This document shows, piece after piece, positions 1 through 38,113 of a stretch of 38,113 nt of DNA. Made by a program: the position numbers and the translations under genes. Every line of letters begins with the position of its first letter. The stretch's first letter is position 1. Source of the DNA: a virus; the IMG/VR virus record IMGVR_UViG_3300035187_003230, positions 1 to 38,113 of that record; one strand, 5' to 3'. The notes beneath the pieces are model-generated. The model saw nothing but the letters and a program-made list of their open reading frames with translations, did no database searches and was not told the DNA's origin.

Positions 1-127
1 GCCGTTCCATTCATGGCTTATGCTATCAATGATAATCACATCGGCACCAAAAGCCTCGGCATCCTTTATTTGCTTTATATAAGCCTCTGGCGAGTAAGGA
101 GCCACAAAATTGGATACATAGTACTCA
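1..127. repeat. Terminal direct repeat, left copy
   Basis: These 127 bases are identical to the last 127 bases of the window. They lie inside the ATPase coding sequence, and removing one copy and joining the ends keeps the reading frame exactly. This shows the molecule was assembled as a circle or from a permuted phage genome. A length of exactly 127 is also a usual maximum k-mer length of short-read assemblers, so the repeat is more likely an assembly overlap than a packaged terminal repeat. Confidence 0.95.
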
Positions 128-306
128 GGGAATTTATCGCTGTATAACTCAGATGATCCATGTTCAGTGTCGATAACACAAACCTTAGCATTTTCACCAA
201 AAATACCAAAAGCCATTGTAAGCGCGGAATACGTTTTACCGCTTCCCGACGGCCCACATAAAGCAAGTCGTAATTTTTGTTTTTTCTTCTCGGCTTTTTT
301 AAACAT
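1..306 (-). CDS. RecA-like phage ATPase (Sak4-type), N-terminal 102 codons; continues at the right end
   Basis: This is the N-terminal part of an ATPase gene cut by the window edge; the rest is at 37351-37986. The joined protein has 313 residues. The Walker A loop GPSGSGKT lies at residues 18-25, and a Walker B-like strand VIIIDS ends with Asp94. The order and spacing fit the phage AAA/RecA-core family that includes Sak4 single-strand annealing ATPases, which act in phage DNA recombination. The ATG at 306 was chosen because an AAAGGA ribosome site sits 8 bases upstream; a nearby ATG at 311 is in another frame. A promoter lies at 337-365. The nuclease gene upstream suggests a recombination/repair operon. 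The exact subfamily is inferred. Confidence 0.88.
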   Translation of the reverse strand, partial: MFKKAEKKKQKLRLALCGPSGSGKTYSALTMAFGIFGENAKVCVIDTEHGSSELYSDKFPEYYVSNFVAPYSPEAYIKQIKDAEAFGADVIIIDSISHEWNG

Positions 307-336
307 ATCATGGTTCCTTTGTGTTGTTGTGTGTAT

Positions 337-365
337 ACAATACACAATCCGGCAAACCAAGTCAA
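337..365 (-). promoter_or_regulatory. Leftward promoter for the ATPase operon
   Basis: On the minus strand a TTGACT box (360-365) is followed after 17 bases by TATTGT (337-342), then by GTATACACACAACAACAC. The same arrangement and start-site sequence recur upstream of other leftward units. It drives the ATPase gene, whose start codon is at 306. Confidence 0.7.
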
Positions 366-368
366 CGT

Positions 369-761
369 TTATTTTATCTGGTTATTGACAAACAGAATCC
401 AGTCTTCGGTTATCATGACTTGCGTAAGGCGGTAGACTTTCCAGCCCATAAATTGCGCTTGATTGTATTTCTCACAGTCCTTTGAGTATCCCACAAGCGT
501 TTGGTGGCGGCCCATTTTGTGCGTATTGATGCCTTCAATCTCGATGGCTATTTTGCTTTTGGGGTGCGCGTAGTCAAACCGCCATTTTCTTACAGGGTGA
601 AACTTGTATTCCTTTTCCAGTTTGTGCTTTGAAAGCATCTCCCAGAGATAAAGGAATTTACACTCAAGACCAGAGGATTCCTCAATGCTTTTAACTTTAG
701 GTGCTTTAGCTGCTTTAGGTGGCTTCTTGCCTTTAAAAAAGGCTTTTGGCAAGCGTATCAT
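369..761 (-). CDS. PD-(D/E)XK-type endonuclease (Vsr/DUF559-like)
   Basis: A 130-residue protein. After a Lys/Ala/Pro-rich basic N-terminus (1-25) comes a compact nuclease-like core: WRFDYA with Asp63, then AIEIEG with Glu74 and Glu76, His81, GRHQ near 85, and a C-terminal motif of the type KDCEKYN...GWKVYRLT. The Asp - Glu-x-Glu spacing and the GW-x-V-x-R strand are typical of Vsr/DUF559-like members of the PD-(D/E)XK superfamily. In phages such small enzymes cut branched or recombining DNA, which would suit its place beside the ATPase. The start overlaps the upstream stop as ATGA, indicating translational coupling. Whether it is a Holliday junction resolvase, a repair enzyme or a defence nuclease cannot be told. 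Confidence 0.72.
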   Translation of the reverse strand: MIRLPKAFFKGKKPPKAAKAPKVKSIEESSGLECKFLYLWEMLSKHKLEKEYKFHPVRKWRFDYAHPKSKIAIEIEGINTHKMGRHQTLVGYSKDCEKYNQAQFMGWKVYRLTQVMITEDWILFVNNQIK

Positions 762-916
762 TCCACAGGCACCGTTTCAGAATCCACAACCATAGACACC
801 ATTTTATCTTTCAGGCGACCATAATCAAAACACACCTTTTGATCGTCCAGCACGATCAGAGACACCAAAGCCAAAACCGTGACAATCAAGACAAAACAGG
901 CGGCTTTAAGAATCAT
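758..916 (-). CDS. Small single-pass membrane protein (52 aa)
   Basis: A short gene encoding 52 residues. It begins MILKAACF and has one strong hydrophobic helix at about residues 5-23 (LVSLIVL at its end), followed by a polar charged tail. It starts inside the end of the preceding gene (906-1145) and its stop overlaps the nuclease start as ATGA, so it sits in a tightly coupled chain. The sequence around its start is repeated exactly at the start of the preceding gene. The function is unknown; it looks like an inner-membrane peptide with a cytoplasmic or periplasmic tail. Confidence 0.65.
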   Translation of the reverse strand: MILKAACFVLIVTVLALVSLIVLDDQKVCFDYGRLKDKMVSMVVDSETVPVE

Positions 917-1145
917 TGTTTTTTTCTGCTTCTATTAACAACACCGGAGAAATCATAGCCGATGCTACATCTTGTGCAGCCTCAATTACTTTATCGGAAC
1001 ATATTTTTAAAATTAATCCTGCTTCTTTTTGCCCTATTTTTACAGAAACTTTTCCTTTTTCAGATGCAAACGTAACCTCACCCCTGTAAGTACCTTGGAG
1101 TTCACCCCATCTTTCCATTTGAATTATAAGTTGGTCAAGAATCAT
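906..1145 (-). CDS. Hypothetical protein (79 aa)
   Basis: It encodes 79 residues starting MILDQLIIQMERWGEL, with no membrane segment or recognised motif. The chosen ATG at 1145 lies inside the end of the upstream gene and matches the arrangement at the next gene: both upstream proteins end EKNNDS and both downstream ones start MIL. A longer in-frame start at 1205 would run antisense-like through hydrophobic sequence and is unlikely. The middle (residues 18-50) alternates charged and hydrophobic positions as in a small beta-rich domain. Function unknown. Confidence 0.62.
   Translation of the reverse strand: MILDQLIIQMERWGELQGTYRGEVTFASEKGKVSVKIGQKEAGLILKICSDKVIEAAQDVASAMISPVLLIEAEKNNDS
908..929. 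repeat. 22-bp direct repeat at a gene junction, copy 1
   Basis: These 22 bases recur without mismatch at 1137-1158. Each copy spans the end of one small leftward gene and the start codon of the next. The repeat contains a purine-rich run (GCAGAAAAAAAC on the minus strand) just before ATGATTCTT. Confidence 0.95.
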
Positions 1146-1332
1146 TGTTTTTTTCTGCCTTTTCTTCGTGGAATTGATAGCCCAAAAGAAAAAATTGAAT
1201 AGCAATAACGAACGGAAACATTAAGCCAAAATAATCTTTGTTTAATAACGAATGTCCCGTAAAAGAAAGCCACGCAAAAAAACACAAAACACTAAAAGAC
1301 AATAGCAACCTTATTTTAAAGACATCACTCAT
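1135..1332 (-). CDS. Two-helix membrane protein (65 aa)
   Basis: A 65-residue protein with two hydrophobic segments, about residues 8-25 and 33-52, joined by a short polar turn and ending in the charged tail EEKAEKNNDS. The ATG at 1332 was preferred over a GTG one codon upstream. Its 3' end overlaps the next gene's start and carries the 22-bp repeat. No family is recognised. Small two-helix proteins in phage early operons are often membrane-acting accessory proteins (superinfection exclusion, for example), but nothing here proves that. Confidence 0.65.
   Translation of the reverse strand: MSDVFKIRLLLSFSVLCFFAWLSFTGHSLLNKDYFGLMFPFVIAIQFFLLGYQFHEEKAEKNNDS
1137..1158. repeat. 22-bp direct repeat at a gene junction, copy 2
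   Basis: This is the exact duplicate of 908-929. It again covers the C-terminal codons EKNNDS of one gene and the MIL start of the next. Confidence 0.95.
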
Positions 1333-1340
1333 CACACGCC

Positions 1341-1487
1341 CTATTGTTTTTTATTGAAAGATTTTAGGGCTTTGAAAAAAAAGTAAACACTAATCGGCGC
1401 AAGAAGGGCAAGAAACGCCTCATACAACTTAAACTCTACGTCGATGCCTACAACTACGTTTCCATAATAATTAAAAAAATCAATCAT
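1341..1487 (-). CDS. Small membrane protein (48 aa)
   Basis: This short gene encodes 48 residues with one hydrophobic helix at about 20-38 (FLALLAPISVYFFF) and a basic C-terminus (KALKSFNKKQ), a positive-inside arrangement. The ATG at 1487 lies just inside the end of the upstream gene (stop at 1480-1482), so the two overlap by 8 bases. Upstream GGAGCG provides a ribosome site. Function unknown. It is one of three tiny membrane proteins in the same operon. Confidence 0.58.
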   Translation of the reverse strand: MIDFFNYYGNVVVGIDVEFKLYEAFLALLAPISVYFFFKALKSFNKKQ

Positions 1488-1728
1488 CACACGCTCCATC
1501 TATTTCGCTTGCCAGCATTCTCAAGTAATTTGAGATTGTCTTTGGGTTTTCCTTGTTTTCAATCCTTTGGGATACCGCTTCCCAAATCAAATCCACAAGT
1601 GTGCATTCAAAATGGGCGTCAGATTCGTCTGGGAAGGGATGGAACGTGATGACAAAACTGGCTGTGGGAAAGACATTAAAATCAATATCCACTTCAGCTT
1701 CATCTAAAAAATTCTCATCCCTTATCAT
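1480..1728 (-). CDS. Hypothetical acidic protein (82 aa)
   Basis: This is an 82-residue protein, strongly acidic (ENFLDEAEVDIDF near the N-terminus and SEIDGACDD at the end), with no membrane helix. The ATG at 1728 overlaps the upstream stop as ATGA, so translation is coupled. The central part (residues 20-45) reads as a small beta sheet and the rest as helices. Acidic small early proteins of phages sometimes mimic DNA or bind host enzymes; that is speculation. No family is recognised. Confidence 0.6.
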   Translation of the reverse strand: MIRDENFLDEAEVDIDFNVFPTASFVITFHPFPDESDAHFECTLVDLIWEAVSQRIENKENPKTISNYLRMLASEIDGACDD

Positions 1729-1961
1729 CAATGAGTGCCAAACGTGTCCGTCAAAGAGTCTTCTTTTTGATCCTTTTTGCGCTTCTTGTGAACAAACGTC
1801 TGAACAACGCGGTCAGAATCAAGAGCAAGATTTGTGCTGTATAAAGACCATCCCTCACTAGCAGCCTTGTTAAGGTACTGGGTTATCTCTTCATCACTAA
1901 TTTCGTCAACCTCAAAGGGAAAGCTCTTAAACACGAACTCAGACTTTAATTTTGCAATCAT
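1728..1961 (-). CDS. DUF4177-like small protein (77 aa)
   Basis: A 77-residue protein and first gene of a leftward operon. Residues 22-55 contain an LNKAASEGWSLYS core followed by DSDRVVQTFVHKKR, which matches the pattern of DUF4177-like small proteins (Asn/aa-x-GW then a beta strand). The function of that family is unknown. The ATG at 1961 was chosen because AAAGAAAG lies 7 bases upstream; an in-frame ATG at 2012 lies within the promoter. The highly basic patch KKRKKDQK near the C-terminus may bind nucleic acid. Confidence 0.62.
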   Translation of the reverse strand: MIAKLKSEFVFKSFPFEVDEISDEEITQYLNKAASEGWSLYSTNLALDSDRVVQTFVHKKRKKDQKEDSLTDTFGTH

Positions 1962-1994
1962 AAAAACACTTTCTTTTTGTGTGGGTGTGTGATA

Positions 1995-2024
1995 TACATA
2001 CCAAATAGACAAAGACTAAGTCAA
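1995..2024 (-). promoter_or_regulatory. Leftward promoter in a divergent control region
   Basis: A minus-strand TTGACT (2019-2024) is followed after 18 bases by TATGTA (1995-2000). It drives the operon beginning at 1961. The 79-bp gap to the rightward HTH gene at 2041 must also contain that gene's promoter; TATACA at 1993-1998 is a possible rightward -10 but no good -35 is visible. The arrangement is that of a classic divergent regulator region. Confidence 0.6.
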
Positions 2025-2040
2025 GAAGAAAAAGGATGTT

Positions 2041-2319
2041 ATGCACAAAACGCTCTTAAGAAGTCGCAGGGAATCGTTGGGTTGGTCAAGAGGTCATGTT
2101 CTTGATTTGATGAAAGACTATGGTTTTTCGGGATCGGGTCACAAAATTCTTTTTATCGAAGACCGACGCACAAAAAGTCAGGACGAAGCATTTTTACGTT
2201 GCCTTTGTAAAGTATTGGATTTAAATTTCGATGATGTGGCTAGAGAACTTGAGATCGTGCCGGAGAAGATTAAAAAAGCATACTTTGAGGGCAAGATTCA
2301 GTATGAGGAAGGTCATTGA
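2041..2319 (+). CDS. XRE/Cro-like helix-turn-helix protein
   Basis: The protein has 92 residues. The first 70 follow the HTH_XRE pattern: LRSRRESLGWSRGHVLDLM (helices 1-2), a glycine-rich turn (GFSGSGH), ILFIEDRRTKSQDEAFLRCLCKVLDL (recognition helix and helices 4-5). The LCKVLDLNFDDV end is typical of the family. It has a strong AAAGGA ribosome site 7 bases before ATG and stands divergent to a leftward operon, the usual place of a phage repressor or Cro-type switch protein. It could bind operators in the 1962-2040 gap or the palindromes near 12132, 13650 and 14768; the target is not determined. Confidence 0.78.
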   Translation: MHKTLLRSRRESLGWSRGHVLDLMKDYGFSGSGHKILFIEDRRTKSQDEAFLRCLCKVLDLNFDDVARELEIVPEKIKKAYFEGKIQYEEGH

Positions 2320-2560
2320 TTTTTTCGAGTATAAAAAGAAAAAGCAAGAGCCTTTAAAAAACGTTCAGGACATAATCCTGAAAAACAACCATCTAAAGAC
2401 GATAGAGTGTTTATGCCGTGTTGCGCGTTTCCATGCCAACACGGTTGACGATTACCACATCAACGCATCTGTGCATTGTTTAGAGAGCATTAGGCAAGAG
2501 ATTGACGATCTGCTGGATAGGGTTAAAGAGCAGGGTGGCTGTCTGGTGTTTGACCAGTAG
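2303..2560 (+). CDS. Hypothetical helical protein (85 aa)
   Basis: An 85-residue, mostly helical protein starting MRKVIDFFEYKKKKQ. It overlaps the end of the HTH gene by 17 bases in another frame, which points to coupled expression. Its C-terminal half (RFHANTVDDYHINASVHCLESIRQEIDDLLDRV) looks like an amphipathic helical hairpin. Its last 38 bases overlap, tail to tail, the end of the leftward gene at 2523. It may be a partner or anti-repressor of the HTH protein, judged only by position. Confidence 0.6.
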   Translation: MRKVIDFFEYKKKKQEPLKNVQDIILKNNHLKTIECLCRVARFHANTVDDYHINASVHCLESIRQEIDDLLDRVKEQGGCLVFDQ

Positions 2561-2975
2561 GCAGGATCACTTCGTCCCATTCAATTAACGACGCGCGTTG
2601 TCCGTTGGGGTAAAATCTGCTTATTATTTTTGGTTCGTCTTCGATAGTGGCATACCAAAAAGGTTCGTCTGATTCAAACACTTCATCAGCAATAATACGA
2701 TTTACTTCAAAACCAAAGTTTGGTTTTTTGAAATGCACATAGTCGCCCACTAGGATTAAGGGACTTAACCATGGTTGGTTATCTTCGGTAACTGTGATGC
2801 GCCACTCATCCGCACTTAAACAAAACCCAACAAGATGCCTTACACCCACCTCATCATCTGGATCAAAAAATGAGGCAAATTCTGTGCTAGATTCTGGAAA
2901 CACATCAACAAAAAGTGCCGCCTGACTCAGCCGCTTCGTTATAAGCAGTGTTCCTATAGGGTATAGTTTGGTCAT
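2523..2975 (-). CDS. Hypothetical protein (150 aa)
   Basis: A 150-residue soluble, acidic protein rich in Trp, Phe and Pro with beta-like stretches (GTLLITKRLSQ, DYVHFKKPNFGFEV, FWYATIEDEPKII). No family is recognised. The ATG at 2975 has a strong AAAGGAGAG site 5 bases upstream; an earlier in-frame ATG at 3005 lacks one. Between this start and the likely promoter (3096-3124) lies an intrinsic terminator (3011-3046), so the gene is either controlled by attenuation or has another start. Its 3' end overlaps the convergent gene by 38 bases. Confidence 0.68.
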   Translation of the reverse strand: MTKLYPIGTLLITKRLSQAALFVDVFPESSTEFASFFDPDDEVGVRHLVGFCLSADEWRITVTEDNQPWLSPLILVGDYVHFKKPNFGFEVNRIIADEVFESDEPFWYATIEDEPKIISRFYPNGQRASLIEWDEVILPTGQTPDSHPAL

Positions 2976-3010
2976 AATCACTCTCCTTTGCTTGTTGGTA
3001 CTCAATCAAT

Positions 3011-3046
3011 AAAAAAACGGGGCTTCCCATCAACAAAGAAACCCCG
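3011..3046 (-). terminator. Leftward intrinsic terminator
   Basis: On the minus strand CGGGGTTTC (3046-3038) pairs with GAAGCCCCG (3026-3018), nine pairs with one G-U, followed by seven Ts (3017-3011). It lies downstream of the gene ending at 3130 and also downstream of the promoter at 3096-3124. It can therefore end a short transcript or attenuate the gene at 2975. Confidence 0.85.
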
Positions 3047-3089
3047 CCAAGTTTTAAGTGGCAAGAAACCAAAACCACTTATGAGCGTT
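3011..3089 (-). ncRNA. Candidate ~80-nt small RNA or attenuated leader
   Basis: A minus-strand promoter (-35 at 3119-3124) would start RNA near 3089. The RNA first forms a hairpin AAGTGG (3080-3075) with CCACTT (3061-3056), then the terminator hairpin with a T run ending at 3011. No coding sequence is visible within it. The product would be an 80-nt two-hairpin RNA, or the leader of the gene at 2975 with termination before the coding region. The start point is inferred. Confidence 0.45.
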
Positions 3090-3095
3090 GGTGTT

Positions 3096-3124
3096 GTTAT
3101 GACACACACACCAACCATTGTCAA
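3096..3124 (-). promoter_or_regulatory. Leftward promoter before the small RNA/leader
   Basis: TTGACA on the minus strand (3119-3124), 17 bases, then CATAAC (3096-3101), a weak -10. The start region continues with AACACCAAC, like other promoters of this phage. Confidence 0.5.
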
Positions 3125-3129
3125 GGGGT

Positions 3130-3528
3130 TTACAGGGTTCTGTATTCTGGGTCATAAAGAAGTCCGTCAGTTTTTTCAATTTCCTCTGTGGACCAAACGT
3201 ATTTGATGTTTGTGCGCCATTTGTTTGGCTCTTCTACAGAAAAATCACTGCAAACATCCAGCAATCCACCTAAAAAATCTTCGTACTCATCAGGGGTCAA
3301 AAGAAACTCTAACGCGCCCAAATTTACTGTGCCCTCTTGCTCTTTTGAGCGGATACGAAATAGACTTTTAGAAAGCCTATTCGGATAAAAAACATACGCC
3401 ACTAAAGTAACATCTTTCCCAATCAAATCCTCATCATCAGAAAGTTCTACGTGTTCCAGTGTGTATTTTTCTCTTTCGTACACGTCTGTGCATTCAAAAG
3501 GCTTGTTAAAATCTGTTAATGATACCAT
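3130..3528 (-). CDS. Hypothetical acidic protein (132 aa)
   Basis: A 132-residue soluble acidic protein with mixed beta/alpha character: VTLVAYVFYPNRL and LFRIRSKEQEGTVNLG look like strands, and LTPDEYEDFLGGLLDV a helix. No family is recognised. It is a single-gene unit: a strong promoter at 3559-3587 precedes it and the terminator at 3011-3046 may follow. GGAAACC upstream of the ATG supplies a ribosome site of the type seen throughout the accessory genes. Confidence 0.65.
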   Translation of the reverse strand: MVSLTDFNKPFECTDVYEREKYTLEHVELSDDEDLIGKDVTLVAYVFYPNRLSKSLFRIRSKEQEGTVNLGALEFLLTPDEYEDFLGGLLDVCSDFSVEEPNKWRTNIKYVWSTEEIEKTDGLLYDPEYRTL

Positions 3529-3558
3529 AAAGGTTTCCCTGTTTGTTGTTGTTTGTAT

Positions 3559-3587
3559 ACACTACACAACAAAAGGACTTGTGTCAA
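3559..3587 (-). promoter_or_regulatory. Leftward promoter for the gene at 3528
   Basis: TTGACA (3582-3587) is followed after 17 bases by TAGTGT (3559-3564) and then ATACAAACAACAACAAAC on the minus strand. It belongs to the same promoter family as 337-365. Confidence 0.72.
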
Positions 3588-3590
3588 TGA

Positions 3591-3848
3591 TTATTTTGGC
3601 AAACGAAATTCTCTCCAAAACCTATCGTTACTTTCATTGATCTGCTCAAGGCTTCGGTTGGCTTCTTGTTTTCTCATAAAATCAAGCATTTCTTGTTGAT
3701 TTTGCAATTCAGATGTTCTTGCAGCCGACTCACATTCTGCCGTCCACATTGTACTACAGTTTAATGGCATGTAGGTTTGTGGGCTATAGTATTGCGCCAT
3801 AGCATCACCTGAAAGCAAAGCGATTAAAATTAAAGCTCTTTTGACCAT
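3591..3848 (-). CDS. Secreted small protein with signal peptide (85 aa)
   Basis: This 85-residue protein has a clear signal peptide: MVKR, a hydrophobic core ALILIALLSG, then DAMA before Gln19, a good signal peptidase I site. The mature part (about 67 residues) has two cysteines (in LNCSTMW and AECES) that may form a disulfide and then a Gln/Glu/Asn-rich helix. It is the last gene of a three-gene leftward set and overlaps the gene before it by 19 bases. A periplasmic protein made from an early-type region could alter host surface or exclude other phages; this is inferred from location only. Confidence 0.68.
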   Translation of the reverse strand: MVKRALILIALLSGDAMAQYYSPQTYMPLNCSTMWTAECESAARTSELQNQQEMLDFMRKQEANRSLEQINESNDRFWREFRLPK

Positions 3849-4069
3849 GGTCCAATCTCCTTTTTGTTTGCATAAACCTTACGAAAAACCGATGCCTTTT
3901 TCTCACACTCGGTTAAATCATCACCCGTGAAATGAATCCGCATTGTTCTTTCGATACCGCCGACCACGAACGATTTATAATCAGCCTGTAGTTTCTTTGC
4001 CTTCTTTTCAAAGGTTGGCAATTCATCTTTGTGAATCCCTGTGTAGTAGTATGATAAAATCATAATCAT
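3830..4069 (-). CDS. Hypothetical protein (79 aa)
   Basis: A 79-residue basic, soluble protein: MIMILSYYYTG, then a lysine-rich helix (FEKKAKKLQADYKSFVV) and RTMRIHFTGDDLTECEKKASVF. The repeated charged-helix and strand pattern suggests a small alpha/beta fold. Its ATG overlaps the upstream stop as ATGA; a second ATG two codons later is also possible. No family is recognised. Confidence 0.62.
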   Translation of the reverse strand: MIMILSYYYTGIHKDELPTFEKKAKKLQADYKSFVVGGIERTMRIHFTGDDLTECEKKASVFRKVYANKKEIGPWSKEL

Positions 4070-4338
4070 ATGCTTTCTGTTGTTGGATTTTCAGGACTTA
4101 ATGCAAGAATAGATTGCCAGCGACCTAACGATATAGGGTAATTTGTATTCCCCTTAAGTTGTTTTTTACTGGCCTCATAAGGAACAGCTACCCAACCATC
4201 GAGGGATTGCCTCATAGCCTCTCTAAGAAAATTGCGGGCTTCGTAAAGTGAATTTTCTTCGTCAGAAAAAAGAAGGTTTAAAATATCAGCCACGTCGCTT
4301 TTTTTGAGAATACAGGTTTCATCAAGTCTATATAGCAT
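4066..4338 (-). CDS. Hypothetical protein (90 aa)
   Basis: The first gene of the leftward set 4338-3591. Ninety residues, soluble, with a helical N-terminal half (KKSDVADILNLLFSDEENS, YEARNFLREAMRQSLDGW) and a polar tail. An AAGAGAAAACC sequence precedes the ATG. The promoter at 4371-4399 is close upstream. Function unknown. Confidence 0.6.
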   Translation of the reverse strand: MLYRLDETCILKKSDVADILNLLFSDEENSLYEARNFLREAMRQSLDGWVAVPYEASKKQLKGNTNYPISLGRWQSILALSPENPTTESI

Positions 4339-4370
4339 GGTTTTCTCTTGACTTTCGTTGTGTTATGTAT

Positions 4371-4399
4371 ACCATACACCAACACAATGACAAAATCAA
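4371..4399 (-). promoter_or_regulatory. Divergent promoter region (leftward boxes given)
   Basis: Leftward: TTGATT (4394-4399), 17 bases, TATGGT (4371-4376), followed by ATACATAACAC. Rightward, TTGACT at 4348-4353 with TACCAT (4370-4375) after 16 bases could serve the gene at 4410, so the two promoters would overlap and compete. Confidence 0.55.
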
Positions 4400-4409
4400 G
4401 AGGTAAATT

Positions 4410-4718
4410 ATGATCCAACCATTTTCGTACATTGATATGGTTTATTATGAGCGCAATAATTGCGTTGCTGCTTTGGCACAAGTTGCGCGGTCTTTAGGGT
4501 TCAAAGTTGTAGTTACAAAAACCACTATGATTGGCGTTAGGGATGAATGGCAAAATTGCATTTATATAGATCTCCCAACAGGACAAGTAAGCTGGCATTT
4601 CCATGACAGGGAGGATTTTTTGTTCTCAAGTTTTCCAAAAGCTGAGAATGTGGAATATGATGGCCACAGCATAGAGGATAAATATTTAAGATTAAAAGAA
4701 TGGGGAATGACGTTATGA
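4410..4718 (+). CDS. Conserved phage hypothetical protein (102 aa)
   Basis: A 102-residue protein. The central stretch LPTGQVSWHFHDRE followed by a YDGHSIEDKYLRL segment near the C-terminus matches a pattern I recall from many phage hypothetical proteins near replication genes (GQVSWH...DGH..EEKY.RL). No activity is known. The strong AGAGG site lies 7 bases before the ATG. It starts the rightward replication operon, and the next gene overlaps its stop as ATGA. Confidence 0.75.
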   Translation: MIQPFSYIDMVYYERNNCVAALAQVARSLGFKVVVTKTTMIGVRDEWQNCIYIDLPTGQVSWHFHDREDFLFSSFPKAENVEYDGHSIEDKYLRLKEWGMTL

Positions 4719-5149
4719 AAAATGATGCGTGGTTAAAGTATAATGATGTGTGTAAAAAAACGATCATTGCGTTTCTCAAAAAATACTACCCTGAAGAATC
4801 TTTAGAGACGGTGTATTTTGTTGGGTGGGACGAAAACGATTACACCAATGTTTTTGAATGCTGCGATAGGTACTACGGCATAGACTTTGTCCAAGAGTGC
4901 TTAAAGCTAGATGCCACGTTCGAGGATATGGATTCATACCAAGAACACGTCCTTCAGTGCGGAATACAAGGTAAGGAAGAGGGCATTAACTTTAAGACGT
5001 GGGTGAAACATCCTGAGAAAAGAAAAACACCTGAACAGCAGCCTTTTACTGCCCAGCATCGGGCAAAGCAGCTTCTTAAACGCTGCATCCCAGCCCTTGA
5101 GGGAATCACGCAATACGAATCATTGCTTGCTGAAATAAAAAATCACTAG
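4715..5149 (+). CDS. Hypothetical protein (144 aa)
   Basis: A 144-residue protein. The N-terminal two thirds is acidic and aromatic (YFVGWDENDYTNVFECCDRYYGIDFVQECLKL); the end is basic and helical (QHRAKQLLKRCIPALEGITQYESLLAEIKNH). The ATG at 4715 overlaps the upstream stop and was preferred over an in-frame ATG at 4700. The last 22 residues have a decayed second copy about 330 bp downstream (5482-5562). No family is recognised. Confidence 0.68.
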   Translation: MKNDAWLKYNDVCKKTIIAFLKKYYPEESLETVYFVGWDENDYTNVFECCDRYYGIDFVQECLKLDATFEDMDSYQEHVLQCGIQGKEEGINFKTWVKHPEKRKTPEQQPFTAQHRAKQLLKRCIPALEGITQYESLLAEIKNH

Positions 5150-5161
5150 AAAGGATTAGCC

Positions 5162-5482
5162 ATGACAATAAAATTAAATAATTCGGTATTAGGTCTTATT
5201 TATGATGCCCTTAAAATTGACAAAAAATCATACACCACTTTGGAGGAAGGCCAATTTCAATACCTCATTGTGCACCAAGACGGTTGTAATCTTGCCTTTG
5301 AAATCTATGCTTTTTTAAATGAAAAAAACATAAAAAAACAATTTTTTTATTCCCAAAAACTTGAGGACTCTTACGAATCCATGTCCCATGCTATTGAGGA
5401 AATAAAAACCATAAAGAAAAAATTGGAAGCAATCATTACAGCAGACTTAGCAAACGCAAGGCTTAAAAATACAGATGCTTAG
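5162..5482 (+). CDS. Hypothetical protein (106 aa)
   Basis: A 106-residue soluble, lysine-rich protein. The first 60 residues alternate short strands and turns (SYTTLEEGQFQYLIVHQDGCNLAFEIYAFL); the rest is a charged helix likely to form a coiled coil (SMSHAIEEIKTIKKKLEAIITADLANARL). AGAAAGGA precedes the ATG by 8 bases. It follows the previous gene with a 12-base gap. Its stop overlaps the beginning of a gene remnant. Function unknown. Confidence 0.65.
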   Translation: MTIKLNNSVLGLIYDALKIDKKSYTTLEEGQFQYLIVHQDGCNLAFEIYAFLNEKNIKKQFFYSQKLEDSYESMSHAIEEIKTIKKKLEAIITADLANARLKNTDA

Positions 5483-5562
5483 GCAGGTTCCCCGCCCTTG
5501 AAGGCGTGACCATGCATGAATCTTTGGTGGCAGAGATTCAAAAAGAAATTAAACATCTTTAA
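5482..5562 (+). pseudogene. Remnant of a duplicate of the 4715 gene (C-terminal end only)
   Basis: Read in the frame ending with TAA at 5560-5562, this stretch gives GRFPALEGVTMHESLVAEI plus QKEIKHL. It aligns with the end of the gene at 4715-5149 (RCIPALEGITQYESLLAEIKNH), and the DNA aligns too. An upstream in-frame stop at 5464-5466 and the lack of a ribosome site show it is a broken gene end. The gene at 5162 may have been inserted into, or have replaced, the rest of the duplicate. Confidence 0.7.
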
Positions 5563-5588
5563 AGCCGTCTAAAACCGTCTAAAAGCAC

Positions 5589-5617
5589 TTGATTTTTCTG
5601 TTAGTGTAATATACCAA
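5589..5617 (+). promoter_or_regulatory. Possible rightward promoter of the replication gene
   Basis: TTGATT (5589-5594) is followed by AGTGTAATATACCAACAAC. A -10 could be TATACC (15-base spacer) or TACCAA (17). The ATACCAACAAC start region matches other promoters of this phage. Just upstream, a short direct repeat with the core CCGTCTAAAA occurs twice (5567-5586). Confidence 0.4.
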
Positions 5618-5621
5618 CAAC

Positions 5622-5684
5622 ATGGGGCTAGGCAGTCGACAGCCGAAAGCCCAATTCTTCCTTCCTCGGGACGGGTTGCCCCAT
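5622..5684 (+). promoter_or_regulatory. Structured 5' leader hairpin before the replication gene
   Basis: ATGGGGC (5622-5628) pairs with GCCCCAT (5678-5684), enclosing sub-helices such as GGC...GCC around GTCGAC and AAGCCC with GGGTT. ATATTTTTCT follows, so the element could act as a weak terminator or attenuator. It lies about 40 bases before the start codon at 5722, whose ribosome site is AGGAAGG at 5706-5712. No known riboswitch class is recognised. Confidence 0.5.
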
Positions 5685-5721
5685 ATTTTTCTAAAGAGGG
5701 AGAAGAGGAAGGTATCACGAA

Positions 5722-6498
5722 ATGAAGCCCCCCTACATAAAGCTATACGTGAAGGATTTTGCCTTTGAGATACAGGGCATGACCAAAAAGCAAATCGGCG
5801 AATACGTATTAAAATTCCTAGACGCATACCGTCATGAATCCGTCCCAGATGAGTTATCCACACACAGTATTTTCTCAGAATTGAAAATTTCTTTGGAAAA
5901 TTACGGTGAAAAATGTGAAAAAAACAAAAAAAACATAGAAAAACGATACAGCAAAAAAAACAATGACATTCCTTTAGAATCAGATACTTGCGGCTACCAG
6001 TCGAATGAAAATGGTAAACCAGTGGAATACCTAACCAAGAACCAAGAACCAAGAACCATTAACCAAGAACTATTAAAAAAGAAATCTATAAAGAAAAAAG
6101 AGGAATCTGAAACGCCGTTGGATATTCCCAGTTACATTCCTGAAGATTTGCTTTTGGATTTTTTTCAGCATCGCAAGGATTTGAAAAAGGCCATGTCGCA
6201 TCGGGCGAAGGAATTGCTCATTAGCAAAATTATAAATCTCTACAACGACGGGAATGATCCGACGCGGCTTTTGGAAGCAGCAATAGAGCGCGGATGGCAG
6301 ACAGTTTACGAAACGAAAGAAACCAAAACCAACGGGAGAAAACACAATGCAGAGACTTGGCACAATGGTAACAACGGCGGTGAATCAGGTGAAGGTGTCT
6401 TCTTTGGACACGAAAAGAATCAAAGATTCCCTGCCAAACTCACTGACTACGAACGTAAAATCATCAATGTCAGACGTAATCTTGGCCTTGAGTCCTAA
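5722..6498 (+). CDS. Phage replisome organiser / replication initiation-like protein
   Basis: A 258-residue protein. The N-terminal domain (1-65) begins PYIKLYVKDFAFEIQGMTKKQ and contains IGEYVLKFLDAYRHE, like the DUF that begins many phage replication proteins. A low-complexity linker (about 70-130) is rich in Lys, Asn and Glu. The C-terminal helical part (140-200) ends in LLEAAIERGWQTVYE, the ENGW-type motif common to DnaT/DnaD-like and O-like proteins that load the host helicase. It would open the phage origin and recruit host replication machinery, since no phage polymerase is encoded. The linker DNA carries a 7-bp repeat array typical of an origin. The start has AGGAAGG 9 bases upstream. 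Confidence 0.7.
   Translation: MKPPYIKLYVKDFAFEIQGMTKKQIGEYVLKFLDAYRHESVPDELSTHSIFSELKISLENYGEKCEKNKKNIEKRYSKKNNDIPLESDTCGYQSNENGKPVEYLTKNQEPRTINQELLKKKSIKKKEESETPLDIPSYIPEDLLLDFFQHRKDLKKAMSHRAKELLISKIINLYNDGNDPTRLLEAAIERGWQTVYETKETKTNGRKHNAETWHNGNNGGESGEGVFFGHEKNQRFPAKLTDYERKIINVRRNLGLES
6033..6105 (+). other. Candidate replication origin: 7-bp tandem repeats plus A-rich tract
   Basis: Six consecutive 7-bp units occupy 6033-6074: AACCAAG three times, AACCATT, AACCAAG, AACTATT. An A-rich, easily melted tract follows (6075-6105). The array lies in the linker of the replication gene, as lambdoid iterons lie in O. The 7-bp period does not match the codon period beyond a 21-bp multiple, so selection on protein alone does not explain it. 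Origin function is inferred. Confidence 0.5.
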
Positions 6499-6943
6499 AA
6501 GTATTTACGGTTTGAAGTACGATCCAAAAACCAAAACGGATAGTTTTGATCTGTTGCGAGAGGAGCCTCAAGATGCCGAATGCGTCCAGAAGGCTCTAGG
6601 AAGCCTCTACGATGATGTCTTGAGGTTGCAATGGGTGGTGGCAAGCAAAAAGATGTTGACCGATGTCCTTAGCCGTCTAATGGCTTTTAAACACGCATCG
6701 AATGGTGAGGCCACCCTTTCCATTTTGATAAACGAGATTGCGGAGGATTTTCATGGGAAGATTTCGGCGCTTTCTCTTTTGGTGGCTTATCAGCAAATCA
6801 AGGAATCAAATACGCAGTGGTATCCACAGTATCACGAGATTGCGGAATTGTTTAATGCTTTGACAAAAAACAATTCTTGTTTGGAAAAAGAGGTTGTTAA
6901 GAGGTTAGAGATTCAGAACATGGCAGCTAAAAATGATGCTTGA
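6347..6943 (+). CDS. Hypothetical replication-region protein (198 aa)
   Basis: A 198-residue, mainly helical protein without a recognised motif. It starts inside the preceding gene, overlapping it by 152 bases in another frame. That start is supported by GGGAG 8 bases before ATG at 6347; later starts (for instance 6467) have no such site. The part beyond the overlap begins at about residue 51. Helices such as RLMAFKHASNGEATLSILINEIAED and LSLLVAYQQIKE suggest a compact all-alpha protein. A helicase-loader role is possible by position only. Confidence 0.62.
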   Translation: MQRLGTMVTTAVNQVKVSSLDTKRIKDSLPNSLTTNVKSSMSDVILALSPKSIYGLKYDPKTKTDSFDLLREEPQDAECVQKALGSLYDDVLRLQWVVASKKMLTDVLSRLMAFKHASNGEATLSILINEIAEDFHGKISALSLLVAYQQIKESNTQWYPQYHEIAELFNALTKNNSCLEKEVVKRLEIQNMAAKNDA

Positions 6944-6968
6944 CGGTGGTGTGTGTTTGTGTTATGCA
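6940..6968 (+). promoter_or_regulatory. Rightward promoter
   Basis: TTGACG (6940-6945), 17 bases, TATGCA (6963-6968), then TACACAACAACAAG. It overlaps the stop of the preceding gene and drives the group of small genes from 6999 to 8620. Confidence 0.65.
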
Positions 6969-6998
6969 TACACAACAACAAGACAAAGAAAACAGACT

Positions 6999-7376
6999 AT
7001 GGGAACCGGCCTAAGAAGAAAAACATTCGTAACGCAGCGTGAATTGAAAATGTTCATGGCCGCGAAAATAATAGTCAATCCTTTGGAGGGATACCGCGAG
7101 TTATGTTTTGACATCCTATATAGGAATCAAAACCAAGAACTTAACAAACATGGCAATTATCTTCCCTATTGGTTTAGCACCCCTTACGACCCAGACAATA
7201 AAACCCTAGTTGGCGAGATATATCAGTTTGAACACGAAGAAGAATGCGCGTCTTACGAGCAAGTGGTGCTACAAAACGGTGCCTACGATAAGTATTTAAA
7301 AGACATAGAATGCAGAAAATACAGATACGGAGAAGAATTGAGTGAACCAAAAACACTGAAAGGGAGTGAATCATGA
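6999..7376 (+). CDS. Hypothetical protein (125 aa)
   Basis: A 125-residue protein. It begins with a basic stretch (MGTGLRRKTFVTQRELKMF) and then turns acidic and aromatic (PYWFSTPYDPDNKTLVGEIYQFEHEEECASYEQVV). The ATG at 6999 fits the promoter at 6940-6968; an in-frame start at 6933 would lie upstream of the transcript. A second ATG at 7050 is an alternative. The next gene overlaps the stop as ATGA. Function unknown. Confidence 0.58.
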   Translation: MGTGLRRKTFVTQRELKMFMAAKIIVNPLEGYRELCFDILYRNQNQELNKHGNYLPYWFSTPYDPDNKTLVGEIYQFEHEEECASYEQVVLQNGAYDKYLKDIECRKYRYGEELSEPKTLKGSES

Positions 7377-7666
7377 ATGCTAAAATAACAGATGAGCTGT
7401 ACATGGTAGCATGTGCTTTTGAGGGTAAAGAAATTGGCTCTGATTTTTTTCGTAAAATAATTGACCTTAAGCAAGGAAATGCAGTTTTGGAGGCTGTGGA
7501 GGCTATAGAAATTCTTTATGGGGAGTTACGTAGGTTACTTTATACGGCAAAGTTAATCCTCGAAAACCACAAATATAGTATTGGGGATGATTATGGAGAA
7601 TTAGTAGAAGCCATCTATGCAGCAAACCTTGTTCTTAAAAAATATGAACGGGAAAATGAATCATGA
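7373..7666 (+). CDS. Hypothetical helical protein (97 aa)
   Basis: A 97-residue acidic, almost fully helical protein (LDLKQGNAVLEAVEAIEILYGELRRLL-like pattern, then a second hairpin ending LVLKKYERENES). It overlaps both neighbours as ATGA, so the whole group is translationally coupled. AAAGGGAG precedes the start. No family is recognised. Confidence 0.65.
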   Translation: MNAKITDELYMVACAFEGKEIGSDFFRKIIDLKQGNAVLEAVEAIEILYGELRRLLYTAKLILENHKYSIGDDYGELVEAIYAANLVLKKYERENES

Positions 7667-7920
7667 GTTGGACTGATCCGCAGCGTAACGATTTGTTTTA
7701 CCACATAAACCGTATTTGTCGTGTGATGGATATGTATGGCATTGGCACACGTGATCCGAAATTTGCGTGTTATGCTTTGGAGGATATGTTATCCAGCCGT
7801 TTTGCGGGCGATGATGTTGTTGTTGCTGTGAAAGCGATTATCCAAAAAACGGGCAGGATTCCTTTGCCGTCAGAAATCGAGGATTTTATTAAGCAAAAGG
7901 AGGAAAGCCATGACGCATAA
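7663..7920 (+). CDS. Hypothetical replication-associated protein (85 aa)
   Basis: An 85-residue protein. The segment ALEDMLSSRFAGDDVVVAV followed by IPLPSEIEDFIKQK resembles a motif (MLxxRF..D.V..AV...IPTPADI..I) I associate with small proteins near phage replication genes, of unknown role. ATGA overlap with the upstream gene. Its stop is followed inside by the next gene's start at 7910. Confidence 0.65.
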   Translation: MSWTDPQRNDLFYHINRICRVMDMYGIGTRDPKFACYALEDMLSSRFAGDDVVVAVKAIIQKTGRIPLPSEIEDFIKQKEESHDA

Positions 7921-8089
7921 ATACGATAGAGTCTCAAAGGTTATCAAGGAATTGTTTGGGGAGCCAAACCAGTTTATGAGCGACCATTATATTAAAGACC
8001 ATGCCGATCTTGTGCATTTTGCGTATGCGGTTTTAGAGGAGTTTGATAGGCCTCGTGTAAGTGATGGTGATAAAGATGAATCGCGTTGA
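7910..8089 (+). CDS. Hypothetical protein (59 aa)
   Basis: A 59-residue protein starting MTHKYDRVSKVIKELFGEP, soluble and mixed in charge. A very strong AAGGAGG site lies 6 bases before ATG. It overlaps the upstream gene by 11 bases and the downstream gene by 14. No family is recognised. Confidence 0.65.
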   Translation: MTHKYDRVSKVIKELFGEPNQFMSDHYIKDHADLVHFAYAVLEEFDRPRVSDGDKDESR

Positions 8090-8378
8090 AGTGATACAGC
8101 GATTAAAGGACGTGTTGCCGAAAACAGAGGCACCGTTTGTGGATATATTTTTAAAAACGCTTGAGGTTGAATCGCGTCCGTCTGAGGGGTTGGTGGTTTT
8201 AAGGCTCCCTGGGCGGCATTTGGGGAGTGTGATGCAGCTTTATGGGTCGGCATTAGAAAGATGCTTTGAGGAACCCAACGTGTGCATGATGAAGGGCAAT
8301 AAGGTTGAATGGATTAAAAAAGAAAGGGATTATGTTTTGCCAAGGAAAGACACGAAAGCGATGTGGTGGCAGAATTGA
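8076..8378 (+). CDS. Hypothetical protein (100 aa)
   Basis: A 100-residue protein: an N-terminal helix (MNRVEVIQRLKDVLPKTEAPFVDIFLKTLEV), a strand (GLVVLRLPGRHLGSVMQLYGSALERCF) and a basic C-terminus (WIKKERDYVLPRKDTKAMWWQN). The ATG at 8076 was preferred to one at 8061, with GGTGATAAAG just before it. Both neighbours overlap. No family is recognised. Confidence 0.6.
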   Translation: MNRVEVIQRLKDVLPKTEAPFVDIFLKTLEVESRPSEGLVVLRLPGRHLGSVMQLYGSALERCFEEPNVCMMKGNKVEWIKKERDYVLPRKDTKAMWWQN

Positions 8379-8620
8379 TGGAACCTTTGGAAGACAGAAT
8401 TGTCAATGTGATTGATGATTTGTTTGGTCATCGTCGCACAAGATTTGGGTATCTATCACCTATGGCTGATGATGATGATTTGCTGGTTTTGGGATTAGAG
8501 ATTCTTAGGGAATTTGGTGTTCGGAATCCCAAAGAAGACACGCCTTGGATAAAAGAATTTATGCAGGCAGAACAAGCCAGATTGGGAAAAGAGGCGTTGC
8601 AATTAAAAAGGGACGATTAA
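8378..8620 (+). CDS. Hypothetical acidic protein (80 aa)
   Basis: An 80-residue acidic protein (VIDDLFGHRRTRFGYLSPMADDDDLLVLGLEILREF). It starts by a one-base TGATG overlap with the upstream stop. It is the last gene of the rightward replication group; its 3' end forms the left arm of the bidirectional terminator. Function unknown. Confidence 0.62.
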   Translation: MEPLEDRIVNVIDDLFGHRRTRFGYLSPMADDDDLLVLGLEILREFGVRNPKEDTPWIKEFMQAEQARLGKEALQLKRDD

Positions 8621-8637
8621 AAACCGTCCCTTTTTCT
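8605..8637. terminator. Bidirectional intrinsic terminator
   Basis: AAAAAGGGACG (8605-8615) pairs perfectly with CGTCCCTTTTT (8625-8635), loop of nine bases, with a T run on the right and an A run on the left. It ends both the rightward group (stop at 8618-8620) and the leftward gene whose stop is at 8639. Confidence 0.9.
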
Positions 8638-8638
8638 C

Positions 8639-8938
8639 TTAGTATTTCCCTAAGCGTTTTATGTCGCGGTCAAGGTCATCTGGCCCGAAAGTGTCTATGG
8701 GTTTGATTCTGGCGGTGTTGTTTTCGCGCAGCACGGCTTGCGATGGTTCAAGGTACTTTAGGGGTTTCTCAGGTTCAAATTGAGGGATGGTGATAACGCC
8801 TGTGATGGTCATGCCAATCATCATCATAATCAAGGCAGACGTGCTTTGCATTTTGATTTGGATATGGTTGGCGGGGATTATTTGTGATAGTCCCCACATA
8901 GCAGCGGCGGCAATAAAGAGGTATTGAAACGGTAGCAT
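8639..8938 (-). CDS. Two-helix membrane protein (99 aa)
   Basis: A 99-residue protein with two hydrophobic helices: about 3-22 (PFQYLFIAAAAMWGLSQII) and 33-52 (TSALIMMMIGMTITGVITI). A polar, charged C-terminal half follows (53-99), likely in the cytoplasm or periplasm as one domain. AAAGGAG lies 11 bases before the ATG, a wide spacing. The unit has its own promoter at 8963-8992 and terminator at 8605-8637. Function unknown. Confidence 0.68.
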   Translation of the reverse strand: MLPFQYLFIAAAAMWGLSQIIPANHIQIKMQSTSALIMMMIGMTITGVITIPQFEPEKPLKYLEPSQAVLRENNTARIKPIDTFGPDDLDRDIKRLGKY

Positions 8939-8962
8939 GGTAGTGGTCTCCTTTGTTGTTGA

Positions 8963-8992
8963 TGTATAGACACCATACCAACAAAGGGTTAA
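8963..8992 (-). promoter_or_regulatory. Leftward promoter for the membrane protein at 8938
   Basis: TTAACC (8987-8992) then 18 bases then TATACA (8963-8968), followed by TCAACAACAAAGGAG. The same layout (TTAACC, 18, TATACA) recurs at 12762-12791. Confidence 0.6.
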
Positions 8993-9000
8993 AAAAAGGT

Positions 9001-9426
9001 TTAGTATTTTGAATTTATGTCGGTTATTTCTTGCAACAAATCAATGACTTTTTTGGGTATGCCGTTTGAAAAGTCGTGAGATGTTCCTATAAGTTTTTTG
9101 TGTTCTCCAAATGCTGTTCCTTCGATGGTTATTGTTTGTTGGTTGGCGCTTATTGGGGCTGAAATAAACATCCACAATTTATGTTTTGTCCAGTATGCCG
9201 GAGAGGTTTGCCATGTTAAATGTATGTTTTCATTGGTAGGTATAAGAATTGGAAATGGGCTTTCTATATCTTTTGGCAATTCTGATAAAAAAATCATTGT
9301 ATTTATAGCAGATTTTTTGTTTACGGGTTCCGCATTATAGCCATTCCATCCTTTTTTTGAGTTATGTATTAAAATATAAGAAATTTTTTCATAGCATTCT
9401 TTTCGTGTCATAAATCGCGTTAGCAT
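9001..9426 (-). CDS. Conserved hypothetical protein of the GW(D/N)GY family (141 aa)
   Basis: A 141-residue soluble protein. Residues 26-30 GWNGY with AEPV, then a helix ending FLSELP (45-50), P-x-P-x-I-x-P-x-x-x-x-x-I-x-L-x-W (57-72) and a beta-rich end match a family I recall from bacterial and phage genomes, often beside toxin or defence genes (GWDGYGA.P..., FL..LP, P.i.P..dG.i.leW). No biochemical role is established. The gene overlaps the upstream stop by TAATG. Whether it counteracts or supplies a toxin here is unknown. Confidence 0.65.
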   Translation of the reverse strand: MLTRFMTRKECYEKISYILIHNSKKGWNGYNAEPVNKKSAINTMIFLSELPKDIESPFPILIPTNENIHLTWQTSPAYWTKHKLWMFISAPISANQQTITIEGTAFGEHKKLIGTSHDFSNGIPKKVIDLLQEITDINSKY

Positions 9427-9557
9427 TATTGATTTTCCAGTTCTTTTTTTAGTTTTAGAATCAAAGGTTTTGCTGCATCTGGTAAGGGTTTTCCGGTCAT
9501 GGATTTAAGAATTGCTCCCCTGAGTAGGTAAATCAGGGTGTAGATTTCGTATTGCAT
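9426..9557 (-). CDS. Small protein (43 aa)
   Basis: A short gene of 43 residues: MQYEIYTLIYLLRGAILKSM, then TGKPLPDAAKPLILKLKKE and a polar end. Its stop overlaps the next start as TAATG, so the two are coupled. It lies 5 bases below the gene at 9562. The arrangement of a tiny gene coupled to a GWNGY-family gene resembles paired accessory genes, but no partner family is recognised. Confidence 0.58.
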   Translation of the reverse strand: MQYEIYTLIYLLRGAILKSMTGKPLPDAAKPLILKLKKELENQ

Positions 9558-9561
9558 GGTG

Positions 9562-9828
9562 TTAGTCCAAGATTGCGTAAACGTTTTTTTCTTCGGGTTG
9601 TTTTTTGCGTTTCCGTTTCATAAAGAAGTGGATGGAATCGGCCAACGATGCTAGGGCAATGCAAAGGCATAGGCTGGCTAAGCCAACGCCCACAGGGGCT
9701 AGGATCACAGGCCAAGGCAGGGATGTGCCATCGTCATTTTTAAGCAGGTACAAAAAGCCTGAGCATAGCAGCAAAGACAAAATGATAAAAAACAGATCAA
9801 GGATGATGTAAAAAGCGGGGCTTTTCAT
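9562..9828 (-). CDS. Two-helix membrane protein (88 aa)
   Basis: An 88-residue protein with two long hydrophobic stretches: about 4-28 (AFYIILDLFFIILSLLLCSGFLYLL) and 37-60 (PWPVILAPVGVGLASLCLCIAL). A basic tail KRKRKKQ near 72-80 implies a cytoplasmic C-terminus. The ATG at 9828 has GAGGGG 3-8 bases upstream; a start at 9870 lies within the preceding gene. Function unknown. Confidence 0.65.
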   Translation of the reverse strand: MKSPAFYIILDLFFIILSLLLCSGFLYLLKNDDGTSLPWPVILAPVGVGLASLCLCIALASLADSIHFFMKRKRKKQPEEKNVYAILD

Positions 9829-9835
9829 AGTCCCC

Positions 9836-10066
9836 TCACGATACGAGTTTGTGGTGTTCTGTCCATTCACGCGGCATGGACGTTTTAAGCAGCATCAGGT
9901 CATGGTTGATGTTTCTGATCTCTGTTCTGCATTCTGCCAGCGTTACGGTTGCTTTACGGCCTTCCTCGTGGACAAAGAGGGCCTTGTGTCCGTGTTCTTC
10001 CATTTGCGCCATGCAGCGCGTGTAAAAACCGAGGTCACGTAGTTTTTGGATGTAAAGGGTGTTCAT
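9836..10066 (-). CDS. Hypothetical helical protein (76 aa)
   Basis: A 76-residue soluble protein, predicted mostly helical (TLAECRTEIRNINHDLMLLKTSM as a coiled-coil-like segment) with several His and Glu. GGAGG precedes the ATG by 10 bases and overlaps the end of the gene upstream. No family is recognised. Confidence 0.6.
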   Translation of the reverse strand: MNTLYIQKLRDLGFYTRCMAQMEEHGHKALFVHEEGRKATVTLAECRTEIRNINHDLMLLKTSMPREWTEHHKLVS

Positions 10067-10068
10067 GA

Positions 10069-10371
10069 CTATTCAGCCTCCTCTAGCGTTCCGTTTTTTT
10101 GAATAATTTTGACGAAGGCACTTCTGACGTTGGACCACATTATTCCTTGTAGCCATGTGCCGCCCTTCCAAACGCCATCTTCCCAAACGCCATCTTCCCA
10201 AACGCCATCTTCCCAAACGCCAAATCTCCATTGAAGCTCGTCTGCAGTTATGTTGATAATTGCTGAATGAAACGTAGCTGTTTTTAACCATGGGAATTTT
10301 TCCTCAGCATTTTTAGGTGATCCGCCAATAATTCTGTCGTATTTTTGTTTGGTAATAGTTTGGGTGTTCAT
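10069..10371 (-). CDS. Trp-rich pentapeptide-type repeat protein (100 aa)
   Basis: A 100-residue protein with a central repeat: GVWED three times, then GVWKG and GTWLQG (residues 51-76). Each repeat places Trp every fifth residue, as in pentapeptide-like right-handed beta solenoids of the W-x-x-G-x type found in some phage and bacterial proteins. The flanks are non-repetitive. The DNA of the first three units is a perfect 15-bp tandem repeat, so copy number can vary by slippage. AAAGGATAATAACC precedes the ATG. The role is unknown; a beta-solenoid binding scaffold is inferred. Confidence 0.68.
   Translation of the reverse strand: MNTQTITKQKYDRIIGGSPKNAEEKFPWLKTATFHSAIINITADELQWRFGVWEDGVWEDGVWEDGVWKGGTWLQGIMWSNVRSAFVKIIQKNGTLEEAE
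10171..10222. repeat. 15-bp in-frame tandem repeat
   Basis: Three perfect copies of a 15-bp unit (AACGCCATCTTCCCA, 10171-10215) plus a partial fourth. The unit encodes five residues (GVWED) of the Trp-repeat protein. The lack of silent differences between copies indicates recent expansion. Confidence 0.95.
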
Positions 10372-10376
10372 GGTTA

Positions 10377-10562
10377 TTATCCTTTAATTTCTGTTTTAAT
10401 TTGCATAATTTCCTTATCTGGGTATTGTTTTTCTGCCTCTTCTCGGGTTGAAAAAACAGGGCAAAACCCTATGCCAAGATCTACTGTACAAAGGGGAGAT
10501 CCATTCAAGAGTAATTGCCTCCATTTATGAACTCCTAAAACTATAAAAAAATCATTAATCAT
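10377..10562 (-). CDS. Hypothetical protein (61 aa)
   Basis: A 61-residue protein: MINDFFIVLGVHKWRQLL, then FCPVFSTREEAEKQYPDKEIMQI, which reads like a small strand-helix unit. AAGGAAACCAACC stands directly before the ATG, the standard leader of this gene array, and the start overlaps the upstream stop as ATGA. No family is recognised. Confidence 0.62.
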   Translation of the reverse strand: MINDFFIVLGVHKWRQLLLNGSPLCTVDLGIGFCPVFSTREEAEKQYPDKEIMQIKTEIKG

Positions 10563-10819
10563 GGTTGGTTTCCTTTGATTTGGTGGGTCATGATGGGGAA
10601 TTTAAAAAGGCTATAGGGATTGTATTCTGGCGAGACGTAGGACGTTTCTGCGTGTTCTTTGCCAAATTTGTTGGTTAGGCAGGGGCTATTGAGTTTCTGT
10701 TGCTCTAGCAAAATACGGGCGGCGAAGGCTTGCAGTTTTGCGCGTTCATCGGTTTGTCCAAAGATTTGATTGATGAGATTGTCAATCATTTGGTAAGTGA
10801 GAATGTTATTTTGGTTCAT
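10559..10819 (-). CDS. Hypothetical protein (86 aa)
   Basis: An 86-residue soluble protein; the first half is helical (YQMIDNLINQIFGQTDERAKLQAFAARILLEQQ), the second half polar with several Pro and Tyr. AAAGGATACTAACC precedes the ATG, and the gene is 2 bases below the HTH/pentapeptide gene, so it is co-expressed with it. Function unknown. Confidence 0.62.
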   Translation of the reverse strand: MNQNNILTYQMIDNLINQIFGQTDERAKLQAFAARILLEQQKLNSPCLTNKFGKEHAETSYVSPEYNPYSLFKFPIMTHQIKGNQP

Positions 10820-10821
10820 GG

Positions 10822-11442
10822 TTAGTATCCTTTGCCAGTCCTACGGGTTTTATCGGGAAACAAAGTATTGCTAAAAACGGCACCTTTAAACGATGCTTTT
10901 TTAAACCACTGGGCACCATAAAAGTTGGAATTTGTAAGGTTGCAGTGATTAAAAATAGTTTCATCTAAGTAACTGTCTGAAAGATCGCAATCCGTGAAAT
11001 TTGATCCTGTAAAATCTGCGCCTCCAGCATATACGCCAGAAAGGTTGGCTTTATTAAAATTGCAGTTGGTGAGTTTTGACTTGTGAAAACTAACTCTAAG
11101 TCGATGTCCGCTAAAATCAGAGCCTGAAAAATCGGCAAACGAAAAGTCTGTTTTTTCATTTCCTGAAAAGCCTGATTCCGTAAGGATAATGCCTCTAAAA
11201 TCTCTCCGGCCGTGGTAATAGGCCGTGGCCAATTCGCATCCTGTGAAATAAACCTTTTCTGAAGGATGTTGATCCTTTTGTTTGACAAGGTGTTTGATGA
11301 GGAGTTCCATGGATTTGGGTATAGGGTATTCGCCGGATTCATAGGATCGGATCGTGCGAACGCATTTCCCAACAAGGGCGCATAGTCTTGTTTGACTGAC
11401 GCCCAAGTGTATCCTTGCTTGTTTAAACTGTTCGGGTGTCAT
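10822..11442 (-). CDS. HTH domain fused to pentapeptide repeats (206 aa)
   Basis: A two-domain protein. Residues 1-55 are an XRE-like HTH (MTPEQFKQARIHLGVSQ, RLCALVGKCVRTIRSYESGE) with the usual Gln-Thr-x-x recognition region. Residues 75-195 are pentapeptide repeats of the A/S/T-(D/N)-(L/F)-x-x kind: DFRGIILTES, DFSFADFSGSDFSGH, LTNCNFNKANLSG, ADFTGSNFTDCDLSDS, NHCNLTNSNFYGAQ. Such repeats fold as a right-handed quadrilateral beta helix; in Qnr/MfpA proteins the helix resembles DNA. Here it may give dimerisation or bind a DNA-binding enzyme while the HTH holds it on the phage or host DNA. It may also be the repressor of the palindromic operators. Both roles are inferred. Confidence 0.8.
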   Translation of the reverse strand: MTPEQFKQARIHLGVSQTRLCALVGKCVRTIRSYESGEYPIPKSMELLIKHLVKQKDQHPSEKVYFTGCELATAYYHGRRDFRGIILTESGFSGNEKTDFSFADFSGSDFSGHRLRVSFHKSKLTNCNFNKANLSGVYAGGADFTGSNFTDCDLSDSYLDETIFNHCNLTNSNFYGAQWFKKASFKGAVFSNTLFPDKTRRTGKGY

Positions 11443-11891
11443 TTGTGGTGGTTCCTTTGGGGTTTTGATTCATAGTCGGGATCGAGAAAAAAGTCGGTGT
11501 AGGCCTTATAGAGGCCAGACAAAAAGGCTGGTTCCAGTTCTTTTATTTTATCGGGTTCTATGTAATACAAGTGGCTTTTTTGGTACACTTCTTTGGTTTC
11601 GTGTGGTAATTTAATGACATAGTTTGTTATGGTGTGGTCACCAAAATTTATTGAAAATGAATTGTAAGCAATACTAGGCAAGGCCCATGTTAGCGTAAAT
11701 GTTTTGCAGGACAAAGCCACAGTGACTTTGATTTCAGGATAAAGCGGCTCCCCCGTGCGGCTGTGATAATACAGCGGCAAAAGATTGCAGATTGTGTCTA
11801 GGGTTTCGCGTTCTGTATCAAAAAGATTGCGATTAAGTTGTGCCTCTAGTGCGCTAAGGCAATGGGTTTTTAAAGGGTTTTCGTCGGTCAT
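11439..11891 (-). CDS. Hypothetical protein (150 aa)
   Basis: A 150-residue soluble protein with a helical start (LKTHCLSALEAQLNRNLFDTERETLDTICNLL), a central beta region (EIKVTVALSCKTFTLTWALPSIAYNSFSINFGD) and a helical end. AAGGAAACCAACC precedes the ATG. Its stop overlaps the HTH/pentapeptide gene as ATGA, so the two are translationally coupled and may be functionally linked. No family is recognised. Confidence 0.65.
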   Translation of the reverse strand: MTDENPLKTHCLSALEAQLNRNLFDTERETLDTICNLLPLYYHSRTGEPLYPEIKVTVALSCKTFTLTWALPSIAYNSFSINFGDHTITNYVIKLPHETKEVYQKSHLYYIEPDKIKELEPAFLSGLYKAYTDFFLDPDYESKPQRNHHK

Positions 11892-11902
11892 GGTTGGTTT
11901 CC

Positions 11903-12094
11903 TTAGTCTATGAAAAAGTATTGAAGGATCATAAAAATTGCCGTGCCTATTGCCGATGCAATAACAGCAAAATGAAAAGCAAAAAAATCCCGTTCTTCTT
12001 TTGTTGTTTTGATTTTATATTTTTTCTCAAGCTCTCTAAGGGCTTCTTTCATGGTGTCATCAATAGTTTCAAAAAAAGATTTTTTATTACTCAT
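11903..12094 (-). CDS. Single-pass membrane protein (63 aa)
   Basis: A 63-residue protein: a charged N-terminal helix (SFFETIDDTMKEALRELEKKYKIKTTKEERD) and a C-terminal transmembrane segment (FHFAVIASAIGTAIFMILQYFF). The ATG at 12094 has AAAGGAAACC upstream; an in-frame start at 12136 falls in the promoter. It is the first gene after the promoter/operator at 12125-12153. The layout is that of a tail-anchored inner-membrane protein. Confidence 0.68.
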   Translation of the reverse strand: MSNKKSFFETIDDTMKEALRELEKKYKIKTTKEERDFFAFHFAVIASAIGTAIFMILQYFFID

Positions 12095-12124
12095 GGTTGG
12101 TTTCCTTTTGTTGGTGATAGATAT

Positions 12125-12153
12125 ACAATACGGCAATACTTGCAGTATGTCAA
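12125..12153 (-). promoter_or_regulatory. Leftward promoter with palindromic operator
   Basis: TTGACA (12148-12153), 17 bases, TATTGT (12125-12130). Between the boxes lies TGCAAGTATTGCC (12144-12132 on the minus strand), matching in 10 of 13 positions the palindrome found at 13650-13662 and 14768-14780. It controls the genes from 12094 to about 10069 or further. Confidence 0.7.
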
Positions 12154-12170
12154 GGAAGAAATTGCATCAT

Positions 12171-12362
12171 TCAAACGGGAAAATATCCCAGTTGGTTTGC
12201 TTCTTTGATGATGCACTGCCCGTAGTATTGGGCGGCTTGTCTGCTAACGAATTGAGAGGATTCTCTTTTTGTGAACAGGATTTTGCCGTTTGATTTGACA
12301 AGGTATCCCAGCACGTAACCGCCGTTGCCTTTGGTGATTTTTAGGATGATTTTGGGGTTCAT
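12171..12362 (-). CDS. Hypothetical protein (63 aa)
   Basis: A 63-residue basic protein of short beta strands and a helix: PKIILKITKGNGGYVLGYLVKS, then FVSRQAAQYYGQCIIKEANQLG. The strand-strand-helix order resembles small DUF1508-like folds, but the match is weak. AAAGGAACCCTTACC precedes the ATG. It ends 18 bases before the promoter at 12125-12153, so the operons abut. Confidence 0.6.
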   Translation of the reverse strand: MNPKIILKITKGNGGYVLGYLVKSNGKILFTKRESSQFVSRQAAQYYGQCIIKEANQLGYFPV

Positions 12363-12375
12363 GGTAAGGGTTCCT

Positions 12376-12648
12376 TTAATAGGGGATGGGTTCGTTTGTT
12401 TCAGGTTTTGGTTTTGTAGATTTTTTGTGAAGGTCTACACGTTCAAAACGGTATCGGTCGCGTTTAAAAACGATTCTGTGGTTTTCCACAGAGCTGTTGT
12501 CTTTTGTGCGAAAGATTTTATCGCCTTTGATAGCGTAAGCACAAACGGGAGAGCACCAGTGTGATGCAATCGCCTTTAAAAGGTGATCCGGTGTGGATCC
12601 TATGGCAAGCAATGTGATGGTTTTTGTTTTTAAAACTGTTTTGGACAT
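12376..12648 (-). CDS. Hypothetical protein (90 aa)
   Basis: A 90-residue, strongly basic soluble protein: MSKTVLKTKTITLLAIGSTP, two cysteines around residues 32-36 (WCSPVC), then a charged tail (RIVFKRDRYRFERVDLHKKSTKPKPE). The Cys-x-x-x-Cys pair is the only metal-like motif and is not convincing alone. AAAGGACCACAACC precedes the ATG. A nucleic-acid binding role is possible from charge. Confidence 0.6.
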   Translation of the reverse strand: MSKTVLKTKTITLLAIGSTPDHLLKAIASHWCSPVCAYAIKGDKIFRTKDNSSVENHRIVFKRDRYRFERVDLHKKSTKPKPETNEPIPY

Positions 12649-12675
12649 GGTTGTGGTCCTTTGTGTTGTGTTGGT

Positions 12676-12738
12676 TTAGTGAGAGCCCCAGACAAAAAAG
12701 GCTAGGGCAATCACGGATAGGGTTTCAAGAAAAGACAT
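12676..12738 (-). CDS. 20-residue hydrophobic peptide
   Basis: A tiny gene: MSFLETLSVIALAFFVWGSH, 20 residues, almost wholly hydrophobic. It has AAGGA 7 bases before the ATG and its own promoter 24 bases upstream (12762-12791), which together make it more convincing than a random short frame. Peptides of this size in phages and plasmids can be membrane-active regulators or type I toxin-like. Nothing more can be said. Confidence 0.5.
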   Translation of the reverse strand: MSFLETLSVIALAFFVWGSH

Positions 12739-12761
12739 AGTAACAATCCTTTTGTTGTGTG

Positions 12762-12791
12762 TGTATAGACACAATACACAAAAGGGGTTAA
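12762..12791 (-). promoter_or_regulatory. Leftward promoter before the 20-residue peptide
   Basis: TTAACC (12786-12791), 18 bases, TATACA (12762-12767), then CACACAACAAAAGGA. Near-identical in layout to 8963-8992. Confidence 0.62.
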
Positions 12792-12840
12792 GGAAAGGTT
12801 AGGGTTTGGCTTCCTTTGTTGGTTTCTGCATTCTTTCTGC

Positions 12841-12880
12841 AATTAAACAATGACAAATACTTGATTTTTATTGTTTAATT
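12841..12880. repeat. Perfect 11-bp inverted repeat in an intergenic gap
   Basis: AATTAAACAAT (12841-12851) and ATTGTTTAATT (12870-12880) are perfect inverse copies with 18 bases between. No T run follows on either strand, so it is not a standard terminator. The 118-bp gap (12791-12908) also holds a near-repeat of the 3' end of the gene at 12909 (CTGCATTCTTTCTGCAA against CTGCATTCTTTTTGCAA). It may end the leftward transcript or be an operator. Confidence 0.6.
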
Positions 12881-12908
12881 CCATTTTTCTTTCTGCAAGT
12901 CAGTCTTT

Positions 12909-13367
12909 TTATTCTGCATTCTTTTTGCAAGAAAGTTCTTCTTTTTCAGTTGTTTTTTTTTCTGGGGCATAATGAATAGCCACTTGAAACATTGTTTTTG
13001 TGATTGGAAAGTAAATTCTTTGGGAATCTTTAAGACAGTAGTCCGTTTTTAAATAATCGTTATTTTCTAGAGATTTTTCGATCAGTCTCGCTTCTTTAAT
13101 GATTGGCAAGTTTTCGTTACTAAGTCCTAAAGTATATTTTTTCTTAATGTCATTTAAGCGGTCTTGCGCTTTTTCCCGCGCGTCATAATCAATGCCTTGA
13201 TATTCTACGGGGTGAAGTCCTTCGTCTATCAAATGCACAACAAGGTCGGCGCGGGTGTATATTTTGCCGTTTTCGGTGTATAAAATTTTTTGCGAAAGGT
13301 GTTTAGAGGCTTTGCCTGATTGCATGGGAGAAAGTGTTGATAAATAATTGTTTAAAGCTGTGTTCAT
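12909..13367 (-). CDS. Hypothetical protein (152 aa)
   Basis: A 152-residue charged soluble protein. Residues 30-60 (YTENGKIYTRADLVVHLIDEGLHPVEYQG) and a long helical middle (EKAQDRLNDIKKKYTLGL) are followed by a Lys/Glu-rich tail ending SCKKNAE. AAAGGAAACCAAGCC precedes the ATG. It is the second gene after the operator-controlled promoter at 13643-13671. No family is recognised. Confidence 0.65.
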   Translation of the reverse strand: MNTALNNYLSTLSPMQSGKASKHLSQKILYTENGKIYTRADLVVHLIDEGLHPVEYQGIDYDAREKAQDRLNDIKKKYTLGLSNENLPIIKEARLIEKSLENNDYLKTDYCLKDSQRIYFPITKTMFQVAIHYAPEKKTTEKEELSCKKNAE

Positions 13368-13382
13368 GGCTTGGTTTCCTTT

Positions 13383-13586
13383 TTATAGAGATTCAGGGGT
13401 TACAAAAACAAACTGGCCTTTTGCCGTAAAGTTCTCATAGTTGGACAAAGGGGAAAGATAGTATTCGCCAAACAATCCGATATTTCTCGACCAGCGCACT
13501 TCATATAATTTTTTGTTGCTTTTTAAAATCGTTCTGCCTTCCTGATAAACAGAGCGCAGGGTTTCTTGTGTGAATTTTTTTGTCAT
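13383..13586 (-). CDS. Hypothetical protein (67 aa)
   Basis: A 67-residue basic protein of probable beta character (LYEVRWSRNIGLFGEYYLSPLS, KGQFVFVTPESL) after a short helix. AAAGGAACCCTAACC precedes the ATG, and the gene is the first downstream of the promoter/operator 13643-13671. No family is recognised. Confidence 0.62.
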   Translation of the reverse strand: MTKKFTQETLRSVYQEGRTILKSNKKLYEVRWSRNIGLFGEYYLSPLSNYENFTAKGQFVFVTPESL

Positions 13587-13642
13587 GGTTAGGGTTCCTT
13601 TGTGTTGAGTGGTTACGCTTGTTGGTTTGTTTTATTAAAACC

Positions 13643-13671
13643 ATAATAGTGCAATTATTGCAGCCCGTCAA
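13643..13671 (-). promoter_or_regulatory. Strong leftward promoter with palindromic operator
   Basis: TTGACG (13666-13671), 17 bases, TATTAT (13643-13648). The spacer holds the perfect palindrome TGCAATAATTGCA (13650-13662). A repressor bound there would block RNA polymerase. It drives the genes at 13586 and 13367. A further shared stretch, AATTGCATCATT, lies upstream at 13677-13688 and again at 12161-12172. Confidence 0.8.
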
Positions 13672-13755
13672 GGAAAAAATTGCATCATTTGAAAAAAAGA
13701 GAAACAGAAGAGCAACACAAGGAAACAGACGTAAAAAGGTGTAGTTTTTATTTAC

Positions 13756-13784
13756 TTGACAGTGTGATTTTTGTTTGTTACGAA
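13756..13784 (+). promoter_or_regulatory. Rightward promoter of the structured RNA
   Basis: TTGACA (13756-13761), 17 bases, TACGAA (13779-13784). Transcription would start near 13791, on the strand opposite to the surrounding accessory genes. Confidence 0.55.
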
Positions 13785-13790
13785 GCCTCG

Positions 13791-14024
13791 TGCGCGTAAA
13801 CTTAATAGCTCAATACCCTGATTGTTTGATAACCTTTAAGATATTCTTAAAACACATACGCCTAGGGGTCTTTAGGGGAGCGGCAGAGAGGCGTTAGCCT
13901 ATCGGTGAGCATCCCCTATGAAACAAACCCAGCGGTAGCTGGTTCGTAAGGGGAAGTCTGTTCAAAATCTTTGAACGTCTTTTCTTGGGATGATGTGGGG
14001 GGATTCACCATCCCCCCTTTTTTT
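13791..14024 (+). ncRNA. Candidate structured non-coding RNA (~235 nt)
   Basis: A 440-bp gap between leftward genes contains no plausible gene on either strand but a chain of good hairpins on the plus strand: TTTAAGA/TCTTAAA (13835-13851), TAGGGGA/TCCCCTA (13873-13918) enclosing AGGC-GTTA-GCCT, CCAGC-GGTA-GCTGG (13929-13942), GTTCAAA-ATC-TTTGAAC (13960-13976), and an intrinsic terminator (13997-14024). A promoter precedes it. A second TAGGGG at 13863-13868 could compete for CCCCTA, giving two folds. I recognise no known RNA family. It may be a regulatory RNA, a packaging-type RNA or an antisense RNA; the 5' end is inferred. Confidence 0.62.
13997..14024 (+). terminator. Terminator of the structured RNA
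   Basis: GGGGGGAT (13997-14004), loop TCACC, ATCCCCCC (14010-14017), then seven Ts (14018-14024). There is no T run on the minus strand, so it acts on rightward transcription, where the only upstream unit is the RNA candidate. Confidence 0.92.
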
Positions 14025-14032
14025 GGTTGTGA

Positions 14033-14497
14033 TTAAGAATTTTCTAAAAGAATCTTGTTTGTTTCTTGGATTCTTTTTTCAAGAATCTCTATGTCGATAG
14101 GGTTGTTGGCTGTTGCCAGTTTATAGTGCAGAGATGACAAGCCCGCTTTGCAAGCCTCAACCAATGCGGCTATATGTTTTTTGTGCCTTTGTTCAGCTTT
14201 TAGTTTGTTCTTGTGTGCTTTGTTTTCAAAAGCCTTTAAAACTTCAGAATACAAAGGATGGTCGGGGCATACCAATATGCTGTCAGAATCAAAGCAATCA
14301 GTCATCAAATCAGTGTCATTTTTAATCGTGAAAAATTCCCCAACTTCTTTGGAAAAGCGGCTAGTGAGATCTGATTTTTTGGATTGTTTGCAAATTTGTA
14401 TTGATTCATTTTTAACGTCACGAAAATAACAACAGGCTTGGAGTTTCCCGCCGTTGATTTTGATTCCATTGTAAAAGAATTTGATTGTGTTGGTCAT
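14033..14497 (-). CDS. Hypothetical protein (154 aa)
   Basis: A 154-residue protein. The first 60 residues look beta-rich (NTIKFFYNGIKINGGKLQACCYF...), the rest helical and basic (AFENKAHKNKLKAEQRHKKHIAALVEACKAGL) ending with a coiled-coil-like helix (IEILEKRIQETNKILLE). AAAGGAAACCAAGCT precedes the ATG. It is the second gene behind the operator-controlled promoter at 14761-14789. The N-terminal pattern FFYNGIK-x-N-GGKLQ seems familiar from other phages, but I know no function. Confidence 0.65.
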   Translation of the reverse strand: MTNTIKFFYNGIKINGGKLQACCYFRDVKNESIQICKQSKKSDLTSRFSKEVGEFFTIKNDTDLMTDCFDSDSILVCPDHPLYSEVLKAFENKAHKNKLKAEQRHKKHIAALVEACKAGLSSLHYKLATANNPIDIEILEKRIQETNKILLENS

Positions 14498-14517
14498 AGC
14501 TTGGTTTCCTTTGTTGG

Positions 14518-14706
14518 TTACTCTTTTGCTTCCAAAAAGTTAAAACAGGTTTCTTTTTTAGCGTGATTAAAAGATATTTCTCCATTTTTGACGGCAAAAT
14601 ATCTTCTGTGTAAGCGGAAAACAAAATTGCTTTTGTCTTTAAAAACAATCCCGTCTCTCTCTGCTATGGATTTAATTTTTTCATAGTCATATTGTTTTTT
14701 GGTCAT
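14518..14706 (-). CDS. Hypothetical basic protein (62 aa)
   Basis: A 62-residue basic protein: MTKKQYDYEKIKSIAERDGIVF, then short strands (FVFRLHRRYFAVKNGEISF) and a polar end. The ATG at 14706 has AAAGGAAACC upstream and follows promoter/operator 14761-14789; an in-frame ATG at 14772 lies within the promoter. It may be the direct target gene of the repressor, as the first gene of its operon. No family is recognised. Confidence 0.62.
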   Translation of the reverse strand: MTKKQYDYEKIKSIAERDGIVFKDKSNFVFRLHRRYFAVKNGEISFNHAKKETCFNFLEAKE

Positions 14707-14760
14707 GATTTGGTTTCCTTTGTTGAGTTGAACGCTTGTGTTGTTGTTATTGTTAAGATC

Positions 14761-14789
14761 AATATACTGCAATTATTGCAGCCTGTCAA
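14761..14789 (-). promoter_or_regulatory. Strong leftward promoter with palindromic operator
   Basis: TTGACA (14784-14789), 17 bases, TATATT (14761-14766), the best promoter in the window. The spacer carries the palindrome TGCAATAATTGCA (14768-14780), identical to that at 13650-13662; the flanking GGC on the -35 side is also shared. Confidence 0.85.
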
Positions 14790-14837
14790 CAGGAAAATGC
14801 AAAAAAATGAAAAAAAAAATAGGAAAAAAGAAAGGGC

Positions 14838-14866
14838 TTGATTTTATAGGGTTTTGTTGTCATACA
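14838..14866 (+). promoter_or_regulatory. Probable late promoter before the terminase genes
   Basis: TTGATT (14838-14843), 17 bases, CATACA (14861-14866), then TACACAAAAGGGAGG. Both boxes are imperfect, so an activator or another early promoter may be involved. It is the only visible promoter before the 20-kb structural operon. It stands divergent to the strong leftward promoter at 14761-14789. Confidence 0.5.
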
Positions 14867-14886
14867 TACACAAAAGGGAGGATTTT

Positions 14887-15330
14887 ATGGATGATAAAAA
14901 GCCAAAGAAAGCAGGAAGGCCAAAAGTCGATAAAAAGCCTTTGACACCAAAACAGATGAAGCTTGCTAGAAACATAGCCAGCGGAATGCCTCAGGTTGAT
15001 GCTTACCGTGATGCTTACAATACAACAACGGACAATAAAAACACGCAGCGCGTGCGTGCTTATCATGAAGCACGTAAAGATAATGTTGCTGCTATGATAC
15101 AAGAATTGAAAGAAAGAGCCGAGCAAGGCGTTGTTTGGACTCGCCAGATGGCCGCTGAGGCACTGCTAGAGGCAGCCGATATAGCTAGACGCCAAAAGCA
15201 CTCACAGGGCATGACAGGGGCTTTAAAAGAGCTTAACGCAATGTATGGCTATAATGAAGCCACAAAAATCAATATTGGTGGGCAGAAAGGCAACCCTATT
15301 ATCATAGCACCTGATGAAAAGGACCTCTAA
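14887..15330 (+). CDS. terS: Terminase small subunit
   Basis: A 147-residue protein. A basic start (DDKKPKKAGRPKVDKK) is followed by LTPKQMKLARNIASGMPQVDAYRDAY, the Terminase_2-like HTH that recognises phage DNA for packaging, and then by a helical oligomerisation part (AAMIQELKERAEQGVVWTRQMAAEALLEAADIA) and a glycine-containing tail (INIGGQKGNP). It hands DNA to the large subunit encoded next; the stop TAA overlaps the next ATG by one base. The ATG at 14887 with GGGAGG 6 bases upstream was preferred to an ATG at 14854. Confidence 0.9.
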   Translation: MDDKKPKKAGRPKVDKKPLTPKQMKLARNIASGMPQVDAYRDAYNTTTDNKNTQRVRAYHEARKDNVAAMIQELKERAEQGVVWTRQMAAEALLEAADIARRQKHSQGMTGALKELNAMYGYNEATKINIGGQKGNPIIIAPDEKDL

Positions 15331-16595
15331 TGCTTATCAAGTGGACCGATAAGCAAAAGGAAGCCTTGAAGCTACTCAGTGGCGATGCCAAGCACGTCAT
15401 GCTTTATGGTGGCTCAAGATCGGGAAAGACGTACCTCTTAACCCATGTGGTGTTCATCCGTGCTTTAAAGTATGACAAAACGCGCCACGCGATAATCAGA
15501 CAGACACAGACAGCGGCAAGGCGGTCTTTATGGCTTGGCACCATTCAGGATGTTATTGCCAGCAGGTATCCTGATGTTGATTTGAAGATCAACAAAACAG
15601 AAATGACAATCACCTTCCCAAACGGGTCTATGATTGAGATCATGGGTGTGGATGAGGGCGCAAAGGAAAAGATGCTTGGGAATGAATACACCACTATCTA
15701 TTTTAATGAATGCAGCGAGATGATGTTCAGCACTGTGTCTTTCATGTATTCACGATTGAGTCAAAAGAGCGCGGCTAAAAACAAGTTCTTTTACGACCAG
15801 AATCCCCCGCATATCTCGCATTGGTCCTTTCCCATGTTCGTGCAAGGCACTAACTACTACAGCAAGGAAAAGCATGCCAACCCATCCGACTATGTGTCCC
15901 TTGTGTTAAATCCTGCCGATAACGTGCAGAACATATCAAGCGATTATATCCAGCAGCTTATGGAGAACATGAATGAGCAACAAAAACAACGGTTTATCTT
16001 TGGCCAGTTTGCAAGTGATCCAGATGAGAAGACGGTGTTCACCAACTGGACTATCAAGGCCTTTGATACTGACCCTGATGCTGTCTTTCAGTTTGGGTGT
16101 GACTTTGGCTTTAGTGTAGACCCCACGGTATTGATACGCTGTTACCTGAAAGAGCGCACACTATACATAGACCAAGAGCTTGTGCTTAAGCAGTGTGAGA
16201 CAATAGACATGCCTAAGATGTTTCTAAGCATACCGGAAAGCCAGCGGTATATCATTGTGGCTGATTCATCACGTCCTGAGACCATATCGCATTTAAAGCG
16301 GCATGGGTTCCCTAAGGTGATGCCAAGCCTCAAGGGCAAGAATAGCGTGATTGAGGGTATAGAGTTGCTGAAGGGATACAGGATTGTTGTACATCCACGA
16401 TGCGAAGAGACGATAAACGAACTGTCCTTTTATAGCTATGCCACGGATAAAGACAGCGGGAAGGTGTTGCCAGAGCTTGAGAAGAATCAGGCAGATCATT
16501 GTATTGACGCCTTAAGGTATGCGTGCGAAGGATTTAGTAAGGTGGCATCACGTCGGATGCAATATGCAGCCCCTAGTAGGAGGATGATGGTTTAA
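15330..16595 (+). CDS. terL: Terminase large subunit
   Basis: A 421-residue packaging motor ATPase/nuclease. Walker A is GGSRSGKT (27-34); the Walker B strand with catalytic Glu is IYFNECSE (123-130). A coupling-like segment QNPPHISHW follows near 156-164. The C-terminal RNase H-like nuclease shows CDFGFSVDPT (first Asp), IIVADSSRPE (second Asp) and HCIDALRYA (third Asp). Length is usual for the Terminase_6/PBSX-like group. It cuts concatemers and drives DNA through the portal. It overlaps both neighbours by a base. The packaging mode (headful or site-specific) cannot be told from this alone. Confidence 0.95.
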   Translation: MLIKWTDKQKEALKLLSGDAKHVMLYGGSRSGKTYLLTHVVFIRALKYDKTRHAIIRQTQTAARRSLWLGTIQDVIASRYPDVDLKINKTEMTITFPNGSMIEIMGVDEGAKEKMLGNEYTTIYFNECSEMMFSTVSFMYSRLSQKSAAKNKFFYDQNPPHISHWSFPMFVQGTNYYSKEKHANPSDYVSLVLNPADNVQNISSDYIQQLMENMNEQQKQRFIFGQFASDPDEKTVFTNWTIKAFDTDPDAVFQFGCDFGFSVDPTVLIRCYLKERTLYIDQELVLKQCETIDMPKMFLSIPESQRYIIVADSSRPETISHLKRHGFPKVMPSLKGKNSVIEGIELLKGYRIVVHPRCEETINELSFYSYATDKDSGKVLPELEKNQADHCIDALRYACEGFSKVASRRMQYAAPSRRMMV

Positions 16596-18856
16596 TGGCT
16601 AAGTTAAAAGATGATGATGTGATTGGTATTGTGCAGTCCTATTGGGGTGATATTGGGCAGTATAACACCGAATTGACTAGAGAGAGAACGTTAGGCCTTA
16701 AATACTACAACCGTGATTTATTCGGCGGTGAGAAAGAGGGATGGAGTGAGTTTGTATCCTCTGACGTGTTTGATGCTGTTGAGTGGACGTTAGCAGAATG
16801 TATGGATATATACTTCAGCACGTCACCCATTGGATCGTTTGTGGCTGAGAACATGAACGATATACAGGCGGCGGAGCAAGAAACCAAGATGGTGAAGACC
16901 ACTATCGAGGAACAGAACAATGGGTTCTTGTTGTTCTATACGTGGTTGAAGGATGCCCTAATTCAGAAGAATGGGATTGTCAAAGTTTATTGGGACGATG
17001 TGGTAAACAAAGAGCGCGAAACGTACAAGATGCAATCGTATCAAGCGTTTACCTCCTTGATGAATGATAAAGACGTAGAGGTTAAGGCGGTCACGGCTTT
17101 TCTTGGTGAGCAAGAGTTATCTATGGATGAAATTCAGATCATGCCGCCTGAGATGGTGATGATGGCGCGGTTTGATGTGGATTGTGTCAGAAAAAGTGAT
17201 GTGTCTCAGGTTCGCATTGAATGCATACAACCTGAAAACTTTTACGTGGATAAGACGCATTCAAGTTTAAATCTTGATGATGCTATGTTTGTGGCGGAGC
17301 GTGTGTTTGCGCGTCGCTCTGATTTGGTGGCGGCTGGTTATAGTTTAGAGAAGATTGAGCGTGTTCCTAAGACAACGATTTTGTTTAATTCCGAAGAAGA
17401 ACGGGCGAGAGATTCTGATCGTTTAAATTCGTTTCAGAATGTTGGTGCAGGCGATAAAAGCACGTTTACGGATCGCGTTGAGATTATGGAGACATACTTT
17501 CGTGCAGATGTTAAGAACAATGGGGATATGCGGTTATATCGTGCCATTGTTGGTGGAACATTTGGTTATGGACAAACTGGGAATGGTGTGACTGTGGTGT
17601 TGGAATGTGAGGAAACGGATTCGATTCCTTACTGTGCATTGTCACCGAACATTGTGCCTCACAGGTTTTGGGGTATTTCCAAGTATGATGAGATTGGGGA
17701 TATTCAGCGGTATAAGAGTACGTTGTTGCGTGGTACGTTGAATAACATGATGCAGCACAATGCGCCTGTGACGATTGTTCCTGATACGACGGGATTGGAT
17801 ACAAAGATGCTGGCGGATGCTGATCCAGGGGGTGTGATCCCAGCGGCAAATACGGATGGCATATTGCCGTTGAACGTGGAGTATGTGGCGGACAAGAACA
17901 TACCTATATTGGGGCTGTTGGACGAGTTAGCGGAGCGTCGCACGGGTATATCGAAGGTGACGCAAGGATTGGATCCAGCGGCATTATCGGAGAGTACGCA
18001 GTTTGTGGGCGCAAGTATTTTGAATGCGTCTCAAAAGAAGTTAAAGAACATTGTGCGTATCTTTGCTGAGACTGGCATTAAGTCTTTGTATTTAAAGACG
18101 CATGAGTTGCTCAGGAAATATGCTAAAGATTCTATGATCTTGCGTGATTCGGGTAAGTATTACGAGGTTGATCCTAGGGAATGGAGAAAGCGGAAGTCTT
18201 TTGACATTACGGTGGGCACGGGTCGGACGGACAAAGAGGCGAAGGTTTTGGCGTTGCAGGGTGTTTTATCGTTGCAGCAAAACATAGCGGCGCAGGGTTT
18301 GATGAACAATCCTCTCTTAACGCCTCAGCATTTGTACAGGACAATGTCGGAGTTGGTGACGTTGTCTGGTTTGGGTGATGTAGAAAAGTATTTTGCGAAT
18401 CCTGATGAGTTTCAGCCTGCGCCACCGCCGCCTGAACCTATGGATAAGGCGATGGACATTGAAGAAGGAAGAGTAGCGGCGGATGCGGCTTATAAGGCAG
18501 GATCGTTACAGGTTGAAGTCATGAAAACCCAAATCTCTCTTCAGAAGCTGGAACTTGAGAAAGCCAAGTTACTGATGGAACAGGGCAGACAGGTTGCGCA
18601 GGAAGAATCAAATCGTGCATTGATGATGGCTGAGCCGCCAGAGCAAGAGGAAGAAAAAAGTGATGATTCTGAAAAAGAAAGCAATATGGAAAAGCAGATG
18701 GCATCTGTAAGTGAGGCTATTTCAAAGATTGGGGATGCCATTAAGGAGTTTTCGACTGCAAGTACGCAAAACACGCAGAGTGCTTTATCTATGATACAGA
18801 AGCCAAAGCGTATTGTCCGTGAGAATGGTCGCGTTACGCGCATTGAAACAGAGTAG
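16595..18856 (+). CDS. Portal protein (P22-like, 753 aa)
   Basis: A 753-residue portal. The clip/stem/wing order is not directly visible, but the start (DDVIGIVQSYWGDIGQYNTELTRERTLGLKYYN), the DVFDAVEWTLAECMDIYFST block, VRIECIQPENFYVD and IVPHRFWGISKYDEIGDIQ are typical of P22-type portals. The C-terminal 120 residues form a long charged helix (ISLQKLELEKAKLLMEQGRQ and on) with many Gln/Glu, like the coiled-coil barrel of the P22 portal. Length is close to P22's 725. It forms the dodecameric ring at the capsid vertex and follows TerL with a one-base overlap. Confidence 0.92.
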   Translation: MAKLKDDDVIGIVQSYWGDIGQYNTELTRERTLGLKYYNRDLFGGEKEGWSEFVSSDVFDAVEWTLAECMDIYFSTSPIGSFVAENMNDIQAAEQETKMVKTTIEEQNNGFLLFYTWLKDALIQKNGIVKVYWDDVVNKERETYKMQSYQAFTSLMNDKDVEVKAVTAFLGEQELSMDEIQIMPPEMVMMARFDVDCVRKSDVSQVRIECIQPENFYVDKTHSSLNLDDAMFVAERVFARRSDLVAAGYSLEKIERVPKTTILFNSEEERARDSDRLNSFQNVGAGDKSTFTDRVEIMETYFRADVKNNGDMRLYRAIVGGTFGYGQTGNGVTVVLECEETDSIPYCALSPNIVPHRFWGISKYDEIGDIQRYKSTLLRGTLNNMMQHNAPVTIVPDTTGLDTKMLADADPGGVIPAANTDGILPLNVEYVADKNIPILGLLDELAERRTGISKVTQGLDPAALSESTQFVGASILNASQKKLKNIVRIFAETGIKSLYLKTHELLRKYAKDSMILRDSGKYYEVDPREWRKRKSFDITVGTGRTDKEAKVLALQGVLSLQQNIAAQGLMNNPLLTPQHLYRTMSELVTLSGLGDVEKYFANPDEFQPAPPPPEPMDKAMDIEEGRVAADAAYKAGSLQVEVMKTQISLQKLELEKAKLLMEQGRQVAQEESNRALMMAEPPEQEEEKSDDSEKESNMEKQMASVSEAISKIGDAIKEFSTASTQNTQSALSMIQKPKRIVRENGRVTRIETE

Positions 18857-18865
18857 CCTTTTAAA

Positions 18866-19360
18866 ATGTGGTCAAATCAGTATTGGGCAAAAACATACTG
18901 GGCAGGAAACTACTGGACACCGGCCATTACATCACCAAGCGTGCCTTCTATTGGTGGCGGCACATTGGAAATCAGAAGAAAAAGACGATGGGAAAAAGAA
19001 AAAGAGGTTCTTAAGTTTAGTCTTCGAAAAATAGAAGATCAAGAATTACAAAGCATTGGACAAAAAATCATTGCTTTTGAGCAGCCAAAGGTTAAAAAGG
19101 TTGTCAGAAAACTTATTGATTATTCTCAAAACATTGAAAAGTCTAAGGTTTTAGATTTAGAGATTAAGCGGTTAGAGAGGGCATTAAAAACGCAGCAAAT
19201 CCTTGAGGCTAAAGAAAGGCAAAAGCAAAAGGAATTACAGGATGCTTTGATGGCGCTTAAAGCTCTTTTAAAAGAAGATATGGAAATTATTGACATTTAT
19301 TTGGAAATAGAACAAAAAGAAACAATAGCGCTACTAAGTGCTATGAGAGTTATACTTTAG
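18866..19360 (+). CDS. Hypothetical structural-region protein (164 aa)
   Basis: A 164-residue protein. The N-terminus has repeated aromatic units (SNQYWAKTYWAGNYWTP), a pattern I recall from short phage proteins encoded beside portals and fibres. Then GGGTLEIRRKRRWEKEKEVL leads into a long basic coiled coil (about 60-150). No clear ribosome site precedes the ATG at 18866, 9 bases after the portal stop, so it may be read by coupling. It might be a minor head component or assembly factor; unknown. Confidence 0.65.
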   Translation: MWSNQYWAKTYWAGNYWTPAITSPSVPSIGGGTLEIRRKRRWEKEKEVLKFSLRKIEDQELQSIGQKIIAFEQPKVKKVVRKLIDYSQNIEKSKVLDLEIKRLERALKTQQILEAKERQKQKELQDALMALKALLKEDMEIIDIYLEIEQKETIALLSAMRVIL

Positions 19361-19371
19361 AAACGGATTGT

Positions 19372-19605
19372 ATGGATTACGTTGCACTGTCAGATAAGGC
19401 TATGAAGGCAAGGGAATTGTTAGATTGCCCTGTGTTTAAGTCTATCCTTACGGATGCGCGGATGTCTCTTGTGGATCAGATGATGTCATCAAAGCCCGAA
19501 GAAACCGTCCTTAGAGAATCTTTTTATGCAAGAATCAAAGGCCTTGAATCAATTAACTTGATTCTTCAGGGAATTATTAATAAACATAACTTAAGCAAAG
19601 GTTAA
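19372..19605 (+). CDS. Hypothetical protein (77 aa)
   Basis: A 77-residue soluble protein between portal and scaffold genes: MDYVALSDKAMKARELLD, FKSILTDARMSLVDQMMSSKPEE, then ARIKGLESINLILQGIINKHN, all helical. This resembles in size and place small helical proteins between portal and scaffold genes of P22-like phages. Function unknown. Confidence 0.65.
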   Translation: MDYVALSDKAMKARELLDCPVFKSILTDARMSLVDQMMSSKPEETVLRESFYARIKGLESINLILQGIINKHNLSKG

Positions 19606-19609
19606 CATT

Positions 19610-20551
19610 ATGTCCACAGATGCTTTTATTGAAGCTTACGAAAAAGTAAAGAGTGCAGAAGCTGCGGCTGTTGAGCCGGAAAAGGTTGTTGAGCCAGCAA
19701 CCGAAGGGGTTTCTGCGGAAGAAAACAAAGAGCAAGACGTGGCTGCGGAATCTTCTGAAGCCACTGAAGAGGTTGTGGTTGAGGATTCTAGTCCTGATGA
19801 TTTGATAGAGTTTCAGGTTGGTGAAGAAACGAAGAAGGTGCCTTTGAGTGAGTTGGTGGCTTCTTATTCTGAGAAGCAGCAGCCTAAGGATGTTGGGTTG
19901 CCGCAGGATGTTTTGGACATGAAGCAGCAGCTAATTGAAAAGCTGGATGTGATGGAAAAAATCCTTTCTGATAATTCGGATGTTGGTGCGAGCCTTTCAC
20001 AAATCAATGCGTTAATTCAGCAGGCGGCAGCGGAAGAAGATTGGACAGAGGTTGCCAAGTTGCAATATCAAAAGCAATCCATTGAAGACCAAGCCAAGGC
20101 ACGGGGCGAAGCGTTGCGTAAAATCCGAGAGGAAAAGCAGCAAGAGTCGAATCAATACAACGAGGCTTTTTTCAGAGAGCAACATAAAATTTTAGAAAAA
20201 CGCGCACCTGATTTGTTGAAAGATAATGGTTTACAAAAGGTTGCTGAGTTTGTATCCAAAACTTATGATGTTCCTCAAAACATTGTGGCAGAGATAATGG
20301 ATGCTCGGTTTTTTGTGATGGCTAAGGATGCAATGGCATACAATGACATGAAGATAAAATCCTCGGAGGTTTTGAAACCTGTGAAAGAGGCACCTAAGGT
20401 GATAAAGCGTTCTGTTGGCAAGGTGACGGTTACGGACAGCGATATTAAGCAATCCAACATTCGCACGTTGCGGGCTAATATACGAAATTCGTCCAGCCAA
20501 GCAGAAAAGAACAACAATCTGGCGGGATTGTGGCTCGAAATGAAAAAATAA
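19610..20551 (+). CDS. Scaffolding protein
   Basis: A 313-residue protein, very acidic in its first 90 residues (repeated Glu/Val: EKVVEPATEGVSAEENKEQD, SEATEEVVVEDSSPDD), then predicted coiled coil (MKQQLIEKLDVMEKILSDN; YQKQSIEDQAKARGEALRKIREEKQQ). The C-terminus is basic (SNIRTLRANIRNSSSQAEKN), as in scaffolds whose basic end binds coat protein. Its place directly before the coat gene fits. It would line the procapsid and leave or be cleaved during maturation. AAAGG precedes the ATG. Confidence 0.8.
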   Translation: MSTDAFIEAYEKVKSAEAAAVEPEKVVEPATEGVSAEENKEQDVAAESSEATEEVVVEDSSPDDLIEFQVGEETKKVPLSELVASYSEKQQPKDVGLPQDVLDMKQQLIEKLDVMEKILSDNSDVGASLSQINALIQQAAAEEDWTEVAKLQYQKQSIEDQAKARGEALRKIREEKQQESNQYNEAFFREQHKILEKRAPDLLKDNGLQKVAEFVSKTYDVPQNIVAEIMDARFFVMAKDAMAYNDMKIKSSEVLKPVKEAPKVIKRSVGKVTVTDSDIKQSNIRTLRANIRNSSSQAEKNNNLAGLWLEMKK

Positions 20552-20574
20552 ACTTTTAAAAGAAAGACAATCCA

Positions 20575-21519
20575 ATGGCAATTACAGCAAATACAGTCGA
20601 TTCCTATGTGGGTGCGGCTTCTAACCGAGAAGTTCTTATTGATGCTATTTATAACGTCAATATGATGCAATGTCCGTTTTTGACGGAGATTTGCAAAAGG
20701 ACAACCACAACGGGAACAACCCATCAATGGCAAACAGTGACGCTTGGTTCCCCTGGGCCAAACGCTGCTATTGAAGGTGACGTTTCAGGTTCGTTACAAA
20801 ACACTGTTTCTTTGCGTCCTAAAAACGTGACACAGATTTCCAGAATTTTCTTTGGTGTTTCTGGAACACAAGAAGTTGTCAGCAAGGCGGGAAATAAAAG
20901 TGAAGTTGCGAAACAAATGTCCTACGGATACCAAAGGCTTTTGCGCGACATGGAGTTTATTTTATCGCAAAATCAGGCTCCTGTTGATCCGGGTGCCACC
21001 AACACGGCAAGACAGCTTCGTCCTTTGGAAGGTTGGTATTCTACCAATGTGTCTCGTGGTGCTTCTGGTGCCAACGGGACGGCTTCGGCGGCAGCAACGG
21101 ATGGAACGCAGCGTCCTTTTACAAGAACTTTGTTTGAGACCGTTCAGCAATCCATTTTTAACAATGCTGGGGCTGGTACCAAAACGGTTATGATGTCACC
21201 TGCTCAAAAGTTGGTGTTTGAGACTTTTGATTGGTATGCAACGGTTAAGCGTCAGGACACATCGGACGGGCGTTTAACAGCGGCTCTTGAGATCATTGCA
21301 ACATCTTTTGGTGAAGTGAAAGTTGTTTTAAATGCGTTTTCTCGGTCGCGGACGGTTCACATTTTGGATAACGACATGTGGGAAGTTGCTTTTTTGCGTG
21401 AATTGCAAGATGAGGATTTGGGCAAAGATGGTGACAGTAATAAATACATGATTCTTGCAGAGTACACTTTGCAAGCCAGTAATGAGCGTGCCTCTGGCGT
21501 TATTGCAGACTTAAACTAA
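20575..21519 (+). CDS. Major capsid protein (SU10/DUF5309-like)
   Basis: A 314-residue coat protein of the HK97-type group assigned to DUF5309/SU10-like coats. The N-terminal region has TVDSYVGAASNREVLID and PFLTEICKRTTTTGTTHQW, QTVTLGSPGPNAAIEGD, then a region with RQLRPLEGWYSTN, a Gly/Ser/Ala-rich loop (SRGASGANGTASAAATDG) and KTVMMSPAQKLVFETF. The TTHQWQT...NA..EGD signature is what I rely on. AAGAAAG precedes the ATG. It is followed by a 45-residue gene and then a terminator, so it can be made in excess. Confidence 0.88.
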   Translation: MAITANTVDSYVGAASNREVLIDAIYNVNMMQCPFLTEICKRTTTTGTTHQWQTVTLGSPGPNAAIEGDVSGSLQNTVSLRPKNVTQISRIFFGVSGTQEVVSKAGNKSEVAKQMSYGYQRLLRDMEFILSQNQAPVDPGATNTARQLRPLEGWYSTNVSRGASGANGTASAAATDGTQRPFTRTLFETVQQSIFNNAGAGTKTVMMSPAQKLVFETFDWYATVKRQDTSDGRLTAALEIIATSFGEVKVVLNAFSRSRTVHILDNDMWEVAFLRELQDEDLGKDGDSNKYMILAEYTLQASNERASGVIADLN

Positions 21520-21541
21520 ACACAAACGAAAGGTTCTTTTT

Positions 21542-21679
21542 ATGGATAAGAAATCAATGAATCTTCCTGTTAAAGGTAATGTTGCACCTGTAACTACAGC
21601 AAGAAAGCGCGGTCAAGAAAGTATGTTTGCTAACAGCAAACCTAAACCGATGATTGACCCTAAGTTCAAAAAGAAGTGA
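21542..21679 (+). CDS. Small basic protein after the capsid gene (45 aa)
   Basis: Forty-five residues: MDKKSMNLPVKGNVAPVTTA, then RKRGQESMFANSKPKPMIDP and a KFKKK end. AAAGG lies 8 bases before the ATG. It is Lys/Pro-rich with no predicted fold. It sits between the coat gene and its terminator, so it is transcribed at the coat level. Such short proteins can be decoration or assembly peptides; that is not shown. Confidence 0.68.
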   Translation: MDKKSMNLPVKGNVAPVTTARKRGQESMFANSKPKPMIDPKFKKK

Positions 21680-21688
21680 TGGAGAGGG

Positions 21689-21715
21689 GGGGAGGGTCTT
21701 CCCTCCCCTTTTTTT
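21689..21715 (+). terminator. Terminator after the capsid gene
   Basis: GGGGAGGG (21689-21696), loop TCTT, CCCTCCCC (21701-21708), then seven Ts (21709-21715). It lies in the middle of the late operon and no promoter is seen behind it, so readthrough must supply the tail genes at a lower level than the coat. Confidence 0.93.
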
Positions 21716-21717
21716 AT

Positions 21718-22041
21718 ATGGCAGAGATTATTCAAAGACAGGTTTTAAACGGCATCAAAACAGATTTGGTTCTGGATGGTGACGATATGCACGTTCATCG
21801 GTCTTATGTTGGCGATACGCAAAAAAAGATCAATGAATCGCGTCAGGAAGCCCGTGATGCAAGTAAACGGATTTGGCATGGAAATCAAGATGAGGTGCCC
21901 TTGTTTCGTTTGGATGAATTGGAAGTGGCTTTTATTCGCAAGCATTATGGGGATGATGTTATAAAAGACGTGCCTGAATTGATACGGATTGTTGAAAGGC
22001 ATTTTCCACACACAAAAGTTTTTCATGGGAGTATGGTGTGA
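21718..22041 (+). CDS. Hypothetical protein (107 aa)
   Basis: A 107-residue soluble protein: MAEIIQRQVLNGIKTDLVLD, then a charged helix with THE MHVHRSYVGDTQKKINESRQEARDASKRIWH region, and ELEVAFIRKHYGDDVIKDVPELIRIVERHFP. The ATG at 21718 follows the terminator directly and has no ribosome site, so it may be read weakly; a start at 21679 would place the terminator inside the gene. The next gene overlaps as GTGA. Its place between coat and adaptor genes suggests a minor head protein. No family is recognised. Confidence 0.58.
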   Translation: MAEIIQRQVLNGIKTDLVLDGDDMHVHRSYVGDTQKKINESRQEARDASKRIWHGNQDEVPLFRLDELEVAFIRKHYGDDVIKDVPELIRIVERHFPHTKVFHGSMV

Positions 22042-22421
22042 CAATAAAACGCAGAGGGCGACGGCCTAAAATTGTTCAAAACCAAGATGGCGATCATGTT
22101 TTGGTAGAAAACAAAGAGACGTTGCAAGACACGTCAGACTCTGTTGATCCTTTTCAGGTTGATGAAAACGCCTTGCGGGACAATGATTTAGACTTTTCTT
22201 GCGTCAAAAACAAAAATGCGAGTGGCATGGATTTTTCTGGGACAGACTTTAGCGGGTATGATATTCGTGGGTTTGTGTTTAATCGGTGTAACTTCACGGG
22301 ATGTGATTTTACTGGATCATGTTTGCAGGGTGTGGTTTTTAAGGACTGTATCTTAAAGGACATTGTCACGACGGATGCCGATCTCAGATGGAGCAGTTTA
22401 GATGCCAGTTGCCATCAGTAG
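22038..22421 (+). CDS. Pentapeptide-repeat protein in the structural operon (127 aa)
   Basis: A 127-residue protein. Residues 1-45 are basic then acidic; residues 50-120 are pentapeptide repeats (DLDFSCVKNKNASGMDFSG, TDFSGYDIRGFVFNR, CNFTGCDFTGS, VVFKDCILKDI). This predicts a beta-helix rod. It starts with GTG at 22038, overlapping the stop upstream, with GGGAG 6 bases before. Its place between coat and adaptor genes is unusual; it could be an internal or decorative head component, or an injected DNA mimic. The second pentapeptide protein of the phage is at 10822. Confidence 0.75.
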   Translation: MTIKRRGRRPKIVQNQDGDHVLVENKETLQDTSDSVDPFQVDENALRDNDLDFSCVKNKNASGMDFSGTDFSGYDIRGFVFNRCNFTGCDFTGSCLQGVVFKDCILKDIVTTDADLRWSSLDASCHQ

Positions 22422-23064
22422 TTATTCAGAGTTGGTTGCGGCCATTCGTCGGTATTTTCCTCGCAGTGACGATATAACGGCGGATATTGATTTGGCTATA
22501 GCCTTGTTTGAAAACTATGTGGATACGTCGTTTTGGCCTCAGGAAAAAAAAAATGAAGTGTCGCTGTCGGTGACAACGGGGTCATCCACGGTAACGTTGC
22601 CTTCGGATGTTTTGAGCGTTTATGATGCCACAATTTCTGGCAATCAGACGTTGCGGTCTGGGTCCTTAAAAGACATTCGGGAAGCGAGAATGACGGGATA
22701 CTCTGGTAAACCAGAGGTTTATGCGGAAAAGATCACGCATAGCAACGCCTCAAATACGGATGTTATAACAAGTGCGTTAGAGTTTTATCCCACAAGTGAT
22801 TCGGACTATACGATGGATGTTGTGTATTGGATGAAACTGTTGCCATTAAGCAACACACAAACAACAAATTGGTTATTGAGGCTGGACCCATCTTTATATT
22901 TGTATGGGTCGTTAGCGCATATCCCGCCGCGATTTGGTGATGAAAATAAAATGGCGACGTGGCAGGGTATGTTTGATCGTCGTTCTTCGGCATGGTTTAG
23001 CCGTGAGACTGTGAGAAAGACAGTAAGTGAGCGTGTATTTAGGCGTCCAGCAGGTCTTATATGA
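22402..23064 (+). CDS. Head-tail adaptor-like protein (220 aa)
   Basis: A 220-residue protein. The helical start (YSELVAAIRRYFPRSDDITADIDLAIALFENYV) and DTSFWPQEKKNEVSLSVTTGSSTVTLPSDVLSVYDATIS are typical of the phage adaptor proteins that dock under the portal of podo-like phages. LDPSLYLYGSLAHIPPRFGDE near 155-175 and a basic end (VFRRPAGLI) fit the same group. The role is to close the portal and join the tail. It overlaps the pentapeptide gene by 20 bases and the next gene by 4. Confidence 0.75.
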   Translation: MPVAISSYSELVAAIRRYFPRSDDITADIDLAIALFENYVDTSFWPQEKKNEVSLSVTTGSSTVTLPSDVLSVYDATISGNQTLRSGSLKDIREARMTGYSGKPEVYAEKITHSNASNTDVITSALEFYPTSDSDYTMDVVYWMKLLPLSNTQTTNWLLRLDPSLYLYGSLAHIPPRFGDENKMATWQGMFDRRSSAWFSRETVRKTVSERVFRRPAGLI

Positions 23065-24533
23065 CGTTTACGGATATGGTTCCTTTTGGCCCATGGCGGC
23101 CTGATATGGGGTCGTATAGGAACGATGGCAATCTTGTCATGGCTAAGAACGTGTTGATTCAGGGTACGGATTATGTGCCTTTTAAAACATTAAGTGAACA
23201 GACGGGTGCATTGCCCAGTGATGTGATTGGGGCGGCTCGGTTTCAAACGCCTCGTGGTTTGCAGTATATTTTTGCTGGAACAAAGACGCATCTGTATCTG
23301 CTAACGGGGTCAAACACATGGTCTGACGTGAGCGGAACAACGTACAATTCTGCGGCGATAGATTGGCGTTTTGATCTTTATGATGAAGTGGTTTTGGCGA
23401 CAAATTTTGAGAATGTCCTTCAGCGATATGACACGACTGTAGGGGGGACGTTTGGGAATTTAGCGGGTAGTCCACCTCGGTGTCGGGATATTGCGGTATC
23501 CAATTCATTTTTGCTTGCCTTTAACCTTGTAGATGGTGGGACGGATCGTTACACCCGCCTGAGATGGTCAGCACAGGGCCTCATAACGGACTGGACTACC
23601 TCAGGGCTAGGGGCGGGCTTTAATGATGTTAGAGAGGACGTAGGAGGCACTGGGCAGCGTGTGATGGCCCTTAATGACTATGCGGTGTTGTTCTTTACGG
23701 ATTCCATTTATCGGGTGGAATACATTGCCCAGCCAGCATCGTTTGGATTGCGGCCTTTGCCAAGGGGTCGTGGGACGTTAGCACCCAATTCTCTTGTGAG
23801 GGATGGAAGTGTTATTTATTATTATGGGACAGATGGGTTTTATGCCTTTGACGGGACAAATTCTGTACCTATCGGGGAAAACAAGATTGATCGGTATTTT
23901 TATGATATTGTGGATTTTGGAAAGTTAAGAAGCATTCAGGGTGCCCGTGATCCTGTGACTAAGAACATTTTATGGAGTTTTGCGTCTATCAATTCTCCCA
24001 ATGGGTATCCTGATATGATGATGTCTTATAACACGTCATTGCAGGAATGGACGGTCATTCAGTATCCTGTGCGGTTTTTGTTATCGTCGTACACGACAGC
24101 CCAAACACTGGAAACGTTAGAGACGCTTTACGGGTCTATTGATAACATTCCTGGGTCTTTGGATGATCCGATTTATGCGGGGGGTTTGCGTGTGTTTGGT
24201 GGGTTTTCGTCAAACAATAAGTATGGGGCGTTTAGTGGTGCATCTTTGGAAGGTGAACTGCACACGGAGGATTTTCGGTTAAATAAGAATGGTCGGGCGC
24301 ATTTAAGTGGCCTTCATGTGGTTACGGACGCAACGGTTATGGTGGCAACAAATCACAGAAACCTGCAGACAGAGATGCCAACGCAAACGTCGTTTGGTGC
24401 CATTAACACAATAACGGAAAACGTAAACTTTGATGTAATTGCGCGGTATACGCAGTTTGTTATTAAATTATCGGGCACGTGGACACGGGCCAAGGGGTTT
24501 ATGGTTGAGTTTAGACCTACGGGGAATGAATAA
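23061..24533 (+). CDS. Tail hub / packaged-DNA stabilisation protein (P22 gp10-like)
   Basis: A 490-residue protein. It starts TFTDMVPFGPWRPDMGSYRND, with FAGTKTHLYLLTGSNTWSDVSG, then repeated beta blade-like segments ending in FFTDSIYRVEYI and YYYGTDGFYAFDG, as in beta-propeller tail proteins. The order portal, adaptor, this gene matches the P22 tail accessory set (gp1, gp4, gp10), and its length is near gp10 (472). It would seal the packaged DNA and hold the tail fibres. No cysteine or metal site is notable. The stop overlaps the next ATG. Confidence 0.72.
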   Translation: MTFTDMVPFGPWRPDMGSYRNDGNLVMAKNVLIQGTDYVPFKTLSEQTGALPSDVIGAARFQTPRGLQYIFAGTKTHLYLLTGSNTWSDVSGTTYNSAAIDWRFDLYDEVVLATNFENVLQRYDTTVGGTFGNLAGSPPRCRDIAVSNSFLLAFNLVDGGTDRYTRLRWSAQGLITDWTTSGLGAGFNDVREDVGGTGQRVMALNDYAVLFFTDSIYRVEYIAQPASFGLRPLPRGRGTLAPNSLVRDGSVIYYYGTDGFYAFDGTNSVPIGENKIDRYFYDIVDFGKLRSIQGARDPVTKNILWSFASINSPNGYPDMMMSYNTSLQEWTVIQYPVRFLLSSYTTAQTLETLETLYGSIDNIPGSLDDPIYAGGLRVFGGFSSNNKYGAFSGASLEGELHTEDFRLNKNGRAHLSGLHVVTDATVMVATNHRNLQTEMPTQTSFGAINTITENVNFDVIARYTQFVIKLSGTWTRAKGFMVEFRPTGNE

Positions 24534-24862
24534 TGGCCGTTAATACCTATGAACGTGTGCCTAAGGTTTACAATCCTGATGACATTGATCTGGTTAAAAT
24601 GACGCGCATCTGGGATGGGATGATGGAGGGTCGCTTGAATGTAACGGGTGAGTTTACCATTGCGCCGCACACCACGTCCACAACGGTTACAGATGCAAGA
24701 ATGAGAGCAAATGCGTTAGTGTTTTGGGTTCCATTGACGGCAAATGCAGCAGGACATACCGTAGATATGTACCTTGCGAGCAGAAATAATGGGTCTTTTG
24801 TTTTGACCCACGCATCAAAAAACCATACAGACATGAATTATGGGTATATCATTTTAGGGTAG
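24533..24862 (+). CDS. Hypothetical virion protein (109 aa)
   Basis: A 109-residue, beta-rich protein: MAVNTYERVPKVYNPDDIDL, then HTTSTTVTDARMRANALVFW, PLTANAAGHTVDMYLASRNNG and SFVLTHASKN. The pattern is like small structural proteins common in the tails of short-tailed phages. It overlaps the gp10-like gene by a base. A role as a tail or capsid component is inferred. Confidence 0.6.
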   Translation: MAVNTYERVPKVYNPDDIDLVKMTRIWDGMMEGRLNVTGEFTIAPHTTSTTVTDARMRANALVFWVPLTANAAGHTVDMYLASRNNGSFVLTHASKNHTDMNYGYIILG

Positions 24863-24864
24863 TC

Positions 24865-25311
24865 ATGGATGATTTTAAGATAAGACTAGCCGATGTAGAG
24901 GATTTTCCTTTGGTGGAAAGGCTTTGTTATCAGTTTTTTTCTGAGACCATGTATAAAGTGCTTGATTACAGTCAAGAAAATACACTAGAGATGATAAGGG
25001 ACTGGCAATATATCCTTTTGATTGAAACAGGGGATGGTGTGCCAGTTGGGTTTTGTTCCCTCAATGTTTGTCATACGTATTATGTGCAGAAGGAGGGCGA
25101 TGTGGACAAGTTTTACATTGTTCCTGAGTTTCGCGGCACGGTTGCATCCAGAATGTTAGCGGGTTCTGTTGTGAAGTTAGCTAAGGCTTTGGATGCAAAA
25201 ATTGTGTATGCTTTATGTGGTTCTGGTATAAGTGAAAAAACAGATCGATTGTTTCATAACTTATGGGCAAAATTTGGCTTTAAAAAACTTGGCGTTTTAA
25301 TGATGGGGTGA
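24865..25311 (+). CDS. GNAT-fold protein in the ejection-protein cluster (148 aa)
   Basis: A 148-residue GNAT-type N-acyltransferase fold: IRLADVEDFPLVERLCYQFF, ILLIETGDGVPVGFCSLNVC (strands 2-4), FYIVPEFRG and TVASRMLAGSVVKLAKALDA (acetyl-CoA loop and helix), IVYALCGSGI, and a C-terminal WAKFGFKKLGVL. The canonical R/Q-x-x-G-x-G/A loop is RGTVAS, lacking the glycines, so catalysis is doubtful. A similar fold occurs in the internal virion protein A (gp13) of T7-like phages. It therefore may be a virion-internal assembly factor rather than an enzyme. Confidence 0.8.
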   Translation: MDDFKIRLADVEDFPLVERLCYQFFSETMYKVLDYSQENTLEMIRDWQYILLIETGDGVPVGFCSLNVCHTYYVQKEGDVDKFYIVPEFRGTVASRMLAGSVVKLAKALDAKIVYALCGSGISEKTDRLFHNLWAKFGFKKLGVLMMG

Positions 25312-25314
25312 TGT

Positions 25315-26451
25315 ATGGGTGGTATTTTTAAAGGCAAAAAAGGGGTTAGCACCACAACCACGACAACTTCCGCTCCTGCGTATTTAAATCCTCAGTTAGA
25401 GTTTTCGGCAAATGAGGCGAGAAGGCTATACGATCAAGGGCCTCAGCAATTTTTCCCTGGTCAAACGTATGTGAGTTATTCGGACCCAACCCGTCAGGGT
25501 ATTGATCTTTTGGGTCAGGCTGTTTCCCCTGAGGAAGAGGCGGCGACACGGGCACTGTACAATCAGGCTCAAGGGGGCTTGTCTTCTACATCGAGAGCGG
25601 CTCAGGATCAGTTGCAGAGGACGTTGCAAGGCGATTATTTGGGCATTACGCCTGAATTGCAGAATTACATGGACGTGATTGCGAGGCGTTCTGAGCAATC
25701 TTATAACGAAAATGTGTTGCCGTCTTTAAGGGCGGGTTATGGGCGTTCTGGGGCTTTTGGTGGATCGGATTTTCAACAAGGCTTGCAAACATCGGGGCGG
25801 AATTTTTCGCGTGAACTTGCGGATAATCTTTCTGGTGTTGCGTTGAAAAATTATCAACAAGAGCGTGCAAATCAGCAGAATGCTTTAGGTTTTGCACCGA
25901 CGTATGAGGAGTTGGCGTATAGTCCTGCTTTAATGGCGCAAAATGCGGGTTCAGCGTTGTCTGGCATTACGCAAAGACGGGCGCAGGGTCTTTTGTCTCA
26001 AGGGCAGATGCTGGAAGAAGAAAAGCGTATGGCTCTTCAAGATCAGATGGATCGGTTTAACTTTGAACAAAATAAGGAACAAAATCGTTTATCGCAATTT
26101 AACCAAAATTTACAAACTGCGTATATTCCTGGTACGAATGTTACGTCAACGGCCACGCCCTATAAAAAAGGCAGTACTTTTGGCAAGTTAATGGGAGGTG
26201 CTTTGACATTGGGAGGTGCTTTTATGGGTGGTTCTGCGGGTGCTCAAGGTGGTCAACAATTAGGCAGTGTGTTTGGTGGTGAGGACAGTACGGCGCAACA
26301 AGCGTATTCACCAGGTGGTTTGGTCAATTATAACTATACGCAACCTCAAACATCTTCTGGCAGTTTGTGGAATTCGTTATTTGGTGGTGGTGGTCAAAAG
26401 GCTCCAACGTCTATGGGTGGTTGGTATGGTTCAAGAGGATTTTTGGGGTAG
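25315..26451 (+). CDS. Probable ejection/internal virion protein 1 (378 aa)
   Basis: A 378-residue protein, rich in Gln, Ala, Ser and Gly. It starts MGGIFKGKKGVSTTTTTTSAP, then PAYLNPQLEFSANEARRLYD, a long Gln-rich helical part, and a Gly-rich end with a hydrophobic segment (LMGGALTLGGAFMGGSAGAQ). Such N-terminal MGG-FK, Gln-rich coils and Gly/Ala segments are typical of proteins packed in the head and ejected to form a channel across the host envelope. It is the first of three such genes. Homology is not shown. Confidence 0.62.
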   Translation: MGGIFKGKKGVSTTTTTTSAPAYLNPQLEFSANEARRLYDQGPQQFFPGQTYVSYSDPTRQGIDLLGQAVSPEEEAATRALYNQAQGGLSSTSRAAQDQLQRTLQGDYLGITPELQNYMDVIARRSEQSYNENVLPSLRAGYGRSGAFGGSDFQQGLQTSGRNFSRELADNLSGVALKNYQQERANQQNALGFAPTYEELAYSPALMAQNAGSALSGITQRRAQGLLSQGQMLEEEKRMALQDQMDRFNFEQNKEQNRLSQFNQNLQTAYIPGTNVTSTATPYKKGSTFGKLMGGALTLGGAFMGGSAGAQGGQQLGSVFGGEDSTAQQAYSPGGLVNYNYTQPQTSSGSLWNSLFGGGGQKAPTSMGGWYGSRGFLG

Positions 26452-26454
26452 ATT

Positions 26455-27651
26455 ATGGCAATGATTCCTTCTTATCAAGATATGTTGGCACAGGCGTTGC
26501 AGCAGCAGACCCAACAGCAGCAATCCATGGGTCAATCTCAGCAAAGCAAATCCATTTTTAACAATCCTGCTTTTGGCAATTCGTTGATGAAAATGGGATT
26601 AACCATGCTAACGGATAGCGAGCAAGGCTATAGTCTTGGGGAAAGCATAGGCCGTGGTGGCCTTGCTTTTATGGATGAAAGACGAAAGCAAGAGGAATTG
26701 CAAAGGGAAGAGCAAAGGCAAAATGCTATTTTAGCACGTCAGCAGCTTCAAGATAATTTACAAAAAATGGCCCTTCAACGCGAGGCCATGACATATGATG
26801 CAGCGGCTCAAGCAGCGCAGAATTTGCCAGAACAATATCGTTTATCGGCGACTGTGGACCCTTTAGGCACTGTTAAACAGCAGATGACCGATACAATCAA
26901 TGCGCAGGATGCCGAACGTAAATTTGCCCAGCAAGTCCAGTTGCAAAATATGCAATACGGAAATCAGAGGGCTTTGGAAGAATATAAAGCCCGTCAAAGT
27001 GGTGGTATGGGTGATATGCCAGCGGCTGTTCAAGAGTATTTGTTTTGGTTAAGCAGGACTCCAGAGCAACGAAAGGATTTTGAAAATTTGAAACGTGCTA
27101 GTGCTTCGGACATGTATGAAAATGCTTATGCTAGAGCTATGGGTACAGAACAAGGTAAATTGCAACTGGATGCCCCTACCATTGAGTTAAACTCTAATTA
27201 CTTACTAGACACCATTCAAAGACTTGAAAATTCAGAAGGGTTTGATGCAATTTTTGGTTCACCTTCTCTTGGAAAGGCTTTACAGGGTGGAACGGGTGCT
27301 GGTCCGTCTATTCCATGGGGGCCTGCTGCAAATGCAAAAACCCTTCGAGATCAAATTGGAAGTCAGTCTTTTCTTGAAATGTATGATCGTCTGCGCGGAG
27401 CAGGTAACATTGCGACTGTTGAGGGTGAGAAAGGAGCGCAGGCTTTTGTAAACCTAAAATCTACCCAAGACCCTAAACAGGCAAGAGAAAGTTTAAAAAT
27501 TATTAAAGATGTTATTAAAAAAGGCCAAGAAAATCTAAAGAAAAAACTTAATACACAACCTCAATTTCCTATGTCACAACCTCAACTTCCTGCGTCATCA
27601 CCTCAATGGAGTATGCCCCCTGCATTGGCTCCTGTGAATGGGGGCCAGTGA
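26455..27651 (+). CDS. Probable ejection/internal virion protein 2 (398 aa)
   Basis: A 398-residue protein with runs of Gln near the start (LAQALQQQTQQQQSMGQSQQ), long helical Gln/Glu segments (EELQREEQRQNAILARQQLQ) and a Pro/Gln-rich end. Low complexity and place between two similar genes indicate a second ejection protein. GGGG precedes the ATG. The stop overlaps the next gene by TGATG. Confidence 0.62.
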   Translation: MAMIPSYQDMLAQALQQQTQQQQSMGQSQQSKSIFNNPAFGNSLMKMGLTMLTDSEQGYSLGESIGRGGLAFMDERRKQEELQREEQRQNAILARQQLQDNLQKMALQREAMTYDAAAQAAQNLPEQYRLSATVDPLGTVKQQMTDTINAQDAERKFAQQVQLQNMQYGNQRALEEYKARQSGGMGDMPAAVQEYLFWLSRTPEQRKDFENLKRASASDMYENAYARAMGTEQGKLQLDAPTIELNSNYLLDTIQRLENSEGFDAIFGSPSLGKALQGGTGAGPSIPWGPAANAKTLRDQIGSQSFLEMYDRLRGAGNIATVEGEKGAQAFVNLKSTQDPKQARESLKIIKDVIKKGQENLKKKLNTQPQFPMSQPQLPASSPQWSMPPALAPVNGGQ

Positions 27652-29861
27652 TGCCGAAGTTTAAAATAAAGGGCCCTGATGGTCAATTTTATGAGGTCAA
27701 TGGTCCTGAAGGCGCAACGCAACAGCAAGCGGAGGAGTATTTCCGTCAAAATTATAAGCCATCTTATTATGAACCATCCCAACAGATGCCACAGCAGCCT
27801 GTTGGCCTTGCTGAAGAAATGCAAAAGCCTGCTTATCAAGAACAGGGTCGGCTGGCTGCGGGCATGAGAAGTTTTGTTAATGAAGCAACACTTGGCCTTG
27901 GAAGAGATGCCATTGCGGCGTTTAGAGCGGCACCTGCGTTGTTTACGGAAGGCAAAGATTTTTTACCAGAATACGAACGGCAAGCTGCTTTTGAAAAGGC
28001 ACAGTTGGCAGGTGGTGAAAAAGAGTATGGAACCACAACCGCTTTGTCTGGTTTGGCTGGTGGTGTTGCTACATCCATAGCAGCAACACCTGCGCGTGTG
28101 GCTGGATGGATTAACAAGAGTGCGCCGTTTTTAGAACGTGCAGCAAAATATGCTCTTGTAAGTGCACCCGTGGAAACGTTCAGAGCTACACAAAACCTTC
28201 AGGAAGGTGAAACGGTGCCACAAGCTGCCCAGCGTGGCCTTGAGACGGCTGCTATTGCTGGTCCTCTTGGTGCCACATTAGAAAAGGGTGTGGGTGCTGT
28301 TACGAATGTAGGCAGGGCTCTTGTAGGTGGTGCCAAAAAAGGCCCCCTTACAGAGGCGGAAAAAGTCATACAGGCAGGTAAAGAAGCCAACATACCCGTT
28401 AGGACCACAAGTGTTTATCCACCTCAATCTTGGGCTGGAAAAAAACTTGAAGCGGCATCTGATATTGTTCCTCTTGTTGGTACGGGTGGCGGTTTGGTTA
28501 AAACACAAGAAGCCAGACAAAAAGCAGCGGAAGATTTTGTGCGTCAATACGTTCCTGAAGCAGAATCCAATTCTGCTTGGTTACAAGATATAACCACACA
28601 GGTTAAAGACAAACACGGCAAAATGATAGAAAAGTTTGGTAACCTTAAAAACCGTGTTTTGCAAAGACCAGAATATAATACAGCAGAAGAGTTAATTGGT
28701 AATTCCAAGACAATTTCTAACAAAGTGTATAAATATCAAAAAGATATTGTAGATTTAGAAAATGAATTGAATGTTACGCCTTCAACAACTGTGGACGGTG
28801 TTCCAATAGATGTTGCAAAGAAAAATCGTATTTCAAATGAAATCTCGAAAAAAAAAGCAAATCTTCAAAAATTACAAAACCAGATGGATACAATCGCTGG
28901 TCAAGAAATATCTATTCCCACACCAAAATTGACAGAGGCCATTGATAAAAAGTTAGCTGAAATACAGCCTAATTATGAAACAGAAATGCAAAGAGGTCCT
29001 GGTCAATTTTCTAAAATGAGAGAAGAACTTCTTGGAATGCGAGCGCAAGCGGCAGAAAACAAAGGGCTGAATGCTTTAGAAACCGTCAGGGATACATACA
29101 GTAAAAAGTTTGTGGCCAACGATCCAGGTGCGCTTGATTTTGAAAACCTATTTTATCCTTCCTTAAAAGAGGATATGGGAAACTTTTTAAAATCCAAAAG
29201 TCCTGCGGATTATAAAAAATGGCAAATTGGCAATCAAGAATTGCAAACCCTTGGCAAAGAGGTTAAAAAAACGTCTTTATCCAGCATTATGAATAAAGGA
29301 GATATTGTCCCTGAATCTGCTAAAAATATCTTATTAAGCAAAAATGCAAGTGAAGTAGAAATTCTTGCTAAGTATCTTGATAATAAAGGAAAGCAGAGTG
29401 CAAAAAGTGTTATTGTGGAAGACATGATGGCGCGTTCAAAACTCAAAGGTGAAGAGAGCATTGATCCTGATAAATTTCTTGAGTCTTTGTCCCAAAGGCA
29501 AAATCAGATCAAAACATTTTTTTCTAAGCAAGAACAGGATGCCATTGAAGGGTTAAAACGTGCATTGCAGGCGACAAAACGTTCTGGGAAATATGCAAAA
29601 TCAACGCCATTGCAAATGGGTATTGGAACACTTGGTGCAGCAGGCTTTGGTAGTCTTTTGCCAGGTCTAACACAGTCTTTAATGGGTGTGGCAGGTGCAG
29701 TAGCAGTGGGTGGTCGTATTTATCAAAGCAAAGCAATGCGCGATACGTTGGTGGCTCTTGGCAGGGTAAAACAGAACTCAACGGCTGAACAGCGTTTGAT
29801 TGATAAACTTATCAGTTTACAAGCGGGTCAGGCAACGGCTAGAGAAATCACAGGAGAGTAA
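27651..29861 (+). CDS. Large internal virion / DNA-ejection protein (736 aa)
   Basis: A 736-residue protein. Its start is FKIKGPDGQFYEVNGPEGATQ followed by QQAEEYFRQN, a motif common at the N-terminus of phage internal virion proteins (K-I-x-G-P-D-G-x-x-Y-x-V-x-x-P-x-G-A-T). Ala/Gly-rich segments (GLAGGVATSIAATPARV, GPLGATLEKGVGAV) may be membrane-active; a helical, charged middle follows (280-600), then a Gly/Leu hydrophobic stretch (GTLGAAGFGSLLPGLTQSL) near 660. The ATG at 27651 overlaps the previous stop by one base and was preferred to a start at 27606. No lytic transglycosylase motif is seen, unlike T7 gp16. Confidence 0.7.
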   Translation: MPKFKIKGPDGQFYEVNGPEGATQQQAEEYFRQNYKPSYYEPSQQMPQQPVGLAEEMQKPAYQEQGRLAAGMRSFVNEATLGLGRDAIAAFRAAPALFTEGKDFLPEYERQAAFEKAQLAGGEKEYGTTTALSGLAGGVATSIAATPARVAGWINKSAPFLERAAKYALVSAPVETFRATQNLQEGETVPQAAQRGLETAAIAGPLGATLEKGVGAVTNVGRALVGGAKKGPLTEAEKVIQAGKEANIPVRTTSVYPPQSWAGKKLEAASDIVPLVGTGGGLVKTQEARQKAAEDFVRQYVPEAESNSAWLQDITTQVKDKHGKMIEKFGNLKNRVLQRPEYNTAEELIGNSKTISNKVYKYQKDIVDLENELNVTPSTTVDGVPIDVAKKNRISNEISKKKANLQKLQNQMDTIAGQEISIPTPKLTEAIDKKLAEIQPNYETEMQRGPGQFSKMREELLGMRAQAAENKGLNALETVRDTYSKKFVANDPGALDFENLFYPSLKEDMGNFLKSKSPADYKKWQIGNQELQTLGKEVKKTSLSSIMNKGDIVPESAKNILLSKNASEVEILAKYLDNKGKQSAKSVIVEDMMARSKLKGEESIDPDKFLESLSQRQNQIKTFFSKQEQDAIEGLKRALQATKRSGKYAKSTPLQMGIGTLGAAGFGSLLPGLTQSLMGVAGAVAVGGRIYQSKAMRDTLVALGRVKQNSTAEQRLIDKLISLQAGQATAREITGE

Positions 29862-29864
29862 ATA

Positions 29865-31241
29865 ATGCCGATTAAGGATTATAGCACAACAGCGGCCAAC
29901 AACACTCTAACGCCTCCTAACGGGGCCCCAGAGGGCATGGCGGCGGGTTTGGTCAACAACACCATACGTCAACTGATGGCAGACACACGCTTGTTTTACG
30001 AAAGCGGTGGATGGTGTGATTTAGGCCACGTTCCTACCTACGTTAGTGCCACATCGTTTACCATTCCTACGGACGTGACGGCATTTTATGGTGTGGGGCG
30101 GCGTATTCGTGTTTATGGCACGATTATGGGCACGTTTTACGGGTATGTGGCTTCTAGTGCGTATTCTTCTCCCAATACGACGGTGACGGTTATTTTGGAT
30201 AGTGGGGCTTTGACAAGCAATTTATCGCGGGTTGAGATCAATTTTTTAGATCAATCAGCAATGGGCATAAGCACAATTATGCAGCCTGTGGTGGGTGCGG
30301 CAAATTTTGAAACCGCAAAAACGCTCATGGGTATAACCAGCGGAATGCAAAACATGTTTCGCAATCCATTTATGGAAGTCGCACAAAGAGGAACGTCAGG
30401 AACCATTACAGCGGGAACAGGAGCTTATACTTTAGACGGTTGGGCTGTAACGGCTTCTGGGGGAAGCGTGTCTTGGCAGCAAGCTGGGTCCGTTTTAAGT
30501 GGCTCTACGTATAGTACAACCTCACTTGGCCTTTTGGGGTCATCGGGATTGACTGCATGCGGAATGTACCAACGTATTGAAAGCAATATGGCGGGACAGA
30601 TTTCTGGAAGACGGGTAACGGTTCAGTTTGTAATTTCAAACCAAACAGGGGCATCTATAACGCCAACAATAGCCACTTATTACCCAACAGCACCAGATAA
30701 TCATACCTCAGTCGTTGGTGATCTTGGTGTTACATCGTTGCAAACCATTGCTTCTGGCGCAACAGCAACAGTTGCCTACACGTTTAACACAAACAGTCTT
30801 GCAACCCGTGGGTATGGTTTTGATCTTAATTTTGGGGCGCAACTTAATGGTGCGGGGAAAAACGTTTACATTTCAGCGGCGGACATTCGTGTTACGCCAG
30901 ATGCGCCTTTGGGGTTAAATAATGCGCCGCCACGTCCTGAATATAGACCAATACCTACAGAAATTGGTTTGTGTGAATGGTATCTTGAAACTGGAAGGGT
31001 TTATGGTTATGGCATTGCAGATGGCGCAGGAAACTCTAGGGCCGCCTACCGTTCTTTTCGAAGTCGCAAAAGGACTGTGTCACCAGCTGTGATTGTGTCA
31101 AACATCACTTATGCAGGAGCGGGTGCAAATACATTGGTCGTCGAACAAGTAGATTCTACTTTTTTTGGTGCTCGCGTTACGACGACAACATCAGGAAATT
31201 TTGTTGTTGATTTTGATTTTCTAGCATCATCGGAGCTTTAA
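29865..31241 (+). CDS. Tail fibre / receptor-binding-type protein (458 aa)
   Basis: A 458-residue protein. The N-terminal 140 residues (IKDYSTTAANNTLTPPNGAPEGM, then IRQLMADTRLFYE) are like the virion-attachment domain of podovirus fibres or spikes. The rest is rich in Ser/Thr/Gly beta structure (GTSGTITAGTGAYTLDGWAV, carbohydrate-binding module-like) and ends VDFDFLASSEL. GGAGAG precedes the ATG by 6 bases. The gene directly downstream may be a fibre assembly factor. Host binding is inferred. Confidence 0.72.
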   Translation: MPIKDYSTTAANNTLTPPNGAPEGMAAGLVNNTIRQLMADTRLFYESGGWCDLGHVPTYVSATSFTIPTDVTAFYGVGRRIRVYGTIMGTFYGYVASSAYSSPNTTVTVILDSGALTSNLSRVEINFLDQSAMGISTIMQPVVGAANFETAKTLMGITSGMQNMFRNPFMEVAQRGTSGTITAGTGAYTLDGWAVTASGGSVSWQQAGSVLSGSTYSTTSLGLLGSSGLTACGMYQRIESNMAGQISGRRVTVQFVISNQTGASITPTIATYYPTAPDNHTSVVGDLGVTSLQTIASGATATVAYTFNTNSLATRGYGFDLNFGAQLNGAGKNVYISAADIRVTPDAPLGLNNAPPRPEYRPIPTEIGLCEWYLETGRVYGYGIADGAGNSRAAYRSFRSRKRTVSPAVIVSNITYAGAGANTLVVEQVDSTFFGARVTTTTSGNFVVDFDFLASSEL

Positions 31242-31243
31242 TC

Positions 31244-31660
31244 ATGACCTACACTTACGCCAACCCACAAAACACCCGGATCACAGACGGCCAAGGTTCG
31301 TCCATTCCCGTTGACGAAACTATCGTGGAGTACCAAAAACTGATCGAAAACAATACCCCCATCGGCCCCTACGTTGCCCCACCGACATCCATTCCCACCA
31401 TCACAGCCACGCAGATGCTGATTGTGTTGCAGGCTATGGGTTTTATAACGGAGGCAGAGGCCACGGATAGAACGATATTCCCAACGGCCTTTAGTGCTTT
31501 GCTTAGTGGCACGGCGGCAGAGAATGCGGCCATTAAGATACGTTGGGCAAATTTGACGACTGTGGAAAGAAACGATCCTCTTGTTTCGGCATTTGGGTCC
31601 TTGCTTTCGCTGACAAGTGAACAGATTGATGGCATGTTTATCCAGGCGGCGCAAATATGA
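31244..31660 (+). CDS. Possible fibre assembly or accessory protein (138 aa)
   Basis: A 138-residue protein with an N-terminal TYANPQNTRITDGQGSSIPVDETIVEYQKL, then a Pro-rich hinge and helical end with ALLSGTAAENAAIKIRWANL. It resembles small proteins after fibre genes that help trimerisation or bind the fibre; the pattern is not decisive. The GGAG site precedes the ATG, 2 bases after the fibre stop. The next gene overlaps by ATGA. Confidence 0.58.
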   Translation: MTYTYANPQNTRITDGQGSSIPVDETIVEYQKLIENNTPIGPYVAPPTSIPTITATQMLIVLQAMGFITEAEATDRTIFPTAFSALLSGTAAENAAIKIRWANLTTVERNDPLVSAFGSLLSLTSEQIDGMFIQAAQI

Positions 31661-32040
31661 CATTTTTATCAGTTATCCTGAAAAGCCTTAGAACACCAGA
31701 CGATCAAAAACTTGACTGGTACGGGTGGGCGACAAATCAAACGGGACATTTTACCATTGGTGTGATAATCACCGCCATTGCCATACAAGTATTGCCTGTT
31801 CATTTTGCAATTCTTCCTGCTTTGGTTTTTGCTGGAATCAAAGAAAGCATTGATATGCTTAGAAATTCTTCTTTTAAGGATTCCTTGATTGACTGGATAT
31901 TTCAAGGTGTTGGTGCTATTTTTTCTATTGTTTTTTTTATAAAAAACATGGATCTTTTGAATCTAACAATAGGTTCTTTTCTTGTGTTTCTTGTTTTTGG
32001 TGTTATACCAAGAGTAAGACGTGCTTTTCGAAAGCAATAA
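31657..32040 (+). CDS. Membrane protein (127 aa)
   Basis: A 127-residue protein with about three to four hydrophobic helices: residues 30-61 (two short helices: FTIGVIITAIAIQVL and FAILPALVFAGI), 77-95 (IDWIFQGVGAIFSIVFFI) and 100-119 (LNLTIGSFLVFLVFGVIP). The N-terminus has DQKLDWYGWATNQTGHF. Its C-terminus is basic (RRAFRKQ). Being in the late tail region, it might be a second holin, or a lysis-timing or host-membrane protein. Confidence 0.68.
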   Translation: MTFLSVILKSLRTPDDQKLDWYGWATNQTGHFTIGVIITAIAIQVLPVHFAILPALVFAGIKESIDMLRNSSFKDSLIDWIFQGVGAIFSIVFFIKNMDLLNLTIGSFLVFLVFGVIPRVRRAFRKQ

Positions 32041-32058
32041 TTAAAAACAGAGGGTAAC

Positions 32059-32463
32059 ATGGCTACGTTTAATAAATTCAATTCTTTTGCAGAGGTTCTA
32101 ACGGAGCCTATCAATCTTGGGACGGATCAGTTTGTCATTGCTTTGACCAACACAGCCCCAACATCGGCAAACAGTGTTTTAACGGACATTACGCAAATCA
32201 GTTACACAAACCTTTCGAGTCGAAACGTGACTACCACAAGTTCGTCTCAAACATCGGGAACGTATACGCTGGTGTTAGCGGATTTGGTTTTGACGGCCTC
32301 TGGTAGTGTTGGCCCATTTCGCTATGTGGTTTTATATGATGACACGCCCACATCGCCTGCTGATCCTTTGGTGGGTTGGTGGGACTATGGGTCAAGCATT
32401 ACGATGGCAAATGCTGAGACATTTACGGTAGACTTTACAGGCGCAGCAATCACGCTTTCTTAG
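32059..32463 (+). CDS. Phage structural protein (134 aa)
   Basis: A 134-residue beta-rich protein: FNKFNSFAEVLTEPINLGTD, QFVIALTNTAPTSANSVLTD, then ITQISYTNLSSRNVTTTSSS, and GPFRYVVLYDDTPTSPADPL with VGWWDYGSSITM. The F-N-x-F-x-D/E start and VL-Y-D-DTP/GWWDYG near the end are patterns of small structural proteins recurrent in phage tail regions. AGAGGG precedes the ATG. Likely a decoration or tail component. Confidence 0.68.
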   Translation: MATFNKFNSFAEVLTEPINLGTDQFVIALTNTAPTSANSVLTDITQISYTNLSSRNVTTTSSSQTSGTYTLVLADLVLTASGSVGPFRYVVLYDDTPTSPADPLVGWWDYGSSITMANAETFTVDFTGAAITLS

Positions 32464-32473
32464 AGGTAACATC

Positions 32474-32932
32474 ATGGTATCCCAAGTCCTTATTGACAAG
32501 GTTGCGGAATCACAGTTTGACGGTCTAACGGAATCGGAGGTTGCGGAGGCTTTGAATGCGCCAGATGCGACTTTGGCTTATGTTAAGCAGGATGTTGCCA
32601 CCTCTGATATAAAAGAGGTTTTACTTTCCAGTGGTGAATGGGCGGCCATTGTTTTAACGGCGGATAATACGTCGGCTCCTGAAAGTTTGAGGGGCGCGTG
32701 TATTGTTGTTCGGGATACTTTTAAGGAGACAAATACAATCCGCACGTCTCTTTCTGGTATTTACACGCAAACCAACGCTGTTTTAAGCGGGCTTTTAGGC
32801 GCAGAGGTTATTACGCAAAGCACGTATGATGCCCTGATTGCCTTAACCAACCGCCGCCCTTCATGGGCGGAAGCCAATAATTTATCACCCGTCACATCGC
32901 GTGATGTAGGATTAGCCAGAGGAGCATCATAG
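32474..32932 (+). CDS. Hypothetical structural-region protein (152 aa)
   Basis: A 152-residue helical protein: QFDGLTESEVAEALNAPD, VLLSSGEWAAIVLTADNTSA, and ALTNRRPSWAEANNLSPVTS. It ends VGLARGAS. AGAGG is 7 bases before the ATG. It sits among small appendage genes; the pattern (VLL.S.EWA.I...) occurs in phage proteins of unknown role that I cannot name. Confidence 0.62.
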   Translation: MVSQVLIDKVAESQFDGLTESEVAEALNAPDATLAYVKQDVATSDIKEVLLSSGEWAAIVLTADNTSAPESLRGACIVVRDTFKETNTIRTSLSGIYTQTNAVLSGLLGAEVITQSTYDALIALTNRRPSWAEANNLSPVTSRDVGLARGAS

Positions 32933-32933
32933 T

Positions 32934-33347
32934 ATGTCTGTAGCAAAATGGACCGCTCTTGGCACGGAATCAAGCAACATTGCTGGAACCGCCCTTGATA
33001 GTAAAGCCAATGGTACAACAACGTTTATTGCGGATATAACGAATACAACCGACAAAGATTTGTATCTTAACGTATGGATGACCATGGGTAGCATTACCCC
33101 TACCGCAGGCTCTAGCGTTACATTACAGTTGCGGCAAAAACGATCATCAACGTATGCAGAAAACACTTTAGAGCAATATGTGGCTGCTACAAATGGTACG
33201 GGTGCACGGACTGTTCCTTTGGCGGCGGTAATGAGGATTCCTCATGGGGGAACATTTGGTCTTTACTGGACAAATAATTTAGGGGTGACAAGTGCAGCCA
33301 GTGGAAATGAAGTTTACACGCGCACTTGGAACGAGGACATTGTTTAA
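32934..33347 (+). CDS. Hypothetical structural protein (137 aa)
   Basis: A 137-residue, all-beta-like protein: LGTESSNIAGTALDSKANGT, TFIADITNTTDKDLYLNVWM, SVTLQLRQKRSSTYAENT, VPLAAVMRIPHGGTFGLYWTNN. AGAGGAG lies 10 bases before the ATG. The jelly-roll-like distribution of strands and its neighbours suggest a virion surface component. Confidence 0.62.
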   Translation: MSVAKWTALGTESSNIAGTALDSKANGTTTFIADITNTTDKDLYLNVWMTMGSITPTAGSSVTLQLRQKRSSTYAENTLEQYVAATNGTGARTVPLAAVMRIPHGGTFGLYWTNNLGVTSAASGNEVYTRTWNEDIV

Positions 33348-34157
33348 ATGCCCCGCGGCCTAAATCCTTATGATGAGGCCGTGGTGCAAAGAAGGCTGTG
33401 GACACCTGCGGGCAACACTGCGCTATGGCTTGATCCTTCCGACCCGACGGTTTTCAGCTTTGGCACAGGCATCAGCGAGTGGCGTGACAAAAGCAGTAAC
33501 GGGCGCAACGCAACGCAGGCCACTGGGGCAAATCAGCCGACGCTGGCAGCCGACGCCCTGAATGGGCTTCCAGTAGTGCGGCTTGATGGGTCTAATGATA
33601 GCCTGATTGTTGACTTTGGGGCGGCATTGCAGGTCACCAATTTCTCGCACACGTGGCTTATGGTGCGCCGTGGCACTGGGACGGGTGACACTTATAAGCC
33701 ATCTATATCCTGCTGGGACTCAGGCGGTACGGGTATTGGCGGTTATCACTTCATCAAAAATACAAATCTTTTTGGTGCTAGTTTTCCGCACTTCCCAAAT
33801 TTTAATAGCTACGACCTTAGCACGGGTACAGCGTACGCCAACAACGTACCCGTGATCATGACGTTCTCTGCCGAGGGATCGGCGTGGCGCGTAATGCGAA
33901 ACGGTGTACAGGAAGGATCGGGGACAATTTCGTCAACCAATACCGCAATCGACGGGATCATTATAGGTGCGCAATTTTCGCCAGCACGCTATTCGCAAAA
34001 CGACTACGGTGATGTGGTTTCGTTCATTGGGCGTACCAGACAAAACGGGAGTCAACAGCAGGTTGCAGAGGGCTACATTGCCTGGAAATGGAATCTTCAA
34101 AGCAGCCTCCCAGCCGCTCACCCCTTCCGAAACCGCCCACCTTTTATCGGTGACTGA
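33348..34157 (+). CDS. LamG / concanavalin A-like appendage protein (269 aa)
   Basis: A 269-residue protein. A LamG-like jelly roll follows residue 20: ALWLDPSDPTVFSFG, WRDKSSNGRNATQATGANQP, LPVVRLDGSNDSLIVDFG, HTWLMVRRGTGTGD, VIMTFSAEGSAWRVMRNGVQ. The end (QVAEGYIAWKWNLQSSLPA then HPFRNRPP) is a known terminal motif of such domains in phage and marine bacterial proteins. It likely binds carbohydrate on the host surface. Its ATG follows the upstream stop with no clear ribosome site. Confidence 0.8.
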   Translation: MPRGLNPYDEAVVQRRLWTPAGNTALWLDPSDPTVFSFGTGISEWRDKSSNGRNATQATGANQPTLAADALNGLPVVRLDGSNDSLIVDFGAALQVTNFSHTWLMVRRGTGTGDTYKPSISCWDSGGTGIGGYHFIKNTNLFGASFPHFPNFNSYDLSTGTAYANNVPVIMTFSAEGSAWRVMRNGVQEGSGTISSTNTAIDGIIIGAQFSPARYSQNDYGDVVSFIGRTRQNGSQQQVAEGYIAWKWNLQSSLPAAHPFRNRPPFIGD

Positions 34158-34159
34158 TT

Positions 34160-35083
34160 ATGTTGCGGGTTAGAGTCCCAAGGATCACAGGAGCAGCAAG
34201 CGGCGCATATACGTTAGTTGCGGATGGTGGAACATACACTTATTCAGGAAATAACGCTAATTTAACGTATACTACAGTTGGATCGTATGTTTTGTCTGCG
34301 GACGGCGGCACATACACTTACAGTGGGAATAACTCTAATTTATTGTTTAATAGGACAATTTCCGCGGACGTTGGCGCGTTTTCGTATTCAGGAAACAACG
34401 CTAATCTTTTGTTTAATAGGACGATTCTTTTAGATGGAGGGGTATTTTCTTATTCTGGCAATAATTCCAATTTTGTTTATTCGCGAATTATTTTGGCCGA
34501 TGGATGTGCTTACACTTATTCAGGTAACGATGCTAATCTTGTATATGCTACCGCAGGTTCATACACATTATCCGCAAATACAGGGACGTTTTCTTATTCT
34601 GGAAACAACGTTAACCTGATTTATCCTAAAACAGTCGCAGCTGATGGCGGGATTTATACATATTTTGGTAATGCTTCTAATTTATTATACAATAGAAGAA
34701 TTATTGCCGATGGTGGCACGTACAGTTATTCAGGGAATAATGCAAATTTAACGTATGCAACAGTAGGGTCATACACGTTAGTAGCAGATACGGGAACGTT
34801 GTCTTATTCTGGTAATAATGCCACATTAACGTATTCTGGTGCATCAACAGCTTGTCCCACAGCCCAAGAGATTGCTCAGGAAGTGTGGAATTATATCTTA
34901 GAAGGCTCTGTTTCTGCGGGTCAAATGCTTAGAGGCGTAACAAGAACGCAGCTTGCTAGAGTTGATATTAACGAAACAACAGGACAAGTGACAATTTATA
35001 AACTGGATGGTACAACCGTATTTGCACAGGCATCAACGTCTCCCACAGGGGATAGAAATGCCCCAACCGTAGATTGGAATTAA
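34160..35083 (+). CDS. Tandem-repeat appendage protein (307 aa)
   Basis: A 307-residue protein. Residues 17-227 hold nine repeats of about 21-26 residues of the form ADGGTYTYSGNNANLTY (variants in each). A C-terminal domain (230-307) has CPTAQEIAQEVWNYILEG and SAGQMLRGVTRTQLARVDIN, a domain repeatedly seen at the end of phage virion proteins, ending in GDRNAPTVDWN. The repeats predict a beta-solenoid or stacked hairpins that extend from the virion. Unlike the 15-bp array, the repeat DNA is divergent, so it is old. Likely a host-contact protein. Confidence 0.75.
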   Translation: MLRVRVPRITGAASGAYTLVADGGTYTYSGNNANLTYTTVGSYVLSADGGTYTYSGNNSNLLFNRTISADVGAFSYSGNNANLLFNRTILLDGGVFSYSGNNSNFVYSRIILADGCAYTYSGNDANLVYATAGSYTLSANTGTFSYSGNNVNLIYPKTVAADGGIYTYFGNASNLLYNRRIIADGGTYSYSGNNANLTYATVGSYTLVADTGTLSYSGNNATLTYSGASTACPTAQEIAQEVWNYILEGSVSAGQMLRGVTRTQLARVDINETTGQVTIYKLDGTTVFAQASTSPTGDRNAPTVDWN

Positions 35084-35093
35084 AGGAGTTTTT

Positions 35094-35135
35094 ATGAAAA
35101 AGAAAAAAGGAAAAGGCGGCGGTAAAGGCTGTTAA
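35094..35135 (+). CDS. 13-residue Lys/Gly/Cys peptide
   Basis: ATG after AAAGGAG (35082-35088, spacing 5) begins a 13-residue frame MKKKKGKGGGKGC ending TAA at 35133-35135. The strong site and place at the end of the late operon make it more than chance. It is cationic with a single C-terminal Cys. Similar short Lys/Gly peptides ending GC occur in other phages as I recall, with no known role. Its stop abuts the convergent holin gene stop. Confidence 0.6.
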   Translation: MKKKKGKGGGKGC

Positions 35136-35651
35136 TTATGCCTTTGATCGCAATGCCGAAAGTTTATCAAACGTTCTCAGCCCCATGTAAATGTAGGGCA
35201 GCATCATAAGCCCATCAAATACCTTTTCGTTGGGGCTGGGCATAAGAATAACATAGGCGATGCTTCCTAATAGTCCTAGCCACGCCATACCAGGGCGGGT
35301 AGAGCGCACAAAAATATCATCTGCTTTGTCCCCTGCCCTAATCGTGTCTTGCGTTTCTTTTTGCTCAAGCTGGGAATCCTGTAGCCGGATGCGTTCCATT
35401 TCCAGCAGGTGAGAGCGAATAGAGGCTTCATTCTCATAAGCCATCTTTTTAAGCCGTTCTAGAGCCTGTGGATCGTTTTGCAGGACAGATAGTGCTTGGT
35501 CAGGCGTTGCATAGTATGTTGCCCCTGAAACCAGCTTTACGCCAGCCTCTACAGCATTTCCAAGGTTTCCAGTTAAAAGTGAACCGACAAGGTTTGCGCC
35601 TTCCGTGCCGTTTCTGCTTAGCCATGCGCCTACGTCCTTCCATGTACTCAT
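35136..35651 (-). CDS. Holin of the 3-TM / gene-transfer-agent type (171 aa)
   Basis: A 171-residue protein matching the 3-TM holin family (Pfam Holin_3TM). Hydrophobic parts at about 19-42 (weak: VGSLLTGNLGNAVEAGVKLVSG), 122-138 (MAWLGLLGSIAYVILMP) and 145-160 (GLMMLPYIYMGLRTF), with a long charged helix between (70-115). The sequence STRPGMAWLG before the helix is characteristic. It would permeabilise the inner membrane so the endolysin can reach the wall. The ATG overlaps the upstream stop as ATGA. Confidence 0.8.
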   Translation of the reverse strand: MSTWKDVGAWLSRNGTEGANLVGSLLTGNLGNAVEAGVKLVSGATYYATPDQALSVLQNDPQALERLKKMAYENEASIRSHLLEMERIRLQDSQLEQKETQDTIRAGDKADDIFVRSTRPGMAWLGLLGSIAYVILMPSPNEKVFDGLMMLPYIYMGLRTFDKLSALRSKA

Positions 35652-35959
35652 AGTTTCATGCCTTTCCCGTATTCCCTTAACCCCGAAAACTCTCTCATTT
35701 TATCAATATGACGGCATTGTTCAACACGGATATGTTCAGCGAGATCATCCGTAAACTCTATAATCTCTTCAAGACTTTCCCTTTTTTCCTGATCCACATC
35801 ATCTAAATTTAGCCGCAAAGTATGAGAAATCATAGGCAAAAATTTATGAATTTCATTTAGTTTGTCATTTAATGCCACGCATAACCAGTGCGCGTTTGTT
35901 TCCCCTTTGAGGTTTTCAAACACATTTTGATAAACGGTCTCATCTACTAGGTTTTTCAT
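35648..35959 (-). CDS. Hypothetical helical protein of the lysis operon (103 aa)
   Basis: A 103-residue, acidic, nearly all-helical protein: VYQNVFENLKGETNAHWLCV, RLNLDDVDQEKRESLEEIIE, FTDDLAEHIRVEQCRHIDKM. The ATG at 35959 overlaps the endolysin stop as ATGA. It lies between endolysin and holin; it has no signal peptide or lipobox, so it is not a spanin. Function unknown. Confidence 0.65.
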   Translation of the reverse strand: MKNLVDETVYQNVFENLKGETNAHWLCVALNDKLNEIHKFLPMISHTLRLNLDDVDQEKRESLEEIIEFTDDLAEHIRVEQCRHIDKMREFSGLREYGKGMKL

Positions 35960-36423
35960 AATAATTCTTTCCATCCTTCATTGCCTAAAAACATCAAAGA
36001 TTCTGCTTTTCTGCGTCTGCGAAGGCCGTTAGAGGGGATTTTGTTTATATAAATCCAGCGTTCAAATTCTCTGGCTGCTCCGTCAATTCTTCCTTCATTC
36101 ACCATGCGACGAAGGGTGGATTGTTCAAGGTTCCTGCGCCCAAGGTTAAACGTAAAGGACACAAGCGCATCAAATTGCCCTTGGTTTATGGGATAAAAAA
36201 TCAAATCCCGAACAGAATTTTCTTTCTTTGCCGCATCTTTCAAAAACAAAGCATCCGCTTGTTCTTGGGTGATTCCGTTTTGAAATTGAGGTATTTCCTC
36301 AGGCCATACTCTGTGGCCCCACCCGATCGTGTCAATGCCAGCAGAATCCTTGTAAATCTTTAACACGCACCCTTCAAAAGCATGGATCAGGTCAATTCCA
36401 TCTTGAGAAAGAGAAAGCATCAT
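35956..36423 (-). CDS. Endolysin, T4-type lysozyme (GH24)
   Basis: A 155-residue glycosidase. The catalytic triad spacing of T4 lysozyme is present: Glu17 (HAFEGC), Asp26 (YKDSAG), Thr32 (IDTIGWGH), that is Glu-x8-Asp-x5-Thr. QGQFDALVSFTFNLGRRNLEQS follows near 85-105. It cleaves the N-acetylmuramic acid to N-acetylglucosamine bond. There is no signal or signal-anchor sequence, so release depends on the holin. The start overlaps the preceding stop as ATGA. Length is usual for the group. Confidence 0.95.
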   Translation of the reverse strand: MMLSLSQDGIDLIHAFEGCVLKIYKDSAGIDTIGWGHRVWPEEIPQFQNGITQEQADALFLKDAAKKENSVRDLIFYPINQGQFDALVSFTFNLGRRNLEQSTLRRMVNEGRIDGAAREFERWIYINKIPSNGLRRRRKAESLMFLGNEGWKELL

Positions 36424-36665
36424 TTAGCCCCTTGATTAGCGATAAGGGTTGGGATGGCGTTTTCGATATTGGTAACGCGCTCTTCGAGTTTGGCAAAATC
36501 GGATTGCTCATCTTCTTTTTTCATAATCGCCACCATTACGGCAAGGTTTTTATCCATGTCCGCTTGCGTTTTCAGAAAATAGGTTCCAGCCCCCGCAATG
36601 GTGGCGATGACAATACCAATAAGCGTTATAAGCAATTTGGTATTTGTATTGCTGCTGTCATCCAC
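36420..36665 (-). CDS. Membrane-anchored coiled-coil protein; inner-spanin candidate (81 aa)
   Basis: An 81-residue protein with one N-terminal transmembrane helix (residues 10-30, LLITLIGIVIATIAGAGTYFL) and a charged helix beyond (QADMDKNLAVMVAIMKKEDE, FAKLEERVTNIENAIP). This is the layout of i-spanins (Rz-like), though shorter than most; no lipobox-bearing o-spanin is visible next to or within it. The GTG start at 36665 has AAAGG 8 bases upstream. It lies directly before the endolysin. Confidence 0.65.
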   Translation of the reverse strand: MDDSSNTNTKLLITLIGIVIATIAGAGTYFLKTQADMDKNLAVMVAIMKKEDEQSDFAKLEERVTNIENAIPTLIANQGAK

Positions 36666-36676
36666 AACAGGGGCCT

Positions 36677-36964
36677 TTAGTTTCCCTGTTGCACGTGTGC
36701 AACAATGGATTTAGCTTGGTTAGCAAAATTTTGCTGATCGGAAGCAGCAAACTGAATCAGTTGTTGCCCTTTTTCTGCGCTAATTTTACTCATCTCAGGA
36801 CAATTGATAATGCGAAAAGCCATAGAAATCAGGTTTTGCGACAGATCAAAATAAGATTTTTTGTAAATTTCATCAATGGCGGCTAAGTGTTGTTGGACTT
36901 CAGACATAGGGTCTTCCTTTATTTGGGGTTTTTTAGGTTTAGAGAGTGAAAAAAAGAACCTCAC
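36677..36964 (-). CDS. Hypothetical helical protein, two possible starts (95 or 76 aa)
   Basis: Two starts are supported. A GTG at 36964 has AAAGGAGAG 5 bases upstream and adds a basic N-terminus (MRFFFSLSKPKKPQIKEDP); an ATG at 36907 has AAGGAAG 6 bases upstream and gives 76 residues. The common part is helical (AIDEIYKKSYFDLSQNLISMA, SAEKGQQLIQFAASDQQNFANQA), somewhat like phasin helices. It is the first gene of the lysis set. It may have two products like holins with dual starts, but that is only suggested by the two ribosome sites. Confidence 0.62.
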   Translation of the reverse strand: MRFFFSLSKPKKPQIKEDPMSEVQQHLAAIDEIYKKSYFDLSQNLISMAFRIINCPEMSKISAEKGQQLIQFAASDQQNFANQAKSIVAHVQQGN

Positions 36965-37029
36965 TTCATCTCTCCTTTGGCAGGTTTTACATCACCTTAC
37001 ACAGCATTTTCTTGATTTTCAAACTGTTT

Positions 37030-37335
37030 CTAATAACCTGAAATAGCTTGGCTGCATTTTTCTTGACGATTCTCTTCGTAACCAATTAAAGAAAATATCA
37101 AGTTCACTGTATCACCCTTATTGTCTGGCAGTTTTATCAAGAAATCTATAATACTTGATGCTTGATCCTTTGTAAGGTTTTGCCAATTTTCCAAATTTTC
37201 ACAGCCAACAATTTTAAATTGTTTTGTAATTTCAGGTAAGAAAAACGGAAACAGCCCATTATCGTCACTTTTTAGTTTAAAAAGTAAATGCGCCATGTAG
37301 CGTTTTTGTTTGTCTGTGGCTAAATAATCACTCAT
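37030..37335 (-). CDS. Hypothetical protein sharing a C-terminal module with the ATPase (101 aa)
   Basis: A 101-residue protein. Its start YLATDKQKRYMAHLLFKL and a later stretch with NLTKDQASSIIDFLIKL resemble the ATPase's C-terminal stretches FATDEQKEQIQILAERL and MTKDVAVALIEEL. This AT-x-x-Q...TK-x-x-A-x-x-LI pattern occurs at the ends of many recombination or nucleotide-binding phage proteins and in some topoisomerase-linked parts. GGAGAG lies 5 bases before the ATG. It follows the ATPase gene by 15 bases, so is co-expressed and may partner it. Confidence 0.65.
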   Translation of the reverse strand: MSDYLATDKQKRYMAHLLFKLKSDDNGLFPFFLPEITKQFKIVGCENLENWQNLTKDQASSIIDFLIKLPDNKGDTVNLIFSLIGYEENRQEKCSQAISGY

Positions 37336-37350
37336 AAAAACTCTCCAACT

Positions 37351-38112
37351 CTAATAAGGAATTTCATCATCTAAAAGGGGTTCGGATTGCGTTTCAGTTT
37401 TTTTAACAATAGGCACGTCATCTGTTTTGGTTAAGCGAAGCTCCTCTATCAAAGCTACTGCCACATCTTTTGTCATGTTGATCCACGCAGAATTTCCTGT
37501 AATGCCGTGTTTTTCTTTAATAATTTTCCGTTGTTCTACACTTAACCGTTCAGCCAAAATTTGGATTTGTTCCTTTTGCTCATCCGTGGCAAATTCAGCA
37601 CCGGAATTTAGCCATTTAAGGATAGACTCACAAAAAACCTTATCAATCGGAAACGTTTTTCCTGACAAAAACCCTGTTCTATCCTTTGATGATGTTGCAA
37701 GAAAGTTTCCACCACCAGGGAAATCAATCACCAGCGTAAATTCATAGTCCATGCCATCCCTTTGAATGGGGGCCATTCCTATTTTTTCCGGTGTCTTTTT
37801 TCCATTTTTTTCCACCAAGGCATATTCTTGTTTTGCTCTCATGGTGGCAATAATGTGAACCTTTGACGCAAGGATGCAATCAATAAAAGCCTGATGCTTT
37901 GGTGTCACATTTTTCCATGATGTATAGCTGTTTTTAGAATTAGAGGCATTTGTAACATTATCCACAATCTCTAAACATCCACCTGTGCCGTTCCATTCAT
38001 GGCTTATGCTATCAATGATAATCACATCGGCACCAAAAGCCTCGGCATCCTTTATTTGCTTTATATAAGCCTCTGGCGAGTAAGGAGCCACAAAATTGGA
38101 TACATAGTACTC
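37351..38112 (-). CDS. RecA-like phage ATPase (Sak4-type), C-terminal part; begins at window position 306
   Basis: This is the rest of the ATPase gene that begins at 306 on the minus strand. It contains the Walker B strand VIIID (residues 90-94), a FDALVSF-independent middle with TMRAKQEYAL and MAPIQRDGMDYEFTLVIDFPG, typical of AAA_24/Sak4 proteins, and the C-terminal module from residue 235. The last eight residues, LLDDEIPY, resemble the acidic tip DDDIPF of single-stranded DNA-binding proteins, by which those bind partners. Through 38113 the sequence repeats the beginning of the window. It should be read as one protein of 313 residues. Confidence 0.88.
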   Translation of the reverse strand, partial: EYYVSNFVAPYSPEAYIKQIKDAEAFGADVIIIDSISHEWNGTGGCLEIVDNVTNASNSKNSYTSWKNVTPKHQAFIDCILASKVHIIATMRAKQEYALVEKNGKKTPEKIGMAPIQRDGMDYEFTLVIDFPGGGNFLATSSKDRTGFLSGKTFPIDKVFCESILKWLNSGAEFATDEQKEQIQILAERLSVEQRKIIKEKHGITGNSAWINMTKDVAVALIEELRLTKTDDVPIVKKTETQSEPLLDDEIPY

Positions 38113-38113
38113 A
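37987..38113. repeat. Terminal direct repeat, right copy
   Basis: Identical to 1-127 and in the same orientation. Removing it gives a circular map of 37,986 bp. Confidence 0.95.

Follow-up and report, generated by a model that had tools for sequence, protein, structure and literature searches.

A putative structured non-coding RNA carried as an optional cassette before the terminase genes in a clade of aquatic phages

In the window, by which we mean the whole 38,113-nucleotide stretch of viral DNA analysed here (IMG/VR record IMGVR_UViG_3300035187_003230), a structured stretch at 13756-14024 sits between two minus-strand genes (13383-13586 and 14033-14497), with the terminase small subunit gene about 1.1 kb downstream. 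Is this stretch a genuine RNA and, if so, what might it do for the phage? An earlier note, made from the sequence of the window, had placed it inside the accessory region, opposite in direction to its neighbours and ahead of the terminase genes, and the leftward flanking genes and the rightward RNA agree with this placement. The note had also seen no plausible gene in the stretch. Consistent with this, stop codons break all six frames, and no reading frame stays open across the core on either strand in the six homologs described below. A short AUG...UAG frame of 6 codons at 13918-13938 reads MKQTQR in most homologs and MKQILL in L028; it was rejected as evidence for a peptide, its codons changing along with the hairpin. 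No tRNA or tmRNA gene was found in the window, and the genes around the RNA that were scanned include none with a reverse transcriptase domain, as in retrons or with other RT-associated non-coding RNAs.

Homologs, promoter and 3′ end

IMG/VR was searched with three kinds of query: the terminase, the gene next to the RNA, and DNA words taken from the RNA itself. Including the window, which has an identical contig (L002), six distinct RNA sequences were obtained, the others being L041/L039, L036, L020/L019, L007/L008 and L028. All are located upstream of terminase genes in one clade of uncultured aquatic phages, whose TerL proteins are 80-100% identical, with the next relatives at 33%, and whose portal matches podovirus portals. 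Between the window and L007, the RNA is 89.6% identical over 260 bases as against 77% for the terminase-side coding DNA. Two words of 14-15 bases from the most conserved parts hit no other related sequence among 2.9 million viral contigs, a wider terminase search gave no further RNA members, and blastn against GenBank phages and plasmids gave no match. A genome scan with the 14-mer TAGGGGAGCGGCAG, too short for a single scan, produced chance matches only, the best of which (L196) turned out to be unrelated on inspection. A covariance-model search of 6 + 369 + 385 bacterial genomes returned nothing, a result of little weight given that no known positive genome was available.

The covariance-model search against Rfam proposed in the earlier note was carried out and matched no family. 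With Rfam 15 at the gathering threshold the window gave no match, and at a relaxed threshold the window, L028 and L007 gave chance-level matches only. The statement that the RNA cannot be assigned to a known class thus stands for three homologs. We take it to be a genuine phage RNA family that appears to match no catalogued RNA family and whose kind, phage-encoded structured non-coding RNA, is already known. GOLLD and ROOL, for instance, are structured non-coding RNAs of ~660 to >800 nt and of unknown function in phages and prophages (PMC12286853). They share with the present RNA that a structured non-coding RNA is carried by a phage, but they are often neighbours of tRNA islands and are modelled in Rfam, whereas the window RNA is only ~180-235 nt long, has no tRNA gene in the window and no Rfam match.

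As to its expression, the plus-strand promoter claimed earlier is well supported. TTGACA, the 17-nt spacer with the TG of an extended -10 and the upstream A/T block are kept in all homologs, while the spacer is free to vary at approximately 8 bases. The -10 box is a weak one, with TACAAA, TAGAAA or TAGCAA in the relatives, and because of its weakness in the window (TACGAA) a simple consensus promoter scan did not list the promoter at 13756. The pattern is confined to this RNA among all loci fetched. From the promoter position, the RNA should start near 13791.

The other end is less constant. A strong terminator, likewise claimed earlier, is present in the window, but it is absent in two of the six homologs and lies outside the shared core, since similarity to L007 and L028 is lost beyond 13968-13972. 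L020 has a further copy after a different leftward gene; the terminator is therefore probably part of a neighbouring gene cassette and travels with such cassettes. Because L007 and L028 do not share this 3′ end, we are unsure of the mature length. A discrete transcript of ~180-235 nt is inferred from the promoter, which all homologs keep, and from the terminator, which four of them have. G-rich hairpins directly behind the stop codons of leftward genes are found at 3905-3935, 4538-4565 and 4878-4927 in L020 and at 13997-14024 in the window; their T-run is on the opposite (rightward) strand, and they resemble terminators against rightward transcription.

Fold of the RNA core

The fold energy of the window sequence is only modestly below that of shuffles (z −1.9 to −2.1, compared with −2.5 for L007 and −4.1 for L028), so that the number of hairpins alone carries little weight; it is the comparative evidence that makes the RNA appear real. 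In the supported fold (Table 1), 97.6% of cells pair over the six sequences. Both partners have changed in five pairs of P2 and P3, a number reached by 1 of 500 shuffles and by none of the slid controls, with the two-sided changes coming mostly from one distant homolog (L028) and thus representing few independent events. Compensatory changes in related phages, which the earlier note had suggested looking for, are therefore present. We regard the comparative evidence as solid for the existence of the RNA and moderate for its structure.

Table 1. Position of the promoter, the RNA core and its structural features in the window
Feature	Position	Strand	Remarks
A/T-rich block, UP-element-like	13735-13755	+	abuts the -35 box upstream; strongly conserved in homologs
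Promoter	13756-13784	+	TTGACA (perfect -35), 17-nt spacer ending TGT (extended -10), -10 TACGAA
RNA core	13790-13979	+	predicted start ~13791; homology to most distant relatives stops at 13968-13972
P1	13794-13861	+	GCGUA 13794-13798 / UACGC 13857-13861, invariant; closes a variable AU-rich domain, longer in L028
CUAGGGGUCUU patch	13862-13872	+	conserved, two variable sites; without conserved pairing partner; contains first TAGGGG
P2, main hairpin UAGGGGAGC...GCAUCCCCUA	13873-13918	+	pairing 13873-13892/13897-13918, with apical stem
UAUGAAACAAAC linker	13917-13928	+	nearly invariant; largely unpaired in the supported fold; begins the 6-codon AUG...UAG frame
P3 hairpin	13929-13942	+	CCAGC/GCUGG, stems 13929-13933/13938-13942; CUUGC/GCAAG in L028 (two compensatory pairs)
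GUAAGGGGA	13946-13954	+	G-run invariant; rivals 13873-13879 for UCCCC 13912-13916 (alternative fold B)
A/U-rich hairpin GUUCAAAAUCUUUGAAC	13960-13976	+	in the window's nearest relatives; absent from L007 and L028
Strong intrinsic terminator	13997-14024	+	hairpin 13997-14017, then T7; in four of six homologs

Two-sided changes in P2 affect the pairs 13888-13901, 13889-13900 and 13891-13898, the first of which is UA in L007, GC in L028 and a mismatched GA or UC in the rest. The apical stem of P2 is lengthened in L028 by a long new paired stretch. A G-U pair at 13883-13906, replaced by GC in L007, indicates that the plus strand is the paired strand. P1 never varies, which leaves it compatible with the fold only. 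Of the at least five ordered hairpins counted originally, those at 13873-13918 and 13929-13942 are thus compensated and the helix 13794-13798/13857-13861 is invariant, while the hairpin at 13960-13976 and the terminator are not found in all relatives. The segment 13924-13944 bears a short resemblance to a conserved stretch of 23S rRNA; this candidate was dropped, as L028 alters the segment by compensatory pairs.

An optional element before the terminase genes

The genes adjoining the RNA differ among the homologs, and three near-full-length relatives (G010, G011 and G012 with 37.9, 38.0 and 35.0 kb; TerL 83-98% identical) are free of it. In G010 (L014), the empty site is clean: window 13361-13671 continues straight into 14695-15400 across a promoter repeat of ~100 bp, which in the window occurs at 13580-13671 and 14702-14797. 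The variable neighbours together with the RNA-free relative show what appears to be a cassette of the accessory array before the terminase genes, one that is optional and can be swapped. When we searched for a partner by co-occurrence, no window gene was present in all RNA carriers yet absent from the other genomes; hence the RNA seems to need no identifiable phage protein partner. Its absence from relatives and the lack of a gene that tracks it disfavour a packaging RNA, a pac/cos site and an obligate protein partner. The swappable arrays of accessory genes apparently carry mobile RNA units as well. The promoters of leftward accessory genes have the form TTGACA-TGCAATWATTGCA-TATWTT (window 13645-13689, 14763-14807 and 12127-12171); the palindrome between their -35 and -10 boxes resembles a shared operator, and these promoter regions of ~100 bp act as direct repeats where cassettes come and go.

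Which function could such an element have? The reading we prefer, although we hold the chances to be evenly balanced, is that of an accessory phage non-coding RNA of ~180-235 nt that acts in trans by binding a host factor. A sigma70-type promoter of its own would drive transcription of the RNA, which phages would carry as an optional cassette before the terminase genes. Its fold, consisting of P1 around a variable domain followed by the long P2 hairpin and the small P3 hairpin, would display the nearly invariant patches CUAGGGGUCUU, UAUGAAACAAA and UAAGGGGA, and during infection these patches would bind a host protein or RNA machine in trans, as a decoy or modulator. The action would not proceed through base-pairing with the phage's own messages; at the start sites of phage genes, the duplex energies of possible targets were no better than those of shuffles. 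This distinguishes the RNA from small regulatory phage RNAs like c4 of P1/P7, OOP of lambda and sar of P22 (PMC12197685), as it has no start-site target beyond shuffles in the phage genome and is not antisense to a conserved gene. A bolder proposal, which we consider rather unlikely, is a class of phage RNAs that would capture or reprogram a host machine via invariant G-rich patches, with the competition of two folds timing the action, and that phages would hand on to one another as a cassette for anti-defence or take-over. Phage genomes have few catalogued structured RNAs relative to proteins, and a defined promoter, core, covariation and natural RNA-free relatives provide a ready comparison for the role of an accessory RNA in a phage.

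The main rival reading is that transcription of the terminase and structural genes starts at this promoter and that the RNA is their cis-acting leader. Such a leader could resemble put of HK022, an RNA that modifies RNA polymerase so that it passes terminators, or, like the 6S leader of lambda pR′, be terminated and read through by an antiterminator. This reading retains a limited plausibility because the RNA is in every case directed at the terminase genes and nearly touches them in L007. All six homologs are on the late-gene strand and point towards the terminase operon from a distance of 0.15-1.1 kb, each as the last structured plus-strand element before the late genes, and could thus have a role in cis. 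In L007, the gap to the terminase holds only a 25-codon leftward frame and ~150 bp, with neither a strong terminator nor a late promoter like that of the relatives; in the window, the strong terminator after the RNA would suit a terminated leader. Against this, the same late operon exists in relatives without the RNA, leftward genes with their own promoters intervene, and in most genomes, with or without the RNA, a promoter-like block of its own (CTTGATTTTAT...TGTTGTCATACATACAC, window 14838-14886; absent in L007) directly precedes the terminase small subunit gene.

The lambda pR′ 6S leader is a terminated RNA of roughly 200 nt upstream of late genes. In contrast to lambda, no Q-like gene was identified here, the terminase gene is preceded by a separate promoter-like block, and leftward genes lie between. 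The put RNA of HK022, an element of ~70 nt made up of two stem-loops, serves early operons in cis (PMC9378689). It resembles the window RNA in being folded and placed behind a phage promoter, but the window RNA exceeds it in length, precedes late genes and is not present in close relatives. With three pairing regions over ~150 nt and a downstream operon that exists without it, the window RNA does not fit a put-type antiterminator RNA, which would be a two-stem element at the start of the operon it serves.

Competing folds and further alternatives

The window contains TAGGGG at 13863 and 13873 and a single CCCCTA at 13913-13918, and two alternative folds had been postulated in which both TAGGGG copies compete for CCCCTA. 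This competition is not supported. TAGGGG 13863 pairs with CCCCTA with a probability of 0 in all six homologs, forcing the pairing costs ~7-11 kcal/mol relative to the best fold, and L028 has TTGGGG at this position without compensation. A competing fold does exist, its partner being not TAGGGG 13863 but GUAAGGGGA (13946-13954), a segment able to pair with UCCCCUAUGAA. The alternative helix is favoured in the window core and in L036, whereas P2 is favoured slightly in L041 and L020 and clearly in L007 and L028.

If P2 (13873-13879/13912-13918) and the helix 13912-13922/13943-13954, which are mutually exclusive, formed a bistable switch, the change of fold itself would be the function. The two folds lie within ~2.6 kcal/mol of each other in four of the six homologs, the competing G-run is invariant, and fewer than 1% of 400 shuffled 3′ segments of the window compete as well. 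Nevertheless, we consider such a switch improbable. P2 wins by 5-7 kcal/mol in L007 and L028, and no gene or terminator stands out as one that the switch would expose. In the alternative helix no change is compensated and all variation consists of broken pairs, which falls short of a conserved switch.

A type I toxin-antitoxin system, in which the RNA would act as antitoxin, or as antisense RNA, to a convergent gene for a small membrane peptide, is very unlikely. It is true that a hydrophobic peptide gene of 25-36 codons runs towards the RNA in L007 and L028 and in L007 ends at the RNA 3′ end. However, the window and three other RNA-bearing homologs are devoid of the peptide, and a related peptide in L022 is part of an operon without the RNA; as the peptide gene accompanies two of six homologs, a constant neighbouring toxin is not found and an antitoxin RNA is disfavoured. 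The hydrophobic peptides form a family of 25-36 residues (MYEQTLGLVVVILLGFFLSLNPLSR and relatives) encoded in accessory arrays at 5413-5487 of L007, ~697-807 of L028 and 4203-4280 of L022, all on the minus strand.

That the stretch is ordinary intergenic sequence whose hairpins and terminator serve the neighbouring genes would fit the single-sequence fold z of only approximately −2 and a terminator belonging to the neighbouring cassette, but a conservation across six genomes that exceeds that of coding DNA, the conserved promoter and the compensatory changes make this highly improbable and refute it as far as the sequences go. A pac/cos site, an origin or another DNA element, or else a phi29-type packaging RNA beside the terminase, can be largely refuted and is hardly credible: like the phi29 packaging RNA, the stretch adjoins the terminase genes, but it is optional in the clade and not found in near-full-length relatives that share the terminase (TerL 83-98% identical), and its compensatory changes indicate an RNA.

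Two further observations concern the window upstream of the RNA. A minus-strand gene at 10822-11442 encodes a pentapeptide-repeat protein, the N-terminus of which has a weak helix-turn-helix match. Within the frame 10069-10371, the 15-base unit GCCATCTTCCCAAAC is repeated four times in tandem at 10159-10233.
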